Below are positions 1 through 64,000 of a DNA stretch of 64,000 nucleotides, piece after piece. The stretch comes from Diphasiastrum complanatum (taxonomy: Eukaryota; Streptophyta; Lycopodiopsida; Lycopodiales; Lycopodiaceae), in the NCBI GenBank assembly GCA_029204225.1, contig CM055099.1, forward strand, positions 60,853,753 to 60,917,752. The letters run 5' to 3'. Made by a program: the position numbers and the translations under genes. Position 1 is the first letter of the stretch. Every line of letters begins with the position of its first letter. A model generated the notes under the pieces. The model was not told the DNA's origin. It made no database searches and saw only the letters and a program-made list of their open reading frames with translations.

Positions 1-3000
1 TCACTCCAAGTGATGATCTGAACTTCATAAAAGGTGTCTTTTGAAGTGGTTTAGTAAGTAGATCAGCTACACATTCATTGCTTGGAACATGCTCCAAAGC
101 AATCTCCTTCGCTTGCACCATTTCTCTCACAAAGTGATGGCATATCTCAATGTGCTTAGATCTTGCATGGAAGATTGGGTTAGATGCAAGGTGTTGGGCT
201 GATATATTGTCATTGTAGATGATTGGTGCCTCCTCTGAATCCATGATCTTTAGTTCCACCAATAATCTCTTGATCCAAAGTACCTCCTTTGTAGTGGTTG
301 TCAAAGCTTTGTACTCGGCCTCGGTTGAAGATAGAGATATAGTTTCTTGCTTTTTTGAAAGCCATGAAACCACACCTTCTCCTATGAAAGTTGAATAGGC
401 ACTTGTTGATTTCCTATCCCTCTTGTCCCCTGCAAAATCTGAATCACTAAATGCATGAAGGTTAATCACATCTCCTCTATATAGAATCCCAAAATCTAAT
501 GTACTCGAGATGTATCTTAGAATCCTCTTAGCCTTTTTCCAATGGATATTCAATGGCTTTTGCATGGATTGGCTCAACCTACATACACTAAAGCTAAGAT
601 CTGGTCTAGTTATAGTGATCCACATTAAGGAACCTATAAGTTGCCTAAACAAAGTGATGTCCATGAAGGATCTTTCATCATCTTCATTTGGCACTTTTAC
701 ATCTTGCTCCATTGGTGTGTCAACACTTTTGCATACTTCCATCTTAAACTTCTTCAAAGGACTTTGAGCATAGTTTACTTGACTTATAAAGATAAAATCA
801 GACCCTCTAAGTACTTCTATGCCTAAGATGAAGTGAAGACACCCTAGATCTACCATCTTGAATTCTAAGGATAGATCTATCTTGATTTTTTCAATACCAT
901 CAACACTATTTCCACTAATGATGATGTCATCTACATAAATGAGTAAAAGTACAATACCAACATCATCAAACTTAATGTAAAGAGTGGGATCATATTCACT
1001 TTGAACAAAAGAAAGTGAAATAAGATAGCAATGTAGTCTTGAATTCCAAGATCTCGAGGCTTGCTTCAAGCCATAGATGCTACTTTGGAGATGGCATACT
1101 TTGTTCTCCATTCCATGCTTGATGAACCCTTGTGGCTGCTCCATATAGATATCCTCTTCCAAAAAACCATTCAAGAAAGCATTAGAGACATCCATTTGAC
1201 ATAGAATCCATCCAAAATGTGATGCAAGTGCAATGATTAGCCTTATTGTGACCATCTTGGCCACGGGTGCAAACGTTTCCTCATAGTCTATCCCTTTCTC
1301 TTGAGCATAACCTTTTGCAACTAATCTTGCTTTATGTTTGTTAACACTCCCATTTGCATTCAACTTAAGCTTGAAGACCCACTTGCATCCTATTACATTC
1401 CTTTGAGGTCTCTCAACAAGCAACCAAGTTTCATTCTCAATCAAGGCATCATACTCATCCAGCATAGCTTTATACCATTCTTTGGAGTTCAATGCATCTT
1501 CAACATTAGATGGTTCTTCAAAACTAGATAAAGCATAAGAAGTGGATGAGATACCCTCAATTTGTTGTCCTTTGCCTTGATATGTGAGCCTTGATGGCTC
1601 CACTTTTGCCCTTGAAGATCTCCTTGGTGTGATAGGTGGGTTTGGTGCTTGCTCCTCCATGAGCTCCTCCTCAAAACCAAGATCTTGCTCCTCGGCCATC
1701 TTCTTCTTGATTGTTGGAGCACTTGAGCCTTCTTCAAGCATATGCATATGATGTTCATCAAAGATGACATCCCTTGAAACAACAAATTTGTTCAAGGATG
1801 GGAGATAGACTTTGTAGCCCTTGCTTGAGCTTGCATATCCAAGCATGATCCCTCTTGTGGAAGATGGATCCTCCTTGGTTCTTGTTTCCAATGGCACATG
1901 TACATAACATATACACCCAAAAACTTTCAAGTAATTAAGACTGGGTTTCTTTCCATACAACATCTCATAAGGAGTTTTGCCTTCAATTGCTTTGCAAGGC
2001 ACCCTATTCATCAAGTAGTTTGCACATACAAGAGACTCACCCTAAAAGGATTTGGGCAAACAAGCATCTAATCTTAAAGCCTTAGAACATTCACATAATG
2101 TTCTATTCCTTCTTTCAGCAACTCCATTTTGTTGAGGAGTGTAAGGACAAGAAGTCTCTTTCTTGATCCCTTCCTCCTCACAAAAGGCCTTGAACTCATT
2201 GGAGATGAATTCTCCACCATTGTCACTTCTAAGAATCTTGATGCTATGATTATGATGCTTTTCCACAAACAACTTGAACTTTACAAAAGTATCAAATACT
2301 TGAGACTTGAAGGAAAGTAAGAACACCCAACAATATCTTGAGTAGTCATCAATGAAGGTTAAAAACATGGATGAACCTCCATTAGATTTGGTGCTAACAA
2401 TGTGCACATCCGAGTGTATGAGTTCAAGAGGATGAGATGACTTTGTGATGGAGTTAGGAAACACCTTCTTATGTGCCTTGGATAAGGCACAAGCTTCACA
2501 AACCTTGTCTTCCTTCCCAATAGACCTTGGTAGGCCTAAAGCATACTCCTCCTTGATCATAGCCTCCATGGAACCCGAGTTGACATGTCCAAGTCTTTTG
2601 TGCCATAAAGTAAAGGTAGATATCTTGCTCTTCTCGGCCAACATGACAACATTAGTATCCACAAATGCATCCAACTTATAAAGTTTGCCAAGTCTAGTGC
2701 CCTTAGCCACTATCTTATCCTCCTTCTTGATGAAACATTCATTTGAAGCAAAGTCAACATTGAAACCATTGTCTACCATTTGGCCAACACTTAGTAGATT
2801 CTTTGTTATTGTAGGAATGTACAAAACACCTTCTATGTTGATCTTTTTGGAAGATCCTAAGCAAAGGGGAATGCTACCCACTCCTTCAATCTTACAAGCT
2901 TCATCATTTGCTGTATAGATAGACTTTATAGGTCCATCATAAGATAAGAGAGAAGAGAAAAACTCCCTTTTACTAGTCATGTGTGAACTAGCACCCGAGT

Positions 3001-3963
3001 CAATCCACCAAGGATCTTCTCCTTTGAAGCTTGTTGAAGAAAATATGGACATCATGAGAGAGTCCTCATGTGAACTCTCCTCCTCCTCCTCTTTGCTCAT
3101 GTTGGCTTGGCTTTGATCTTGCTTCCTCTTGAAGCATTCTGAGGCATAATGCCCCATCTTGCTACAATAGTAGCACTTCACCTTTGATTTGTCCTTCTTG
3201 ACTTTGGTGGTTGATGGAGATGCCTTTGAGGTTGATGGAGATGCCTTTGAGGGTCCTTCTTGATCCTCAAGCTTTGTAGACTTCTTGAATGTTGATCCTT
3301 TGCCTTTGGACTTGCCTTTGCCTTTGGTGAAGAGAGCTTGGTCATCTCCACCTTGGATGGAAAGCCTATCCATCCTCTCTTGCATTTGGCTCCTTCTTGA
3401 TTCCTCAGCCATGAGTGTGCCTTGGAGTTCTTCAAGTATGGGTAGCTTACCCATAATTGCATATCCCTGAACCAAATTGTCAAATTCAAAGCTTAGTCCA
3501 TTCAATATGAGTTGAACAAGCTCTTCATCCTTGATAGGATCACCTATAAAGGCTAGCTCTTTGTTCAATTCCTTTACTCTTAGGACAAAAGTATGTGCAC
3601 TCTCTCCTTTCTTTTGATAGCTTCTATAGATTTGATTCTTCAAAGCTAACATTCTAGTTTGGTTCTTGGATTCATAGACCTTTTGCAAAGTCTCCCAAGC
3701 ATCTTGAGCTGAAGTGCAATCTCCTACCTCTCTTAAGAGTTCATTTGCAACATTGATTTTTATGCAATGTAGTGCAACATTGCACCTCTTTTGATGTATT
3801 TGGCTTTTTCTTGAGGATGAATAGGTTCACCCTCCTTACCATTTACAATTTCCATCAAATCTTGCATGATCATGATAGATTCCATTCTAACTTTCCATAT
3901 GGAATAGTTAGTTTTGTTGAGCCTTTCATTAGTATCCAAAAGATATGCATTTATAGATGCCAT
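1..3963 (-). pseudogene. Copia gag-pol polyprotein, one frameshift and one stop
   Basis: The Gag N-terminus starts at the ATG at 3963. The reading frame shifts by one base near 3775 and continues in the 548-residue frame 3688-2042. In that frame residues 172-185 are the zinc knuckle CYYCSKMGHYASEC and residues 230-237 the aspartic protease site DSGASSHM. These are followed by the GAG-pre-integrase segment (LWHKRLGH), integrase blocks FIDDYSRYCW, LRSDNGGEF and TPQQNGVAERRNRTL. The frame ends near 2042 where the usual SFWGE motif reads SF-stop-GE, consistent with a single Trp-to-stop change. Downstream the frame stays open to base 1. It includes INT C-terminus, the RT start (GCKWVFKLK), the catalytic YVDD at 926-937, and RNase H (STEAEYKAL, about 330-300). 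The polyprotein would supply capsid, protease, integrase and RT; it is probably inactive but only lightly damaged. Confidence 0.88.
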
Positions 3964-4762
3964 CTAGTCTCCTAATCAAGGATTTGACACAAATGAAGGT
4001 TACTTCTATTGATTTGATTGAAGGTCTACCTTATCCCACTTCTTAGGGACCTGAAAAGATCAATAATAGACTTCCTATAAAGATCTAAGAATGATCTATA
4101 ACAAAATCAAATCATAGAATACTAGAAACAATGCACTTGCTTGATTGAAGTAGACAATACTAGTAGAATTGCCCCTCTTTCTATAAAGAACATTAAAGCT
4201 TCCAAATGATCTGATCAAGAGTGAATTTTAGCAACCTAATATACTTCCAAAATCACTTATAAAAGATCTAAATGGAACTTAATGAGGATGCAACACAATC
4301 TACTATCCAATCACAAGCAAAAAATGATCAAAATTGATGAAAAATTGATCTAATTTGGTGCATAAGTCAAGCAATGGTTGGACTGAACCTAAATCACTTT
4401 AGGAGGTGTCTACTACACCTTAGAACAGCCTTTAAGAGTCCCCAAAAATCTGATCTTCCCTCTCCTTAAATGCTAGAAAGCCTCCTCTATGAAATCACCT
4501 CCAAAACTCGCTTAAAAATCAATGCTTGGAGCAAGCAAAACTTGCTATCTTGGTAATGTGAATTGAATTCAACTTTGCCTCTGGTTTTAGACACCTAAAC
4601 ACCTGCAAATGAAGTCACACAACACCAATCTCCAATGTATTTGACTCACTTTGAGTTCTAGAATCAATACTAGATGCTAAGATCCAATCTACACAAGATT
4701 TAGATCAAAAATTGTGATCAAATTGAATGAAAACCAAGGATTTAGCTCATTTCAGCCTTTAG

Positions 4763-4774
4763 GCTCTGATACCA
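4763..4774 (-). promoter_or_regulatory. Primer-binding site of the 1-5456 Copia element
   Basis: Plus strand GCTCTGATACCA; on the minus strand TGGTATCAGAGC, complementary to the 3' end of plant initiator-Met tRNA. It directly abuts the LTR, as in functional Copia elements. Confidence 0.85.
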
Positions 4775-5456
4775 TGTAAAAATTACAGCAAATAAGGATC
4801 CTAAAACACTTGAAATGATGAGGGAAACAATAGATTATGATTTCATAAGATTAGCACAAGTTGAACCATCAAAATCCATCAAAAATCTATGCTTGAACCT
4901 CACTAAATGGCCCAAATCCTTGAAGAAGGCTTCACACGTGTGAAAGTACGGCCTCCCACATTCTGAGTACTGTACACCATACCTACATTCAATCCTATAA
5001 TCATTAGTAATCACAAGTACTCAAACAATTATGAACATAGAGAGCAATTGCATCATTATGAGAGAAAAAACATGAAATTGCTTGATTGATTTTGGTGAGA
5101 TATCATCACCTATATATACATGATCCATCACGGTTTTGGGCAGGTATGAGTAGCCCTAAACCTATCCCTAATGCTAATTTTGGTGGATCTTTCATCCCTA
5201 CCAAGTTAGGGTTGGAATCTTGGAGATCCCTCAACAATGCAAAAATTACCAAAAATAGCTCCTATTTTTTCTCCCTTGTATCTAAGCATAATTTGGACTC
5301 ATTCCAAAGGTTCTAATACTTAGGTCTACTTGAGAACATCCTTATGAATGGAATCCTATGCTATTTGGCACGTGTGACAAGCCACGTCATGACCATCTAA
5401 CTATTTACAAGTCATATGACCAAAACTAGTCAAGCTAGAACTGTGAATTTTTAACA
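4775..5456 (-). repeat. 5' LTR of the 1-5456 Copia element
   Basis: Read on the plus strand it begins TGTAAAAATT next to the primer-binding site and ends with the near-inverse AATTTTTAACA, about 682 bp. It holds a TATA-like stretch (plus strand CTATATATACATG near 5109) positioned for minus-strand transcription, and a perfect 14-bp palindrome TTCACACGTGTGAA at 4931-4944. The outer end is set by the terminal inverted similarity, not by a second LTR, so it is good to a few bases. Confidence 0.7.
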
Positions 5457-8400
5457 ACAAGGGAGCACCTTCATGCTCACACTCTCATATGGACTATTGA
5501 AGGGTTGTTAGTTTAGTGCCATAAGAGGTGGCATGTTTTAGCTCCACCATTATGAAGGGCATGAAAGCATCTACGGGCAAAAATTTGTCAAAAGCAATCA
5601 TTTGGAACAGCACTTTGAAAAATACACATGGTGTAAGCCGAATTGGATAAGTGTTACCTCCAACAATGGAGACCTAGGTTAAACATGCATAGAATAGGGA
5701 ACTAGGCCCATGGCAGGCTCTAGAAATGGGAAGAGGTTATTCCTCAATGATAGATATGCATGGAATAGGGAACTAGAGGAGCCCATCGCATCTCCGAACA
5801 TGGATGATGGGAACAACTTATTCCTCAACTGGAGTAGGATGCAGGCACGGCCCCACTCTCATCCAATGATTTATGAGTTGTGAAATTTTTCATCATCCAT
5901 CATTATTATAAATGGATGATTTTGCATGGTTGGATGAAGGTGGGTCCTTGCCTACACCCTTAGTCCATATGAGAAAGATGCTCCTTTCAAAAAATGGCTT
6001 AGCCTATATAATGTGGGTGTAGAGTGTAAAAATACACATGAATGATTTTTAAGAGTTATAATAGTGGTCTACAACTTCCTCATTGATAACAAGGTTAGCC
6101 TACATGAAGAACATCCAAACCACACCTATCATTAAATGTGTGGCTTGGGGGATGGTCTCCATGCATGGGAACCTTGTTATGAATATCCTCGTCCATCGTC
6201 CATCGTCTACAGTATAAGAATGTTGTAGAATAAACTCAATTCACTTAAGTTTTAGATTAAATAGGTAAGAATGCATAGACTATTTGGTTTCTCCAATAAC
6301 TCTATTTAAGAGATTCATGGCAAGGCAAAACCCATTTGAACCAAGTTGGTTATGACGCATCACCTTTACATAATGACCTGCCAAAATGTTTCATCTTAGC
6401 TATAAAATTTGCAATCAAGTAAATGTTGCTTTTTACAATGTATGTTAGCATAGATATAATTAGTGCAATTAACTTGGATTTGAGCTATTTTGTAGTCGAA
6501 GAGAGCATAAATTATAATTCTTATCAAAGGAGGCTAAAAGAGACTTTGCTCTCTTTGAGTGCTTTGTTTCAAAGGTAGATTTGTTTTTAGGGACATTTTC
6601 ACCAAGTTCAACAATTTTTCATTTATGGCATGACCCCACCCATATACTAAGGTGCGTTTTACCTATCAGAAAATAAAATTCATTCCCAATACACAAGTAT
6701 ATTCTGCTAAAGAAACTGATTTCATGGAGAACTCACTTCTAGGCAAAAAAATGTGCATTATCCTTAAACATATTCGATCTACATCCTTGTTGTTTGGATT
6801 CTAGATACGTTTCATACATATTTTTTCCAATTATTATGAAATTTGTGTGATAAAAATGTGTAGGTGAAAGCATCATGTTACGTTGAATCCTTGAGGGAGT
6901 TAGCTTCATCGTGCTTTATCTCAATAGAAGATTTTTATATGACTTAAGTGCTAATCCATAAATGAATGGTCATTAAACTTAGTGAAAAAGGTTGTGATAA
7001 TGAATTTTCCAATTTACGAAAAAACTAATGTTCAATGTTTCTCCTTGCAAAGCATTGACTAAACAGTCGGATGAGGAGATATTATGAGCTAGATTGGGCA
7101 AGCTTTTCAAACACTAAATGAAAGATAAAATAGGTTTCATCAAGTGCTATTAAAAATTGCCATCATTTTTACTTGAGAAGACACCTTCCAATTGACCTAT
7201 ACAACTATCCATAAATTTGTGGTTGCTTCCCTTGGAGAAATCATGAAACCCATTGTCTAGTGCATAAAGGAGTCACTTTGCACTCTTTGGTTTACTATGT
7301 TATACTAGAAAGAGTTTGTATATAGTACACTTATTAAATTTTGTTGGTGTGGTCAATGATATGGTGGTTCTTGAGAAGAACTACAAATCACAATATTCCA
7401 TGACTTTTTCTCATATCAACCCAATTGTGGGCCCTAAATCATTCATTTCTATACATGGCCTTTCTATTTTGTTTAATCTACGTGATCTTATCATAATAAG
7501 CATGTTGATTGGTGACGATTATCACATGTGTAGAGTCAAGAATAGGGTATTCTAAACTTTTGAGAGTTAATATGTTTAATTAAGTATCCTTGCAATATGT
7601 GATTGTTAGAGTAACACAAAGAAAAAAACAGTATGTGAACCATTTTATGAAATTGACTAGAATGTTGCATACATTTGATTAGTTAATATTTATTATCCAT
7701 CCATAAAATAATGCTTGATCTATTGTAACAAAGTCCAAGAAGTGGAGCTTTATATCTTGAACTACACATGATTTGTCGTATATTCAAGTTTTTCAAATTC
7801 ATGTAAGATTGATTTATGTAGAAAATACTATGTGGTATAAAACTTTGAGACTAATTTTGTCCAAAGAGGACAAGGGCTTGCTTTAGAGTCTCTTCTAAAC
7901 TTTTTCATTCTAAAACTTTTTTTCTAGTTCTAAACTACTTTCTTATAAGTGCAAACTTTTTCAAAAGGGTGTCATTCCCTAATGGAGAGAAATTTCAACG
8001 TGGAATGTGTAATTTTCTCTTATTTGTAATGTCAACAAAAGATTTAGTCTTAAGATAACCCATGTCTTGGGAATTTGTGCCTGTGGGATTCCTCATTTTG
8101 GGATGTTTTTTCTCCTTATTTTACTTCTATTTGATTTGAGAACCTTAGCTCTTTCACAAAACGAGATGCTAATTTAACCTAGATAACGCCAAGTTGCTCT
8201 AAGATGTGGAGATGAATACCTTGATGAGTATAGGAGTTGTGATATTCTTTGATACCTACTACACTTCAGAAGAGTAGCAACAACAAGCTGTTCAAGACAA
8301 AAAAATATCGACATTAAGTCTTGCCTCAATTCTGAAGTTGTCTATGTCCATGGCCTCTGCATCAACATCCTCTACAATTGGTGTGTTCCTCTCGAATAGA

Positions 8401-8570
8401 TGAGATTTGCTAAGTGTCTGCAGCTGGTGGTGCCTAATCGTCCCTTGCTTCGGTTGTACCAGCTTCGTTCTGCTTATCAAAAGGAGTGTCATCAGTGATC
8501 TCAATCACCATCCTGGTCATATCGACCTCTGGAGGTGCTATGGCTATCGACCTTCTCCCTTCTCCCTTCC
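5457..8570. other. About 3.1 kb without a recognisable gene
   Basis: AT-rich sequence. A short direct repeat occurs near 5684-5720 and 5752-5790 (shared GAATAGGGAACTAG and TTATTCCTCAA about 72 bp apart). All open frames are short and resemble no family I know. Between about 8396 and 8560 the minus strand has a weakly coding-like stretch rich in Asp and Glu, next to the Gypsy remnant. It may be decayed retroelement sequence, but I cannot place it. Confidence 0.5.
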
Positions 8571-8599
8571 AAAGTTGTCAGTTCACCAAGCATAAGAAC

Positions 8600-9121
8600 A
8601 CTGTAATGACAACACAAATAAGAAATGTGTATATGATAACTAGCTTAATAGGTCCGACAAAGCTGATACACCACTTATCGAAAGGTGCGAGTGGAGGTAA
8701 GAGGCCAATGTGTTGAAGAAGATGGCTTACCGATTCATTGACATGGATCACATGATTTGATAATGTGCATTGTCGGCCACCAGTACTTGGCATTTAAAAT
8801 CTTCTTCACAATATTTACTATCACATAGTGGCCTCTGGCATCTTTCAAATGGAGTGCTTGAATGACATTGCGAATTTCTGATGTTTTGAGGCATCTTTGC
8901 AATTCTTCATTGGGTCCCATTTTATATAGCACATCCTTTATTATCTTGTACGGTCCAATCTTATATTGGAATACCATTCTTTGTTCAAGATCATCCCCAG
9001 CGAGGTAGTTCTGATTGTTTAGATACTCAATAATATCTAAATATAATGAATTTGCTGATGATTTAAGTAGAATTTGTTCATCAAAAAAATCATCGTTCAG
9101 ATTTTCAGCAAGTGCTTTCAT
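8600..9121 (-). pseudogene. Gypsy integrase N-terminal fragment
   Basis: The 128-residue frame 9121-8735 ends in an HHCC zinc-binding module: GHYVIVNIVKKIL, then WWP, then CDPCQ. In a second frame (8793-8578) it continues into APFDKWCISFVGPI, the start of the integrase catalytic core. The core Asp-Asp-Glu residues beyond this are missing because homology stops near 8600. It is a broken copy. Confidence 0.75.
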
Positions 9122-9185
9122 GCTTATTCATGATAGATGGTATGCTTTGGAATGATACTTGCCTTGGCAAACTTCTACTTGAAAA

Positions 9186-9449
9186 TCAAATTCTTGTAGC
9201 AATAGTACCCAACGAGCTATTTTGCCAGACAGATCTGATTTGTTGACTAGATACTTTAGAACATAGTGATCGACATGGATAATAAAGGAGTATCCCAATA
9301 AATGATGTCAAAACCTCTTTACTGTGAATATCATTCCTAGCCCTTTGCGCTCTATCACAAAATAGTTCTTTTTTGAGGCTCTCAAATTGTCGCCCTACGT
9401 AATAAACAAAATGATCTTTCTTTTCATCATATATCTGACTTAAAGTCAC
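9186..9449 (-). pseudogene. Gypsy RNase H fragment
   Basis: The minus strand encodes a recognisable Ty3 RNase H tail (IYDEKKDHFVYYVGRQF, then in another frame the HLLGYSF and HVDHYVLKYL blocks and the conserved GKIARW). The 5' side, where the RT palm should be, is not found, and at least one frameshift separates the blocks. Confidence 0.65.
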
Positions 9450-9737
9450 TCACAATTACAAATGACAAAACATCTACGTAGACATGGAATGTTTGTGCCC
9501 AGCCAGGCGAGTGTAAGACTAGAGCTTGTGACAACTTCAGTTTAAATTGTCGAAGTTACTTGGATTCAAATTGGAGCTTTTTGAAGTTTATCAGATACTT
9601 CTGGTATTTGTACGTTCAAATTATTCATCTATTTTGTGAGATCAGCAACATTTTTCTTCCAAGTACTTTCCGTCTTTGGCTAGTCTTTGTGATTTTTAAC
9701 TTTCTTCTTCGACTTCTTTTCTTTTCAACTATCTTGA

Positions 9738-10040
9738 TCATCGATAGAAGATAATTTCACTATTTGACTCTTCAGAAGAAGAACTCATATTTGAATTCGA
9801 TGATGAGTCGTTGTTCGAGTCAAATGATTCGGCTTTTTTTGTCGACTTCTTTGATGATTGACATTTCCTTGCTATTCTCGAAGTCTCATAGTTCTCAATA
9901 GTTGTAATAACTTCTTCCAAAGTGTTCATTGGTCCTTGTCTACAATATCGATCAATCTTTGTCAGTAGTCTTGCGAGAAACCACTCAATTTGCATTGTAA
10001 CTGGATATACAACTACTAGCTTGTCGCTAAGGTTCTTCAC
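9738..10040 (-). pseudogene. Gypsy Gag fragment with Ser-rich tail
   Basis: A 100-residue frame with a Gag-like helix-rich N-terminus (MQIEWFLARLL, TLEEVITTIENYE) and a serine/asparagine-rich acidic tail. Similarity continues upstream in a second frame to about 10250 (IKLRKLSLINLKRLDIP region). It belongs to the Gypsy remnant by position and orientation. The zinc knuckle expected after this part is absent. Confidence 0.5.
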
Positions 10041-10249
10041 CTTTCTAGTACACTACCTCAGCGATTCTCTGTCTTTCTTTGTACATAGTTCAGTCTAGCC
10101 AGCAACCTCATGGAATGTCCAATCTCTTTAAGTTGATTAAGGAAAGCTTCCTTAATTTGATCCCTAGTTGTAATTGATGCTCGATCCATCTAACTATACC
10201 AGATTCTTGTCTGTCCGGACTTCATCTTAGTGAATATGACCCTTCACTG

Positions 10250-10530
10250 TACATTAAGTTTGTAAATAACTTTGTAGTTATTCTTCTCATCTATGTAAAT
10301 GATATCATTCTTAGTGGAAATAATGAGGAGCTAGTTGAAGAAACTAAACATGCGCTTGGTAGTGAATTTAAGATGCAAGATCTAGGAGTTCTTCACAACA
10401 TTTTAGGCCTAGAAATTGACTTGTGGAAAGATCGTGCTTTCATAAGTCAAAGTAGATATGCACTTTCCATGCTTAAGAAATTCCAAATGGAAAACTGTAA
10501 AGGCATAGATACACCAATGGATCACATTGT
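10250..10530 (+). pseudogene. Copia RT C-terminal fragment, inverted relative to its neighbour
   Basis: Plus-strand translation gives LLIYVNDIILSGNNEEL (catalytic YVDD changed to YVND), then MQDLGVLHNILGLEID and CKGIDTPMDH. These are the Copia RT blocks that follow the active site. The frame is open from about 10275 to 10618 but homology stops near 10530, where the minus-strand Copia begins. The piece lies in the opposite orientation to the RT N-terminal half next to it. Confidence 0.8.
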
Positions 10531-10539
10531 AACATGCAA

Positions 10540-12268
10540 GAGAAACAAAAATTCTTATAGTTACCATTTTTGCAATAGGTGCAAAAGTGTCTTCATAGTC
10601 AAGACCTTTGATTTGTGAATAACCTTTGGCACAAAGTCTTGCTTTGAATTTGTTGATGGATCCATCATTGTTATACTTGATCCTTAATACCCACTTACAT
10701 CCAATGACATGCATGTTGCTAGGTGGCTCCACAAGCTCCCATGTGTTGTTTGACATCAAGGCTTCATACTCTTGGGTCATTGCTTCAACCCACTTCTTGG
10801 ATTGAAGTGCTTCTTGGACATCTTTAGGCTCTTCATCTGATATGAAGAATGCATGATAGGAAGTTTCACCTTCTTGCACTTGCCTTCCTCCCTCATCATA
10901 AGTGAGCCTTCTTGACTCGGATCTTTCTCTTGTGGATCTTCTTGGTGTAGGTGCCTGAAGTTGCTCCTCCTCAAGCCTCGGCCTCACCACTTCTTGAACT
11001 GCATCAAAGTTGATGATTGTAGATCCTGCATGAGACTCCTTGATATTTTCTTCATCCAAGTTAAATTTCTGATGTTCATGAAAGATAACATCCCTACTTA
11101 AAACATTCTTGTCAATAGAGGGAACATAAACTTTATATGCTTTCTTAGAAGATGCATATCCAACAAAAAATCCTTTAATAGCACTAGGATCATCCTTCTT
11201 CCTAGTCTCTAAAGGTACATGCACATAGCATAAACAGCCAAAGATCCTAAGATGATCTACCTTAGGCTTTTTCTTATACAAAATCTCAAATGGTGTTCTT
11301 CCTTCTATTGCAAGATTAGGAAGTCTATTACAAAGATAATTTGCACATGCAACTGCTTCTCCCCAAAATTCTTTAGGTAGAGATGTTTCTAGCCTAATGG
11401 CTTTTGCACATTCACACAAAGTTCAATTTTTTCTTTCAGCAACTCCATTTTGTTGAGGAGTATAAGAACAAGAACTTGAAAGAAAACTTTTTTTCTACAT
11501 AATCTTTGAAAGTAAGAAAAACATCATAAACCATGGCTGTAGAAGATAGCATGTAGATCCAAGAATATCTTGTATAATCATCTACAAAAGAAACAAAGCA
11601 ATTTGCTCATCCTTTGCCTTTGGTTGAAGAGAAATGAACATCAGAATGCACGAGTTCAATGGATGTTGTGTTTTGATGCTTCATCCCATCAGCCTTACAG
11701 TTGGACCATCTCAGTGAATTTCCACCGCACCTTACAAGCCTATCAACGAGAGTATGTCCACTCTCCAGATCCAATGGTGCGACAATCGGCAATATTTGCT
11801 AAAGATCAAACTTTGTTGGCGTTAGTGGCAACCAAATGGGATGAATATTACAACTATCCTACACTAATGAGATTCTTGATTAGTCTAGGTACATAAAGTA
11901 CATCATGCAAACAAAAATTTTTTGATGATGATGCATGCAGTGGAATACTTCCTATTCCTTCAATTCTATACTTTACATCATTAGCAATATAGATTGATCT
12001 TTTTTCACCTAGATATGGCATGAGACTTGTGAAAGAGTTTCTAGAACTAGAATATGGGAACTAGCCCCACTATCTATCCACCAGATTTCTTCATTCTTGA
12101 AAGAAAAAGATGAAAAACTAGACATCATTAAAGAATCCTCTCTTTCACTCTCAATACCCTCACACTCTTCCTCATTAGTAAGGTTAGCCTACTTGGATTG
12201 GTTCTTCTTCTTGAAACAGTTTGATGCATAGTGGCCCTTCTTGCCACAAAAGAAACATTTGATCTTTG
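10540..12268 (-). pseudogene. Decayed Copia gag-INT-RT(N-terminal) fragment
   Basis: From right to left on the minus strand: zinc knuckle CFFCGKKGHYASNCFKKK near 12255-12200, protease WWIDSGASSHI near 12080-12045, disrupted integrase (ELVHSDVHFSS near 11680-11607), then a 336-residue open stretch 11419-10409 with INT C-terminus (CECAKAIRLE, WGEAVACANYL), the GAG/INT linker with ARG/SER-rich segment, and the RT N-terminus (IGCKWVLRIKYN, GLDYEDTFAPIAKM). The real homology ends near 10540. The integrase region between about 11690 and 12000 is broken by foreign or scrambled sequence. The gag side stops abruptly at 12268 at the start of the long direct repeat. Confidence 0.82.
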
Positions 12269-14434
12269 ACAATAAAATATAATGCACTTAGAAAAGAGTT
12301 GTAAAATACAATGCAAACTACCAATGTGTAAGTAGCTTGGACCAACACATGAAATTTGGGACAAATCCATGCCATGCCAAATTTCATACTTGTAAACAAG
12401 TAATGTGCGTTACCGTGACTTCTTGAGCAAATATGCAAGAGTCCGCAAGGATCCTTATTGTTGAATTAACTTCTGAACCTTGATCGTGACTTAAGATGCA
12501 ATCAATCAAGGGCAATCGACAACCAAATTAAAGCATCTTGTGAGAGATTGGCAAAAATCTAGCTTGGTATTTTTTATGATAGAAGTTTGTAAGTGAATCT
12601 CACATGTGTGGAGGATGTTCCCACGTGTGGAGAATTGTAAAGTAAATCAAAATGTTTGATATAGGGGTCTCATAGAATTTCATAGTCAAGCATTTAGGTG
12701 TAGGATGTTGATAGGGTCAAATTTGGCGTAGATGGCAAATTATCCATTTCCACTTGTAATGCCACTATTGAGCCAAAATAGAGCCAAACTTGTGCCAATT
12801 AGAGTGTAGACAAGTGTCATGCTTTTGTTTGATGAAGCTTAAGAGGTCCAATAGGATTTAGAGGTGGAACCTTGTGAGGTCCAATAGAAAATTGAGGTGT
12901 GCTTGAATATAGTCCAATAGAATCTAGAGGTGCATGGATCAATGGTCCAATAGGATTAAGAGGTGGCAAAGTGTGATCCAATCATAGTTAAGCATAGTGG
13001 TAGCTCATGAATCTATTAGTATCATTGTACTCCTCCTTTTGGATCTAATTGATTTTGAGATTGAGTGGATTTTGAGTGTCATTGAATTTCTAGCTTTCTC
13101 TCTCTACCCGAGAGCTCATGATGGTTTTTCTCTCTCTACCCGAGGAGAGCAGCTTGTTTTTACTTAGAATACTTTTGGAACACTTCCCACACGTGTGAGT
13201 GAGAGTTGGAAGTGATTGAATGCATGTAGTAGTGTGTTTTTGCCATAGAATCAAAGATAGATCTTGAATCTCAATCTAGTCTTGATCTTGGTGCATCTAC
13301 ACACCTTAGGAGATCACAAGTACATGTAGTGGACAATCCACACGTGTGAAATTCAACACATCTTTCCCTGAGTATTATGGTAAACATTCTCTTAAGCATT
13401 CACCGTACTCAATTTTGAAGCTTTTATCTTAGAGCAACACTGAAATACATGAGAAACACCAACCTGAATGGTCGACGCAAGTGATTCTTGTGAACTGGCC
13501 ATGTAAGCTTTTGAATGCCTCTGAGAACCGTCAAAGTCCAAATGCAAGTCTATGTATAGCATTACATATTAATGCACAGACAGATTATCTTGTAAAATCC
13601 ATTATCAAAGCTTTCTTAGTGGTATTTTACTATATACCTCTTGCATGGTAAAAAAAGTTCAGGTAGTAGTGATCATACCTTTTTTTTGCAGTATGCTGGA
13701 AACCTATGATACGACGCTAAAACTCGTGCTACATTGCTGCTATATTGTTGGAATCCAAATATGATAGCAAGTATAGTTACAACATATACGTATCTCAAGT
13801 GCTCATTATGATAATAAAGATCATACATTAGAAAAACATCAAAAAAGCTCATCGCTGGATTGTAGAATGATACTGGTTTGCTGGTCAATCGCGATGTACT
13901 TCTACATAACGATTTATGTAAAGAGCTACCCTACGATATGTAAGATAGTACGCTGGAAAGACAGCGGTGAGTCGCAATTTAGACATACTAAATAGTAGTG
14001 AGCGCGCTTGAAGAGTGGGTGCCTCGTGTATGTTACATGCAGGCATGCATAAAGAGAGTATTCTCTCCTCTGGCCAGCGATAGTTTGCAGGATCGTGAGT
14101 GGGCAGATTATATATACCCTACTGAGCAACGATGGGCAATGTATACTATACACCATATATGCTTCTGGCCATCGATTAGCAGTATTCATTAATATAAGAA
14201 ATGTCTGGCCAGCAATGGCATAGCCAATCATCTGGCCAGCGATACATAAACACATGAAAATGGGTGAAAAAACCATATTTGAGCAACAATTGACAGAGAG
14301 CAATCGTAGTACATCATACGTACTGTTTATTCAAAGCAATAACCCATACTACGTTGCAATAGGTAGCGCTACAGTGCCTTCCCAAACTATGCCATATCCT
14401 TGCTTAATACACGTTTTGAAAGTAGGATAAAGAA
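12268..14434. repeat. Long direct repeat, copy 1 (contains a solo LTR)
   Basis: Starts AATAAAATATAATGCACTTAG and matches 16203-17688 in the same orientation over its whole length except for insertions. Net length without the solo LTR is about 1.34 kb. It lacks a ~115-bp segment present in copy 2 (about 16446-16560). It carries recurrent TCTGGCCAGCGAT-like words between 14078 and 14245. No convincing coding frame is conserved between the two copies. Confidence 0.88.
12539..13358. mobile_element. Solo LTR, 820 bp, with 5-bp target duplication CATCT
   Basis: Begins TGTGAGAGATTGG and ends AATTCAACA, i.e. TG...CA. It is flanked by CATCT at 12534-12538 and 13359-13363. The paralogous direct repeat has a single CATCT at 16586-16590 and no insert, so the empty site is directly visible. 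Inside are (C)CACGTGTGG at 12621-12630, CACACGTGTG at 13188-13197 and 13339-13348, and duplicated CTCTCTCTACCCGAG words near 13097 and 13131. A solo LTR arises by recombination between the two LTRs of a full element. Confidence 0.92.
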
Positions 14435-14800
14435 GTGTTGAATGTACATACTGTGTGAACAGTAGAACCATCTCCAAACGTAGGAGAGAGGGCACTGAGA
14501 GTTCTAGAAATGTCTTGCCAAGAGGAGAATGTGGAGAGTGCAAGAAAGCGTGGGAGGAGAGTGCAAGAAAGCATGTGAGGAGAAGATGAAGTGCCCCACC
14601 ATTAATATAGGTGCAATCAAATGTAGATAAAGGAGCCACTTGTAGCCGTAGTAGGATGAGAGACAGATGATCTTGACCTTTGAAAATGCAATAAATGTAT
14701 GTGGAGGTTTAAATTTTTCCCATCAAAAAACTTTTTAAGGGTCATATAGCTTGCAAAGCTTATAATATCAAGTAGAAAAAGTAAAGTAGAGTACTATCCA

Positions 14801-14937
<137 letters not shown>

Positions 14938-14972
14938 ACCAACCATATCCATAGTTAGTGAATCCCTCAGGG

Positions 14973-15010
14973 GGGCAGTTAGCTCCCCCCTAAGGGAAAG
15001 CTAACTGCCC
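14973..15010. repeat. Perfect 12-bp-arm hairpin after the microsatellite
   Basis: GGGCAGTTAGCT at 14973-14984 and its exact reverse complement AGCTAACTGCCC at 14999-15010, with a 14-base loop. It lies between the microsatellite and the 3' end of the reverse-transcriptase remnant. Role unknown; a terminal structure of that element is possible. Confidence 0.8.
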
Positions 15011-15019
15011 ACCAAAACA

Positions 15020-16195
15020 GTATTGATGTTTTCAAGCAAATCAAATAGTAGTCCAGGAAAAACTTCACGATATAGAAGATTGTTTATGATGATGCACAGT
15101 TTATCTCAAGAGGAGCCATTACTCTGGAAGGTATCCACAAGTGTGCGTACTTCTTTGAGAAAAGTTTCCTGCTTATTACAACAATACATGGCAGCTATCG
15201 TTTGGGATATTATGACTTTGTATGAGTTAAACACCGGTCTGTTTGAGGCGAGGTGTATATATGCAATAAATGGAAAGGAAGGTCTCTCCTTTTATCATAT
15301 TTGGACAAGTGTGTACAACCAGTGATTGGGTCGAATAAAGTAGTAATATTCAAAAAAATTTACCGAATTACCATTGGCATCATTTCCATCTATCTCAAGG
15401 TACTCCAAGGGATAGATCTAGAATGGATTATTAGGTGTTCTTGGTTGGGTTTTGTCTAAGAAACGCCCAACTGAATGATTATTGATAAAGCAAATGTCAT
15501 CAATATATGTAAACAAATATTTGAATTCATTCATAAATGCAATTTGCCCTAATCTTACAAGTCTTTCAATAAATCGCATTTCAAAAGAAGAAAGGTACCA
15601 GTTACACCAAATGGGTGAGCAAGAAAAGCCCATAGGTATCCCTCGGATCTGTCTCCAAGTATGATCTCCAAGACTAACTATGCAATTGTCTATCAAATAG
15701 GAATTCCACTCACATAAGGTATCCTTGACTATATTACTCCATTCATTTGATACTGCTCTTTCGAAAGACCATTTAAAATCATTGGACCCGAGTATATGTC
15801 TATATTTGAGTACCTTGATTTTGGCAGTTTTAAAGGCCAAGCTGATCATTTTTGCCATAATAGTTTTTAGACCATCAGTTCTGTCTAGAGGAATATTTTT
15901 GTAGCATTTAGAAATATCGGTAGCTTTCATTGTGTATATGAGTTTTGGTAAGTTAAGATAGAAATCAACAGATGAATCACACTGCCATAGTAAAGAAGTA
16001 TCCCCATTTAGGACGCTCTTGTATGTGTTTGCTTAAGGCTTGCATCTTTCATAATGAAAGGATACAGCATACTCAGAGCACTTGTCAGGAATTTGACGAG
16101 TTTGGAAAAACAAGAATCATGTGCATTCGTGATCCATCTGAAAGTACATATAGATTCACAGTGATCAGTTTAATGGTTTAGGACCCTATCTTTCG
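15020..16195 (-). pseudogene. Reverse transcriptase of a non-LTR-type element, possibly Penelope-like
   Basis: The best open part is 15930-15418 (170 residues). It shows RT motif A (TDISKCYKNIPL, residues ~3-14), motif B (GIPMGFSCSP) and motif C (FTYIDDICFINN). Downstream, in shifted frames, come IYPLEYLEIDGND (about 15417-15380) and a C-terminal part with NKQETFLKEV near 15170-15140, ending near 15020. Upstream, a fragment with NAHDSCFSKLVKFLTSAL lies at about 16140-16075. The layout fits RTs with GIPMG and YIDD motifs, unlike Copia (YVDD) or Gypsy. I infer a Penelope-like or related lineage; this needs a tree. No endonuclease (GIY-YIG) is visible. Several frameshifts make it a pseudogene. 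It sits exactly between the two long direct repeats. Confidence 0.72.
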
Positions 16196-16202
16196 TTTGA
16201 AC

Positions 16203-17688
16203 AAATAAAATATAATGCACTTAGAAAAGAGCTGTAAAATACAATGCAAACTACCAACGTGTAAGTAGCTTGGACCAGCACATGAAATTTGGGGCAAATC
16301 TATGCCATGTCAAATTTCATACTTGTAAACAAGTAATGTGCGGTACTCGTGACTTCTTGAGCAAATCCATGCTATGCAAGAGTCCGCAAGGATCCTTATT
16401 GTTGAATTAACTTTTGAACCTTGATCGTGACTTAAGATGCAATCAAGCACAATATTCGTTTTTATAAACAAAAGTATTTATTTATGACGTCTATGAGGAC
16501 GATCATTTTTTTTATATAAAAAATTGCTTAAGTATGCCATGTTCAAGCATGCTATAGATAAGGGTAATCGACAAGCAAATTAAAGCATCTTTCTGTGAGT
16601 ATTATGGTAAACATTCTCTTAAGCATTCACCGTACTCAATTTTGAACCTTCTATCTTAGAGCAGCATCGAAATACACGAGAAACACAACCTGAATGGTCG
16701 ACACAAGTGATTCTTGTGAACTGGCCATGTAAGCTTTTGAATGCCTTTGAGAATCGTCAAAGTCTGTATGCAAGTCTATGTATAGCATTACATATTAATG
16801 CACATGATAGATATGTTGTAGTTGTGATCCAGATTATCTTGTAAAATCCATTATCAAAGCTTTCTTAACGGTATTTTACTGTATACCTCTTGCATGGTAA
16901 AAAAGTTCATGTGTAGTGATCATACCTTTTTTTTGCAGTATGCTGGAAACCGATGATATGACGCTAAAACTCATGCTACGTTGCTGCTATATTGTTGGAA
17001 GCCAGATATGATAGCAAGTATAGTTACAACATATACGTATCTTAGGTGCTCATTGTGATAATAAAGATCATACATCAGAAAATTTACATCAAAAAAGCTC
17101 ATCGCTGGATTGTAGAATGATAATGGTTTGGGTCAATCGCGATGTACTTCTCCATAACAATTCATGTAAAGAGCTACCCTACAATACGTAAGATATTACG
17201 CTAGAAAGACAGCGGTGAGTCGCAATTCAGACATACAAAATAGTAGTGAGCGCGCTTGAAGAGTGGGTGCCTCATGTATGTTACATGCAAGCATGCATAA
17301 GGAGAGTATTCACTCCTCTGGCCAGTGATAGTCTGCAGGATCGTGAGTGGGCAGATTATATATACCCTACTGAGCAGCGATGGGCAATGTATACTATACA
17401 CCACAATGTATGCTTCTGGCCAGCGATTAGCCGTATTCATTAATATAAGAAATGTCTGGCTAGCGATGGCATAGCCAATCATCTGGCCATCGATGCATAA
17501 ACACATGAGAATGGATGCGAGATAGCCATATCTGAATAGCGATTGATAGAGAGCAATCGTAGTACATCATACATACTCTTTATTCAAAGCAATAACCCAC
17601 ACTGCAGTGCAGTAGGCAGCGCTACAGCACCTTCTCAAACTATGTTATATGCTTGCTTAATACACGTTCTGAAAGCAAGAATAAAGAC
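16203..17688. repeat. Long direct repeat, copy 2 (empty site for the solo LTR)
   Basis: Same orientation as 12268-14434 and visibly about 90% alike. It begins right after the RT remnant and ends where an LTR begins at about 17689. The site corresponding to the solo LTR insertion is intact at 16586-16590. Short words such as TCTGGCCAGCGAT recur at 17319, 17415, 17455 and 17480. Confidence 0.88.
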
Positions 17689-17952
17689 GTAGTAGAATCA
17701 CTCTGCTACTGTACTGTGGGTCCTATCAGTTGATAAGGATGAGTTGGCCTTGCCACGAGGCAAGTCGACGGGACACGCGTCCCGCCAATGTTAATCTGGG
17801 TCATGCATGGGTTGCCTGAGTGAGCAACTATATGTACAATGTAATTTCATTTTGAGAAATACAGTTGCTATGTGAGCTTGCTGAGGAGAGTGTTTTTTGT
17901 CTGTGGTATTGTGTAGCATGATCTGTGTTCCTGTTCGAAGCAAATTCTAAGT
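17689..17952 (+). repeat. LTR copy, inverted relative to the 23855-24128 LTR
   Basis: About 264 bp matching the reverse complement of 23855-24128: shared CTGTGGGTCCTATCAGTTGA, GGGACACGCGTCCCG-like and CATGCATGGGTTGCCTGAG words, ending AAATTCTAAGT. No primer-binding site follows it, so it is not a 5' LTR of a plus-strand element. It is either a solo LTR or an inverted 3' LTR. Confidence 0.85.
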
Positions 17953-18129
17953 GTTGTGGATGCTCTTGGTCGGATTGGTGAACTTAATGAACTGTCTTTC
18001 ACCCAACTTTCTATGGGTCTATAGCTTTCGATGATAAGAAAATATGAAAACGATTCTCATTTTGGTCTTATTTGGAACATTGTTCGAACCGAAAGAAATG
18101 AGGACAATATTGAGACGAATTCATAGGGG

Positions 18130-18350
18130 TCTCAGCTAACAAAGAAAGATAAGAAGATTGTGGATTAGTTTACCATTTGAGATGGGTTGCTATTTTGGAA
18201 TGAGAAGGTTTGTGTACCATAGGACGATGAGCTCAAACACAAGATTTTGTTTGAATGTCATGACATGCCCTATGTAGGACATCCTGGTCTACACATGACT
18301 CTTGACTTGGTCATAACAAAGTTTTATTGGCCAAAACTCAAGCTAATAAC
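18130..18350 (+). pseudogene. Gypsy integrase zinc-finger fragment
   Basis: Plus-strand translation with stops: DGLLFWNEKVCVP, then HKILFECHDMPYVGHPG and KFYWPKLK. This matches the linker and H2C2 start of Ty3/Gypsy integrase. It is a short scrap with two stop codons, and no other part of the element remains beside it. Confidence 0.75.
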
Positions 18351-18352
18351 CT

Positions 18353-18460
18353 TGTGAGGACCGAGACACATTAGTGGAGCTAATGCATGGGTTAGGACAA
18401 CTATATGCATGTGTAGAGTATCAATAGTAATGAAAAGTGCTTTTGAGATATTCCTAGCTT
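18353..18460 (+). repeat. Fragment of a second LTR family (family B)
   Basis: TGTGAGGACCGAGACACATT through GAGATATTCCTAGCTT. It matches, inverted, the LTR at 27589-27960 and, directly, the start of 38634-39217. It joins the 3' end of the minus-strand Copia at 18461. Confidence 0.75.
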
Positions 18461-18519
18461 CTCTCCCTTAAAGTAAAGTCTACTTTTTATACAGTCATAT
18501 ACATAGTTTTAAAGTCAAC

Positions 18520-21500
18520 AAACTTTAAGTAAAGAAAGCTTTGATCTAAACTTATCAAACTTTTCTCCAACAAGTGGCTTAGTGAAAATATCAGCTAGTT
18601 GTTCTTCTGTGCTACAATGAACAACATGAATTTCACGACTCAGTAGCCTCTCACGTATAAAGTGATACTGAATCTCAATGTGTTAAGTTCTCGCATGGAA
18701 CACTGGATTCTTTGCTAGCTGAATGCCACTCTGATTGTCGCTATGTAATGTCGAGGAATTTTTCTGCTTCATGACAACTTCTTCCAAGATTTGTCTCAAC
18801 CATATAGCTTCCTGTGCTGCACTACACATTGCCTTATACTCTGCTTCTGTGGTGGATAGAGCAATTGTACTTTGCTTCTTACTAGACCAGGAAAAGCAAC
18901 TACCACAAAGGTAAACCATCATGCTTCTTGTAAATCAAGCCATAATCTAAAGTGCCTTTCACGTAACGCAAAATGCATTTAGCTGCCTTCCAATGCGTTT
19001 TCGTAGGTGCTGCCATAAACTGACTTACAATGCCAACAGCATAGCATATATCTGGTCTAGTCGTGGTAAGGTAAATCAAGCTCCCTACTGACTGCCTATA
19101 CAGCATAGCATCAAATGATTGTGACTCATCAAGCTTAGAAAGATTTTTACCTGGTTCAATAGGAGTATTCACTGGTTTGCAATCCTACAACCTAAACCTG
19201 TGCAGCAACTCTTTGACATACTTCACCTGTGTTAAACCCACTTCGTGTTCTTTTTGCCACACCTACTCCAAGGCAATAATGCATCAGGTTGAGATCTGTC
19301 ATCTCGAATTGTTCCGTGAGGTCTTTCTTGATCATGTCTATCATCTCTTGATTATTTCCCGTAATAATCAAGTCATCAACATAAAGAGCAATCAAAGCAA
19401 CCATACCATCAAAGCATAAGACATATAGATTTGGATCAGAATGTGTTCTCACCATCCCCTTTGAATGAAAGTAGGCATCAATCCTGCTATACCACGCACG
19501 TGGTGCCTGTTTAAGACCATAAAGTGTTTTCTTCAAGCGACATACTTTATTTTCATGTCCCTTCGCTACAAAGCCTTCAGCTTGATCCATGAACACCTCT
19601 TCTTCTAACTCACCATTTAGAAAAGCATATTTCACATCCATCCGATGCAAAGGCCAACCAAAATGTCAAGCTAAAGCAACAAGTAGACGTAGAGTATTCC
19701 ACTTACATACTAGAACAAAAGTATCCTCATAGTCGATGCCTTTACATTGTGCATACCCTTTGATCACCAATCTTGCCTTGTGCTTTGCTATACTTCCATC
19801 TGCATGGTACTTAGTCCTGTATACCCATTTGCAGCCAATGGGTTTCTTGCCAACTGGTGGTTCTACTAAGTCCCATATGCTATGCTTAGCAATTGACTCC
19901 ATCTCCTCTCCCATGGCCTTGACCCAAATGTCATCATCCTTCGCTTCACCATAAGTCAAAGGTTCTTTGCTTTGAATAATGCTAGATAGGAGAGCATAAT
20001 TTGTTTCATACCTTTCAGGTTGTGTCTTCTCTCTTGCTGATCTTCGTGGCTCTCTCTGGCTAGATGATCTTGGAAAGTCATCCATGTCGCGGCTCTCCAA
20101 CAATCTCTCAAACCATTTAGGGAGCTTCCTGTCAAGTGATCGTCTTCCTGGTGAAAATGCATCCCATGGTACATCCTTCTCCTTGCGTTTGTCACCTGCA
20201 ACTTCAATTCTTCTTGCACCAAAAGGTTTGTCTCTACCTCTCCAACCTGTCTCTTGAGGTTGAGTAGTAGTATCTTATAATGTATCCTCATATTCATCAC
20301 TCGGAAGGTCCATGAATGGATGATCATCAGGAGGTATCCTCACTATACCATCTTTCCCACTGGATGTGTCTATCTTCTTAGCATCCTCTTCTTCATACAT
20401 CTTGGATTCATCAAAGATAACATCATGGCTTACATGGATTTTGTTTTTCACTAGATCAAAACATTTGTAGCCCTTCACACGTTCATCATATCCTAGGAAT
20501 ATACACTCGATAGCTTTCACATCAAGTTTACGTCTCTCTTCCTTAGGAATGTGTACAAAGGCCTTACATCCAAAGATTCACAAGTGGTTCACCTTTGGCT
20601 TATTCTTCGTGAATGCTTCCTCAGGTGTTATCTTTGGTATGGCAATGGTAGGACTTCTATTTTGAAGATAGATTGTCGTACTGCATGCTTCTGACCAAAA
20701 ATCTTTTGGTAGTTTCATCTCAGCTAGCATAGATCTGGCACTTTCCACAATCGTACGATTCTTGCGCTGAGCTACACCATTGAGACCAGGAGCATGAGCT
20801 TGCGTAGATTGTCTTTTAATCCCACATTGATCACAAAGATCATTGAAGTCATTAGACTTATACTCACCTCCACTATCTGATCTTAGGACTTTGATCTTCC
20901 TACCTGTCCGATTTTCAACCAATGCTTTGAAGCTCTTGAAATTGTCAAATGCATCCGATTTCTTCTTCAAGAAGTAGATCCACGTCTTATGTGACATATC
21001 ATCAATAAAGGTCATGAAATAGAAGGCTTTACCTAAGGACATGGTCCTCATAGACGCGCATAAATATGTGTGGATTAAATCCAGAATGTCTTTTGCTCTT
21101 GCAACACCACCTTTATTGAACTTCTCTCGATGTTGCTTCCCATGTACACATGATTCGCACATCGATTTCAAGTGGTCTTCTATAGTAGGCAATCCTGTTA
21201 CCATCTCCAATTTTTTCATCAAACTAAGCCTTCCCAAGTTCAAGTGACCAAGCCTCTTATGCCACAACTCAGTTTGTGATGGAATGGACGATACGAGTCC
21301 ATGTTGTCCCTTGATTACAGCATTCAACCTGTACAATTTTGTATTGGGCTCCCTTACTCCATCCACAATAACTTTGAACTTTTGGTTCACATCCTTCACA
21401 AAACAACGATCATGGACAAATTCCACTTTCAACTTTTGATCAGTTTTGACTCTAACAGAATGTAGATTTTTTTTTCAAAACTGGCCTGATCATCCTGCTT

Positions 21501-22551
21501 TTGTCATCAGGTAGTTGGATTGAAATGATACCTATCTCCTTGATCTTGCATACCTCACCATTTGCTTGTGAAACGAACATTTCATTATCCAACGCTTTCA
21601 AGCTGCTGAACCAATTCTTGTTACCTGTCATGTGTCTTGTGGCTCCCGAGTCAATATACCACGCTTGATCATCTTGATTGGATGAGAATGCAGATATGAA
21701 GATGCTAGAGTCTTCAATATCACCCTCATCGACAAGGTTACCTGCTTGCTTTGGTTTCCCCTTGCCTTGTTCCGCAATAAATTTGTGACATTCACTCTTC
21801 CAATGGCCCTTTTTACCACAATGGAAGCACTTGCCTTTCTTCTTGGTCTTATTGGAAGATCCCTCATCCTCCTGAGTCTCGGCAAATTGCTACTTAGACT
21901 TCTTCTTGCCCTTGCCCTTGCCTTGTTTTTGGCATGTCGCAAGTGCCTGATCGTCAGTATTTTGACATCTAGCTTTCACCATTTCTCGTCATTGCTCTTC
22001 CTGCATCAAGATTCCTATGAGCTCGTCAAAGATTGGCAATCTTTCTCTTGATGCTATTCCACTCACAAACATCTGATAGGGTTCTGCAATGCCCCACAAT
22101 GCATTGTGCACCAGCTCCACATCACGTATGCGCTCACCAATAGAATGCAGTTCATTGTCTTGATTCTGGTCATGTACGTCTGAATGTGCTCTCCTTGCTC
22201 CATGCGGGCACTATTTAGCTTTGACTTCAGAAACATGATTCTAGACAGATTTGACATCTCGAACTGCTCCTTTAGCACATCCCATGCCTGTTTGGGTGTA
22301 ACAGCATCACAATTGTGGGTAATGATGTGATCCTTCACTGACAAGTTAATGAAGGTCAAAGCTTTCCTCATCTTTTTGTCGAACACTTTGATATCCGCTT
22401 CATTTGACGACCTTCTCTCATCGCCTGTGACAACTTCCCACACGTCTTTCTCCATCAGTTTGTTTTTCATTTTGAATTTCCACACTGCATAGTTGGAAAT
22501 CCCGTCCAATTTGTTACTTTCACTCAAAATGGACTCTCCCATGTTTGCCAT
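18520..22551 (-). pseudogene. Copia gag-pol, multiply frameshifted
   Basis: Gag starts at the ATG at 22551 (MANMGESILSES; UBN2-type Gag with KLDGISNYAVWKFKM). Later blocks are a zinc knuckle near 21825-21785 (CFHCGKKGHWKSEC), protease YIDSGATRHM near 21660-21630, integrase 21432-20578 (LWHKRLGHLNLGRL, FIDDMSHKTW, LRSDSGGEYKS), then RT 20103-19192 ([34 protein letters not shown]) and RNase H 19172-18683 (STTEAEYKAM). At least five breaks separate these frames, for example at 22063, 21628, 20578, 20275 and 19192. It is non-functional. Confidence 0.88.
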
Positions 22552-23854
22552 TGCAAAACTGCTTGAAACTTCTGTCGTAGACTAAAAATAGTATGTCAAG
22601 GCCAACTGCGATGTTAGAAGTTGAAAATAATGACCTGCACTTTTTCCCTTACTAGGCCACTTGCCGCTTTTCCACCAATTTGAAATCCAAATCGGCGTCG
22701 CCTTCCGAAATGCATTTAGTCGTCAACTCCCAACTACGTGCCCAGTGGAATGGTGAAATCACTTTTGGCACACTCCGAACACTTTCTCCGCTGCAATCAC
22801 TCTGTTTTGTTGTATCGTACTTGCAAGTACAGTCCGGTGCCCTTCGTTTGGAGGTTATAGTCTTTCGTTTGGGTCAAAACGGGCAAAGGACCCAAAAATA
22901 GAGATTTTCCTTGTTTTTGAACTATTTCTTCACCTTGAAGAAACTTCACTCTTCACTTGTGAAGGGACCCAACTCAACTTTTACTTTGAAAATTTTTAAT
23001 GAAGTTGAAGGCCGGAATACACTTCAATTCTTCAGGGCCCTCTTCAACTGAATCCAATGGTGGCCTTTGATCCTGCGGCTTACATTTGTCTCCCCACACT
23101 CAAACCTCACCGTTGATTCACCTCATCATCGATTAGACGGCTGTCAGTGATCTGGGGCTTTGAAATGGGCTCTTCCAGTCGTGGATTCCCTCAAATACAC
23201 AACGGTCCAATTCACACTGGTCGTGTGCGACCTCCACGGCTCATCTCCTTCTCTTGCTTACCAACTATGGCTTTACTAGGGTTTTCAATTGCCCTGCAGA
23301 ACGCGATCCAGCACCCTCTTTGGTGCGCGGCCTCCCACGGCTCATCTCTAATTTTGCTTAACTAAGCAGGGCGCCTCCTTCCAACTTTTACAACTCCAAA
23401 AAGAGTTCAGAATCGAGAGAAATCTCTGATTCTGTGCTCCCAAACCCCAAACCAAGGTTTTTCACACAAATCTCTTTTTGGCTTCCAATTCATAGTGTTC
23501 TAACAGGCCTATTCTCTTGCTCTGAGGTCGTCCTACTGCTAGAACTCTGATGCTTCAATCCGTTTGTCAAACGGTGTCCGATTGAACGCACACTAACTGC
23601 AAACACCAAATAGCCTACTTCAGAATTTCAAAATTTTGTTTGCTGAGGTTCTGATTCAACCGACAACCTTTGTCTCTGAATCCTCACACAGTCTCAAGCT
23701 CACCAAGCTTATGTGTGCCAACCTCTCTACACCAGTGCTTCTCTTTGCGTCTTCAACCCGTCGTAAACCCCGAACTCTCAGAAGACAGTTCTCCCGAAGC
23801 TCTCTTTAACGGCGATGTTGTACTATGTACACTCCATGTACGGCTCTGATACCA

Positions 23855-24128
23855 ACTTAGAATTTGCTTCAAATAGGAACACAGATCATGCTACATAGTA
23901 ACACAGACAGAAAACACTCTCCTCAGCAAGCTCACATAGCAACTATATTTCTCAAAATGAAATTACACTATACATATAGTTGTTCACTCAGGCAACCCAT
24001 GCATGACCCAGGTTGCCATTGGCGGGATGCGTGTCCCGTCGACTTGCCTCGTGGCAAGGTCAACTGATCCTTATCAACTGATAGGACCCACAGTATAGTA
24101 GCAAAGTAATTCTACTTTAATTCTAACT
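23855..24128 (-). repeat. 5' LTR of the 18461-24128 Copia element
   Basis: About 274 bp next to the primer-binding site complement at 23842-23854 (GGCTCTGATACCA). The termini look like TTAGAATT/AATTCTAA rather than a clean TG...CA. Its inverted relative lies at 17689-17952. Confidence 0.78.
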
Positions 24129-24129
24129 A

Positions 24130-24815
24130 CAACTTGATTAGAGCTGTCTCTTATATAACAATTTTCATGATCAAATTCTTGCATCAATTCGGCCCATCAG
24201 GCTTTCCTACCTCGAAGATCATGTTGATTGCAAAAGTACTTAAGAGGCACGTGATCCATATCTGGATAATTGCAAATAATTTCTTTTCCTATGATGTATA
24301 ATGCAAGGACCAGTGAATTTTTTGCTTTCAAACACTAGTGGCCTATCGTTCTGTAATAGAATTTCTCCAATTGCAAGTTCACTTGCGTTAGTTCTCATGA
24401 TGCAAGGTAAATTTGGATCTGCAATTTGTAAAAAGGGAGCTGAAACAATCAAAGTCTTAAGTTTCTCAAAACTGTGATTTAGTTTCTCATTCCATAAAAC
24501 AAGTTAATAAGTTGATTCCTCTTTTTTTTTTTTATGTTAACAATATCTTTTGTCAGATGATTGAGCGGTGCTGCTACTTTAGTGTAATCCTCAATAAATC
24601 TCTCAAAGAGAATCGTAAATCCTAAGAATGATTTAACTTGCTTGACAGTTTGAGGAATCGGCCAATCAACCACTATCTTGATTTTATCCTCATCAATCTT
24701 GATCCCATAAGCAGTGAACTTATGACCGAGATAAACTAACTCATGCTTAAAGAACTCACACTTGGATTCTTTAGCGTAGAGTAACTCCTGCCGGAGTTTC
24801 ATCTTCTCCAATCGA
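24130..24815 (-). pseudogene. Gypsy RT-RNase H fragment
   Basis: The 110-residue frame 24811-24479 contains KCEFFKHELVYLGHKFTAYG and VKQVKSFLGFTILFERFI, the RT thumb and connection of Ty3/Gypsy. The frame 24452-24240 gives LPCIMRTNASELAIGEILLQ, the RNase H start (the usual DAS reads NAS). Homology continues to about 24130. The catalytic YLDD region is absent, because the piece starts 3' of it. It directly abuts a plus-strand Copia piece near 24830. Confidence 0.85.
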
Positions 24816-24844
24816 TAGACTTGATGGGAGCAACTAACATCTTT

Positions 24845-25872
24845 GGAAATTCAAAATGAAGGTAGCCAAGGAACTGTGGGACATCGTTGATGGCACAGAA
24901 GTTAAACCAGAAGGTGATGCAGCCACTATCACCAAATAGATATTGAAAGATGGCAAGGCTTTTGCCATGATCACTCTCAACATCAAAGACAATCAAATCA
25001 GTCACATAAGAGCTATTCAGACTGCTAAGGATGCATGGGACATCCTAGCAACACTCTACAATATCATGGACATCTCCTCCAAACTCCATTTGAGAAAGAA
25101 ATTCTTCACCCTGAGAATGTCTGAAGTAGTAAGTATCTCGATCCACATCAACACTTTCCAAAATCTTATGGAGTAGATGACTGCAACTAGCTCAGTCATT
25201 GAAGATATTGATGTTGTTATGACTCTATTATCAAGTCTTCTTGAGGCATATGAGAATTGGGTCCTTGCAATTTTGATCCAGGAGAAGATCACCCTTTCAA
25301 GAGCGATTTCATTACTTCAACAAGAGGAGGCCAGAAGATCTGCAATCTCCTCAGACATAGGGTCGGATCCTTAAGTTCTATATTTCAAAAATTAGAAGTT
25401 TAGATCCAAAAAGATGAGCAATATGCAGTCAGGATCGAATTTTGACTCAGGCTCAAATTTTGGCTCAAGGTCGAATTGTGGCTCAGGGTCGAATTTGAAT
25501 ACTTCATCTTTCCAACCAAAGCAGAAACTATTCTACAGATACTGCAAGAAACTTATACACGAGATCAAGGACTGTAGAACTTTACCGAATCAGAATACAT
25601 TGCTGTCACAAGTGCTACAAAGGAGGCAATTTGGCTGAGGCACCTGCTAGCAAAAATCGACCTTGCACAGTCACATCCAACGACCATCTTTTGTGACAAC
25701 CAAAGCACCATAGCTCTCTCTCTCTCTCAATCTGATATTTCATTCTCGAAGCAAGCATATCGAAATCAGATATCACTATTTGAGAGAGAAAGTGCAAAGC
25801 AAGGAGATATCCTTAGACTATTACAGGACGGATTAAAGGCAACAGATTACATTGAACTCACTATTTGATATT
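24845..25872 (+). pseudogene. Copia element with gag fused to RNase H, middle deleted
   Basis: Plus strand: UBN2-type Gag (KELWDIVDGTEVKPEGD, TAKDAWDILATLYN, EKITLSRAISLLQQEEARR) in three frames 24853-25374, then a Gly/Ser-rich SGSNFGSRSN stretch and a degenerate zinc knuckle (FYRYCKKLIHEIKDC) to about 25575. It passes almost at once into RNase H: TEYIAVTSATKEAIWLRHLL, CDNQSTIALS, and in a shifted frame IFHSRSKHIEIRYHYLREKV. Protease, integrase and RT (about 3 kb expected) are missing. LTRs are not identified. A short (CT)n run at 25711-25727 causes the frameshift. Confidence 0.82.
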
Positions 25873-25879
25873 AATCAGA

Positions 25880-27576
25880 GTGCAAATTTTCAGTCCTACT
25901 ATTGTATTGTTTCAATGTGCATTTGTCTGAATTCAATTTGAATATTCTGCTGTTGTTGTTTGTGGCATTTCTGATCCTACACGCACCCGCTCGAGCTTCC
26001 GCTAACTAACCTCTCAATTTTTGACACTTTGGCCATTTTGAATTATCTAAATAGAAAATAATTGACCATAATTAATGAATATGTCTATTCTTAACCTTTA
26101 GTGAAGTACTGTGCGGCCAATTATGACTGAGACTGACTCTAGTATGACCAAATCACTATTTTTTTGTTCATTTCATAAATAGTTCGAAAACCTAAAAATA
26201 CTGAAAAAATTTGAAATTTCGGAATTAAATTTTAAAATTTTACGTAACTTAAGAATTCGACGAAAAGTACATTCAGTGCAAAGATAATTGAAATTTCAAA
26301 AAACGACATATAGTTCGATTCCTAGTGTTTAACTTACTGTCATAATGTCAGTCCGGCATGCAAAGCATATGACATTAACCGTAAAATGTCATGGAATATC
26401 TTTAAGTAAAATTCAGTTCTACGAACTCCGTCAACCATTAAGACTGGCTTGTGACCCACCCATCAAAGCACATTTGTATGACCACTCAAAACAAGTGTAA
26501 ATCTATCATGCATGTCAAAAACATCAACAAAATCACCATGCAGCCAATATCCACAAGTACCATACATCAAGTTAGGGAAATGACAGACATGCATCTGAAC
26601 ATTTCATGACTTTTGATAAATTTACTCACAAAAAGTTGAAACGACCATAACTTGAGCTACAATGCACCAAATTGGTTGTTGTAAAGCACAGCTCAAAGGA
26701 AGGGCAAGTGATCGAGATGACTGCCATGTCACCCTACCACCTTAGCTTCACATGTGTGAGAACAGAGAATCATAAAATCGATAGTAGGGTGCACTTTCAA
26801 TAGGAGGTTTCTCACAAAAGTCCAAAGATGCAGTATGGGATGAGAGCGAAGATTTTTCAACTTGTGGCAGGGCGCTTTAGCAACAAACATCATGGAGACG
26901 GAGCACAAGCCCTTGAAAACCAATTTATTGGTCTGATAGCTTGTCAAGAAGGCCAAGAAAAATTTAAAATAAGTTGGATTGGCTCCCTTGGGGATTTGTA
27001 GTAAGAAATCCCCCAAAAAGCATCAAAAAAGACATTTTTCAGCCCTTTCCCTCTAATCTATGAAATCTTTGTTCTAACCTATTGTATAACTTCAAAAGAT
27101 ATTGGTCTACTCTCATGCAAGGTGTACAAGGTGATTTATAGCAATATGTAACCAACCGATTTCTACCTCATGTAACCCCATCCTGCTCACAAATTCAAAC
27201 GGCTACAGCCATCAAATGATCTGATCTTGCTGATTATGATCATTACTACCCATTTCTAGCAAAAACCCTCAAAGAGTTTTTGACCAAAATCATAGTTTAG
27301 AACCATAAATTTTGTTACCGACATGCATCGTTAATTCAACAATCAATGAACCATGGAATGAAAGTACACTTGCTAAAAATTTAGATGTACCATTAGTTTT
27401 GAGCTACACAAGCAAAACCTTGAAAACACGAATCTTAACGACATGCAAGTGAAACCACTAAGAAATCACCCACTTGGAAAATAGTTCTCCACCTAGAAGA
27501 GAAATCCGGTCAATGCACTACCAAAAATCCGATGAAAAGCTTCACAACTCCAAGTTATCTGATCTTCATAAGCCTT
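25880..27576. other. Non-coding stretch, probably decayed element interior or leader
   Basis: No domain is recognisable. It lies on the interior side of the primer-binding site at 27577-27588, so part of it is probably the leader of a minus-strand element whose genes are lost. The longest frame (27016-26729 minus) resembles nothing known to me. Confidence 0.4.
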
Positions 27577-27588
27577 GCTCTGATACCA

Positions 27589-27960
27589 TGGTAAGGAAAA
27601 GCTCCTCAAAATTCTGCTTACAAGAAAAACACAAAGACAATACTGGTGGAGCAAAACCACCCAACCAATGAAAAGCCACCAATCAATCTCCAGCCTCACC
27701 CTCAAGCCACGAGATAGGAGACAAGTGTAGAGAGAGAAAACTGGTAATGAAAACAAGCAAATGGAATAGTAGGAGGGCGAGCTCCTACAAGGATATATTG
27801 ACCCAAGCCTCACCTGTGCATGTGCCCATGCAAGCTAGGAATATCCCAAAAGTGCTTTTCATTACTATTGATACTCTACACATGCATATAGTTGTCCTAA
27901 CCCATGCACTAGCTCCACTAAATTGTTTGGGCTATCCAAAATGGAGTTTTGAGGACCTTA
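27589..27960 (-). repeat. LTR of family B next to a primer-binding site
   Basis: A primer-binding-site complement GCTCTGATACCA lies at 27577-27588, followed by TGGTAAGGAAAAGC. The segment matches the reverse complement of 38634-39217 (shared GATTGATTGGT, TTGGTTGGGTGGTTTT and GTAAGCAGAAT words). Its far part matches 18353-18460. The outer boundary is approximate. Confidence 0.72.
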
Positions 27961-28500
27961 TGAGGATCTACCATGACCTACATGCATGTGAGGTTGCACA
28001 TCTATCAAAGTATGATGCATCGAGATTGAACAAGCTATCTACCACACTTTGAATCTAGGCAAGAGCTCTCAATCACATCAAAAGTTACAATCATCCAAAG
28101 ACAAGCAAGATTTTTCACATCCACATGAAAAAACTAAGTAAAAATTACTATGTGAACCAAAATCAAGCACCTTGCTCTCAAGTAAAGAGAGAAAGAGGGC
28201 TTGCTCTCGGGTAGAGAGAGAATAGACCAAATTGCCTCCAACTGAAAATTTGCATTATCTCTCAAAAAAGTTGTATGTACAAGAAGAGCACACTTACATA
28301 TAGTAGTAGCTCAAGATCTAGCATGAGGAATGCTCAAAATTGATTGGACCTCATGAATTCCATCTCTCATAATGATTGGACTGTGAAAAATGCAAAAATT
28401 ATGCTTGGTCAAGGCCAAATCTATGTATATAGGATGATTACAGATGTGTGGAGCCTGTTCCCACGTGTAAAATAAATGTACTTTTCATATAGTACAATCA
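27961..28500. repeat. LTR-like sequence related to the 12539-13358 solo LTR
   Basis: Shares the TCTCGGGTAGAGAGAGA word (28196-28212, inverted) and the arrangement ATGTGTGGAG..TGTTCCCACGTGT (28445-28468, direct) with the solo LTR. The mixed orientation suggests a mosaic of two related LTRs. Its GGACCTCATGAATTCCATCT segment (about 28345) recurs at about 34130. Confidence 0.42.
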
Positions 28501-28556
28501 TATAGCTTGTACATATAGTTTAAGTCAAGTTCTATTGGTTAAAAAGGCCAAAATCA

Positions 28557-29214
28557 TGTTTTTTAAACATATGCCACATGGCATCAATCTAGAGATTGCA
28601 TGCGCCACATCATGAGATTAGGTGTCAAATCCCATGTGTAGAGGTCTTCTCACACGTGTGGAATAAGCTGAGGAAGTCGAATTTGCACTTCTAGAAGAGT
28701 TTTTCCTAGTTCTCTACATAGAAGAAAAATGGACCAAAAGTGCTAAAAATAGAAGGTTTTGTCCAAGTGTCAATTTTGCATGATGAATCATCACATGACA
28801 AAGCACCCTCACACATGTGGGATCAGAGGGATGATCAGTACCACGAGCTCCCACTTTTTGTATATATAGTGCCACATTTGGCCATAATCAAAGAAGCAAC
28901 ACTAATCTTGGTTTTGGAGGCAATTCTTGTCAATTTCATTATTTGTCTTGATTTTCTTGATAGTTTTGAGTTCCTATCATATTGTACTTTGATTTCAGGC
29001 TGGAGTCCGTAATCTGACAGGTTTTCACACGTGTGAAACCAGCAAGTACAATTCCCTTTCATTTATGATTGTTTTTGTTAGATTTTCTCATTTAAATTTG
29101 ATCTAGATTGTTCTAAATCTTGTGTAGATTGATAGATCAATTGTATCTAACATCCAATCACTCTTGTGGATCATTCTAGGATACATTCTTGGTCCAAATT
29201 TTCAGATTTCCACA
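28557..29214 (+). repeat. 5' LTR of the non-autonomous element
   Basis: About 658 bp and very similar to 33429-34082. It contains TTTCACACGTGTGAAA (29023-29038), CACACGTGTG at 28651-28660, and a TATA-like TTTTTGTATATATAG near 28856 suited to plus-strand transcription. It ends TTTCCACA just before the primer-binding site. The exact first base is uncertain because the two LTRs differ at their starts. Confidence 0.87.
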
Positions 29215-29877
29215 TGGTATCAGAGCCAAGTACAAGAGGATTTATGAAGATTTGATGGGGTTGATCCAAAACTAAGCCCAAATTAGCACATTTTTGGAAA
29301 CTAGCTAATTTTGATGTGGCGAGTTGGATAGGATAGGTATACTCAAAATTTATGGACAAAAACTTGTTGTGGGCTGCAGGGGTACTTTCCACATGTGCTA
29401 GAATGTACAGTACCAGTTTTGGAGCCTTATGTTTCAGGTTGATGCTAAATCTCCGAAATTAGCAAGTTTGTGGAAACTAGCTAATTTTGAGGTAGAGAGT
29501 TTAAATTGATAGCTAGATTCAAGTTTTTTGTACCAAAACTTGTTGTAGGCTGTAGGTGTACCTTCCACACGTGTGGGGCCGTACAGAACCTATTTTGGTT
29601 GAGAAAATTCAAATTGATGCATAATCTGACTCATACACCCAAATTTAGAGATTTTTTAGTGCAAATTCAAGCTTTTTCTATAAAGATTCTATTCCTATGA
29701 TTTGTTCTTGGATTAGATCATCCAAATAATTTATTTGAAGCTTGATTCAGGTGCATTAAATGTGTTTCTCTGATTTTTTGAGTACATGTCAAAGTTGAGA
29801 GAGAAAATTGCCAAAAATCATAGATTAAGGAGTGATGTGCAAGGTGAGAGGTTGAAATCCATTGTACCATTACTCTA

Positions 29878-31258
29878 GGTTTGTTCAAGAGTGATAGGGT
29901 CAAGTTTAGAAGCATAAATTTGCTAGAAAAAAATCTTTGGATCTGTCCTAAAAGTGAAACCTTTGAGAGTTTCTAGTTTATATATAGCATCTATGCACAT
30001 CTTTTGTAGAATTTGACATAGATTGGCTTCAATCGAGAGTTCTAGAAAAGAGATTGAGATCCAAGTCACATTGTTCAACCCTACTCAGTTTGTTTGAGTG
30101 ACTGTGAGGCTTGAAAAAAGTCATTGAGGAGATCCAATTTTCTAAGAGTTCCTTCCTTTGTAGAGGGCAAGATCTAGAAACTCATTTTGTGTTGATATTG
30201 GTGGAGAGTTTGTCTTCTCCTAGGTGATCAAATCTTTCTAGATGGCATTAGCTCTTTGAAGCACAATATCTTAGTAAGAAGAATCACAAATTCTTATTTT
30301 GAATTTCATTTCAACTGGTGGAATCCAATAGGGGTGAATGAATTCCATTTTTTGAGCAAAAATTGACATAGTATGTATGAAACTCAAACTAGTTCTCTTC
30401 AACTTTCTTTGTGAGAGTGTGAGCGCCAAGCTGTGATCCCATTGGATGTCTAGAATGAGGAGGAGTGCATATTTGAGTATTCATGTATGGTTGAGATCTT
30501 TGTGAATCTCTAGATGTCTAGTTTTTGAGCTTTGTGAAAAATTCTTGATTTGTTCAAGAGTGATAGGGTCAAGTTTAGAAGCATAAATTTGCTAGAAAAA
30601 TCTTTGGATCTGTCCTCCAAGTGAAACCTTTGAGAGTTTCTAGTGCATATATAGCATCTATGCGAGTCTTTTGTAGAATTTGACATAGATTGGCTTCAAT
30701 TGAGAGTTCTAGAAAAGGGATTGAGATCCAAGTGACATTGTTCAACCCTACTCAATTTGTTTGAGTGATTGTGAGGCTTGAAAAAAGTCATTTGAGGTTT
30801 GTATGGAAAATGTGTAGAGAGAGATCCAATTTTCTAAGAGTTCCTTCCTTTGTAGAGGGCAAGATCTAGAAGCTCATTTGTGTTGGTATTGGTGGAGAGT
30901 TTGTCTTCTCCTAGGTGATCAAATCTTTCTAAGTGGCATTAGCTCTTTGAAGCACAATATCTTAGTGAGAAGAATCACAAATTTTGATTTTGAATTTCAT
31001 TCCAACTCTTAAGAGGTAGAGTCATTCGTGGAATCCAATAGGGGTGAGTGAATTCAATTTATTGAGCAAAAATTGACATAGTATGTATGAAACTCAAATT
31101 AGTTCTATTCAACTTTCTTTGGGAGAGTGTGAGTGTCAAGTTGTGATCCCATTGGATGTCTAGAATGAGGAGGAGTTCATATTCTAGTATTCATGCATGG
31201 TTGAGATCTTTGTGAATCTCTAGATGTCTAATTTTTAAGCTTTGTGAAAAATTCTTGA
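29878..31258 (+). repeat. Two-copy tandem duplication in the leader, unit about 670-710 bp
   Basis: Copy one starts TTTGTTCAAGAGTGATAGGG at 29878 and runs to about 30547. Copy two starts with the same words at 30548 and ends GTGAAAAATTCTTGA near 31258. Copies differ by small indels. Confidence 0.88.
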
Positions 31259-31818
31259 CATGGGTTGTTATCAAACTATTACAAATCCATTCCAAATATC
31301 AAGAGTGAGATTCTTTGGGGATTCCAAAAGGGGTGATCGGATCTTAATTTTATCGGTTTGAATCAAATGTACATGTCAAATTTGAGTGATCTAGTGTAGA
31401 TCCTATGTTTTGTGAAAATTGGTGGTATAGTATGTTGTCAAATCAAATCAAAATCTCAAGAGTGAGATTATTTGGGTCAAGAGTGAGTCCAAAAGAAGTG
31501 ATTAAGTTTGATTTTCATGTATTTGAAAAAAAACACATCTTTTATTCAAGAATTCAAGTGTTGAGAGAACTAGTTAAGTGAAAAGGAAAATCTAGGTGTC
31601 AAATCTTTTCATATCCATTTCAACTTTCAAAAGAAAGAGTTATTGGAATTTTTTGAGTCCAATAGGAGTGTTTGGATCTTATTTCTTTTGTGATTTGATT
31701 CAAATATTGTGTGCTTTTGTCTTAGTAATCAAAGCAAAGTTTCCAAGTGACTAATCATTAGTGTGAAGATTGATTCTTAGATTTGTGAGCTAGATCTTTT
31801 GTAGATACTTCTAGATTA

Positions 31819-32586
31819 TTGAATATGTCCAAATCTAGTCTCTTGAGAGTCACAAATTACATTTGTAGAATCATATCACAAGTCTTGTTTCACATGGCAT
31901 CAATAGGTGGCATCCTATTGAAGGAAAGTAAGGATCCTAAGTGCAACCTCTGTGGCAAGGGAGGATATTTTTCCTCAAGATGCTACAAAAAGAAGACCAA
32001 TCCGTCCAAGGACAACCAAAGCAAGGGGGCCGAGGTGAAGGATGGAGCTTCAAGTTCGAAATGCAGATACAAGAAGGACAAGTCGAAGGAAAGGTGTTTC
32101 CTTTGTGGAAAGGTGAATGAGGCTTGGAGTTTCACAAGGACTTGCAAGATTTGTCTTCAAGAAGCCATCACAACACATGTCAAACCTTCTAAAAAATTTC
32201 ATTTGGAAGTGCTTTGTTTGGTTCAACATGCAAAGGTAGATGTCACTTTTATGAAAGTAGCTTGGATTTATTTGATGTCCTTGGAAAGTACTTTGCTTGG
32301 AACTTTGGATAAGTTCAAACTTATTGTTATTATCCAAGAGGAATCAATCAAGAATAAGGAGCAGCAATCACAAAATGAAAATAGTTCCATTTATGATCTC
32401 ATGTCAACTTATGAAGAACCATTTTGCTTTGAAGAGATTTTTGTATCTCAAATGTGGATTAAGGCAATACTAGTTGAGTGTGATGCCTTGAAGTATAGCA
32501 AAGCATGTTTTCCTTGTAAAATTACATTGGTTATGAAGTCAAGGAAATGGAAATGTTTTCATAATGTGATCTTTTGGTTTCAATAA
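31819..32586 (+). CDS. Gag-like ORF with two CCHC-type motifs
   Basis: 255 residues. Residues ~41-54 read CNLCGKGGYFSSRC, a CX2CX4YX4C-type knuckle with Tyr in place of His. A second, broken motif begins CFLCGKVNEAWSF at ~92. Between them is a Lys/Ser-rich linker (KKKTNPSKDNQSKG). The C-terminal 130 residues have no family I recognise. The ATG at 31819 lies 2.6 kb into the element, so translation from the element's mRNA would need splicing or internal initiation; an upstream exon is possible. Probably a Gag remnant that serves RNA packaging. Confidence 0.55.
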   Translation: MNMSKSSLLRVTNYICRIISQVLFHMASIGGILLKESKDPKCNLCGKGGYFSSRCYKKKTNPSKDNQSKGAEVKDGASSSKCRYKKDKSKERCFLCGKVNEAWSFTRTCKICLQEAITTHVKPSKKFHLEVLCLVQHAKVDVTFMKVAWIYLMSLESTLLGTLDKFKLIVIIQEESIKNKEQQSQNENSSIYDLMSTYEEPFCFEEIFVSQMWIKAILVECDALKYSKACFPCKITLVMKSRKWKCFHNVIFWFQ

Positions 32587-32590
32587 GATC

Positions 32591-33304
32591 ATGAATGATG
32601 TGTTCATTCATAAAGATGAAAATTGTAAGTTTTCAATCTTAATGGCAAGTTGTAAACTTCTTATGAGAATAAGTGAAGCATCCAAAGTGGACACTTATAT
32701 CCATAAGCAAATAGTTAGCCTTATTGAGATTGAAATACCTTTTGATTTCAATATTAGAAAAATCATGCCAAGTTGTGGTGATTTTTGGACTTATGTTTCT
32801 AGCATAAGTAATCTTGATAATCATAGGAAGTGCATATTGTATGGTCATAGTTGTTGTGATCATTTTGAGACATGGAGGTCTCGGATTTCCATCAAGAAGG
32901 AGCACCATGAAGAGGATCTTAAAGAATCATCTCAAGGTTCAAGTGTGCCAAGGATTGAGGAGGAGAGTCCTTCTCAAGGTTCAAGTGTGCCAAGGATTGA
33001 GGAGGAGAGACCTTCTCAAGTTGTGATTCCAAAAAGATACTCAAGAAACATGGTTGAGCCCATGTGGCTCACATTTCAAGGGAAAGAGGAGCAGATCTCA
33101 TGTGATCTTTGTGATCCTAATAAGTCAAGAAGAAATATTTATTTCCTCATGGAGGAGCATGCACATGAAGAAGGAGCAAGCCGCAAGGTCAAGCATCTAC
33201 ATGAAATTTGGAAGGAATCAATTTTGGAGGTGCTAGGATGGTGCAAAGCTCTCAAGTGCATCAAAGATGTCAACATCAAAAAAGCACTATCATGGATATG
33301 GTGA
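32591..33304 (+). CDS. ORF of unknown function, second ORF of the non-autonomous element
   Basis: 237 residues, starting 4 bp after the stop of the preceding ORF, in another frame. The centre holds an in-frame 14-residue duplication (SSQGSSVPRIEEES-like, residues ~114-141) from a 42-bp tandem repeat at about 32931-33014. After it, the basic/acidic stretch and RYSRNMVEPMWLTFQGK resemble the integrase-RT linker of Copia polyproteins (compare RSRESAEPLRLTYPDKGKQ-type linkers elsewhere in this window). That suggests descent from a Copia pol whose enzymatic parts were lost. No catalytic motif is visible. Confidence 0.5.
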   Translation: MNDVFIHKDENCKFSILMASCKLLMRISEASKVDTYIHKQIVSLIEIEIPFDFNIRKIMPSCGDFWTYVSSISNLDNHRKCILYGHSCCDHFETWRSRISIKKEHHEEDLKESSQGSSVPRIEEESPSQGSSVPRIEEERPSQVVIPKRYSRNMVEPMWLTFQGKEEQISCDLCDPNKSRRNIYFLMEEHAHEEGASRKVKHLHEIWKESILEVLGWCKALKCIKDVNIKKALSWIW

Positions 33305-33428
33305 TCTCGAATCAACATCAAGCTCATTGGCCGATCTTCACACCTTTTGAACTAGCAAAGACCAATTCAGCCCATGGAGTCAAGTTCAAGATCATCATGT
33401 TTTTATCAAGCTAGATTTTTGAGGAGTG

Positions 33429-34082
33429 TGAAAGACATATGCCACATGGCATCAATCTAGAGATTGCATGAGCCACATCATGAGATTAGGTATCAAATCC
33501 TATGTGTAGAGGTCTTCTCACACGTGTGGAATAAGCTGAGGAAGTCGAATTTGCACTTCTAGAAGAGTTTTTCCTAGTTCTCTACATAGAAGCAAAATGG
33601 ACCAAAAGTGCTCAAAATAGAAGGTTTTGTCCAAGTGTCAATTTTGCATGATGAATCATCACATGACAAAGCACCCTCACACATGTAGGATCAGAGGGAT
33701 GATCAGTACCACGAGCTAACACTTTTTGTATATATAGAGCCACATTTGGCCATAATCAAAGAAGCAACACTAATCTTGGTTTTGAAGGCAATTCTTGTCA
33801 ATTTCATCATTTGTCTTGATTTTTCTTGATAGTTTTGAGTTCCTATCATATTGTAATTTGATTTCAGGCTGGAGTCCATACTCTAACAAGTTTTCACACA
33901 TGTGAACCCAGCAAGTACAATTCCCTTTCATTTATGATTGTTCTTGTTAGATTTTCTCATCTAAATTTGATCTAGATTGATCTAAATCTTGTGTAGATTG
34001 ATGGATCAATTGTATCTAACATCAATCACTCTTGTGGATCATTTTAGGATCCATTCTGGGTCCACTTTTGCATATTTCCACA
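33429..34082 (+). repeat. 3' LTR of the non-autonomous element
   Basis: Starts TGAAAGACATATGCC and ends ATTTCCACA. Where the 5' LTR has CACACGTGTGAA, this copy has CACACATGTGAA (33895-33906), a typical CpG decay change. The other palindrome copy at 33519-33528 is intact. Confidence 0.87.
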
Positions 34083-34158
34083 GGACCTCTAGATTTCCAC
34101 CTCTCTCCATGATTGGACCAAATAGCTTGGACCTCATGAATTCCATCTCTCATAATGC

Positions 34159-37100
34159 CACTTCAATATGCTTTCCTCTTGCATGAAAGATGGGATTTGA
34201 AGCAAGGCGTTGGGCTGAAATGTTGTCACACTTGATGATGGGATGATGGGAATATCCTCACAATTGATGCACTTTAGCTCCACAAAAGGTGCTTTTGATC
34301 CATAAAATCTCCTTACTGGTGGTGGTGAGAGCCTTGTATTCAGCTTTAGTTGATTAGAGAGAGATAGTGTCCTGCTTCTTTGAGAGCTAACAGATGACTC
34401 GACCTCCAAAATACATAGAAAATGCACTTGTGGACTTTCCTATCAAGCTTATCACCTACAACATCTGAATCTAAAAAGCCAAGCAAGCAAAGATTATCTC
34501 CTTGATACAAAATTCCATAATCTAGAGTGCTGGAAAGGTACCTAAGCACTCTCTTGGCTAAATTCCAATGATGGATCAGAGGAGATTGCATATATTGACT
34601 CAATCTATTGACACAAAATCTAAGATCAGGTCTAGTAATAGTGAGCCAAATTAAGGAGCCTATGAAATTCCTATAGAGGGTAATGTCCATGAAGGATCTT
34701 TCATCACCATCTATTGGATCCCTTGCATGGTGCTCCATGGGGGTATCTATGCCTTTGCACTTATCCATATTGAATCTTTTAAGAAGTGAGGTAGCATATT
34801 TGTATTGACAAATAAAACTATAAGACGATGTCCTATCTAATTCAAGACCCAAAATATAGTGCAAAGATCCAAGATCTTGCATTTTAAACTCTTTTCCTAG
34901 AGCTAATTTTGTCTCATCGGTGAGTTTAACATTATTTCCACAAAAAATGATGTCATCTACATAAAGTACAAGGATGATAGCATCTCCATCTACAAACTTG
35001 AACTACAAAAATGGATCATACTCACTAAGAGTGAAACCTAGTGAGATAAGTGTTGAGTCAAGAATACCATGATCTTGGAGCTTGCTTGAGACCATACAGG
35101 CTTTTGAAAAGCAAACAAACTTTTTCCTCCTGACCTTGCATGATTAATCCCACAAGTTGGTGCATGTAGATCTCTTCCTCAATATAGCCATTGAGAAAAG
35201 CATTAGTAACATCCATTTGATGAACCAATTGAAATGAGTTGACAAGGCAATCAAGATTCTGATGGTAACCATTTTTGCCATGGGAGCAAAAGTCTCTTCA
35301 TAATCTAGACCCGTCACTTGAGCATATCCCATTGCACAAAGTCTAGTTTTATACTTGTTAATAGAACCATCTTGATTGTACTTGATTCTAAACACCCATT
35401 TGCAACCAATTGTCTTTTTGTTAGGTGGAAGATCAACCAATTCCCAAGTATTATTTGCAATCAAAGCATCAAAGTCCAAACACATTGCCTCATGCCAAAC
35501 CTTTGGTTCTAATGCATCTTTCACACATGAAGGCACATCAAAAGAGATGAAAAGTGCATGAAAAATGTTACCCATCTCGACTTGCTTTCCCTTATCAGGA
35601 TATGTGAGCCTAAGTGGCTCAGCCCTCTCCCTTGAAGATCTTATAGTAGTCTTGGATTGAGAGATCTTCTCGTCAAGCCTCGGCCCTTCTGCATCACATT
35701 CTTGAAAAATTGGTAGCTTCATGGATCCAACATCAACTTGACCACCCTCAGCCTCCTCAAGCTTCAAGAATTTGCCTTCATGGAAAATCACATCTCTACT
35801 CAGCACCATCTTGTTAGTAGAGAGCACAAAAATTCCATAAGCTTTCCTTGATGTAGAGTAGCCTACCATAATCCCTTTGGTGGAGTTGGGATACTCCTAT
35901 GTCCTTACATTTAAGGGAACATGAACAAAACAAATGGATTCAAAGACCCTAAGATGATCAACTTTTGACTTCTTCTTATACAACCATTCAAATGGTGTTT
36001 TGCCTCCAATTGCAAGACTAGGCAATCTATTACACAAATAAATGGCTTAAGTGAGAACCTCATCCCAAAAAGATTTTGGAAGTTGTGCATCCAACCTCAT
36101 GGCTTTTGCACATTCACAAAGATTTCTATTTTTTTCTCTCAGCCACTCCATTTTTTTGAGGTGAGTAGGCACATGTGATCTCCTTCTTGATGCCAAGTTG
36201 CTCACAATACTCTTGAAACTTTGTGGAGAAGTACTCATCTAACCTCAAAGCCTGCTTTTGACGTCAAATTGATTCTCTAAAGAGCTTTGAACTTCAAGAA
36301 AGTGTCAAACACCATAGCTTTTGAAAATAAGAGGTAAATCCAAGTGAATCTAGAGTAGTCATCAATGAAAGAGACAAACATAGTAGCACGGTCATTGCTC
36401 CTAGTTGATGAAAAATGAACATCTGAGTGTAGAAGATGAAAGGGATGAGTAAATGAAGTAGTAGAACTTGGGAATGGAAATTTGTGTGCTTTTGCCAAAG
36501 CATGTGCTTCACAAGCCTTATCATCAATTACCAAAGATTTAGGAAAGCCAATTGCCTTCTCCTCCTTAATCACAATATCAAATTTACAAGTATCAAAAAA
36601 TGTACAATGACTCAAAAAATACTGACTCGAAAATATGTACTGACTCAGAAAATATAGAATTTTTTGAGTTGATCTAGTATCGAGAAATTCTAGAAAATTC
36701 GATCCTGAATTTTTTGATCCTCTACTCAAAAATTCGAGCCTTCTGTTTCTGGTTTTTCAGGATGCTCTTACTGAATGGATTTGAGGCTGAGCAGGGAATT
36801 CCAACACTTTGGACATCACAAACTCGGCCATCAAACCACAAAGGTTAGCTCCATCATTAGTATCCTAGAAGAAGAGTAAATTGACATCATAAGTTATTCT
36901 TCCTTTTCACTCTCCTCTCCCTCATTAGTGAGATTAGCTTGCTTACCAAAAGCCTTTTTCTTCTTGAAGCATTCTGAAGCAAAATGCCCCTTCTTACCAC
37001 AATAGAAACATTTCATCTTGGATTGGTCCTTCTTACCACTTGTTGATGAAGATTGTGATGCATCATCACTCTCCTCCTTGACCTTGTCCATTGCCTTTGC

Positions 37101-37450
37101 CTTTGCCTGGATGATGAGTGTCTTCTCCTCCCCTTCCCTTGCCATGCTTTGCCCCATCCTTGCAAGCATGAGCTCATGTCTACTCTCCTTGGCCACTAGC
37201 ACACCTTGTAGACTTTCCATGGACGATAGCTCCCCTTGAATAGCACAAGGTTGAACAAGGTTAGAGAAATCATCATTAAGACCATTCAATACTATTTGAA
37301 CAAGCTCTGGAAATTTGATGGCATCACCAATGCATGCAAGCTCCCTATTGTAATCCTTCACTCTCAAAACATAATTTCTCTCTCCCTTTTGTTGAAAGCT
37401 TTGGAGGATTTGATTCCTCAAGGTGAGAAGTCTATAAGTATTGACACATT
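34159..37450 (-). pseudogene. Copia gag-pol truncated at both ends, protease replaced
   Basis: From the right on the minus strand: Gag (37478-36894) with the zinc knuckle CFYCGKKGHFASEC; integrase (about 36580-36047) with ACEAHALAKAHK, SDVHFSS and FIDDYSRFTW; INT C-terminus and linker (35869 onward); RT N-terminus (IGCKWVFRIKYN) and FAPMAKM; RT C-terminus 34882-34346 (MQDLGSLHYILGLELD, CKGIDTPMEH); RNase H to 34159, ending abruptly after FHARGKHIEVAL. The protease segment (DSGAS) is missing: about 36590-36840 is AT-rich unrelated sequence. The YVDD motif lies in damaged sequence near 34940-34960. The gag start is lost. No LTRs are attached. Confidence 0.87.
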
Positions 37451-38633
37451 CATCTTGATGCAAGCATTCGTTAGACAATAAGATAGGTATGTTCTATTTT
37501 TCTTTACTTAATTAATTGTCACCAATAAGATAATTACAAGTGTACTTTTATCTACATGTCTTCTTATAGAGCAATGGGCGTTGAGCATGTAAAAAGGCAC
37601 ATTTTTCGGATAAGGTTCGACTGTCCGATCCATTTCCAATATTCATTATTCGTATCTATTCGACAATGGCTCGAGTCGATGTAGTTAAGGTCTTCATCAC
37701 AATTGTCTTTTGATTAAAAATGTCTTTAGTTAAAGATTGTCTTTTAAGTCCATATGTCTAATAGTACAAATATTATGTGTGGATGACCTTCGATACTTCA
37801 TATTCAAATGTTCCCTTGTTAGATTATTTCTTCATTTCCAAGTCTTTTACATTCGATATATGTGTTCGATAGGTAAGTTCGAATGCATTATGTTGTTATT
37901 CGCAAAAAATGACTGGGTCTTTGCTACTACTTTCAAGGCCACAGAAATCACAACTAGGATGTTGAAGCAAATAAACACAGAGAGAACGGATGGTGGATCA
38001 AACCTCTAGAATGTATCTAGCTCCCAAGCAATGGACCACTACCAATAACTCAAGATGTGAGAGAGATGTCAATCTAAAAACATGTAGCTACTAATTAGAA
38101 GTCAAGCTTTTCTCCTAAAGATGCCTATGGGTATACTTATACACTCCAAGGCTTTACCCCAACTACGAGTGATTTGGGACACCACATTAGGATACATCAA
38201 CAAACTACTAAAATATCTAAAACTGACCAATGAGTCGGCTATTAGTTCCATATAAGCACATGCCTCAAACTATCTCATATCACAACTAGGCAACAGAAAA
38301 TTGTTCATCATGACCATGTACGACTTGCTTGACAAAGGCACCGTTGAGGCATGAGAGGCATTGAAAGCTTGATCTACATTGGAGTCCCCTATAAGCTAAA
38401 TAGATTTCTACATTATTTTGACCACGTTTAAAATATTAATCAATTGACTAGATGTTCATGATGTCAGGAATGCCTAGAATTTCAAGATCAATCATGACCA
38501 TCATGTTATGTCCACGTCCTGAACATAGGATTCAATATAGTCCTACACTTGGATACCCCGTACTCCAGTGAATCAAGCTTATTAGTTATGCCATGTCATA
38601 CTAGATGTCACCTGCAAGTAATTAATAACCTCG
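37451..38633. other. No gene recognised
   Basis: About 1.2 kb of AT-rich sequence with only short open frames. No similarity to the element families in the window was seen, except that it ends at the start of a solo LTR. Confidence 0.5.
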
Positions 38634-39217
38634 TGAGGCCCAGGCACACTAATTGGAGTTAGTACAAGTTTAGGGACTATATATGCATTGAAGAGTATCA
38701 ATAGCAATTCTATGAATAGAGGATCCATGCATGGTGAGATTATTCACATATGTGCACGATTAATCTTGTATGAATCTATTGTGTATTCCTGGTTGCTAGG
38801 GTAATTTGATGCACTTAACCTAGTCAGTGAACATAGACATATGATCAAGCATTGTTGAGACAAATACTTGCAAAGTCAACGAATCTTTTAGTGGAAGATT
38901 TATGGGTTAACTTATAAATGATTTAGATAAGGATCTAAATGTGGTGTTATACTAGTATAACTGAATTCTGCACCTATACATTTGAGATTTCTGATGAATC
39001 TATAAGGAGGCCAAACTCGCCCTACTACACCATGATTGGGTTGATTCATTGCCAGGATCTCTCTCTACTCTCATGCTTCCTATTCCTTGGCTTGGGGGTG
39101 AAGCTTTTAGAGATTGATTGGTTGCTTCTACTTGGTTGGGTGGTTTTTCCAACAGTGTGTTCTCTATTGTTTTGTCTTGTAAGCAGAATCTTGAGGAGGC
39201 GACTCTTACACATCACA
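38634..39217 (+). repeat. Solo LTR of family B
   Basis: Starts TGAGGCCCAGGCACAC (compare TGAGGACCGAGACACA at 18354). From about 39000 on it matches the reverse complement of 27589-27830 (CTCGCCCT, GATTGATTGGT, TTGGTTGGGTGG, GTAAGCAGAATCTTGAGGAG). No primer-binding site follows. Boundaries are approximate, and the middle (38716-38990) has no counterpart in the other copies. Confidence 0.65.
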
Positions 39218-39545
39218 TATGTGAATGATCTCAAAATCAATCAGAATGATTACATGTGCAAGGAAAGCTTTGAATGTCTATTGGGTGTTGGTTGATGAGA
39301 AGTTACACTAACTTAGACATACATTGTTGTGAACAAAAAAAACAAGCCTTTCTATCTTGGCAAAAGGTATGCATATGCGATAAAGGAAGAGTTTTATTCA
39401 CATGTTTACTTCATAATGCTTTCACCTAAACAGCTTGTTATCATTGGTTGTGAATACCCATATTTCATTATTAAGTTTACCAATATTCTTTTATATTGTT
39501 TTGGGCCTTCACCCATGAAATTTGGTTTTGTGATAGAGAGAATGC

Positions 39546-39742
39546 CACATGAACAAGCCAATTCTTGGTTGTGCAGCCAGGAACTGATGTCGAAAATTGG
39601 CTTTTGCCCACATGGGGCAAATTTGTGTGCCAATTCCTAGTTGTGGAAGGAACTACTTTTTTAGCCAGCCAGGAACTGGCTGGCTGAGGCACCTAGTTCC
39701 TGGCTGCACAACCAGGACTTGGCTCAAAATAAGCTCATGTGG
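39546..39742. repeat. Foldback (inverted repeat) about 197 bp
   Basis: Left arm CACATGAACAAGCCAATTC then TTGGTTGTGCAGCCAGGAAC (39546-39585). The right arm is its complement, GTTCCTGGCTGCACAACCA within 39694-39742, ending CTCATGTG. A central near-palindrome AGCCAGCCAGGAACTGGCTG lies near 39663. It looks like a small foldback element (MITE-like). No target duplication was confirmed. Confidence 0.75.
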
Positions 39743-40028
39743 GCACGCTAAGAGAGGCACAAATACCTTTCATAGCACATGTACCTTTAGTTAGTGAAGT
39801 TCTATTCAACATGTGTCACAAGTTTAGTTAAAATCAACACTTTAATCAGGGCCACATAAAAAAAGGCACAACATTAATAGACTTTCATTTGCCTTTGGGC
39901 CTTTGCTTTTAGGCTTGGAATAGGTCATGGTGGTCCAGAAATAGAGATTGGGCGCGCTTCGTTCTTTCGGAGCCATGGGCATTCAGAGGGTGGCTCAAAG
40001 TGCCCTTAGCATAGGGATTGACATTCTA

Positions 40029-40199
40029 TGGCTCTTAGGGCGTCTTTCCAAGATAAAGGACTAAAATCTGAAAAACAGGTGTCATTCAACCAATTTTTCT
40101 TGGCATGGGGTGTGGCTCTTAGGGCGTCTTTCCATGTGGCCTATTCACCCATGATAAAGGACTAAAATCTGAAAAACAGGTGTCATTCAACCAATTTTT
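40029..40199. repeat. Tandem partial duplication upstream of the HEXIM-like gene
   Basis: TGGCTCTTAGGGCGTCTTTC occurs at about 40029 and 40111, and GATAAAGGACTAAAATCTG plus its next 27 bases occurs at about 40053 and 40152. The unit is about 83-98 bp. It lies roughly 300 bp upstream of the probable promoter. Confidence 0.85.
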
Positions 40200-40361
40200 A
40201 GGTGCGGGAGAGACCGGGTCAAATGCGTGACAATTTAAAGACGGCCTTAGCCCTTGTGGGGAAAGTGGGGGCGGGGTAACTTTGTGTGTGTGCTTGTGTG
40301 TGAGAGGGCAAAGGAGCTCATATGAAGGAAGGTCCATTGTCCATTCCGTCTTACATCATTA

Positions 40362-41312
40362 TGACGCGCATGTATCCGTGACGTACGCGTGCCAAGAGTG
40401 GACGGTCCCGATACCTTCACCAGCTGATAACCCTAGAAGGAACCGCTTCTTCTAGACGCGTCCTCTCAGATCCCTCTCTCTGTCGTATTTCTCAAGCTTT
40501 TCTGTTAACGAGAGCTCACCTTTCGCTCAATAAAACCAAGATTTCTGCTCCGAATGCTCGATTCATCTCTTACATCTGCTTTTCTGCTTTAAGAATCATC
40601 AATACCGCTTTTTCTGCTTCCAGAATCATCTTTTAGATCTGCTTTTCTGCTTCAGAAATCTCTCAGATCTTCCTCTCTGCTTTGAAAGATTATCTGTCCG
40701 ATCTTTGTTTAGATCCTTGTCAATTGTAAGATTGAAGTTGTTGTCAGTGTTGGCAGGTTATAGGCTCAGCGCTTCGTCTTAGGTGCGCACATCCTCGCTT
40801 GTCGGCCATCGCTGCCTTCGAATATAAGCAGTCTGGTGTGGTTTCTTTGCTTTTTCTTTCATGTATTGCAATCTCAATATTTTCCTTGGATCGTTGGAAG
40901 CCGATTATATCGTGAAGGTTTGTCTAGGTTTATAAAGATCCGCTCCTACACCACTCTAGTTTAGTGAACTCCTCTGCGGGAGGCGCAAAAAGGCGTGTGC
41001 CCCCCCTTGCAAAAGAGCGAACTTCTTTGTCGTGGTTTGGTTTTTAATATCCAAGTAGGCGTTCGAATCTAATTGTGATCTAGTGAGCAGCTTCAGGATA
41101 AATCTAAGACTGGTATATCTTTTTGGAATAGCAGGTGCTTTGGAACACTTACACACTTAATGGTTTGGTAGGTCGCGAATTCCTGTTTTGAGAAGGACTA
41201 CAATAAATACCAGTCAAGGAAGGAAGTCTTTCTGTTTTTAAAACCTGTTAGATTGAGATTTTTTTTGTCACTTTAAAAGACCAGACTTAAGACAAGTCGG
41301 AAGCTGTGTACC
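40362..41312 (+). promoter_or_regulatory. Promoter and long 5' leader of the HEXIM-like gene
   Basis: A GC-rich patch GTGACGTACGCGTGCC (40378-40393) with ACGT and CGCG cores precedes a pyrimidine-rich stretch (TCCCTCTCTCTGTCG, 40471-40485) typical of plant transcription starts. About 800 bases of leader follow, with three loose copies of a TTTTCTGCTT..AGAATCATC unit (40577-40660). No open frame of size lies before the ATG. One or more leader introns are likely but I could not fix their borders. Confidence 0.45.
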
Positions 41313-42137
41313 ATGGTTTATAACAGTGGAGATAGGGGCATGTTTTTGCCCAAAGGAAAGGGGGGTTTTTTGCCGCCTAAGCCTGTAGTCAACTGGAAGA
41401 ACAAGAAAACTGAACAACGAAACAAAAACAGGCGAAAACAAACCTTAAACTTTTCTCAGAATCAGGGCATGTATGAGCCTCCAAGGTTGAATGAATTACG
41501 ACGTCAGAACAGGTTAAAGACGCGCAAATTTTTTAGCGTAAAACGCCGCGCACCCCATGCCCCCAGAAATACTACGTCCTTCATTATTCGAGCCAAGAAA
41601 GAGGGAGGCATAGCCTCACTAGTGTCCCCCATTCCTGCTACCCCTGCCATTCTTACAACCCCTGCCATGTCTCCTGCTCCAAGATACAGGGAGGGTCTGG
41701 TTGATGAAGTAAATAAAGAATGGGGAGTAGATGGATATGGTTCAATGAATGGGCTTATTCGTCTACGTCAACAAGGTGAATACACAAGAGATGACTCAGA
41801 GTCTGATAGTGACATGGACCAGGATCCCCAGTCTGTTCAGCAACTAGAGCAACGCTTAGATCAAGACGTTAGTCGATTTGAAATGATTTATCCATCCAAC
41901 AGTGTGCCTCATGCCCCTTCCAAACTAATTGAAACTGTTATGGACGATCAAGAACATCATATTGCACATCTAGAAGAAGAGAATCTTACGCTTAAAGAAA
42001 GACTGTACGTAATGGAACAGGAATTGGAGGAGTTGCGCCGGCGTATACAGTTGAAGGAAAATGGAGGTTTGTCAGAAGAACAAGCTGAAGTATGTTCGGA
42101 TCAAAGCGTTGGAGATGTATCATGTGCTCAAAAATAA
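41313..42137 (+). CDS. HEXIM-like candidate: basic, NTT-S-F motif, acidic, coiled coil
   Basis: Single-exon frame of 274 residues starting in good context (ACCATGG). In order: Gly/Lys-rich N-terminus; basic patch 29-43 (KNKKTEQRNKNRRKQ); second basic patch 63-79; motif APRNTTSFIIRAKK at 83-96; a Pro/Thr-rich stretch 102-124; VNKEWGVDGYGSMNGLIRLR 133-152, which looks strongly conserved in character; acidic 159-171 (DDSESDSDMDQD); then a heptad-rich coiled coil about 211-250. Animal HEXIM1/2 have the same order: basic RNA-binding motif, PYNTTQFLM motif, acidic block, C-terminal coiled coil that dimerises and binds cyclin T; they inhibit P-TEFb when bound to 7SK RNA. Homology is my inference from motif and order. 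Alternative: an unrelated plant nuclear coiled-coil protein. It is the only clearly intact non-transposon gene complete in the window. Confidence 0.85.
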   Translation: MVYNSGDRGMFLPKGKGGFLPPKPVVNWKNKKTEQRNKNRRKQTLNFSQNQGMYEPPRLNELRRQNRLKTRKFFSVKRRAPHAPRNTTSFIIRAKKEGGIASLVSPIPATPAILTTPAMSPAPRYREGLVDEVNKEWGVDGYGSMNGLIRLRQQGEYTRDDSESDSDMDQDPQSVQQLEQRLDQDVSRFEMIYPSNSVPHAPSKLIETVMDDQEHHIAHLEEENLTLKERLYVMEQELEELRRRIQLKENGGLSEEQAEVCSDQSVGDVSCAQK

Positions 42138-42332
42138 TCAAAATCGTTTTGATTACTAAAACTGGAAATCCTCATGGTTAGGTTCTAGCTATGGATCAGA
42201 TCTTGGGGTATTGAGAAGATGGCGGTTTGCTAGCAACCGCTTAGTTTAACTCTTCAACTTTGCATGTTTCTGAGGCCTAACTACTCTGTGCCTTGTAGCG
42301 ATCTTTCTTAATCATTTTGTACAAACTTCATG

Positions 42333-42430
42333 AAATACCTGAAGCATGAATAGATGCTGTGTCACATCAGATGGGTGTTGTAAAAACTTTATAAATACCT
42401 GAAGCATGAATAGAAGATATGTTTCATCAG
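42333..42430 (+). repeat. Tandem duplication in the 3' flank of the HEXIM-like gene
   Basis: AAATACCTGAAGCATGAATA occurs at about 42334 and 42393, with the following ~18 bases also similar. The unit is about 59 bp and probably lies in the 3' UTR. Confidence 0.85.
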
Positions 42431-43452
42431 TTTGGAAGATATTGTTCAAATTCCATTGTTTCAAGGAAATTTTTGCTATTTGAAAGTCACCCTTCATTTC
42501 ACCCAGAATGCTAGATACTTTCATTCATCTCAATACAACAAATTATTGTTCTGTGTGGTTCAGTAGTTTGTGGAGTTGAGGTTTTTTTTTAGTCATGCAC
42601 ATGAAAGTGATTATCATTGCTTGCTATGTGTTATTTCGATATATGATACTTGCTGCTGTTCTTTTCATAGAAATTCGTGTCCTTGTGCTCCTTCTGGAGG
42701 TTTTTTCTCTGTTGTACGTCTCCACTCGTGTGGCAGATTGGAGTCAAACCCCTGACCTCATGGGGAGGAACAAAAGTCCTAACCAACTCAGTGCCCATTG
42801 GAGAACTATGGAGAGGTTTATTGAGTGCGTGCAATTCAATTACATAAGCTTGGTTTTCTATATTTTTCATATTGAGATGTCTTGATATGTAGTCAATACA
42901 CTATTTTTAATGGATTTGTCAAACTAGACATTTTCTTTCTTTGGACCTCTTTGTCTTACGGGAAATGCAATTTGATCATCTTGCTTTATAGTCTTATGCC
43001 ATATTAGCATGCTTGCAATTGAAGTCTGAGACCTTTTTGTAAGTTGCAACTCATTTGGTTCATGCTAGTTCTTTCTTCCATCTTTAGTGGTTGTGCCCTG
43101 CCCATCAGTTACACTTTCTGATTTTGTAAGGTACGAGCTGAAATGATAATATGCAATATTTCAAAAAATTTCTACAAGAAACTTGGGACCTGAATAGTTT
43201 CGCTTTTTGTTTTTTTAGTGCTATGCCTTTGTTATGCATCACCTCTGGTGTTCAATTAATGTATGCAAGCCAATGTTCATTACTCTTGCATGCCCTTGCA
43301 GCATACTGCGATATATATAATAGACTTTCATGGTTCAAGGCTGAGTGTGGATTTATATTTTTTGGGGTACTGTCCTATTTAGAGTTTGGCAGGTCGAGAT
43401 GCATTTTACAGGTCAATCTGATTACTGGTCAACATCAGCTATTATGTGATGT

Positions 43453-44235
43453 CAGGTTAAATTGTGCAGTCTTTGTTGGATAGCTGAAGCTCTAGTAAGC
43501 CACAACAGGGTTCGTAAGGGGGGAATGAGATTCAACTCATTGCTTTTATGCCTTTTATTGTTCTTTATAAAGGATGAATGTAGTTTGCAAATGTTCTATT
43601 TTCCTTGACAAGTTTTTAACTCAATAAAGTGTTTATTTGTCGTGTAGTGCAGGTTATGAAGAGATGGCACATAGTTGATCAAAGGAGATCAATGAAATTT
43701 CTTACATGTTTATTTTATTGAGTTTGTAAAAGTATTCTTATGGCATTTTTGCGAACATGTAATCTTTCTATAATCTTATGCTTAAAATGATGTATTTGAA
43801 TGATTGGAGTTTTCATATCACTTCTTTATGAGCATTTACATCATTTTGTTGTTGATTAGAGTTTTCATATGAAAGGGAAGCGCCTATATTAATGAGGTTC
43901 TTGCAGACTTGTGTCAATTTCAATGATCATCAGGGTATATTGTATTTCTGCTAAATTGTGCGTCTTTCTTGGGTTGCTAAAGCTTAAGTAAGCTACTACA
44001 GGGTTCGTAAGGGTGAAATCAAATTCAACTCATTGCTTTTATGCCTTTTATTGTCCTTTGTGAAGGTCGAATGTGGTTTGCAGATTTTCTATTTTCTACA
44101 ACAATTTATTACTTAAATGAAGCGTTTATTTGTCCTGTGATGCACGTTATGAAGAGACTTTGAACATAGTAGATCAAGGGAGATACAATGAAATTCCTTA
44201 TATGCTTATGTTGTTGAGTTTGTAGAATTACTCTT
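43453..44235. repeat. Direct duplication, two ~280-bp copies 500 bp apart
   Basis: AAATTGTGC, ACAGGGTTCGTAAGG, TTCAACTCATTGCTTTTATG and the TTATGAAGAGA block recur in the same order at 43455-43735 and 43955-44230. The copies differ by many substitutions, so the duplication is old. No coding frame is conserved. Confidence 0.82.
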
Positions 44236-44428
44236 ATGGCCACATGATTTTTTGATAATGATGTTTTTGAATGAAATTGATAATGATAGATATCTTTATG
44301 TCACTTTAGTAGACATGCAAATTCTTAATGAATTTTCGTCCAAGTAAAGGCCAGCTGTATGTTCTTACTTGCATATCTTGAGAGGGTGTGCATGCCCCTA
44401 TAGCTAATCTGACATTTCACTAATCAAA

Positions 44429-44580
44429 TATAACATCTCTTACTCAAATGTCATGTTTGCAAGGTTCTTGTTGATATTTCAAATATAACATCTTTTATTG
44501 GATGTCATGTTTGTAAGGTTATTGTTGATATTTTAAATATAACATCTCTTACTGGATGTCATGTTTGTAAGGTTCTTATT
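44429..44580. repeat. Three-copy ~57-bp tandem repeat
   Basis: TATAACATCT..TTA, GGATGTCATGTTTG and AAGGTTCTTGTTGATATT recur three times in a row with slight changes. Confidence 0.82.
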
Positions 44581-44617
44581 GTTTCGTGATGATTTTATGG
44601 CTCCCTCTTTATTTTTA

Positions 44618-44622
<5 letters not shown>

Positions 44623-44652
<30 letters not shown>
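44623..44652. repeat. (TA)15 microsatellite
   Basis: Uninterrupted TA run. Confidence 0.97.
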
Positions 44653-44655
<3 letters not shown>

Positions 44656-47048
44656 TGGGGGATTTTGTCCGAGTTCTTAGTTTATCGCTTATTAGGGTTC
44701 ATCACTTGCTTCTAGTTCACCCAAATTTTCTCCTTTTCTCTACCTAGCTCTTTTGTTTCAAAAAGTTTTTGAAGTTTGTTTCAGTTTGTAATAGAAATGG
44801 TACAAATTATAGGTAAAGGTTTAACTTTGTGTCTAGATGTAATTTGAATAAACTTCATAATTTTGGAGGCGCCCTATCAAATGGTCTATTCTTAAGTTTT
44901 TGCTTGTTAGTACTATACAAATAGCCATATCAAAATTTTGAATGACCTTGGATGTCGTAGAGAAAAACATGTGCATACTTCTATGCCTCTTAACCCAATC
45001 CAAGTATTTATAACATATGAAATAGTATATGGTATATCTTGGCCAAACTTATTGGTTTGCTTTGTAAGTTTTCAAGAACATGTTTGAGAAGTTAGAAGAG
45101 TGCATAAATAACTTTGTATATTGCTTAGCCAAATGTGGTTTTGAGTCTTTTAGGGTCTGTTCCATTGAGCACATTGTTGGAAATTTTTCTAATTCTGTTC
45201 TAACCAATAGATAGAACACCTTGAAAATAGTCTCATTTGTTCTCTCTTCCATTACTCACTTCCTTTTCCAATGAGGAAGTACCTTTTTGTAAGTTTCATA
45301 GACGACGTCATTTTGTATGTGGATAAGTGCTCAAACAATCATGTATTCTTTTGCAATATTGAACGAAGGCCATTCTCCAACAAGAATATATAGCGTTCAA
45401 TTCTTAAAATTGTCAAGATTTGTCCTTTTTATGACCTTGATTCTTATCCAAAGCTTACTATTTTGTGTGTTTGTATTGAAATTTCACAAAGTTCCTAAGA
45501 TACCTACTTTTATTGCAGCAGCCTATAAAACTATGCTTACTGGACTTTCTAGTTGGCTAAGTAATTGCTTCCTTGTATCAATGAGCTTTGGATAATCTTA
45601 AGGATTCAAATGTTCTTATAGAAGCAAGACATTTAGAACGTTTGGTTGAGTCTTGAAATCCAAATTCTGTAACAAATGGATTCTAAAAAATTTAATTAGA
45701 AAAAACAAACAAAAAAAATCTATTATGAGCATAACACATTAAACAAATTTACATAAATTTTGTACTTATTTAATAACTTATTAGATTGCATTATCAATAT
45801 CTATAATGCAATCCAATACGGCATTTTTCACACCTATAGGAGTGAGATTCATTGATCTATCATATGCTAGATTGTACTTGTTGTTTTTCAGTTCATTATG
45901 ACATGTTCTATTTATTGCATGCTAGTTACATGGTCAATAGCAAATCTAGACTATATTTTGATCAAAATTTAACGACTCAAGATAGGAGAAGAAATACATT
46001 TTAATAAACCTTTCTCAATTGACATCTCTATGTATCGAGATGGAGATTCATCAATCAAAGAATATTTCATCTATATGTAGAGAATATAATGTCCTTTCCT
46101 AAAAAATCTAGAGATCTTTTTGCAATTCCCTTTTTTGATAATGTGAGAGGTTGGCCAATCATCAATGCTCTTGTTTCTATTGGATCCTTTGCACCAAGTA
46201 ACTCATCTTGTGGCATTGGTTATCTATCTTTCTTTTTTTACCCTCTCAACTATTAAGATGTTTTTGAATTGGCTAGACAAAACATTATGCTTTTTATCTT
46301 CAAAACTCTGGAAACAAAAAGAGCTATGCTTAGCATGAAAGTAAAAATAATCATTGACAATGTAAAAACTTTCTCAAATACAAAATCAAGAGATTTGCTT
46401 CGCATGAACAAAGAAACATGCCATGTCTTCAAAAAAAGTCAAGAATGAAGGAAGTGCTTCAGTTTTTGAACTTGGTGAATAAAGGCTCTTGCATTTATCA
46501 AAATCTTCAACTTGGTAGTTAAGACACATAATTTGTGATCTATGCAAAAGATTAGCTTGATGAAACCTTGTAGATATGTATACAGGTGGATTTCACATGT
46601 GTGGAGGCTACCATGTGTGAATGATAGGTCTATTCTCAATATACTCGTTTGTCATTATTATATTAGACCTTATAACAAAGTTTTTTTTGTGTCAAGTTAA
46701 TAATCAAGCTTTTATCTCTTGTAGCAATTATGTTATGATTGGTCCAAAATTGGTACAGTAGACATGATGAGCGGCAACTCATGTGCCAAATCCAACTCAG
46801 ACATGTTGAGGCTCAATCCTCATATATATGCTCTTTGAGAGCTCATTTGATCAATTAAAAATTGGAGAGAATTTGGCAACTTTAAAATTTCTAGCTTCAA
46901 GCTTGTGTAGATTGTTCTTTTGCACATAGACACACTCCGTGGTTGATTTTAGCAAATCCACAGATCCTTGCAAATCTAATGATCCTCGACAAGTTAGCTT
47001 TTCTTTAAATTAAAAAAGGCCAAGATCTCAAGTCAATCATCTTTGATC
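44653..47048. other. No gene recognised; LTR-like fragment near its end
   Basis: Mostly AT-rich sequence with short frames. Between about 46560 and 47000 there is a CACATGTGTGGAGGCTACCATGTG-like segment resembling the solo LTR at 12539-13358, and a TATA-like CTCATATATATGCTC (46818-46832). It is probably a diverged LTR cut by the element beginning at 47049. Confidence 0.4.
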
Positions 47049-47774
47049 AATATTTTGATCTGATTAATATCAATAGTGAGTACAATGGCTTAAAGTAATA
47101 AATTCAGCTTGCTGAGCATGATAACGTTGGCTACAACAAAACTCTGATAATGTTAAAAGCAACACTTACATAACTTTAATTCAGCTAGTACATATTTACA
47201 CCAGTCTTCAAAAATTATCTTACAAACATTGAATGTCATTTACACCAGTCTTTGTATATGTACAAAGTGGGTAACCGCCCTTGGGATATTTAGTGGCCAA
47301 TTGTTTTAGGGTTGATGATAAGTTGGCAACGTCGGTCTGCCACCATTAAAAACCCAAAAAACCCAAAGATGCCCTTGAACAGAGAAAGCATGTAAATCTC
47401 GAAGGCGCGAAAATCCCGAAGGTGCCTCTAAAGCGAAGGCGTAGAAATGCGAAAACCCCGAAGGTGCTTTCAAAATGGATTCTGATCACAGTTTCGCATT
47501 TTTTCTCGAAGGTGCGAAAAATGCGAGGAAGGCGAAAAAGCCGAAGGTGCCTTAAAACTGTTAAGGCACGAAAATCGCGATTTTGCGAGAAATGCGAGAA
47601 AGGCGAATGTGTCTTAAAATGGTTAGGGCACAAAAATTCCGAAGATGCAAAAAAGGCGAAGAAGGCGAAGGTGCATTAAAATGAAATGTTTGAAAGAAAA
47701 CGAAGTATTTGAAAAATGCGAAGGTCCAAAATATGTTGTCGGCCTTCGGTTGTTTTCAGGATGCTCATTACTTG
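47049..47774 (-). repeat. 3' LTR (outer end truncated) with GCGAAGGTGCC array
   Basis: Shares TCTGATTAATATCAA through TCAGGATGCTCATTACTTG with the right LTR. From about 47390 to 47700 it holds an irregular tandem array of GAAGGTGCC, TTAAAA and GCGAAAA words, longer than in the right LTR. The array produces spurious Arg/Lys- or Phe/Arg-rich frames. Confidence 0.85.
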
Positions 47775-48765
47775 TTTCTCTTTTGAAAGAGCCTTTGTGA
47801 AGTAATCTGCTGCCATGTAGTTTGTCCTGCAGAAAACCAATGCTACCTCTTGGCTATGCACTTTCTCTCTAAGGTAATAATACATGATTTCAATATATTT
47901 GCTTCGAGAGTGAAATCTCGGATTGAGAGAAAGCGCTATTATGCTTTGATTGTCACAATAGATTGTTGTAGAAAGTGTTTGTGCAAGGTTGATGTCTACA
48001 AGCAGTTGTCTTAGCTAGATCGCCTCTTTGGTTGCATTTGTGGTAGCTATGTATTTGGATTATGTTGATGATAATGCAACCGAGGTTTGCTTCCGGCTGT
48101 TTCATGAGATTGGGCCTCGGTTGTATAAAAATATAGATCCAGAAGTTGATTTTCTAGTATCGACATCTCCTGCCCAATCCGCATATGTGTAGGCTTCAAG
48201 GATGTTGGCAGTTTGGCTGTCTCCATTGCAGATGCTGAGAGTTTTCGTTGCTTGGATGTACTTCATGACCTTTGTTAGCGCTTTCCAGTGAATTAAGCCG
48301 GATTTAATAGGAACTGGCTAAGTGTATTGATCAAATATGCAAGGTCTGGTCGCGTGCAGATCACTGTGTACATCAGTGAGCCGATGATGGACTGAAACGG
48401 GTAGTGCTTCATTTCCTCCTTTTCTGCCTCAATTTGTTGAGACTATTCATTCTGATAATTTTAGTCCAGGGTCGAGTGGAAAGTGACTTGGTTTGTAACT
48501 GGCCATACCATATTTTTCCAACACGTTGTTGAAATATCGTTGCTGACTAATAAAAATCAGTCTGTTGGGTCGATCTCGTTGGATTTGGATTCCGAGACAA
48601 TAGTGGGCTGTACCCATGTCAGTCGTCTTGTATTCCTCGGCCAGCATGCATTTTGTATCCTTCATTAGATTCACATTGTTACTGAATAAGAGTGTATCAT
48701 CTACATAGAGAGTAATGATGATGAAGTAATCTGATACAGACTGGAAGTAGACATGATGCTGACCA
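47775..48765 (-). pseudogene. Copia RT C-terminus and RNase H
   Basis: Frame 48818-48447 contains FIIITLYVDDTLLFSNN, then MGTAHYCLGIQIQRD and FNNVLEKYGM. Further left, in broken frames, lie the RNase H pieces, ending MAADYFTKALSKEKQVMSIL (47820-47760), which reads into the LTR. Real homology starts at about 48765, the inversion point. Confidence 0.83.
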
Positions 48766-49265
48766 GTGGAAAGCAACAATGGACACCGAATTTGATTCTC
48801 TGATAGAGAATCAAACATGGACAGTCACGGAGCTACCAAAGGACCGAAATCCGATTTCATGCAAATGGATATTCAAGACAAAGTATGATACTGAAAGAAA
48901 GCTCAATCACTACAAAGCTAGGCTAGTTGCCAAAGACTACAACCAGATTCCAAATCTGGACTATTCAGAAACCTTCAACCCAGTTGTCAAACATGCTTCA
49001 ATCCGTCTACTTCTCTCCTTTGCAGCCACAACAGATCTTGAAGTCCACCAGATGGATGTCTAGACCGCTTTCCTCAACAAAACCATCAAAGAGAAAATCT
49101 ATATGACACAACCAGAGGGATAAGAACTCAACGTCAAGCAACAACACCTTGTCTGCAAAATCCACAAGGCGCTCTACGAGCTGAAACATTCACCAAGAGT
49201 CTGGTTCCACAAAATCAACGTATTTCTGATCGAGAATTATTTTATTCCAAACTCGGCAGACTCGT
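48765..49265 (+). pseudogene. Copia RT N-terminal half, inverted
   Basis: The plus strand encodes WKATMDTEFDSLIENQTW, SCKWIFKTKYD, KARLVAKDYNQ, DYSETFNPVVKHASIRLLLS and EVHQMDV, then a stop, AFLNKTIKEKIYMTQPEG, another stop and HKALYELKHSPRVWF, ending near IPNSADSSL. These blocks directly precede the YVDD half found on the other strand to the left, so the two halves make up one RT. Confidence 0.85.
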
Positions 49266-49405
49266 CGTTGGTAGAAAGAACGATTGTCGACAATGATTGT
49301 CGAAATATTGTTGGCTGCGTGTTTGCTAGAAAGACGTCTTGGTAGAAACAAGACTGATAGTCCGTAGTAGAAATGTAGATTACTAAAATGCCCGCTCTGA
49401 TGCCA

Positions 49406-50173
49406 TGTCGTAAAACGTGGGGATGACCAGCAGCGGAAGCTTGAAGCTTTGAGTGTAGGCGTGTAGTAGCGGAAACACAACAATTAGCAGCAAAAATATT
49501 CAAGATGAATCATTCATACAAAATTGTGCAAATGAACAATACAATAGTGAGACAAAAAATTGCACTCTGATTAATATCAACAGTGAGTACAATGGCTTGA
49601 AGTAATAACTTCAGCTTGTTGAGCGTGATAATGCTAGCTACAAAAAAACTCTGATAATGTTAAAAATAACACTTACATATCCAACTGGTATATATTTACA
49701 AGTGTCTTCAAAAAATATCTTACAAGCATTGAATGTTATTTACGCCAGTCTTTGTATATGTATAAAGTGGGTGATCGCCCTTGGGATATTTAGCGGCTAG
49801 CTGTTTTTAGGGTTGATGATAAGTTGGCGACGTCGGTCTGCCGCTGTCAAAAACCCGAAAAATTTGAAGGTGCCGTTGAACAGAAAAAACAAGTAAATCC
49901 TAAAGGTGCAAAAATCCCGAAGGTGCCTTTAAAGCGAAGGCGTAGAAAATGAGATGCCTTAAAACGGTTAAGGCACGAAAATCGCAAAGTTGCGAGAAAT
50001 GCAAGAAAGGCGAAGGTGCCTTAAAACGGTTAAGGCATGAAAATCCCGAAGGTGCGAAAAAGGTGAAGGTGGCTTAAAACGAAATGTTTGAAGGAAAAAC
50101 GAAGTATTTGAAAAATGCGAAGGTCCAAAATATGTTGTCGGCCTTCGGCTGTTTTCAGGATGCTCATTACTTG
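49406..50173 (-). repeat. 5' LTR of the 47049-50173 element
   Basis: Begins TGTCGTAAAACGTGG beside the primer-binding site and ends CATTACTTG. The GAAGGTGCC array lies at about 49850-50090. Confidence 0.83.
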
Positions 50174-51685
50174 AACGATTTGTTAAGACTGGGCATAATA
50201 AATCTAATAGTATGGAGGGAGAGTTTCTACTCCAAACCCTAACCTAATGTGAGAGTCACATTTGTAATCCTAGCCTTACATTGTCACTGATGGTCAAGAT
50301 CCCACATTGGTAAATATAGCCAATCGAATGAACACTCGAAAGAGTGAACTTGAGGCTCAAGTTTTAGCCTACTATAGGTTGCGAGTTCCTATTTGCACAA
50401 GTAAACCTTCCCAAGTTGCCTTACAATATTGGCCTATTATCCCATTTGCATAATGTCAACAATATTACATTGGCATTATCAACCTAAGTAAATTAGGGAC
50501 GTAACAATATCCTATTCACCCCCTACATTGGCCACATGGCCACTAGCGAATGATATGGCTACTAGAGAATGATAGGGCTACCAATCATCACATTAACTTG
50601 AAATTGTATTGGCTTCATCCAAATTTAAAGAGACACCCACTTTTGATGTCCATCACTAGCAATCCAATGACTACTACTAGATTGAACTCCCACCTCAAGC
50701 CATCTAGAGTTATCTTGCATTCCACTTCACTAAGTACCAAGTCCGACCCATTGATAAGTCAAGGTTATATGTAGATTCATCCTTGTATCAATTAGGAACG
50801 AAACATAGGAGAGGATCAAGAGGTTCACATACAGCGTGGTTCATCAACAAAGTCCAAGTGCTGAAAACCCAAGGAAGCTCAAATTAGCTCGGGTTTTTGT
50901 TTTATTGTAGAGATGATGAATTCAATGCAATGTGGGGGCATTGTTTTGGTAAACCCCTTATTCGAAGGATTTGTCCAACTTAACGAACCTTTTAAAGGAA
51001 AACTCCAGTTTGCAAGGAGTTTAATGATAAACATCTTGAACATTTGAACCACCGAATCCTTGAAGCTAGGCCCTTTCAAGCTTTCCTCCTGCCTTAAGAT
51101 GAGAAGGTGTAGACCTAAAGAAGAGGCTATAAAAATGCATGTCCTACACAGAGTGAGGGCAGGGTGGGAGCCTGAAGGCAGGGCCTGAACTACATGGAAG
51201 GCCCGAGGGGTAGTGGCCTTCCCCTGCGTAATGCTGGGTGGGAGGGTCTCTAGCCAGGGAGTTTTTGGTGCACAGATTGGGAGAGAACGTCACGATGGGA
51301 GAGGAGTGTTGCCTCTCTTCTCTCGTTCAGTCCTATTGCATCACGATCCCTTGTTTCTAGCCACAATAGTGAGCAGATTGAGAGATGGATTTGCTTGTGT
51401 TTTTGTTGTCACAGTAGAGGTGGAGGCATCATTGTGGATGGATATAGAGGCACATCTTCTTTCTTTGTTTCTATAAAGCCCTTGCAACCTGTATCTTTGA
51501 GTTCAATTTAGTCTGTTGAACGAATGATAGGGATCTAAAAAACAAATCATTGCTTCTAGCTGTCTTGGTGGATTGCATCTCCCGAGGATTAGTAAGCCTC
51601 ACAAGCTTAACCTCATCGGTCCGTTCTATGCTCTACATATTGTCTCAAAGTGCAGGGTCCATCCTTGGGTCTTGGCTCGTCGCAG
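50174..51685. other. No gene recognised
   Basis: Open frames are short on both strands. The C-terminal catalytic domain that a tyrosine recombinase would need (Arg...His-x-x-Arg...Tyr) was looked for on the minus strand here and not found. Confidence 0.5.
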
Positions 51686-52878
51686 CTATCGTTTTACCCA
51701 AAGTCTACCAAGCATACTCTTTTGGCAAGATATCTGACATGCTAACTTGGCCAGCTTCTTGAACCTACAGTCTCGGTGAATGTGAAACTCATGGACTGGC
51801 TCCCCTGTCTCAACTGCTTGTGCCTCTATACTAGCCCGAATCAAGCGTCCCATGGCCCTATACATACTTGCCAGACTACAAGTGCAATAGACAATTAGAA
51901 AGCATAGGACATAGCCATCAAACAACAATATGTTGAAATATGCACTAGAAATAGTTGAAATGCAAATGTAATTTTCTTGTAGTATACATTAGCAAATCAT
52001 GGAAGGAAATGTAAAGGATTAAATGGACATAATACGTCTCAGCTGGATAAAGAGAGCCATCCTTCTTTTGCACTTGAGCAAAAAACATAGACAACATATC
52101 CACCAAATATTTTAGATTTGTCTTATATAACTCCTCAATAGTAAGGTCCATTGGAAGGGAATTCAAAATCCTCCACTCATCAAAACGACGACGAGCCCAC
52201 TTGTTAACATCATTTGAATATCTTATGCCCCCTTCACTCACGAGCTGTAACTCTTGCTCATCAGCTTCACGAAAACCTTTTGAAAGCTTCTCTAGATTGA
52301 CACTAGCTTCAAGATCTACATAAGTGTCTCGATCTGCGGTGACATTGGTATTTGAATCTACATATTTTTTAGGACTGTCGGTAGGTGGTGCTGCAAAAGC
52401 TTCACTCGTAGAGGTGGAATGAACTTGTACAGGCTCATTATGAATAGAGGCAGAAACAGGTGGCAAGACAAGGGTTACATCTAAGAAATCAGAAACTGCA
52501 TTGTCAAGTTGATCAAAAGAAGGTGGAATCACACAATTGTCAGAGATAGTAGAAACAACTCACAGTGGGAACTAGAGAATCTTTTATATGAGTGGCCTTA
52601 TCTTAAACATTGGAAGGACTAACAATATTTAATATATCTCCTAAAACACCTACACTACCTACAGATCCAGAAACTGCAGAATCAACCATAGCTATAGGAA
52701 AATAGGAGCAAATATTCTCCAGTGAACAATCTTGACAAGCTTGCACATCCTCTTTTAGTTGTACATGCTCCTTTAGAGCCCTGCCTCGCTTCACCGATTT
52801 CTGAACATGACCTACCTGCACATCCACGAAGTAAGTAACCATAGATAATAAAGGACCTGTTGTAAAATAACAATTCAC
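51686..52878 (-). CDS. Crypton/ZMYM-like (DUF3504-type) recombinase-derived gene fragment
   Basis: Minus strand. Exon of frame 52532-52036 ends at a GT donor after PAE-T (intron 51876-52035, 160 bp, GT-AG). The next exon from 51875 restores the frame (PAETLASMYRAMGRLIRA). The joined domain has DVNKWARRRFDEWRI, LVDMLSMFFAQVQKKDGSLY, MYRAMGRLIRAS, then ETGEPVHEFHIHRDCRFKKL and KSMLG. These fit the N-terminal core-binding-like domain of Crypton tyrosine recombinases and of the animal proteins derived from them (ZMYM2-4, QRICH1, KIAA1958), which have W-A-x(n)-F-x-E-W, KKDG-x-Y-P and a ...DxRFKK block. Upstream, 52878-52603 is an open frame (91 residues) with no family I know, possibly another exon. 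The first exon and start are not established. No catalytic domain is seen to the left, so the gene is either truncated or a domesticated N-terminal-only protein. Confidence 0.62.
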
Positions 52879-53141
52879 AATTTAAGAAAGAAATATCATT
52901 GCTAAAGATTGAATTCTAGGATTATTGCTGCATATGATATTGTTTAGTGAAATATAGAAAAGATTTGAGCTAACTTTTTTTCCAATCATTTTGGCTTTCA
53001 CAAAATTGAGAAACAGAATTCTCAAAATAAGGATGAATGTTGTCACATTTCCAGTCCCAGCGACCTACCTGCACATCCACAATATGGCCGCAAATGGTCT
53101 AAAGATCATGCGGAACATGCAGTCATTGTAGCTCAGGTCAA

Positions 53142-53483
53142 TCTTGAACCAAAAAAAAGCCTTGTCCCAGAAGAATTTTTTTTTTCAAAAACGGATTGAA
53201 AATTCTTGTGTAGTCGTAGAAGAGTCTCAATGCCTGGAACAAAGTGCATTCACAAGGTTGGATTGAAACGGGTAAGCAAACGATCTATTAAAAGTGGAAT
53301 TGAACAAGCTAGCTATTCTCCTTTAGTTTTGTCTTCAACTAAAGCAGTATTGGATGCTAGACGTTGCATAATCAATGGCGTGGTGTCAGGTTCTTGAACC
53401 AAAAAGAAGCCTTGTCCTAGAAGAATTTTTTTTTAGAAACGGATTGAAAATTCTTGTGTAGACGTAGAAGAGTTTCAATGCAC
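53142..53483. repeat. Tandem duplication, unit about 250 bp
   Basis: TTCTTGAACCAAAAA and the next ~85 bases (AAGCCTTGTCC, GAAGAATTTTTTTT, ACGGATTGAAAATTCTTGTG, CGTAGAAGAGT) recur at about 53143 and 53391. In addition, CCTACCTGCACATCCAC occurs at both 52811 and 53066, so exon-bearing sequence of the Crypton-like gene seems to be part of a larger, older duplication. Confidence 0.8.
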
Positions 53484-54019
53484 TCATTCAAGTGATACAT
53501 TAGCATTTGAAGTAGAAGCTTATGAGAATAATTATCGGAAAAGGAGGACAGGTAATCCAAGAGCACGAATAACGATACAACACTTTTTCATACTATGTTT
53601 ACAACACAACATAATATATTTCAAGAAGAAATTGCTATCAGGGAACAAAAACTGACAAATTACACAAAAGTGGCGCAGCGAAGTAGCGGACGTTCATGAT
53701 TCAGACAACGTGTGCTCCGGCTCTGAGCCTTGCACACCACAATCACGCCTGGCCCTTGCTAACATGCCTGAAAAGATAAAAAGAGATGTCTGAAGAGCTC
53801 CTGCCACACACAGATGGTGGATTCACTGGCCACACCTGTGCCAAAAGACATCGCCTATAGAAGAGCAAAACCTGACTATGCCGGCTGCAAAACTGAAACG
53901 GTCCTCAACGCTTACCTACATAAGATAAAATGAAATCCTAGCTATGGTGGCGACAAAACAGAAATGAGAAAGCCCTAAATGCCCAAAACCTACCTAACGA
54001 AGAAAATCGAAGCCCGGTT

Positions 54020-54076
54020 CGGATTTTCAAAATTTTTAGGCTTGGCCCCTCCGGGCCTCGAATTCTGAAAATCCTT
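54020..54076. repeat. Short inverted repeat in the TSK promoter region
   Basis: GGATTTTCAAAATT near 54022 and its imperfect complement AATTCTGAAAATCC near 54062, with a GC-rich loop. It could form a hairpin. Role unknown. Confidence 0.55.
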
Positions 54077-54299
54077 ACCAGGCAGAATGTCCTTTGCCCG
54101 GCCCCTTCCATAATACAAAGAAAACCCGAGCACACAGCATTACTAATTGGGAAATGTGAAATGTGAAGCCAAAATGGTTCAAAATTCAAATTCACATGCT
54201 TGTTTATCACACAAATTTGAGTGGGGTGAAAATTTTAAAATTAAGAAGGCCAAGGGCTGTTCCTTCTCCCGCCCCCACCCCCTTTCAAAACTCCCCGCG

Positions 54300-54301
<2 letters not shown>

Positions 54302-54330
<29 letters not shown>
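54302..54330 (+). repeat. (GA)n run in the TSK 5' leader
   Basis: About 14 GA units 43 bp upstream of the start codon. GA-rich leaders are common in plant genes and can bind BPC/GAGA-binding proteins; binding here is only a possibility. Confidence 0.8.
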
Positions 54331-54372
54331 TATGCATTAGAGACTTGGTAGCTAGTGTGGAGAACCATAGAG

Positions 54373-57300
54373 ATGGCGGGCAAGGGAAAGAAGAACGCGC
54401 CTGTTTCGCTGGAATGCATGAAAGCGGGATACAAAGATGCCAAGAGCAATGGTGATGCAGAGGAGGAAGCGAGGTGGGCCAATCAGATTGGCCATGCTTA
54501 CAAGGACAAAGGGGAATATGTGCACGCCCTGAAATGGTTTAGAATTGATTATGAGATCTCGTCCCGCAGAAAGGAAGCAGGGCATGTTTCTGCCACGGAT
54601 TTGATGCCCACCTGCCAGTCAATGGGTGAGATTTACCTCAGATTGCAGGACTACGACGAAGCTTTAGTGTATCAGGTGTGCTTAGATCATTAAAAGCATG
54701 TTTCGATTTCATTTGTATCTGCTATTGTAGTATAGTTTCATCATTGCTTTCAGGTTGCTGGATTGAAGTATTGAAGTTTTGTTTTGCAGGAAAGACATTA
54801 CAGACTCGCGCAGGAAGCCAATGATTTAGTAGAGCAGCAAAGAGCTAGCACGCAGCTTGGCCGGACATATCTAGAATTATATGAGAATCAGGATAATTTT
54901 TCTGCACTGCAAACAGCCAAGGACTTCTTTAAAATTGCAATGGATCTTGCCCGTAGGCTCAAGGCTAACCCACCTTATAGAGATTCTCCTTCCTACGTGA
55001 AGGAGCTTGTGGATGCTTACAACAACATGGGTCTTCTGAAAATGGCCAGTGACGATTTGCAGCAGGCAAGAAATCTGTTTTTGCAGGGCTTAAGGATTTG
55101 CGATGAAGAGGAGTTAGGGGGAAACGACGATGCCCGCTCAAGGATTCATCACAACCTTGGAAGGCTTTTTTCTGATCAGAGGGATTGGATTCAAGCAAAG
55201 GAGCATACATTGAAAGATATTAGTATCTGTCAAAAGATTCCTCATCCACAGGGGGAGGCGAAAGGTTTCATCAATCTCGGAGAAATGCACTTCAAGTCCC
55301 AGAATTATGAGGATGCAATGCTGTGCTTCAGCAGGGCACTGAAAATTGCGGAAACTCTAGAAGATGAAGATAGTTTGGCCAATACAGCCAAAGATAATAT
55401 GAATGTGGTGCGGGAGGCCAAATTGACGATGGCAGAGTTTCATGCCGGTGAGCAGAAGCTGAAGAAGCTGCAACGAGTTGTGGAATCCAGTAGAGGGTCT
55501 CCTGCAGAAAGGTCTCGCTTGCTGCAAGAACACAAAGCTCTGCAAGAACTCATTGGGCAGGCAGAGGAGCTTCAGGCATGGGAAAAAGTAATGTTTTCTC
55601 AACTCCTTCGGTTAGCTTTTGCATATCCAGTTGCGAATAGCAATCTACTACTTCATGTAGATGTTCTTTAGGCAGAGCAATTGTTGGCTCGCATTTATTC
55701 TTTTCTGATTTTCAAGGTGGATACTTGCACCACAAACAGATGACCTTACTCTATAACTGGGAATTTAGCTTTTGTTATTGCCAGCTTTGTGATTTGACGT
55801 GATATTCCTGATCAATTCTAACCTCGTAATTAAACAGCACCTTGAATTGGCAAAGAGAGCAAAGAAAGTGGTACATCAGCTAGGAGATTCAGAGAAATTG
55901 GGAGATGCTTTTGGCACAATTGGTTGTTCCTACGAGAACCTTAAGTTTTTTGACAAAGCTAAAAAGTGGCATTTGAAGAGCTGGGATTTGTGCAGGCGTG
56001 TCAAACATCTTGAGGTAAGTTCTTTCTGTGGTTTGCCAAAATTCTGAGGTTTCCCTGATTCGGTTGCCTTCACATGACTCAGATCGTGCATGCCTTCTCC
56101 TGCGATTACTAGGTTGTTATCTTCTCTACTTGAGTAGGTTTCTTTAATATCCAATCAAGCTGGTGGACCATGGTAGTAATCCTTGAATATTATGCTGCCA
56201 TGAGGCGGAATAAAATTCCCCATATTGGTTCATCTTGCCATAAAAATGACTTGGTCATTCTCTTATGTAAAGGATGACAGATGCTACCCAAAATGGTAGG
56301 TGTGACCTCCTCAAATTGTATGGAAGTCAAAGCACTTTGAAATCTTCACGGAAATATTTATGGCTTGACGTAGCTCTTTTTATGGACTCAATGACTTTTT
56401 TGCAGAAATGAAGAAGAAACTTCCTATTTTTATTAATAAAAGATGGGAAAACCCATCAGAGTACAAAGGAATGCATACTTTCTAAATAAATGCACTATAT
56501 CAACTATCGGGAATCCTTTAGATCTTGTTTATTGTGGAAAGAGAACTTGATGATGCATACTCTTCCTGTTCCTGATATTTTCATGCTCTCCAAATGCCCC
56601 CATAACTTTTGTTTAACAACTTTTAAAAGTATGTTTAATTAAGATGTCCACGACTTTATATACTTGTGGGTTTTTATTTCATGTGTAGAATTTTTTCTTG
56701 AAGTTTAATGAAATGTTAAAAATTATGTGCCGGTTGCCATTTACTCACAGGGTCAATCGGTTGCCAAAATAAACTACGGCAACGCTTTGGATAACAATGG
56801 AGAGTGGGATTGTGCCTTGCAAGCGTACAAAGAAGCTTATCAGTAAGCTTTCTCGTCTTAAGGTCTATAGACTCTATTCGAAGGGTCATCATATGTGGCA
56901 AAGGATATCATGATTGCCCCTATGGATGCTATGTTTGGGTTCGTGGATTTGGGTATCAAAGGACACTCGAATCTAAGATTTTAAGGGTATAGTACATTGT
57001 CATGTCACATGGGCTTCAAACGTTCAAAATTTTCTAATATGCTATTGTTCCTTTTGTGAGCCATAAGACATTTTACAAGAGAGAAGGAAATGAAACTCTT
57101 AAATTTGAAGAGCGTAGTCATGTCATTTCCACTAAGTGATACATTTTTTTTGTACCATTCAATATTATATTATATACTAGTTTGCTTGATGAATCATTGA
57201 ACTACTAAACACATGGTTTTCTACAAACTTAAAAAGAATCAGCACTTTGAGTAACCTTTGGTCCTAATGTTTTGAGTCAGCATTGAATTTCATTGCTTAG

Positions 57301-60300
57301 TAGAGTTATTATGTGTTTTTTAGTATTCAAGTCAAGGGATAGATTGACCTCCTCTAAATAATCTATCTGGAAGATTAGAAAAAGAACTTGCATAATAAGT
57401 GTTACATGATACATGATTAGGATGATGATTTAGTAATTTCAAAGATTGGATGGCTAGATGGGGAATAGATGAAGAAGTCTTATTTTAGAGACTCTGTGAA
57501 AGAAAAAACAATTCACGATGATGGAATCTCGCCTGGGTGCTCTGATACCACTGTTGAGAATCTTTCTTTGTATCGGCGAGGTTTCCCTCTTGCGACAATG
57601 ATTCCGGTTAACCTCAGATGGAGCCAATCTGTCAGATAAGGCTACTGCCTCAAACCGCGATCAATCATCCTCCGAGTAGTAGATAGCTACTGCTAATCTG
57701 ACAATGAAGTTATGAACAACAGATAATGTCTAATGACAGCGGAAATATATATCTACTGACAAAAATTGAACAAGCATCACAACATTCACAGATTGCGCAA
57801 GAGCAGAAAACATGTACTCGTCTAAATTATCAGAATCGAGTTTTATAACATAGGTTTTTTTTTGAGCGTTGTCTGTTTCCCAGATTAGCGCGTCGGCGTG
57901 AGAGAGGTGTTCTCTTCTCACCAATGAAACTAGCTAGTGCTAGATCTATCTTTCTTCTTTGATATGCACCTCACTGGGTATTGCGTTCAGGATCCTTTCT
58001 GTGTATGTGTAAATGACTTTGATCCAATACATATATTATGCTGGATTAGATTACAAGATTGATAAGCTAAGTTTAAGCTAAGCATCCGTTCAAGTACGTT
58101 TCAGTTAACGTTGTACGGCTGCGGTGGATCGTGATAGTTTAAAAAACTTCACGCCCGAGCCGATAGTTCCTCCTTACCCTGGCTTACATATGGATACTCT
58201 GGAGTGTCGGCCTAACCCGAAGTGTCGGCTTTCTAAGTATATGTTAAAAAAGCCGGAAAAGTTGAAGGTTGGTTGAAACAAAGTTATGGGTCATTTTAGA
58301 CCTACTGTCGCCTTTTTATCAAAATGCGAAAAACACGAATTGTGCGACAAACAGTTCAAATATGCAAACTGTGCAAAAACTAATTAGAAATATGCGGCAG
58401 TCTAAAAGACAAGGAAAAATACTAAGGCTTTAAAGTAGAAACTTAATGTTTCTTCAGCTCCCTCTTAAAGCGTGTATTTTCCTGATTCCCAAGCTGGCTC
58501 TTTGCCTTTCGAACATTGCCTTATCCAATGCCTTTGTAAATATACCAGCTACCACCAAGAATCCTTGCTCCACCTTTTCGTCTAGCTTCTTCCTCTTCTT
58601 ATCTGGTATGTGTGCATATGCTACACATCCGAAGATTTGAACGTGAGCCAAATTTGGCTTGCTTCTCCACCATACCTTATGTGGGGTAGTGTGAGCAATG
58701 CTTGACTTGCCTGTCCTGTTCTACAGGTAGGCGGTTGTAGCTACTGCCTCAGCCCATAACGATCTTGATACCTTTGAGTAGGCCATCATGGATCTTGCAA
58801 CTTCCATGAGAATTTTGTTCTTCCTCTCTGTTACACCATTACGCCGTGGTGTATAGGCTGCTGTCTTCCTGTGAAGAATGCCTCGACTTTTACAGAAGTC
58901 GGTAAATCGGTTGGAGATGTATTCTCCTCCTCTGTCAGTTCTGATATGCTTGACTTTCTTTTCGGTCCACTTCTCAGCCCAGTTCACATATTCTGTAAAC
59001 TTGTCAAGAGCTTCAGATTTGTTGTGAATGAAGTAAACAACAACAAACTTGCTGTAATCATCGATAAAGGTGATGTAGTATCTTGATCCTCCAATAGATA
59101 GTACATCAAAGGGTCCGCAGATGTCTGAGTGTATTAGCTAAGTTCCATCGCTCTGAAGGAATCCTCCGTGAAAGGTGTACGTGACATCTTCCCTTTGTTG
59201 CACGCGTCACAGGGTGTCAGGTTTGCATCTGTGATGCTCACCTCTGTGAAAGCATTATTCTGGCTTGCTTTATACAATGCCAGTGGGTTCATGTGGCATA
59301 GTCTCCTGTGCCATAGAACGTCCATAGACTCACGAACTTGATGAGCTTGCTCTGTCGATAGGCGTACCTTCAAGTGATACATGTTTCCTTTTCGTTTGCC
59401 TTGTGTGATGAGCGTACTGGAGCTGGCATCAACCACATTGCATGTGAATCTGCTATCCTAGCAACCGATAGCAGATCTTTCTGCAGTGTCGGCACATACA
59501 GGACGTCGTCCAATCTTCTATCTCTTCCATTGGTGCTGAGCCCAAGTGCGCCAGTGCCGCTCACCTCGTGTCGTGATCCATCTCCTAGAATGATGTATCT
59601 GGAGTTGTTGATTTGTCGAAAGTCGGCGATCATCTGCCTTGTTGTCACAAAGTGCGACGTAGCTCCTAAGTCAAGAACTATATCTTGAACATCAGACTGT
59701 GATGTAGCGCATACATCAGTGCATAGATAAGCAGTAGAACCTCTGCTAGCTCGGTCCTCAGCCATCTTTGAGAATTCTCCTCCACGCATGATGTGCTGTT
59801 GGTGCTTTCCTTCATGCTCTGTGTCTTCTTGTTTCGTGGATTGTCGTAGCAATCCAGGGCTGCATGACCTTTCTTGTGACAATGTATGCACTCAATCCTT
59901 GGATTCAACCAGCATTTATCCAATGTGTGGCCGTCCCGTTTGCATCTGTCGCATATCTTCTTGTTGTTGCCTTGCTGCCTGTTCCTTCCTTTCGATTTGC
60001 CTTCTTGAGTTCCCTGCTTCTGCTAGTTCTGATCTGATCTCCTTGTCGAATCCCTCTTAGGTTGAGCCTTCTTCTTCGATTGGTCTTTGTTGCTGTAGAG
60101 AGCTTGATCAGACTCGTTCTTGTCGTCGTAGTGCTCTCTAGCTTCAACTTCTTCCTTGATGTCGATGATTGCCTTGTCGAAGGTCATAATAGGATCTTTA
60201 GCCAACAATGTCTGGGTTGTTTGGAATGATCGTGGTAAGGAACGTAGCAGGTAACTGAGCTGCTTCTCTTGCGAGACTGCGTGTTCTGCTCCAACGTTAT

Positions 60301-63300
60301 GTAGTGATAGGAACAAGTTCTTCATCTTCCTGATGAAGCTGCTGAGATCTTTGCCATCCCATCTTAGATAGGTAAGTGATCTTCTAGATGCATTATCTGA
60401 TTTCGTGACTTGGTCTGAAATCTGCTGATGAGTGTATCCCGCATCTCTCTAGCATTAGAGATTGATGCAAGGTCAAGGGTAATGTTGTCTTCGATGGAAG
60501 AGGAGATGACGGCTACTGCTTTGTCATTTTTCTCTTTCCACTCCCGAAGATCTTTTCCTGTGCTGGCTGGCATCTCTTTGGTGCCATCCACCCACGACCA
60601 TAACGCCTCTCCTCTTAGGATAAGCGATGTCTTCACCGTCCAAGCAAGAAAGTTTGATCCATCTGCTTCAAGTACTGTGCATATCTTTGATTGGATGCTG
60701 TGAATGGAAGTCATAGTCTAAGTGACGAGGCTCTGATTAAGCCTGAAGGCTTTGATACCACTGATGGAATCTCGCTTGGGTGCTCTGATACCATTGATGA
60801 GAATCTTTCTTTGTACCGGTGAGGTTTCCCTCTTGCGACAATGATTTCGGTTAAGCTCAGATGGAGCCGATCTGTCAGATAAGGCTACTGCCTCAAACCG
60901 CGATAGATTAGCACTACCGCTTCTGACAATGAATTGAACAGCAAATAATGTCTAATGACGGCGGAAATATATATCTACTGACAAAAATTGAACAAGCATC
61001 ACAACATTCACAGGTTGCGCATTGAGCAGAAAACATGTACTCGTCTATATTATCAGAATCGAGTTTTACAACAGAGGTTCTTTCTTGAGCGCTGTCTGTT
61101 TCCCAGATCAGTGCGTCGGCGTGAGAGAGGTGTTTTCTTCTTTCGAATGAAACTAGCTAGTGCTAGATCTATCTTTCTTCCTTGATACGCACCTCATTGG
61201 GTATTGCGTTTAGGATCCTCTCTGTGTATGTGTAAATGACTTTGATCCAATACATATATTATGTTGGATTAGAATACAAGATTGATAAGCTAAGTTTAAG
61301 CTACGCATCCGTTTAAGTACCTTTCAGTTAACGTTGTATGGTGGCGGTGGATCTTGATAGTTGAAAAAACTTCACGCCCGAGCCGATAGTTCCTCCTTAC
61401 CTTGGCTTACATATGGATACCCTGGAGTGTCGGCCTAACCCGAAGTGTCGGCTTTCTGAGTATATGGCGAAAAAGCCGAAGGTTGGCTGAAACAAAGTCC
61501 TGGGTCATTTTAGACCTACTGTCGCCTTTTTATCAAAATGCGAAAAACGCGAATTGTGCGACAAACAGTTCAAATATGCAGACTGTGTAGAAACTAGTTA
61601 AAAATATGCAGCAGTCTAAAAGACAAGGAAAAATACTAAGGCTTTAAATTAGAAACTTAATGTTTCTTCACACGAGTTGTGGTCTAAGCCAGGCAGCAAA
61701 ATGGTTTTTTGCTAAGACAAGCAATAATCTGGAGTATAAAGCTGAACCGTATTCGAGGCACAAGTTTCTTTGTCAAACAGAAGACTGGTTTGCAGTGCTC
61801 ACACAAACTTCAAATCGAAAAACAAAGATTTTCAAAGATACAAAAGGATCATTGACACTGTCAAGTATGCAATTCAGGGGAGGCTAAGGATGAAGAGGAT
61901 GCTCTTACTTTTTGTCCTGCATATGAAGATTACGGATCCAGATATAGTATCAATATTGAACTATATTCTAATTTTTTTGAGATTTGCACTACATCTTCAT
62001 CCGCTAGGTTCGTTCATGAAGGAGTCTTGGATGAGAGAGAGGTTTGCATTGGAATTTTACAACCTATTATAGAAAGTTAGTTTCTAGTAAAAGAGAAATC
62101 AGAAACTGTTTTAATGAACTTTGAAATTTTTTTTGGTATGTTTGCTTGTTCTATGGACCTTTTGGTCTTGATCGGATGATAGTAAAAGTCAGGTCAAGTC
62201 TGCTTTTGACTGTCGATTCACTTTTTTGGTTGTATCCATTTGAATGCGCCCGTAGTGGGTTAATTGTTTATGAGGTTAAAAGTGCTTCAATTTTCAAGCT
62301 TCAAGGAGCAATTTAGTATGCCGAGGACTTAGCTAAGGTGATTTGGGTCGCAGGAAGTCTTTCAAAAATTCAACAAGCACTCCAAGTTGTCGTTGCATTC
62401 AGAGGTTGTTTTGGTTGTTTGTCAATGTTCACTTGTTTTGTGGAAAAGCTATGTTGTCATGTCCTTCACTTGATACTCATCACTCAATGCAAATATATGT
62501 CTTATCTTGTTTTTGTAGTAGACATCATTGTTGTCGTCTTTGTTTGATGCAAAAATGTCCTTTGCCTATTTTCAAGTCAATCAAGCCTCACATTTCTGAT
62601 TGGTTTACAAACTATGGACAGTTTTTTGTGGCATACTATCATTTTTTTGCTATTATTTCCACTTAGTGTTTCCATGAATCATGATTCGTCGTCGAAGGAA
62701 TTGCATTCGTCAATGAATTGTTTGGATTTGATTCCAATCGGACCTACGAAAAAAAAACTGATTGTTCGATGTGCTAATCATCAACGTTTCTTTGATTTTG
62801 ATTTTTGATGTTTTGATTAGAATTCAAATGTTTACCTAGTGTATTGTGTGATGGATGTTTGATGATGGATCATGGAAACCAGATTAGTGTTCACAGAATC
62901 ACAACCGCACATGACAATGTTAAGTGAAAGTTGAAACATGGAATCTGCTATCTAGTTTGTGAAGTTTGAATTGCGTTCATTCAACATTGCCATGTGCGGT
63001 TGTGATTCTGTGATCACTAATCTCGATTCCAACTTCAGCTTTCTACAAGCAACAGCGAACTTTGAAATTTATGTATTCATTAGCAATCTGATATCGATAA
63101 GATTTTAGCAACATTGTAGACATTATACATATTATATGAGATATTTTTAGCATTACATCCATAAAATTTTTCAAAAGATTTCTTGCTAATTCTTTTGGGA
63201 TGGACCTGGTTCTGAACCACAATCCATGCTAACTCATCCGATTCTGAAAAGCTCGATTCTGAACCTGGTGGGAAACATTGTACTGGAAATAGCTACACGA

Positions 63301-63859
63301 CTTGCTGTTAATCAATACCTATGGAAGTTCATGGTCACTCTGAGTAGTGGGAAAGTTTTGTGGTGAAGTTTAGAAACGGTATCTACTGTGGGATTTGCAA
63401 ACTTTTGAGTCAGTGTAGCATGAATTGGTGATTTATTAAAAGTTCAGTAGTTATTATTTTTTGTCATTTAGCTCTGTGCGAAAGATTAAAGTGTACGACA
63501 ATACTAGATATGCTGTTGCAGTATGCATGCAGATTTAGGGACACAATGTCTGTGCAGCTAGTTCTTTTTTTTCAATAACTTGCATAGTTTTATACGTGAG
63601 CTCTCTTTTGAAAAATTTGTTTCGCTTCTTTGTCCATGGTGAACAACTGTATTGCATTTAATACTTCTATCATGTTTCTGCATATTAAATGAATTTTATT
63701 TGACTTCAATTCTTGTAGTTGACTACATTCCTTGCAATTGTTCTGCTATAGGATTGCCAGCTCTCAAGGCAAGACAAAAATGCTTGCTCAACAAATTAGC
63801 GCTTTAGAGAACATGCAATATTCTTATTATGTACGACTGGATCATGTTCAGGATGGCAG
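54373..63859 (+). CDS. TSK: TONSOKU (TSK/BRU1/MGO3), 5' five exons, continues past the window
   Basis: Exons: 54373-54675, 54790-55587, 55838-56014, 56751-56842, 63752-63859. All introns are GT-AG; phases 0,0,0,2 keep one frame. I start at the Met of MAGKGKK because plant TSK begins similarly; a Met six codons upstream is also in frame. The product is built of tetratricopeptide repeats: [127 protein letters not shown] and [21 protein letters not shown]. Exon 5 reads [20 protein letters not shown]. In Arabidopsis, TSK is a nuclear protein needed for genome maintenance at replication and meristem structure, and its TPR domain reads histone H3.1. The C-terminal LRR part lies beyond the window. 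No stop or frameshift seen: probably functional. Confidence 0.93.
57519..58456 (-). repeat. 3' LTR of the TSK-intron element
   Basis: 938 bp. It matches 60762-61670 throughout, but has about 30 extra bases near 57665-57700 (CCGAGTAGTAGATAGCTAC) and scattered substitutions. Confidence 0.93.
58454..60714 (-). pseudogene. Copia gag-PR-INT with RT deleted
   Basis: Gag starts at 60714, only ~35 bases after the primer site ([29 protein letters not shown]), and continues in frames 60325-60023 and 59923-59678 with the knuckle [14 protein letters not shown]. Protease in 59891-59370 reads [11 protein letters not shown], with Leu where Ser/Thr is expected after the catalytic Asp. Integrase pieces: [20 protein letters not shown] (59436-59134) and [31 protein letters not shown] (58987-58721). 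In 58651-58454 the INT C-terminus ([20 protein letters not shown]) passes without a stop into [20 protein letters not shown], the end of RNase H. So about 2 kb with the whole RT was lost. Several frameshifts elsewhere. Confidence 0.9.
60762..61670 (-). repeat. 5' LTR of the TSK-intron element
   Basis: 909 bp next to the primer-binding site. It shares with the other copy the GCGAAAAACGCG-like region (61530-61560) and the 3' terminus TTTCTTCA. Confidence 0.93.
62873..63031. repeat. Long imperfect hairpin in TSK intron 4
   Basis: Left arm 62882-62928 (GATTAGTGTTCACAGAATCA, then CAACCGCACATG) and right arm 62976-63022, its reverse complement with about five mismatches over 47 bases; the loop is about 47 bases. 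The similarity extends a few bases outward on both sides. It could be a foldback element or a small-RNA precursor. Confidence 0.8.
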
Positions 63860-64000
63860 GTATGATTAAAGAGCTGCGGCTTTCTGCATGTGAGCTTTTC
63901 CTTTTTAAATCTTATGTTCTCATTGTTATGATCTCAGCTAATTTTTGCAGACATAAGTGACAGCCGCTCCCATCTTAAGTAGCTATTTTAACTCAAGTGC

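Follow-up and report, generated by a model that had tools for sequence, protein, structure and literature searches.

A decayed, 3'-truncated copy of a probable Crypton-type transposon in Diphasiastrum complanatum

Results

In the 64-kb stretch of Diphasiastrum complanatum DNA analysed here (the window), the recombinase-like locus at 51686-52878 is very likely the decayed remnant of a Crypton-type transposon that has been truncated on its 3' side, and the repeat family to which it belongs is probably an unreported member of this known class. An earlier note on this DNA had offered two readings, a decaying plant Crypton or an N-terminal domain taken over by the host, and the former is favoured by the multicopy nature of the sequence, by the catalytic half present in its relatives, and by weak but ordered matches to the Pfam families QRICH1 and DUF3504. 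Considering that no single score is strong, the kinship with Cryptons rests on architecture and catalytic spacing. Taken alone, the window copy is ordinary repeat decay: the absence of its catalytic half is most likely an accident rather than the mark of a new kind of gene, because decayed relatives elsewhere in the genome still show the cutting half.

The recombinase-like frame of the window

Translation of the window shows that positions 52559-52036 and 51875-51686 of the minus strand, when joined, give a single open frame that carries the motifs WARRRFDEW, KKDGSLYPAET, MYRAMGRLIRA, and RDCRFKKL, and that the 160 bp between the two exons have GT and AG at their 5' and 3' ends, respectively. 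Both the motifs and the clean intron, which the earlier note had pointed out, are real. The whole extent given there, 51686-52878 (with the strand unstated), is not one frame: the 35 bp at 51686-51720 are unrelated DNA, and 52560-52878 lies in another frame (Table 1). There is no ATG ahead of the domain in the joined frame, the first methionine being located inside it. Relatives without the intron cross the junction with an equal number of residues (ETIVGLLRGIGR, compared with ET and LASMYRAMGR on the two sides of the junction in the window). The exon-1 domain is 47.7% identical to that of L013 over 86 aa (E 1.6e-21), and the matching part of two other relatives (L010 and L011) overlaps their sub-threshold Pfam match to QRICH1. 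Structure prediction of this domain from the single sequence was all helical, with a mean pLDDT of 53.4 and a pTM of 0.29, values too poor for use.

Table 1. Parts of the element copy and adjoining DNA in the window
Feature	Position	Strand	Basis
Probable 5' part of the element	52857..54117	-	88% identity to L020 up to 53082, then collinear patches
Upstream coding remnant, with in-frame stop at 52605-52603 and frame break before 52560	52603..52881	-	Comparison with relatives
Linker, open and weakly conserved, 5' of the domain	52319..52559	-	Differs by 24% (L019) and 22% (L003)
Exon 1, conserved domain, putative N-terminal portion (core-binding, QRICH1-like) of a Crypton-type tyrosine recombinase	52036..52318	-	Similarity to L013
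Intron, 160 bp, GT...AG, common to the window's subfamily	51876..52035	-	Alignment of copies
Start of exon 2, ending ahead of catalytic box I	51721..51875	-	Alignment with relatives
Abutting DNA (35 bp) outside the element, giving the frame 10 residues and a stop	51686..51720	-	Group B alignments end at 51721-51723

Upstream of 53082, the probable 5' part consists of four collinear patches of 55-188 bp with 69-95% identity, and L020 is the only relative that reaches as far as 54117. A distance of 256 bp separates the end of the last recognisable patch from the first ATG in a neighbouring TPR frame. This neighbour, which the earlier note had called TSK, is indeed a TPR protein; the name itself comes from that note only. 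Duplication of the TPR-gene locus as the origin of the upstream sequence common to the window and L020 was ruled out, as the TPR exon matches the genome once.

A multicopy family in the genome

Searches of the own genome (1.74 Gb, 5176 contigs) returned at least 105 matches for exon 1, at least 115 for a full N-terminal half (L013, 395 aa), and at least 137 for the catalytic C-terminal exon of L012, all of these counts being lower bounds in which fragments of one copy are counted apart and small contigs may duplicate loci. The number for exon 1 is far beyond chance, with a best non-self E of 4.4e-45, and the locus is multicopy rather than a single gene; it lies on the minus strand. Most exon-1 matches have 29-48% amino-acid identity, and 17 loci including the window have at least 56%, seven of them inside 0.8 Mb of contig C2 (a grouping of our own, in which some loci on small contigs may be duplicates from the assembly). 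By identity, without a tree, the relatives were divided into group A (L009-L018), group B, which is that of the window (L002-L008 and L019-L023, with some overlap), and group C (L029 and L030). The two group C loci, on C8 and C5, form a third lineage that is more divergent. Each of the group B relatives compared (8/8) is damaged by a stop, by a shift of frame, or by loss of a part; in group A, L012 is without about 30 residues and L017 has a stop. No copy intact from end to end was detected among those read.

Truncation and decay of the window copy

The closest relative, L020, is 88% identical to the window from 53082 to 51721 and dissimilar beyond. All window alignments that reach the 3' end (L002, L003, L004, L006, L007, L008, and L019-L023) stop at 51721-51723, and that with L005 ends earlier, at 52057, whereas the long loci of group B (L019-L023, 5/5) stay alike past the break point of the window. 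Homology ends at 51721, and the last 10 residues of the frame and its stop are thus unrelated DNA. The sequence past the break point (50950-51720) has no match within the window and L001-L023 at E ≤ 1e-8. In agreement with the earlier remark that a catalytic part is missing, the copy ends before box I and, at E ≤ 1, the 64 kb of the window gave no catalytic or further recombinase match. Matches on the box I side were obtained in seven relatives and on the box II side in seven, some of them very short.

The region upstream of the domain is also broken. Codon 52605-52603 is a stop in the window but encodes glutamine in all five relatives compared (L020, L019, L003, L004, and L005). L020 runs in one frame from an HVQKS motif to the linker, until its own frame break before the domain, and L019, L003, and L004 have the middle of this frame and break soon after. 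Judging from its sequence, the window copy most likely makes no working protein, because all catalytic residues have been lost past 51721 and the longer upstream frame is broken.

Catalytic residues in relatives

Frames of group A continue from the domain seen in the window to box I, then to a lysine region (SKNHK), and, in the next frame, to KSAR...GH...Y. Box I reads VRGHTELYNL in L012, L017, and L018 and VRGYVEMYNL in L013; its arginine is replaced by cysteine in L009 and L010 and by histidine in L011 copy c. A stop-free match to the pattern [HK]..R-21-GH-8-Y, composed after inspection of the sequences, is present in 7 of 30 own-genome loci (L002, L009, L011, L012, L015, L017, and L019), which are not all independent (L002 overlaps L019, and L015 duplicates L012), and is absent from 3.8 Mb of base-shuffled loci. 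XerD of E. coli K-12 fits the pattern, with H244, R247, H270, and Y279 at their known positions. The residues of a tyrosine recombinase (R, K/H..R, H, Y) are all present in relatives such as L012 and L017, and several others have lost one of them. L011 copy b and L029 fail the box II pattern. L029 is without the box II arginine and keeps GH and Y; as a candidate for host use, it could thus rank above the window copy.

These residues suggest how the element may have worked. A tyrosine recombinase would be its only recombination enzyme, in which the N-terminal domain (core-binding, QRICH1-like) may grip the element ends; cutting of the DNA, its covalent linkage to the tyrosine, and rejoining may be the task of the C-terminal half (R, K, K..R, H, Y). 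If it behaved like other Cryptons, the element would excise in circular form and then insert again.

The group A unit and its ends

Alignments longer than 1 kb among L009-L012, L015, L017, and L018 are 88-96% identical, L012 and L015 being 99.6% identical over 8 kb (a large duplication), and L013 is about 66% like other group A members. A unit of about 2.5 kb is common to L017 and L011 copy c in a single alignment, and one of about 2.4 kb is found in pieces in L012. The flanks differ on both sides of these common units, as expected of a mobile Crypton, and the units of L012 and L017 contain recombinase frames only (coding strand, frames of at least 110 aa). Coding for a recombinase only and lying between differing flanks, this unit of about 2.4-2.5 kb indicates that group A is Crypton-type.

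Five copies (L009, L012, L017, and copies b and c of L011) have a 5' end that starts with TAATAGATAA and is strongly palindromic. Near it lies TTACGTTATTAGCAC, to which the 3' end GTGCTAATAACGTA is reverse-complementary over 14 letters in L012/L015 (one duplicated locus); this TIR-like sequence has one letter changed in L017 and is shorter in the L011 copies. No clear direct terminal repeat, of the short kind that Cryptons have where their ends are known, was seen at group A ends. Ends of this kind, as read from the sequence, would speak against plain Crypton membership, because published Cryptons have been described without TIRs (passages in Kojima and Jurka 2011, PMC3212892).

Several other features of group A loci were observed. 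The 5' ends comprise long and variable palindromes (L012 3595-3760 and L009 3765-3900, in element orientation, which is the reverse of the locus), and in L012 a sequence like the 3' end is also located ahead of the 5' end. Locus L011 (G000:C3:42682000-42691500) holds at 1268-7953 three tandem group A copies with AG-rich spacers, the first of which is cut by a Copia-like fragment.

The intron and selection

Among the aligned copies, the acceptor AG of the intron is kept in 7/7 and the donor GT in 4/7. Group A has no intron and reads through, and group C frames, as seen from the frames alone, end near the intron position. Other family copies have the same intron, and the spliced frame, which had been put forward as an argument against a recent transposon, thus does not argue for host takeover. 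More generally, a recombinase-like frame can have a clean GT-AG intron without being a host gene.

Divergence from the window is higher in the intron than in the exon-1 domain for L019 (25.0% and 12.7%, respectively), L021 (25.6% and 14.7%), L023 (28.1% and 15.9%), L022 (26.4% and 15.3%), and L003 (23.1% and 17.4%), and hardly different for L020 (8.2% and 6.7%). Such an excess in the intron would be as expected of a family that was constrained while active. Along the branch that leads to the window copy alone, 6 replacing and 4 silent changes are seen in the domain (325 and 92 sites, respectively), a ratio of about 0.4 based on 10 changes, which are too few to tell it from neutral.

Profile and database matches

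The earlier note had proposed a profile search of the joined frame as a check on its DUF3504 or Crypton assignment; the frame matched 0 Pfam families at E ≤ 10, and some longer relatives gave matches below cut-off. At the same threshold, DUF3504 was matched by 3 of 12 members of the N-terminal half, with a best E of 0.0052, and by 1 of 6 members of the C-terminal half (E 0.0032); QRICH1 was matched by 3 of the 12 N-terminal members, with a best E of 0.033. The best scores were 18.0 bits for DUF3504 (PF12012) and 14.7 bits for QRICH1 (PF25561), which are below the curated cut-offs of 29.7 and 30.8 bits, respectively. Most family members match neither, and the same Pfam lists also contain weak matches to HTH_51, DUF7358, DUF1636, CO_dh, TMEM249, Phage_T3_1_05, and DUF1690. 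In L011 (369 aa), QRICH1 (148-216) is followed by DUF3504 (263-355). QRICH1 before DUF3504 is the order in animal proteins.

A DUF3504 search gave 0 matches in the own genome and likewise 0 in 14 control genomes. PDB sequence searches with the joined frame and two family profiles returned weak matches only, none of them to a tyrosine recombinase, a PHROGs scan of four relatives found no integrase family, and no relatives of L013 were found in viral contigs.

Discussion

Relation to known systems

The family shares with Cryptons its multicopy nature, a tyrosine recombinase as the sole recombination enzyme, catalytic residues in relatives, and decayed copies. It differs from them in its land-plant host, in the group B intron inside the N-terminal domain, and in the TIR-like ends of group A. 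With regard to plants, passages of Kojima and Jurka (2011, PMC3212892) name Chlamydomonas reinhardtii alone, a part of a review of Arabidopsis transposons (PMC7385966) has Cryptons as undescribed there, a survey of Dracaena cambodiana, in the part available, labels 24 fragments totalling 1,719 bases as Crypton (PMC6294377), and an excerpt of a comparative survey places Crypton in every taxonomic group studied (PMC4438587). By title and abstract, with Repbase, preprints, and most subscription papers outside the search, the literature yielded no land-plant Crypton family described with its structure, and titles and abstracts on the Diphasiastrum genome or its transposable elements contained nothing on Cryptons in this species. 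A spliced, multicopy plant family with readable catalytic residues would amount to a described plant branch of Cryptons.

Among host genes, animal DUF3504/QRICH1 genes (ZMYM2-4, QRICH1, KIAA1958, and WOC) resemble the relatives studied here, which match both Pfam families below threshold and with QRICH1 first. According to passages of the same Crypton study, DUF3504 derives from Cryptons, which were the source of the conserved animal regulators ZMYM and QRICH1, and animal DUF3504 genes are conserved host genes that have lost the catalytic residues (PMC3212892); in contrast, these residues survive in relatives of the window copy, which is itself a broken repeat. The plant ALOG domain likewise binds DNA and goes back to the N-terminal portion of a tyrosine recombinase, but in the passages of its description that we cite it comes from DIRS1-type elements and serves as a land-plant host regulator (PMC3537659), whereas the present family shows no sign of host use. 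The family may be a place to seek plant counterparts of animal ZMYM and QRICH1.

Compared with E. coli XerD, the box II spacing is the same (R-to-H 23, H-to-Y 9) and box I is R..EL-like. The family differs in that the third residue ahead of the box II arginine is lysine (histidine in XerD), and its box I glutamate is one residue further from the arginine.

Alternative explanations

The second reading of the earlier note, in which the host has taken the N-terminal domain as a stand-alone DNA-binding protein in the manner of animal DUF3504 genes or plant ALOG, appears very improbable and found no specific support. Both domain exons are open in the window, and in L020, the closest copy, they are interrupted by a stop and a frame break; yet about ten changes would give only about 0.5 stops, so that an open frame needs no selection. 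Third positions of the exon-1 domain differ most in 6/6 relatives, which past constraint on an active family explains equally well. ALOG offers a published precedent for a DNA-binding part of a tyrosine recombinase retained alone (in the passages available of PMC3537659). Against host use, the open frame has no ATG ahead of the domain and the upstream frame is broken, the downstream truncation runs into unrelated DNA, and the 6 replacing and 4 silent changes on the window branch do not demonstrate constraint. A related proposal, that the short DNA-binding product of truncated copies blocks the ends of full-length relatives and thereby represses the family, is the least probable of the alternatives. 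Self-repression by truncated copies is known in principle for other transposons and the domain is open in the window copy, but no start codon precedes it, and, with no intact copy among those read, a repressor may no longer have a target. We also give very little credence to a broader scenario in which vascular plants would hold an old, undescribed, spliced Crypton branch with a QRICH1-like DNA-binding domain, represented by at least three divergent lineages here, and truncated copies like that of the window would still yield a protein limited to DNA binding, which would repress the family or would have entered the service of the host.

An origin from a DIRS-type retrotransposon is more doubtful still than host use. 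DIRS elements also carry a tyrosine recombinase of the same enzyme class, and the window contains a reverse transcriptase fragment (RVT_2 at 48725-49063 and 49124-49345). However, this RVT_2 fragment belongs to the Copia type and lies on the opposite strand, 2.4 kb off, and neither reverse transcriptase nor RNase H was found in the common group A unit of about 2.4-2.5 kb (coding-strand frames of at least 110 aa in L012 and L017). A Crypton-type transposon is the preferred reading of the locus.

Other repeats in the window

Three further repeats were noticed. At 54012-54127, in the stretch that separates the relic from the TPR gene, is a hairpin-like sequence that is also found, in direct and inverted orientation, in L020 and beside the broken frame of L016. 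Upstream of the relic, 53133-53233 and 53386-53481 form a direct repeat of about 100 bp with 90% identity. Finally, a direct repeat of about 0.6-0.7 kb (47059-47774 and 49566-50173, 78-83% identical), which is possibly LTR-like, flanks the Copia-type reverse transcriptase remnants.
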